Assembly (NCBI GenBank): GCA_024277475.1
Contig: JAJRVC010000648.1
Location: 1-11,062, forward strand
Direction of reading: 5' to 3'
DNA length: 11,062 bases
From: Deltaproteobacteria bacterium
GTDB taxonomy: Bacteria > Desulfobacterota > Desulfobacteria > Desulfobacterales > JAFDCJ01
Position numbers and translations under genes: made by a program. Below the pieces are notes generated by a model. It was given only the letters and a program-made list of their open reading frames with translations, searched no databases and had not been told where the DNA came from. This document shows, in pieces, positions 1-11,062 of this stretch. Positions within the stretch are counted from its first letter, which is position 1. The number at the start of each line of letters is the position of its first letter.

Positions 1-7
1 AATTCAG

Positions 8-124
8 AAATGAGCAATTTTTTCTCTGAGCAAGGCCGCACAAGGGTTTACGTTGAGACGTACTTTTCGTACTTCGCAGACGTAAACCCGCGGAGAACGC
101 CGCTCAGAGAAAAAAGGGCCATTT
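8..124. repeat. Large nested inverted repeat upstream of the redox-sensor cassette
   Basis: Three nested stems share nearly the same centre, around position 66. The outer stem is TTTTTTCTCTGAGC at 18-31 against its exact complement at 102-115 (14 bp). The middle stem is GGGTTTACGT at 44-53 against ACGTAAACCC at 80-89 (10 bp). The inner stem is GTAC at 60-63 against GTAC at 69-72. The outer and middle stems are separated by 12 unpaired bases on each side, so the structure is symmetrical. A short AAATG/CATTT match at 8-12 and 120-124 extends it with a one-base offset. It ends 66 bases before the first gene. It could be a leader RNA hairpin, a transcription-attenuating structure or a small palindromic mobile repeat; the sequence alone does not decide. 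An open frame runs through it from position 10 but has no coding character there. Confidence 0.75.
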
Positions 125-189
125 ATGGATGGAAACTAGCTCACACAGGTTCTCTGACTTTAACAGGAATGGTATTTTGGGCGGTGCAG

Positions 190-543
190 ATGAAATTATC
201 GCAAATTGTTAGAGCTCTGGAGGCAAAGGTCCTCACGGGAGATGATCTTTTGGAAAAAAATATTGACACCTGCGGCGCCAGTGACTTGATGAGCGACATT
301 CTGGCCGGGTTGTCGGAAGGGTGTCTTCTGTTAACGGGGTTGACAACGGTCCAGGTGATCCGGACAGCGATGATCGCAGGTGTCGGCGCCGTGGTCTTCG
401 TCAGAGGAAAAACGCCGCCTCAGCAGGTGATCGATTTGGCTGGAGAACAGGGGCTGCCGTTGATCTCAAGCCCCTATTCCATGTTTGTTTCGTGCGGCAG
501 GTTGCATGCCTGCAACCTAACGGGTCTGGACGGGAAAAGATAA
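190..543 (+). CDS. DRTGG domain protein, first copy (signalling accessory)
   Basis: The product is a 117-residue single-domain DRTGG protein. DRTGG domains are small alpha/beta modules found next to CBS pairs, in phosphotransacetylases, and as stand-alone proteins in [FeFe]-hydrogenase gene clusters; their ligand is not established. The family pattern is clear: CGASDLMSDIL at residues 28-38, LLLTGLTTVQVIRTA at 46-60, the core strand AVVFVRGKTP at 67-76, and a YSMF...CGRLH ending at 96-106. The frame is open back to position 10, but those extra 60 codons cross the inverted repeat and do not resemble the family, so I start at ATG 190 (ATG 169 is the next choice). The Shine-Dalgarno site is weak. 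It is the first gene of a six-gene same-strand run and pairs conceptually with the second DRTGG gene at 2535. It is probably soluble and cytoplasmic, with no signal peptide or membrane segment. Confidence 0.85.
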   Translation: MKLSQIVRALEAKVLTGDDLLEKNIDTCGASDLMSDILAGLSEGCLLLTGLTTVQVIRTAMIAGVGAVVFVRGKTPPQQVIDLAGEQGLPLISSPYSMFVSCGRLHACNLTGLDGKR

Positions 544-770
544 AAAATTTCGTACAACCCTTCCTTCAGGTGATAACCAATTCATCCTGATGAGTTTATC
601 CGGTCGCCCCTGTCACCTGCCGGCCGGATTTGAGTGCAACCGCATTCAGCCATATCGTTATCGACTCCTATATCATGGTGTTCAGATCTTGAGGCAATCG
701 CCGACAGACTGTATCCGCAATAATGCGGACCGGGCACCAAACCTCTGTCAACGGTAAACTGGAAAAAATC
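544..770 (+). other. Intergenic stretch with a possible decayed reading frame
   Basis: This is the widest gap inside the first cassette, where the other genes overlap or nearly touch. No ribosome-binding site, terminator or stable hairpin is evident. Frame 3 from about 594 to 692 reads protein-like residues (including SHIVIDSYIMVF) before a TGA at 690-692. A +1 shift at about 685 continues as DLEAIADRLYPQ and stops at 721-723. This could be the tail of a gene broken by a frameshift, or chance. I do not recognise a family. The ATG at 723 opens the frame of the next gene but adds 16 residues that do not resemble that family. Confidence 0.3.
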
Positions 771-1217
771 ATGGCAGGTCTAAAGAAAAACTACCGCATC
801 AGTGCTAAAGACTTCATTCGGGCCGGGGAAGCCTCGATCAACATTCAAAATCTTCTCAAAACCCTGAGTTTCGACCCTAAACTGATCCGTCGGGTAGCCA
901 TATGCGGCTATGAGGGGGAAATGAATGTGGTGATGCACGGGGGAGACGGGCAGATGATTGTCGAAATTGATGCCGATCAGCTTGCCATGGAAATTTCGGA
1001 TAATGGCCCGGGTATTGAAGATATTAATAAGGCCATGCAAAAAGGCTATTCCACCGCATCCGACGAACACCGTGAAATGGGATTTGGTGCCGGCATGGGT
1101 TTGCCGAACATGCAAAAAAATTCAGATAAAATCGCAGTTTATTCTGAAAGGGGTCAGGGCACCCGGGTTCAAATGCTCTTCTTTTTGAATGCAGCAGGAG
1201 AAAAAATTGAAACCTGA
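771..1217 (+). CDS. RsbW-like anti-sigma-type ATPase (GHKL fold)
   Basis: A 148-residue stand-alone HATPase_c protein of the serine-protein-kinase/anti-sigma-factor type. Visible ATP-fold motifs, numbered from ATG 771: the N box YEGEMNVVMHG with E48 and N52, the G1 box DNGPGIED starting at D77, and the G2 lid GFGAGMGLPNM at about 104-114. The preceding REM and the GYSTASDE segment are typical of the members that sit in hydrogenase operons. No HisKA dimerisation helix, receiver or sensor domain is present, so it is not a complete histidine kinase. In RsbW/SpoIIAB such proteins bind a sigma factor and phosphorylate an antagonist; no sigma or STAS antagonist gene lies in this window. A longer start at ATG 723 is possible, but neither ATG has a convincing Shine-Dalgarno site, and the family similarity begins just after 771. 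The stop overlaps the start of the following Fe-S gene, suggesting translational coupling. Confidence 0.85.
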   Translation: MAGLKKNYRISAKDFIRAGEASINIQNLLKTLSFDPKLIRRVAICGYEGEMNVVMHGGDGQMIVEIDADQLAMEISDNGPGIEDINKAMQKGYSTASDEHREMGFGAGMGLPNMQKNSDKIAVYSERGQGTRVQMLFFLNAAGEKIET

Positions 1218-2538
1218 TGACACAACCTCCCCTTATGTGCAATTTGATGAAGCACGATGCACCGGTTGTGCAAATTGCATGAAGGCCTGCCCAACCACTG
1301 CCATTCGAATTAAAGGTAACAAATCCATTCAACTGGTGGGTCGATGCATCGGTTGCGGAGAATGCATCCGGGTATGCAAGGCCGGGGCTGTGAGTGCAGC
1401 CACCGGTACGTTGGACCGACTCAACCAAGATCGAATCTCAGTCGCTATGGTGACACCGGTTTTATATGCCCAGTTTCCCGGCGTAATGCCTAAAGACATT
1501 CTACTGGCGCTTAAATTGATGGGTTTTCGACACACTGTAGATATGTCGTATTTCCTTGAAATGTTTCAATACGGCACAGAAGAATTTATTATCAGAAACA
1601 GGCAGACCCGGCAGGCACCAAATCCGATTATTTCTCCTGTGTGCCCGGTGGTCACCCGGCTCATCGCCTTCAAGTTCCCAAATCTTATGCCCCACGTACT
1701 TCCATTGTTAAGACCGGTTGATCTGATGGCACGCGATGCCATGCAACGGATTGTGCAGAAATACGATATAGGTGAAGATGAATTGGATTTATATTACATC
1801 AACCCTTGTCCGACAAAACAGAGTACCGTTCACCCGACTCCCCGGGAGCGGGGTTCCTTTACCGGCATTGCCCTTGGGGTTAACGATATCTATGCGGATC
1901 TGATTCGACAACTGGAAAAAATTAAAGAAGCCGACCACATCGCATTTGCGGACAACAGCTTTGACTTTGAATATTGTCAAACGGGAAACGGCCCGATGTG
2001 GGGCATGTCGGGCGGCGAGATATCAGATCTGAACATCGAAAATACACTGGCAGTTTCCGGATTAATTGATACCATTGCCTACCTTGAAAAAATTGAAATG
2101 GGCCTGTTCAGCAATATTGAATATATCGAGTTTAGAACCTGCCGCGAGGGATGCCTGGGGGGGGCCATCACGGCAATTGACAAATATTTAGCCAAAAGCG
2201 CTGTGAATAAAATGATTAAAATGCTCGGCATTGGAAAGCGTCTTTCCCGTGAAAAAGTTCTGCGCCTTTATGAGAAGGGGGAGTTGCTGGAAAATAGAGA
2301 TCCCGAGAAACTGATTCGATTGTTTGGTGCCAGAAAAGAAGGCATGTCGATTGATGCCATGCAAGAAATCGATTCGATTTTAGAGCAACTGCCGGGCCGG
2401 GACTGCTCCGCCTGTGGAGCACCAAACTGCAAAATATTTGCCGAAGATGTTGTTAAAGGCGAAGCCTCGATGGAGGAATGCTTTTTGTTGAGCACACATG
2501 CAAAGGACCCGGCGGGGAAAGGAAGGGGGGAAGCATGA
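1207..2538 (+). CDS. Hydrogenase-like sensory Fe-S protein (non-catalytic H-cluster domain)
   Basis: A 443-residue protein, numbered from TTG 1207. Two [4Fe-4S] ferredoxin motifs come first (C18, C21, C24, C28 and C47, C50, C53, C57). A domain homologous to the [FeFe]-hydrogenase large-subunit C-terminal domain follows, then a C-terminal Fe-S motif (C400, C403, C408, C425, in a CSACGAPNC...EDVV context) like that of RnfB and CODH/ACS gamma. The three H-cluster regions appear as SPVCP (C146), NPCPTK (C201, K204) and TCREGC (C312, C316). These match the four cubane ligands and the cyanide-contacting lysine of catalytic enzymes. The proton-relay cysteine next to the first ligand is valine (V145), and methionines around the cluster are replaced. 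That pattern suits sensor-type hydrogenase homologues rather than H2-producing enzymes. TTG 1207 is chosen because AGGAG at 1196-1200 lies six bases upstream; ATG 1189, six codons earlier, lacks such a site. It overlaps the upstream gene by 11 bases and the downstream one by four. Confidence 0.9.
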   Translation: MKPDDTTSPYVQFDEARCTGCANCMKACPTTAIRIKGNKSIQLVGRCIGCGECIRVCKAGAVSAATGTLDRLNQDRISVAMVTPVLYAQFPGVMPKDILLALKLMGFRHTVDMSYFLEMFQYGTEEFIIRNRQTRQAPNPIISPVCPVVTRLIAFKFPNLMPHVLPLLRPVDLMARDAMQRIVQKYDIGEDELDLYYINPCPTKQSTVHPTPRERGSFTGIALGVNDIYADLIRQLEKIKEADHIAFADNSFDFEYCQTGNGPMWGMSGGEISDLNIENTLAVSGLIDTIAYLEKIEMGLFSNIEYIEFRTCREGCLGGAITAIDKYLAKSAVNKMIKMLGIGKRLSREKVLRLYEKGELLENRDPEKLIRLFGARKEGMSIDAMQEIDSILEQLPGRDCSACGAPNCKIFAEDVVKGEASMEECFLLSTHAKDPAGKGRGEA

Positions 2539-2882
2539 CGGTTAACGATCTGGCGGATCGCTTTTCGTTGAAAGTAGTCGCCGGGGAAAAAGGACTCGAT
2601 CGCCGGGTTGCAGACGGCTACTGTGGTGATTTACTCAGTGAAATTATGGGCAATGCCCCTGAGGGTTGTGTCTGGCTGACCATCCAGGGGCATCAAAACA
2701 TCGTAGCCGTTGCGGTTCTGCGTAATATGGCTGCCATCATTGTAACCGGTGGGCAGACGCCCGATGATGAAACCTTGCAAAAAGCAAACCAGGAAGAAAT
2801 TCCAATACTGTCAGGGTCTGATTCTGCGTATCAACTTGCCGGTCGTCTATATGCCGCGGGTATCGGAAATGCTCCGGTCTAG
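2535..2882 (+). CDS. DRTGG domain protein, second copy
   Basis: A 115-residue DRTGG-domain protein. Family features are GYCGDLLSEIMGNA at residues 28-41, EGCVWLTIQGHQNIVAVAVL at 43-62, AAIIVTGGQTPDDETL at 66-81, and an AGRLYAAG end at 102-109. The ATG overlaps the stop of the Fe-S sensor (ATGA), and a GGAAGGGGGG purine run at 2521-2530 acts as ribosome-binding site. This fixes the start; the open frame extends to 2478 but only inside the preceding gene. It is clearly divergent from the first copy: it has QGHQNIVAVA where the first has GLTTVQVIRT. The two therefore represent separate subfamilies rather than a recent duplication, and could act as a heteromeric pair. The function of stand-alone DRTGG proteins is unknown. 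Confidence 0.88.
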   Translation: MTVNDLADRFSLKVVAGEKGLDRRVADGYCGDLLSEIMGNAPEGCVWLTIQGHQNIVAVAVLRNMAAIIVTGGQTPDDETLQKANQEEIPILSGSDSAYQLAGRLYAAGIGNAPV

Positions 2883-2913
2883 TGAATTTTTCCATATAAG
2901 GATACTGGTCTGA

Positions 2914-3468
2914 TTGCGGGAATTATCGCTTCACATACTGGATGTTGCTGAAAACGGGATTACCGCGGGTGCCGATTGTATTCATATCCTGGTGGCAGAA
3001 GCCCGCACCGCAGATCTATTGACCCTTAAAATTACAGACAACGGCCGCGGGATGCCCACCGAAAAAATTGAAAAACTTACCGACCCGTTCGTTACTTCCC
3101 GGACAACCCGCAGGGTCGGTTTAGGGCTGTCACTGTTAGCGGCGGCGGCAGAGCGTTGCGAAGGCAGGCTAACGGTTAAGACGGAGCCGGGTGCCGGCAC
3201 GGAAGTGAAAGCCACCTTTCGTTACAGCCACATCGATCGTGCCCCGGTGGGAGATATGGCCGCAACGATTACCACGCTGATCATGGGCAATCCGCAAATC
3301 GATTTTGTATACACCCACATCATTAACGGCGAAGAATTCTCCCTGGACACCCGGGAGCTCAAAGCTCAGATGGGAAATCTTTCCCTGACAAACCCTGTGG
3401 TTGTTCATCATCTGACAGCATCCATCCGCAATTCACTCGAACAATTGATGGCAAAAAGCGGCCAATAA
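2914..3468 (+). CDS. GHKL-type ATP-binding protein of hydrogenase clusters
   Basis: A 184-residue protein in two parts. Residues 1 to about 105 form a histidine-kinase-like ATPase fold with N box HILDVAENGITAGA (H7, D10, N14), G1 box DNGRGM (42-47) and G2 box VGLGLSLL (68-75). The remaining 80 residues form a conserved tail that starts YSHIDRAPVGDM, includes GNPQIDFVYTH, and is specific to this family. DPFVTSRTTRRVGLGL resembles the ATP lid of true histidine kinases, but there is no phosphoacceptor histidine helix and no sensor domain. The start is TTG at 2914, with AAGGA at 2898-2902 upstream. No in-frame ATG precedes the N box, and family members begin with the same M-x-ELSLHILD pattern. 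It lies 31 bases after the second DRTGG gene and 18 bases before the ferredoxin gene, so it is probably cotranscribed with both. A substrate for the ATPase is unknown. Confidence 0.87.
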   Translation: MRELSLHILDVAENGITAGADCIHILVAEARTADLLTLKITDNGRGMPTEKIEKLTDPFVTSRTTRRVGLGLSLLAAAAERCEGRLTVKTEPGAGTEVKATFRYSHIDRAPVGDMAATITTLIMGNPQIDFVYTHIINGEEFSLDTRELKAQMGNLSLTNPVVVHHLTASIRNSLEQLMAKSGQ

Positions 3469-3486
3469 GAAAAAAGGGAGCAAATC

Positions 3487-3855
3487 ATGACAAAATTGAC
3501 AATTGAGGATTTAAAAAGAATAAAGGACCACACTGCGAAAAGTACTTCCCTGCGGGACGGCGATGCAAACGTAAAAATAACGGTTCATATGGGCACCTGC
3601 GGGATTGCCGCCGGTGCACGCGAAGTCATGAACGCGCTGATGGAGGAAATGGCCGCCGCTGACCGCCAGGATATCCGCGTAGTCACATCCGGCTGCATGG
3701 GAATGTGCAGCAGCGAGCCCAATGTAACTGTTGAAATCCAGCACGGCGAACCAATTGTCTATCAACACATGGATTCCAACAGGATGCGCCAGGTATTCAA
3801 GCGGCATGCACTTCTGGGCGAAGTTCAGACTGATTTTGCTTTGGCAAAAATGTGA
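3487..3855 (+). CDS. Thioredoxin-like [2Fe-2S] ferredoxin (NuoE/HndA-related)
   Basis: A 122-residue small ferredoxin. About 29 N-terminal helical residues precede the thioredoxin-like [2Fe-2S] domain, which carries MGTCGIAAGARE (C38) and SGCMGMCSSEPNV (C70, C74). This is the fold found in NuoE/HndA and at the N terminus of NuoF/HydB subunits of NAD-linked hydrogenases, where it relays single electrons. Only three cysteines are visible, so the fourth cluster ligand is not obvious; the same three-cysteine pattern is known to me from NuoF-type N-terminal domains. GGGAG at 3476-3480, six bases before ATG 3487, fixes the start. It is the last gene of the cassette, with nothing of a catalytic hydrogenase downstream. 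The ferredoxin half of the minus-strand fusion protein at 9676-10419 matches residues 29-120 at 52 of 92 positions, counted by hand. It is likely a redox partner of the Fe-S sensor. Confidence 0.9.
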   Translation: MTKLTIEDLKRIKDHTAKSTSLRDGDANVKITVHMGTCGIAAGAREVMNALMEEMAAADRQDIRVVTSGCMGMCSSEPNVTVEIQHGEPIVYQHMDSNRMRQVFKRHALLGEVQTDFALAKM

Positions 3856-3890
3856 TTAATAATTAAATAACCGTTCCCTAAACAATCGCC

Positions 3891-3906
3891 AATTTGGCGC
3901 CAAATT
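3891..3906. repeat. Perfect 16-bp palindrome AATTTGGCGCCAAATT
   Basis: The 16 bases read identically on both strands. The site lies 35 bases after the ferredoxin stop and about 140 bases before mtnA. Eight-base half-sites with no spacer would suit a dimeric DNA-binding protein. As an RNA hairpin it has no following T run, so it is a poor intrinsic terminator. A small stem ACGCT/AGCGT with a three-base loop follows at 3930-3942. No regulator gene lies beside it, so an operator role is a guess. Confidence 0.5.
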
Positions 3907-3982
3907 TTGGATTAGTCCTGAGGAAGCCGACGCTTTCAGCGTAATTACACATCCCAAATACAGTCCGGGGACGAGAATCGGA

Positions 3983-4000
3983 CCTTGAACCCTTGAACCC
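3983..4000 (+). repeat. Tandem 8-mer CTTGAACC motif, copy 1
   Basis: The unit CTTGAACC occurs twice in tandem here. A 15-base core, TGAACCCTTGAACCC, reappears exactly at 7492-7506 in another intergenic region 3.5 kb away. Both copies lie upstream of plus-strand genes (mtnA and pepA). Such a recurrence in a short window suggests a dispersed short tandem repeat of the host genome; its function is unknown. Confidence 0.6.
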
Positions 4001-4043
4001 GTAAACGCCTACAAAGATTACAACAGACAACGACAGGCTCAAT

Positions 4044-5171
4044 ATGAATGTAGACGGCAAAGACATCCGCACTATTTGGCTCGATGAACATGAAAAAACA
4101 ATAAAAATCATTGATCAGAGAAAACTGCCCCATGAATTTGTTATTGTGGCCTTAAAAACAGTTGACGACGCTATTAAAGCCGTCAAAAATATGTATGTGA
4201 GGGGCGCACCCCTTATCGGAGTAACCGGAGCTTATGCGGTTTACCTGGCAGCCTTGAACGCGCCGAGCGGTCAAATTGACACGGAATACCTGCAGCATGA
4301 AGCCCGTCGCATCAAATCAGCTCGACCCACGGCCGTTAATCTTGCCTGGGGTGTCGACCAGGTTTTATCGAAAATATTGAATGAATCGGATCCTGAAAAA
4401 AAAATTGCTTTGGCCAAACATATCAGTGGTGCGATCACAGAACTGGAAGTGGAAAACTGCCGAAAAATTGGAGAACACGGTTTATCTTTAATTAAGCGGA
4501 TCAGTCACCAAAAAAGGGGCAAAACCGTCAATATCCTGACCCATTGCAATGCCGGCTGGCTGGCCTGTATCGAATACGGCACGGCCACCGCGCCTATCTA
4601 TGCCGCATTTGATAAAGGCATCGATATTCACGTCTGGGTGGATGAAACCCGACCGCTCAACCAGGGTGCCCGGTTGACGGCCTGGGAGCTTGGCAAACAC
4701 GGAGTTCAGCACACCATCATCACCGACAACGCCGGCGGTCATCTGATGCAGCATGCCAGGGTGGATATGGTCATCGTAGGCACGGACCGAACGACTGCAA
4801 CCGGTGACGTAGCCAACAAAATCGGTACTTATCTGAAAGCACTGGCCGCCTGGGACAACAACATACCCTTCTATGTTGCGCTGCCTTCCAGCACATTTGA
4901 CTGGAACCTCAAAGACGGTATTAAAGACATCCCCATCGAACAGCGTGGTTCCGATGAAATTAAATATGTTCACGGACTGGACCAGGACCGGTCGACCAGC
5001 GTTTTGATTTGCCCGCCGACCAGTCAAGCAGCCAATTTTGCCTTTGATGTCACACCGGCAAAATTTGTAACCGGATTTATTACCGAAAGAGGGATCTGCA
5101 AAGCAACCGAAGAAGATATTCGGCGGCTGTTCCCTGACAGGGACGGTCGAAGGATGACGGAAGTCAGATGA
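4044..5171 (+). CDS. mtnA: S-methyl-5-thioribose-1-phosphate isomerase
   Basis: A 375-residue enzyme that converts 5-methylthioribose 1-phosphate to 5-methylthioribulose 1-phosphate in 5'-methylthioadenosine salvage; related enzymes may also accept 5-deoxyribose 1-phosphate. The eIF2B-like isomerase signatures are all present: VRGAPLIGV at 52-60, ILTHCNAG at 164-171 with catalytic cysteine C168, DETRPLNQGARLTAWEL at 200-216, ITDNAGG at 226-232, GTDRTTATGDVANKIGTY at 246-263 with catalytic aspartate D248, and the VALPSSTFD segment near 278-286. Length is normal for the family. The start ATG 4044 is followed directly by family-like sequence, although the ribosome-binding site is weak. No other salvage gene (mtnP, mtnK, mtnB, mtnD) is adjacent, so the pathway must be completed elsewhere or end in a shortened shunt. 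It is cytosolic, with no unusual truncation. Confidence 0.97.
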   Translation: MNVDGKDIRTIWLDEHEKTIKIIDQRKLPHEFVIVALKTVDDAIKAVKNMYVRGAPLIGVTGAYAVYLAALNAPSGQIDTEYLQHEARRIKSARPTAVNLAWGVDQVLSKILNESDPEKKIALAKHISGAITELEVENCRKIGEHGLSLIKRISHQKRGKTVNILTHCNAGWLACIEYGTATAPIYAAFDKGIDIHVWVDETRPLNQGARLTAWELGKHGVQHTIITDNAGGHLMQHARVDMVIVGTDRTTATGDVANKIGTYLKALAAWDNNIPFYVALPSSTFDWNLKDGIKDIPIEQRGSDEIKYVHGLDQDRSTSVLICPPTSQAANFAFDVTPAKFVTGFITERGICKATEEDIRRLFPDRDGRRMTEVR

Positions 5172-5405
5172 CAGAGAACAGAAAGCAGAGGGCAGAGTGA
5201 ATCGAAATAGGTTTCAGCCCGCCCTGGCCTCCGGTTCCGCTTCCAGGCCGGAAGGTAACCTACGCCTCGGGGTAGGCGATATAACGGGTTCTTACTGTTT
5301 ACTGTAGCAGATCCTAATAATCAATTATTCAACAATTTAACCAAAGCCAAACGATCACAACGGCCCAAACCATCTAAACCAACTTAACGATCCAAACGAT
5401 TGAAT
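5172..5405 (+). other. Motif-rich intergenic region between mtnA and ahbB
   Basis: No gene is visible. From 5172 a purine-rich run repeats CAGAG-like units (ACAGAG, ACAGAA, GCAGAG, GCAGAG). At 5221-5278 a GC-rich block can fold in competing ways: GGCCT 5226-5230 with AGGCC 5245-5249, TCCGG 5230-5234 with CCGGA 5248-5252, and CCTAC 5259-5263 with GTAGG 5272-5276. No T run follows, so an intrinsic terminator is not convincing. Positions near 5291-5305 carry a TTACTG-type doublet. AATAAT-CA-ATTATT forms a short palindrome near 5316-5329. From about 5347 the sequence is C/A-rich with repeated AACGATC units up to the ahbB start. Confidence 0.45.
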
Positions 5406-5888
5406 ATGCTGACGGAACTTGAAAAAAAACTTATTGCTTCGATTCAGGAAGATATTGCTGTAACCGGTCGTCCTTATCTGGATATCGCAAAGAAACTGGG
5501 CATATCAGAGGAGACATTGCTTGAAAGTCTTCAAAGTCTTTGCAACCGGGGATTCATTCGACGATTTGGAGCCACCCTGCGTCACCAGAAGACAGGATTC
5601 ACCGCCAATGCCATGGCTGCCTGGCAGGTTGACGAAAATCGTATTGACGAAGTCGGCAATAAAATGGCCTCATTCCGGCAGGTCTCCCACTGTTACCGGC
5701 GCAACCCTACCGATAGCTGGCCGTATAATCTTTACACCATGATTCATGCCGGCGACAAAGCAGCATGCCGTCTGACCGCCCGCAAAATGTCACAGGATGC
5801 TTCGGTTGAGAATTACACCCTTCTTTTCAGTCGCAGGGAACTGAAAAAAACCTCGATGGTATATTTCCCCTCGGATGAGGATGACTGA
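5406..5888 (+). CDS. ahbB: Siroheme decarboxylase subunit, AhbB type
   Basis: A 160-residue Lrp/AsnC-like protein of the AhbA/AhbB/NirDLGH group. The AhbAB pair decarboxylates siroheme to 12,18-didecarboxysiroheme in the alternative haem route of sulfate reducers and methanogens. Residues 1 to about 55 form a winged-helix-like part (LDIAKKLGISEETLLESL) ending in GFIRRFGATLRHQ. The ligand-binding part shows GFTANAMAAW at 64-73, VSHCYRRN at 93-100 with H95, WPYNLYTMIH at 105-114 with H114, and RRELKKTSMVYF at 143-154. The SHCY...WPYNL...TMIH pattern and RELKKTSM tail favour the AhbB over the AhbA branch, which I expect to show THNY...YN.WFT. It is an enzyme relative of transcription factors rather than a regulator. 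ATG 5406 is used; TTG 5400 two codons earlier is an alternative, and neither has a clear Shine-Dalgarno site. No ahbA partner is adjacent. Confidence 0.85.
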   Translation: MLTELEKKLIASIQEDIAVTGRPYLDIAKKLGISEETLLESLQSLCNRGFIRRFGATLRHQKTGFTANAMAAWQVDENRIDEVGNKMASFRQVSHCYRRNPTDSWPYNLYTMIHAGDKAACRLTARKMSQDASVENYTLLFSRRELKKTSMVYFPSDEDD

Positions 5889-5963
5889 AAAAATACCCGA
5901 TGTTCACTGCCTCCCATCAATAGGGTTATCGCGCCAGACCACCGACGAAGGACCACTGAGAAT

Positions 5964-7307
5964 ATGCCGACCTGCAGCACCCCGCACATTCTGCTCATCA
6001 ACCCCTGGATCCATGATTTCGCCGCCTACGACTTCTGGGCCAAACCCATGGGTCTGCTCACCATCGCTTCCACGTTGGGGCATCATGGTATTCAGGTTTC
6101 CTATATCGACTGCCTGGATCGTTTTCACCCCCATGCCCCCGGATCCGACCCGGCGGCAAAATACGGCCGCGGCCCCTATCTTAAAACCCGCATTCCAAAA
6201 CCTATCGCATTACATGACGTACCGCGCTATTTTTCACGATACGGAATAAAACCGCAATGGTTCAAAGAAGATCTTCTTAAACAGGACCAGCCCGATCTTG
6301 TGCTGGTCACTTCGCTGATGACATACTGGTATCCGGGTGTGCAGGAAACCATTGAAATCATAAGATCGGTGTTTCCGCAAACGCCCATCGTGCTGGGCGG
6401 TATATACGCGCGGTTGTGTCATAAGCATGCCCGAAACAACTCCGGGGCGGATCATGTTGCCGATGGACCGGCGGAGAAGAATCTAGTTTCCCTCGTTCGT
6501 CGGTTTACCGGTTATTCAATCAGCCCGGCGTTTGATCCGGATGATCTGGATTGTCACCCCTACCCTGCCCTGGATTTGCAAACCATGATCAATTATGTCC
6601 CCCTGTTGACTTCCCGGGGCTGTCCGTTTCAATGTGCCTACTGTGCATCCCACCTGTTGGAACCCAAACGCCTGTTGCGCAGCCCTGTGGCGGTCATTGA
6701 AGAAATCAGATACTGGAAAAAGACCTATGGGCTGAACGATTTTATTTTATACGACGACGCCTTTCTAATCGATAGCGACCGGCATGCAATTCCCCTTTTA
6801 GAAGGAATTCTCCGCACGGGTATTAAGGTGCGCTTTCACACACCCAATGCCTTACACATCCGTGGAATAGACGCACAAACCGCCCGGCTCATGTTCGAGG
6901 CCGGTTTTACCACCCTGCGTCTCGGATTGGAAACAGCGGAATTTGACCACCGGGAGGAAATCGACCTAAAAGTCACTGAAGACGAGTTTAAACGATCGGT
7001 AAGCTGCCTGAAAGAAGCCGGATTTAAAAAAAACCAGGTCGGAGCTTATCTGCTGGTCGGTCTTCCCGATCAAAAATCAGATACCATCAGACGTTCCATC
7101 GATATCGTAAAGCAGATCGGAATAACCCCTGTTGCGGCATACTACACCCCTATTCCCCACACGGCCCTGTGGCCCAAAGCGGTGGCGGCCTCCCGCTATG
7201 ATCTCGAGTCTGATCCGATTTTCACCAACAACGCCGTGATTCCCTGCCAAAAGGAACCCTTTAGCTGGGAAACGGTGCGCTCTCTCAAAGAGCTGATCAA
7301 CGAGTGA
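5964..7307 (+). CDS. B12-binding-type radical SAM protein
   Basis: A 447-residue protein with a cobalamin-binding-like N-terminal domain (about 1-180) and a radical SAM domain (about 210-400). The N terminus HILLINPW, the GLLTIASTLGHHG segment at 30-42, the VSYIDCLD strand at 45-52 and VLGGIYARL at 143-151 follow the usual B12-domain architecture. The SAM cluster motif is SRGCPFQCAYCAS with C220, C224 and C227. DDAF at 264-267 and LGLET at 320-324 are further radical SAM landmarks. The canonical DxHxxG cobalamin-ligand motif is not evident, so base-off cobalamin binding may not occur. The substrate is unknown. It follows ahbB by 75 bases on the same strand and may be cotranscribed. It is not AhbC or AhbD, which lack a B12 domain. 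ATG 5964 is preceded by GAAGGA at about 5948-5953. Confidence 0.85.
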   Translation: MPTCSTPHILLINPWIHDFAAYDFWAKPMGLLTIASTLGHHGIQVSYIDCLDRFHPHAPGSDPAAKYGRGPYLKTRIPKPIALHDVPRYFSRYGIKPQWFKEDLLKQDQPDLVLVTSLMTYWYPGVQETIEIIRSVFPQTPIVLGGIYARLCHKHARNNSGADHVADGPAEKNLVSLVRRFTGYSISPAFDPDDLDCHPYPALDLQTMINYVPLLTSRGCPFQCAYCASHLLEPKRLLRSPVAVIEEIRYWKKTYGLNDFILYDDAFLIDSDRHAIPLLEGILRTGIKVRFHTPNALHIRGIDAQTARLMFEAGFTTLRLGLETAEFDHREEIDLKVTEDEFKRSVSCLKEAGFKKNQVGAYLLVGLPDQKSDTIRRSIDIVKQIGITPVAAYYTPIPHTALWPKAVAASRYDLESDPIFTNNAVIPCQKEPFSWETVRSLKELINE

Positions 7308-7491
7308 AATCGACGCTGAAATAGAGCATTTTTCGCTCAATTCGTATTTACATCATAGGGTCTGACATCATATATGAAACTTCAGAACTCCAATATCATT
7401 TTCGTGAAATTCCACACGTGGATACAGAGAGCAGATTTCGTCGTCGTCCTCGTTCTTCTTCCTCTATAAAATTCTGATTAATTCGCATGCA

Positions 7492-7511
7492 TGAACCCTT
7501 GAACCCTGAAC
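7492..7511 (+). repeat. Tandem 8-mer TGAACCCT motif, copy 2
   Basis: The unit TGAACCCT occurs twice, followed by a partial third unit (GAAC). Its first 15 bases match the copy at 3986-4000 exactly and in the same orientation. It lies 25 bases before the -35 box of the pepA promoter, where it could overlap an upstream regulatory region, although its recurrence elsewhere argues for a dispersed repeat. Confidence 0.6.
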
Positions 7512-7535
7512 ATAGGTTTACATCGTTGTTTTTAA

Positions 7536-7564
7536 TTGACACCCGGCTACCATCTCTCTATACT
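7536..7564 (+). promoter_or_regulatory. Near-consensus sigma-70 promoter for pepA
   Basis: TTGACA at 7536-7541 and TATACT at 7559-7564 are separated by 17 bases: a perfect -35 box, a -10 box one base off consensus, and ideal spacing. Transcription would start around 7570-7573, giving a leader of under 40 bases that carries the GGGAG ribosome-binding site at 7594-7598 before ATG 7609. It is the best-matching promoter I see in the window and suggests strong constitutive expression of pepA. Confidence 0.8.
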
Positions 7565-7608
7565 CCCCTTCATTTAAAAAGACCAGCCAAAAAGGGAGAC
7601 ACAAAACT

Positions 7609-9081
7609 ATGCTGCGTTTGACATCCATTGATCTGAATAAATCGGCAATCGATACCTTTGCCATTGCCGTCTGCGAAGATGAGGATATTCATGGAGACCC
7701 GATAATAAAAGCAGTCACTATAAAGGCGCTCAAACTCGAGGAATTTAGCGGGAAAAAAGATGAAACCGTGACGCTTTACGATATACCCGATATTAAGGCA
7801 CAACGGGTGATCCTGTGGGGACTTGGCAAACTTGAAAAAACAGATCGTGAAGCGTTGCGCAGCATGGCCGGCAAAATCGTGAAACATTGCATCAATAAAA
7901 AGCTGACGAGCCTGTGTTTCGCTGTTCCCGATCCTTCAAGGATTAAAATGGAAATGTCCTCAGTTTTAAAGGCAATGCAGGAAGGCGCTTATCTTGGAAA
8001 CCACTTGTTCCATAAATTCAAAGGCGAAAAAAAGAAAAAAGAACTCAAACAAATTCATTTCCGGATCACAGAACGAGTCACCCAAAAATTGCGACAATTG
8101 ACTTTAAGAGTTGCTGCCATATGTGAGGGCACCACCCTGGCCAGAGATTGGGTCAACACACCTTCAAATGAAAAGACACCTGAGAAATTGACCCGGTCCA
8201 TCGTAAGCCTGGCAAAAAAACAGGGTCTAAAAATACAGGTGCTCAATGAAGCGCAATTGAAGCAAAAAAAACTTGGTGCATTGCTGGCTGTCGCTGCCGG
8301 CAGTCAAAGCAAACCCAGTCTAGTCATACTCGAGCACAGGGTGCCGGGTGCGAAAAAGACCCTGGCCCTGGTGGGCAAAGGTGTAACTTTTGATTCCGGT
8401 GGTCTCAATATCAAAACCGGCACATCGATTTCGGACATGAAATCTGATATGTCCGGCGCAGCGGCGGTGGCGGCCACCCTGATTGCAGCGGCTAAACTCA
8501 AAACAAAAACAAATATTATAGGAGCCATTCCCATCGTTGAAAACATGCCGTCAGGCCAGGCAACGCGCCCCGGGGATATCATTCGCAGCTATGCCGGTAA
8601 AACCGTTGAAATCGGAAATACCGATGCTGAGGGGCGGCTGATTCTGATTGATGCGATATCGTACGTGATCAAAAGATACAAGCCGCAATTGCTCATTGAC
8701 CTGGCAACGTTGACAGGGGCCTGTGTCGTTGCCCTGGGAGATAAAATTGCCGGAGTATTTTCCAATGATGACGATTTGGCCGCCGGCATTATTGCATCCG
8801 GAGAAAAAACCCATGAGCGCTGCTGGCGGCTGCCACTGCCCGAAGATTATAAAGAATTGCTGAAAAGCGATTTTGCGGACATGAACAACATCAGCAGCAG
8901 CCGCGCAGGCGGTGCCATTACTGCGGCGCTCTTTCTTGCGGAGTTTGCCGCCGATACTCGCTGGGCACATATCGACATTGCCGGTCCGGCTTATCTTAAA
9001 ACGGAAAGTGCCTACTGCGGTCCCGGTGGAACGGGTTTCGGAGTGAGATTGCTTAGCGAAATATTATCCAAACATATTTGA
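7609..9081 (+). CDS. pepA: Leucyl aminopeptidase (cytosol aminopeptidase, M17)
   Basis: A 490-residue M17 metallopeptidase that removes N-terminal residues from peptides using two metal ions, normally as a cytosolic hexamer. The N-terminal macro-like domain covers about 1-165, with a lysine-rich linker at 137-147. The catalytic domain shows VGKGVTFDSGGLNIK with K257, D262 and K269, DMKSDMSGAAA with D280, and the family signature NTDAEGRL with D339, E341 and R343. These line up with E. coli PepA residues K270, D275, K282, D293, D352, E354 and R356 at a constant offset of 13, so the active site is complete. LIDLATLTGACVVALG follows at 362-377, and the chain ends in the expected GFGVRLL segment. 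A ribosome-binding site GGGAG lies ten bases upstream of the ATG. Some PepA proteins also bind DNA; nothing here shows that. The gene is convergent with the minus-strand cluster, with 32 bases between stops and no obvious terminator. Confidence 0.97.
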   Translation: MLRLTSIDLNKSAIDTFAIAVCEDEDIHGDPIIKAVTIKALKLEEFSGKKDETVTLYDIPDIKAQRVILWGLGKLEKTDREALRSMAGKIVKHCINKKLTSLCFAVPDPSRIKMEMSSVLKAMQEGAYLGNHLFHKFKGEKKKKELKQIHFRITERVTQKLRQLTLRVAAICEGTTLARDWVNTPSNEKTPEKLTRSIVSLAKKQGLKIQVLNEAQLKQKKLGALLAVAAGSQSKPSLVILEHRVPGAKKTLALVGKGVTFDSGGLNIKTGTSISDMKSDMSGAAAVAATLIAAAKLKTKTNIIGAIPIVENMPSGQATRPGDIIRSYAGKTVEIGNTDAEGRLILIDAISYVIKRYKPQLLIDLATLTGACVVALGDKIAGVFSNDDDLAAGIIASGEKTHERCWRLPLPEDYKELLKSDFADMNNISSSRAGGAITAALFLAEFAADTRWAHIDIAGPAYLKTESAYCGPGGTGFGVRLLSEILSKHI

Positions 9082-9113
9082 AAGTTAGCAATAGTTCTCA
9101 GGGAATTTTACAG

Positions 9114-9596
9114 CTACCAGCCGCCCAGAATATCCTGACCTCTACGATGGGCGGCCTCTTCCTGCAAATTGTGGAACCTTGCGCCGACAAGATTAGCCAG
9201 ATTCGAAATCACCGCATACCCGATATCCGGATCTTTTCCGAAGAGCTCTAAAAGGCTTTCTCTTTCGACCTTGAATAATTTACACCCGTTAGCGCCACTG
9301 TATGCTGAAAGTCTATATTTGTTGGGTGGCACGATACTTGACCATCCGAAGGCACCCGCTTCAGGTATTGATGATATCGTGTTTTCTTCAGATGAAGCGA
9401 GTCCCGGAAAATCAAACCGCAAATCCACCCGGCCCTCCTGGACTATCCAGAGATAAGCAGCATTTTCGCCTTTCTTAAAAAGCCTGGTTTCATGCTTAAA
9501 CTCTTCTTCTTCACCATATTTTATAATTTCAGCAAGCTGTTCATTATTCAGGTTCTGGAAGATTTCGACGTTTTTAAAAAATTCTAAACTTATCAT
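9114..9596 (-). CDS. Stand-alone cyclic-nucleotide-binding-like domain protein
   Basis: A 160-residue CRP-fold sensor domain without a DNA-binding helix-turn-helix, so not a classical CRP/FNR regulator. The jelly-roll features are RLFKKGENAAYLWIVQEG at 38-55, VDLRFDFP at 57-64, FGWSSIVPPNKYRLSAY at 83-99, then CKLFKVERESLLELF. In true cAMP-binding proteins the phosphate-binding cassette carries FGE and an RxA motif. Here the glutamate position is tryptophan (W85) and the loop is rewritten as SSIVPPNKYRLSAY, so cAMP binding is doubtful and another ligand is likely. The fusion protein immediately upstream matches it at 73 of the first 145 positions without gaps (hand count), indicating a tandem duplication. 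AGGAG lies a few bases upstream of the ATG (complement of 9602-9608), confirming the start. The tail ends RRGQDILGGW. It is the last gene of the minus-strand run. Confidence 0.88.
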   Translation of the reverse strand: MISLEFFKNVEIFQNLNNEQLAEIIKYGEEEEFKHETRLFKKGENAAYLWIVQEGRVDLRFDFPGLASSEENTISSIPEAGAFGWSSIVPPNKYRLSAYSGANGCKLFKVERESLLELFGKDPDIGYAVISNLANLVGARFHNLQEEAAHRRGQDILGGW

Positions 9597-9675
9597 GACG
9601 ATCTCCTTTGAATCGGATAGAACGATTCAAACACAATCCAAGTACAATGAATATTGCGAACTGATTTAGCCATTT

Positions 9676-10419
9676 CTATGCCAGGACATAATCAGTCAGA
9701 ACTTCACCCGCAAGGATATGTTTCTCGAAAACCCTTCGTATTTTATCTGGGTTCATTTTCTGGTAAATTACCGGATCTTCACCTTCTATCTCTACCGTCA
9801 CGTTTGGTTCGGTATCGCATTTACCAATGCACGGGCCACTTTTAATCCGGATATGCGGCCGGTCGGCAAGGGCCATTTCATCCATCAGGGCGCTCATTAC
9901 CTGACGGGCACCGGCAACGATACCGCATGTTGCCAGATGCACGGTAATCTGAATACCGGCATAGGAGGCTGTCCAGGCTAAATCCTGCAACTGGTTGAAG
10001 CGTTCCCCAATAATCTCTACCAGATTTGACATGACCACATAACCGATTTGAGAATCCGCTTCAAAAATTTTTACCAGATTCTCCCTCTCAATCTGGATTA
10101 CTTTGCAGTCTCTGGTAGCACAGTAGGCTGACAATCTGTATTTGTTCGGCGCCACAAGGCTGGACCAGCCGAAAGTCATAAATTTGAAAATTGACGAGAG
10201 GGTGTTTTTGGCCGAAGTGGGACGATCCGGCAAATCAAAACGCAGATCAACCTGTCCTTTTTGCACAATCCACAAGCAGGCAGCCTCTTCTCCCTCACTG
10301 AAGAGCCTTTCATTTTGCCGGAATTCCTTTTCACGGCAGTGGTCCCGTATCCCGACGAGCCTGCCGTCATCCAGGCCTTTAAATACCTCAACACTTCGCA
10401 GAAAGCCGAGATCTGTCAT
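9676..10419 (-). CDS. Fusion of cNMP-binding-like domain with [2Fe-2S] ferredoxin domain
   Basis: A 247-residue two-domain protein. Residues 1 to about 147 form a CRP-type jelly roll (RLFSEGEEAACLWIVQKG, FGWSSLVAPNKYRLSAY, ERENLVKIF). Residues about 155-247 form a thioredoxin-like [2Fe-2S] ferredoxin with HLATCGIVAGAR (C165) and GPCIGKC (C197, C201), ending GEVLTDYVLA. The domains are joined by only about seven residues after NQLQD. The ferredoxin half matches the plus-strand ferredoxin at 52 of 92 positions; the jelly-roll half matches the neighbouring protein at 73 of 145. Neither part is decayed. The phosphate cassette lacks the canonical glutamate, as in the neighbour. There is no DNA-binding domain, so output is probably through protein contact or electron transfer. 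AGGGGG (complement of 10425-10430) lies five bases before the ATG. It begins 25 bases after the PHP gene. A likely origin is in-frame fusion of adjacent genes. Confidence 0.85.
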   Translation of the reverse strand: MTDLGFLRSVEVFKGLDDGRLVGIRDHCREKEFRQNERLFSEGEEAACLWIVQKGQVDLRFDLPDRPTSAKNTLSSIFKFMTFGWSSLVAPNKYRLSAYCATRDCKVIQIERENLVKIFEADSQIGYVVMSNLVEIIGERFNQLQDLAWTASYAGIQITVHLATCGIVAGARQVMSALMDEMALADRPHIRIKSGPCIGKCDTEPNVTVEIEGEDPVIYQKMNPDKIRRVFEKHILAGEVLTDYVLA

Positions 10420-10444
10420 CTCTACCCCCTTCTTATTATCTTAA

Positions 10445-11062
10445 TTAAGTAATTTTGAAATCAATCCTTCTGCCATCCTTGTTTTTCAAAGCCAGGCGGA
10501 TTTCGTCCAAACTGGGTGCCGCCAGGGTGAATACAGTTTTAGTTTTACCGATATCCTCCGGGAAGTGGGCGTCAGAGGATGAGATGCACGGAAAATCCAT
10601 AATACCGGGGATCTTTTCGTGGACATCCTGGAGCGGTATCCGATACGAAACTTCCAAACCATCAAGCAATAAATCCGCCGGAATAAACCCAAGCTGGCCG
10701 ATAATACCAAAGGACGGGCGGTCAACATGAGAGGCAATGCTTAATCCCCCAAGCTTATGTATCTTCGTGACGACATCCTGCAGACTCAATCGCGAAGCCC
10801 CAATCAGCAGACGGGAAACCTCTCCGCGGATCTCATCATCTTCGTTTACAATCACCTGATACCCGAACACCTCCGCCTGGTTTTCACCGGGCAGATGGGC
10901 ATAGACGAATTCCTGCATCACCTGGGCCTGTTCAACGGTACTAAAAATCCCCAGGATGTGGACTTCCTCTCTGGAACAGATTTCCATCCCCGGAAGAACG
11001 CAAAGACCCAGCTTATCGCCCAAACGTACCGCCGCCTGAACATTTTCCGCTGAATTATGATC
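10445..11062 (-). CDS. PHP-domain phosphoesterase (5' end beyond window)
   Basis: The last 205 residues of a PHP-domain metal-dependent phosphoesterase; the start lies beyond position 11062. The visible part begins DHNSAENVQAA, the second half of the N-terminal PHP metal motif (normally TDHN). It continues with GMEICSREEVHILGIF at 25-40 of the fragment (a metal-ligand glutamate), IASHVDRPSFG at 109-119 (histidine) and SSSDAHFPEDIG at 161-172 (Asp and His). These are the expected PHP ligands, so the enzyme is probably active. PHP proteins hydrolyse phosphoester bonds of nucleotides or small metabolites; the substrate here is unknown. A start codon TTG at 11023 exists but would cut off the metal motif, so it is rejected. 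PHP proteins of this type are familiar in [FeFe]-hydrogenase accessory operons with DRTGG and ATPase genes, which links it to the cluster at 190-3855. Confidence 0.87.
   Translation of the reverse strand, partial: DHNSAENVQAAVRLGDKLGLCVLPGMEICSREEVHILGIFSTVEQAQVMQEFVYAHLPGENQAEVFGYQVIVNEDDEIRGEVSRLLIGASRLSLQDVVTKIHKLGGLSIASHVDRPSFGIIGQLGFIPADLLLDGLEVSYRIPLQDVHEKIPGIMDFPCISSSDAHFPEDIGKTKTVFTLAAPSLDEIRLALKNKDGRRIDFKIT

Follow-up and report, generated by a model that had tools for sequence, protein, structure and literature searches.

A conserved protein family joining a remodelled cyclic-nucleotide-binding domain to an HndB-type domain in Desulfobacterales, encoded beside HydS-module and NADH/ferredoxin enzyme genes

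The bacterial DNA analysed here, a stretch of 11,062 nucleotides referred to as the window, encodes a 247-residue protein in which a cyclic-nucleotide-binding domain (cNBD) is fused to an HndB-type thioredoxin-like domain. This combination is conserved among relatives and recurs beside genes of a HydS-type module and of NADH/ferredoxin enzymes. The open reading frame (9676-10419, minus strand) passes uninterrupted through a cNBD fold and a thioredoxin-like [2Fe-2S]-ferredoxin fold, so the in-frame fusion claimed by an earlier note on this DNA holds. We infer, with a probability of roughly 0.45, that the fusion acts as an accessory subunit, probably a regulatory one, of electron-transfer complexes that are linked to NAD(P)H/ferredoxin and connected with a HydS-type module for hydrogen sensing. 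The relevant features of the window are as follows.

10..543, plus strand: DRTGG-domain protein 1
723..1217, plus strand: HATPase_c protein 1
1189..2538, plus strand: HydS-like [FeFe]-hydrogenase-type protein (PF02906, PF04060; motif C-x2-C-x4-C-x16-C at residue 406)
2478..2882, plus strand: DRTGG-domain protein 2
2914..3468, plus strand: HATPase_c protein 2
3487..3855, plus strand: stand-alone HndB-like protein, 122 aa
9114..9596, minus strand: stand-alone cNBD protein, 160 aa, 79 nt downstream of the fusion
9676..10419, minus strand: cNBD-HndB fusion protein, 247 aa, single frame (sequence and family alignment)
9679..9963, minus strand: C-terminal HndB-type thioredoxin-like domain of the fusion, residues 153-247
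9937-9939, 9925-9927, 9829-9831 and 9817-9819, minus strand: His161, Cys165, Cys197 and Cys201 of the HndB-type half
9970..10419, minus strand: N-terminal cyclic-nucleotide-binding fold, residues 1-150
10120-10122 and 10105-10107, minus strand: Cys100/Cys105 pair of the fusion cNBD
10165-10167, minus strand: Trp85 in place of the cassette Glu, N-terminal half of the fusion
10425..10431, minus strand: AAGGGGG, likely ribosome-binding site of the fusion (sequence)
10445..11062, minus strand: PHP-domain protein (PF13263), truncated at the end of the window, 25 nt upstream of the fusion

The AAGGGGG stretch provides the usable ribosome-binding site that had been claimed, and both halves have relatives in the window as stated, namely the stand-alone cNBD on the minus strand and the HndB-like protein on the plus strand. 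A complete homologue of the truncated PHP protein, 258 residues long, is present in locus L001. Scanning of 9050-11062 for promoters returned 6 sites versus 3.1 expected, one of them on the minus strand before the fusion (10464-10435); no terminator-like site appeared in a scan of the same segment, and no Rfam match at gathering score was obtained anywhere in the window. The HydS module (10-3855, plus strand) is found in related genomes beside NuoEF, beside formate dehydrogenase, or alone. Here it is separated from the fusion by mtnA, the siroheme decarboxylase gene ahbB, a radical SAM gene and a leucyl aminopeptidase gene (4044-9081, plus strand). In locus L079, HydS, HndB, the fusion and the cNBD form a continuous row that has mtnA, ahbB and the radical SAM gene at its flanks, so the gene order of the window appears to be rearranged.

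A protein search with the fusion yielded 382 relatives at E <= 0.001 and a second search, from the distant member L082, yielded 247; the best 120 of each set were used. Sequences of at least 225 residues totalled 258 (227 of 235 listed proteins, 30 locus proteins and that of the window), and the 253 distinct ones were aligned. Linker length was constant in 245 of 252 full-length relatives, consistent with the short linker described earlier. Of 389 genomes sampled evenly from the order to which genome G001 belongs, 30 carried the fusion at E <= 1e-45, two copies being cut by contig ends; G001 and G002 had been known as carriers before this sample. When 395 genomes were sampled evenly from the phylum, four full-length fusions were among the matches listed, that of G001 included, and named records with the fusion among the matches listed were Desulfobacterales MAGs. 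Relatives bear JGI names such as "CRP-like cAMP-binding protein/(2Fe-2S) ferredoxin" and "NADP-reducing hydrogenase subunit HndB". Thus, the architecture is unusual when set against known families, as the earlier note proposed, but it is no one-off: it belongs to a conserved family whose database names already show both domains. Two other proteins, P0232 (named as from Nitrospirota) and P0233, each contain two tandem HndB-type domains.

At the junction, all 32 fusion loci (31 plus the window) display one open frame, and two separate genes as the rule were rejected accordingly. The earlier note would have been undone by relatives always occurring as two genes; only L094 is broken, and it is nested among intact fusions. 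In L094 (genome G546, 535-1382), which lies before a formate dehydrogenase, the halves occupy different, overlapping frames at the junction while its relatives are intact. We considered L094 as an unfused ancestor and discarded the idea: the second half begins within the domain and has no N-terminal HndB part, and the locus groups with L069 (99/90), so that we read it as a frame break. This single broken copy is what could be said for an indel or mis-assembly having fused two genes, a reading refuted by the near-constant linker shared by 253 distinct full-length relatives and retaining practically no probability.

Phylogenetic analysis did not support the idea that the fusion arose recently out of the HndB at its own locus. 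In a tree of the HndB domain (95 columns, few for 68 rows), 29 stand-alone HndB rows formed one clade (100/98), with the fusion halves outside this main clade in a placement that the tree leaves unresolved. The cNBD tree, which has a weak backbone, requires at least three changes, which would fit either two gains of the fusion or a single gain with later losses, one in L094 and one in L100/L101. An origin by tandem duplication of an HndB-cNBD pair was considered; an HndB gene followed by an unfused cNBD gene was not seen. L100 and L101 (genomes G186 and G333) encode RnfB-GltD and, after it, a pair of stand-alone cNBDs; the first of the pair falls in the fusion clade and has no second half. A G333 match extending beyond a stop was checked, and no second-half remnant follows it.

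The N-terminal half of the fusion conforms to the cyclic-nucleotide-binding family profile and to the jelly-roll fold. In CRP and PKA, the cassette Glu of this fold binds ribose (2'-OH) and the cassette Arg binds phosphate. At the Glu position (column 85), the 253 relatives have Trp (242) or Tyr (11) and never Glu, while the Arg position (column 95, manual register) is occupied by Lys in 101, Arg in 94 and other residues in 58, the window protein having Arg. These substitutions undercut the notion of a small-ligand sensor as first put forward. Since the cassette Glu is replaced throughout, cAMP or cGMP is an unlikely ligand judging from these residues, and another ligand may be bound instead. 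The pocket is otherwise strongly conserved, with G84 and W/Y85 in 253 of 253 sequences, S86 and P91 in 252, Y94 and S97 in 250, and Ala98 in at least 250. A Cys-x4-Cys pair (Cys100, Cys105) lies across a predicted hairpin, each position being Cys in 246 of 253. Some members miss one cysteine (fusions L073, L076-L078 and L080), so the pair is not essential throughout; Cys100 is also absent from the window's own stand-alone cNBD. No helix-turn-helix family was reported for the fusion, and residues 153-247 are thioredoxin-like instead, which bears out the suggestion of a cNBD fold lacking a DNA-binding domain. CRP/FNR regulators (GlxR, MtbCRP, FNR), in contrast, have a helix-turn-helix where the fusion has its thioredoxin-like domain, and the fusion has no cassette Glu. 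Unlike the fusion, the cNBD protein Gmet_1532 (3mdp) is a stand-alone chain of 142 aa without the cysteine pair in the aligned segment. We know of no function for Gmet_1532.

By sequence, the C-terminal half is HndB-type and related to the N-terminal domain of NuoF/StnB-like subunits, rather than NuoE/HndA-like as first described. It has the thioredoxin-like [2Fe-2S] ferredoxin fold, the same fold as the N-terminal domain of NfnB-type flavoprotein subunits, and among solved structures it best matches the N-terminal domains of NfnB, StnB and an NfnABC subunit B rather than NuoE. The fusion matches PF01257 at 19.2 bits, under the curated cut-off of 24.8, although some relatives do carry PF01257 in precomputed annotation; the NuoE-type profile is matched at positions 67-143 of 145 only, without the helical N-terminal part and C-x4-C. 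Where NuoE and the NuoF N-terminal domain of the same loci have C-x4-C and C-x3-C, the fusion has H-x3-C and C-x3-C, and in an alignment with these sequences His161 falls on their first cluster Cys. All four residues, His161, Cys165, Cys197 and Cys201, are kept in 251 of 253 fusions, and the H-x3-C...C-x3-C pattern also occurs in all 31 HndB-like domains gathered from stand-alone proteins, proteins of this kind aligning with the fusion at 48-56%. Three Cys and one His are not a standard ligand set for thioredoxin-like ferredoxins.

Comparison with characterized proteins bears on whether this site holds a cluster. Among the closest known systems is HndB of the electron-bifurcating Hnd hydrogenase (Solidesulfovibrio fructosivorans): several fusion relatives bear its name in JGI records, and the second half has its H-x3-C and C-x3-C motif in common with the HndB-like domains collected here; where HndB has an N-terminal extension, the fusion has a whole cNBD. 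Excerpts from one report describe HndB as a fourth subunit, probably without a redox centre (PMC10084766). Together with the replacement of the first of four Cys by His, this speaks against the redox cluster that had been assigned to the second half. Nonetheless, StnB, in whose N-terminal domain two of four cysteines are changed to Gly according to an extract of PMC7483475, is modelled with one [2Fe2S] cluster in an extract of PMC10482914, and missing cysteines thus do not exclude a cluster. In NfnB/StnB-type subunits (9n5u, 9bp5/9bov, 8oh5) the domain is covalently within the flavin subunit, whereas here it is joined to a cNBD in a protein of its own. The His that the fusions conserve is missing from the aligned StnB and NfnB stretches.

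Gene neighbourhoods were compared in 32 fusion loci (the window, G001, G002, G351 and 28 others of the order sample), in which neighbours were labelled by their blastp matches to a set of 18 references drawn from the window, L002 and L010, a set that may overlook further partners. Wherever the upstream gene is visible (30 of 30 loci), the fusion is preceded on the same strand by a gene of a HydS-type [FeFe]-hydrogenase module, HndB, NuoF or RnfB-GltD: HndB in 12, RnfB-GltD in 6, HATPase2 in 5, PHP, HATPase1 and NuoF in 2 each, and DRTGG2 in 1, the remaining 2 reaching a contig end. Downstream, a same-strand stand-alone cNBD follows in 24 of the 30 loci where this gene is visible; the other cases comprise two formate-dehydrogenase-type genes, two contig ends and four others (three on the opposite strand). 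The formate-dehydrogenase-type label denotes a 29% match to the HydS reference, the L069 gene having been profiled as NuoG-like/formate dehydrogenase. HATPase2 is followed by HndB in 16 loci and by the fusion in 5 (21 of 21): the two occupy the same slot. Such neighbours were found for 31 of 32 fusions versus 7 of 14 stand-alone cNBDs in fusion-free loci; four of these seven control cNBDs belong to G186/G333 and one to the broken fusion L094.

Three settings recur. The fusion occurs with the HydS module and NuoEF (for example L002, L081 and L082), downstream of RnfB-GltD within an Rnf operon (L066 and L076 profiled), and immediately behind HATPase2 with no intervening HndB, in two cases ahead of formate dehydrogenase (L065, L069). 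Neighbour families include NuoE and NuoF (L002) and formate dehydrogenase alpha (L069). Profiles of the Rnf loci placed RnfD and RnfE above cut-off and RnfC below its cut-off, with FMN_bind also a neighbour family; L071, L077 and L078 have gene order and sizes as in L066 and L076. A class III cytochrome c/cytochrome c3 gene sits between the cNBD pair and the Rnf genes in L066 (profiled) and L076 (by size and sequence). Formate dehydrogenase alpha is split by an in-frame TGA in L065 (10631-13417) and L069 (10703-13471), in the context CARL-stop-HSSTVAGLA, which we take to be that of selenocysteine enzymes.

The window protein at 1189-2538 combines Fe_hyd_lg_C, an FeS domain and a C-x2-C-x4-C-x16-C tail without PAS. 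NCBIfam hydrogenase models score far below cut-off on it. In an extract of PMC8163306, M2e/group D HydS (TamHydS) is defined by a hydrogenase domain, the same tail and no PAS, a definition that fits this protein. Compared with TamHydS-type (M2e, group D) loci, which encode putative sensory [FeFe]-hydrogenases, the window module adds two HATPases, two DRTGG proteins, PHP and HndB. HydS modules here are found with NuoEF, formate dehydrogenase or Rnf, and the account of TamHydS loci in that extract (PMC8163306) mentions no cNBD-HndB protein. At E <= 1e-60, HydS is present in 25 of 30 fusion genomes versus 33 of the 359 other genomes of the order sample (Fisher p = 9.6e-19, uncorrected for kinship). 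The five fusion genomes without HydS at this threshold are drafts, and locus L087 of G678 has a partial HydS match at its contig start. Rnf-type fusion genomes carry HydS and HndB elsewhere. G186 and G333, with a cNBD inside the fusion clade and no second half, are without HydS (E <= 1e-40) and HndB (E <= 1e-15), whereas both are present at the same thresholds in 9 of 9 fusion-bearing genomes examined alongside. As a single event in two near-identical loci, this joint loss offers only a hint of a HydS link.

Collectively, an accessory or regulatory role is the likeliest in view of the genomic association with HydS and with NADH/ferredoxin enzymes, the way the fusion and HndB replace each other, and the relationship of the second half to a flavoprotein-subunit domain, though genomic association cannot separate an enzyme subunit from a regulator. 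Also weighing against this role are the Rnf-type loci, where no gene of the HydS module was labelled beside the fusion with the 18-reference set, the five fusion genomes without HydS at E <= 1e-60, and the seven control cNBDs that have similar neighbours. The HndB domain would dock on complexes of the NAD(P)H:ferredoxin type, whether NuoEF with formate dehydrogenase or RnfB-GltD with Rnf. The remodelled cNBD, without the residues that bind cAMP/cGMP, may report a different small molecule or redox state, and its signal could pass via a long helix (123-151) and the fixed-length linker to the docked domain; the predicted structure (pTM 0.60) does not establish the relative orientation of the two domains. 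The stand-alone cNBD encoded by the adjacent gene is a likely partner. The main rival, a serious but doubtful possibility, holds that the fusion and HndB are no enzyme subunits but belong to the HydS-HATPase-DRTGG-PHP module and relay the redox state of HydS by protein contacts. The invariable succession of HATPase2 by HndB or the fusion and the co-occurrence with HydS would follow naturally. However, in Rnf-type loci the fusion follows RnfB-GltD at a distance from HydS, and the extract on Solidesulfovibrio reports HndB as a subunit of the Hnd hydrogenase (PMC10084766).

The earlier note's coupling of a small-ligand sensor to a redox cluster corresponds to a ligand-gated [2Fe-2S] electron carrier, with a cyclic nucleotide sensor on one side. 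Both folds are sound, the three Cys and one His are retained in 251 of 253, and the StnB model offers a precedent; against this stand the absent fourth cysteine, the HndB report and a cassette with Glu in 0 and Arg in only 94 of 253, and we regard it as improbable. Much the same low standing falls to a scaffold function, in which the cNBD would be a ligand-free dimerisation or spacer domain and the HndB domain alone would work. Loss of the canonical ligand residues and the presence of another cNBD gene beside it at 24 of 30 loci accord with such a function, yet the new form of the pocket (G84, W/Y85, S86, P91, Y94, S97) is conserved beyond the needs of a spacer. Speculative, and unlikely as a whole, is a redox-and-metabolite coincidence switch, with a 3Cys/1His [2Fe-2S] cluster in the HndB half and a Trp-pocket in the cNBD binding a ligand other than a cyclic nucleotide beside a redox-active Cys100-x4-Cys105 hairpin. 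Plugged into bifurcating NuoEF/formate dehydrogenase or Rnf, this switch would decide, under the control of HydS, which way electrons flow between NADH and ferredoxin.

The single pieces of the fusion are of known kinds. In the open-access literature searched, no description was found of the cNBD-HndB combination, its motifs or its settings, although database names reflect both domains. Within that literature, the fusion is a conserved but apparently unstudied element of energy conservation in sulfate-reducer-type bacteria. HndB-type domains are not known to have an assigned function, and a sensor-fused version that swaps with HndB in operons gives a handle on their role. If the 3Cys/1His site holds a cluster, it would represent a new ligand set for the thioredoxin-like ferredoxin fold; if the HndB half has none, a ferredoxin fold would have been reused as a docking module.
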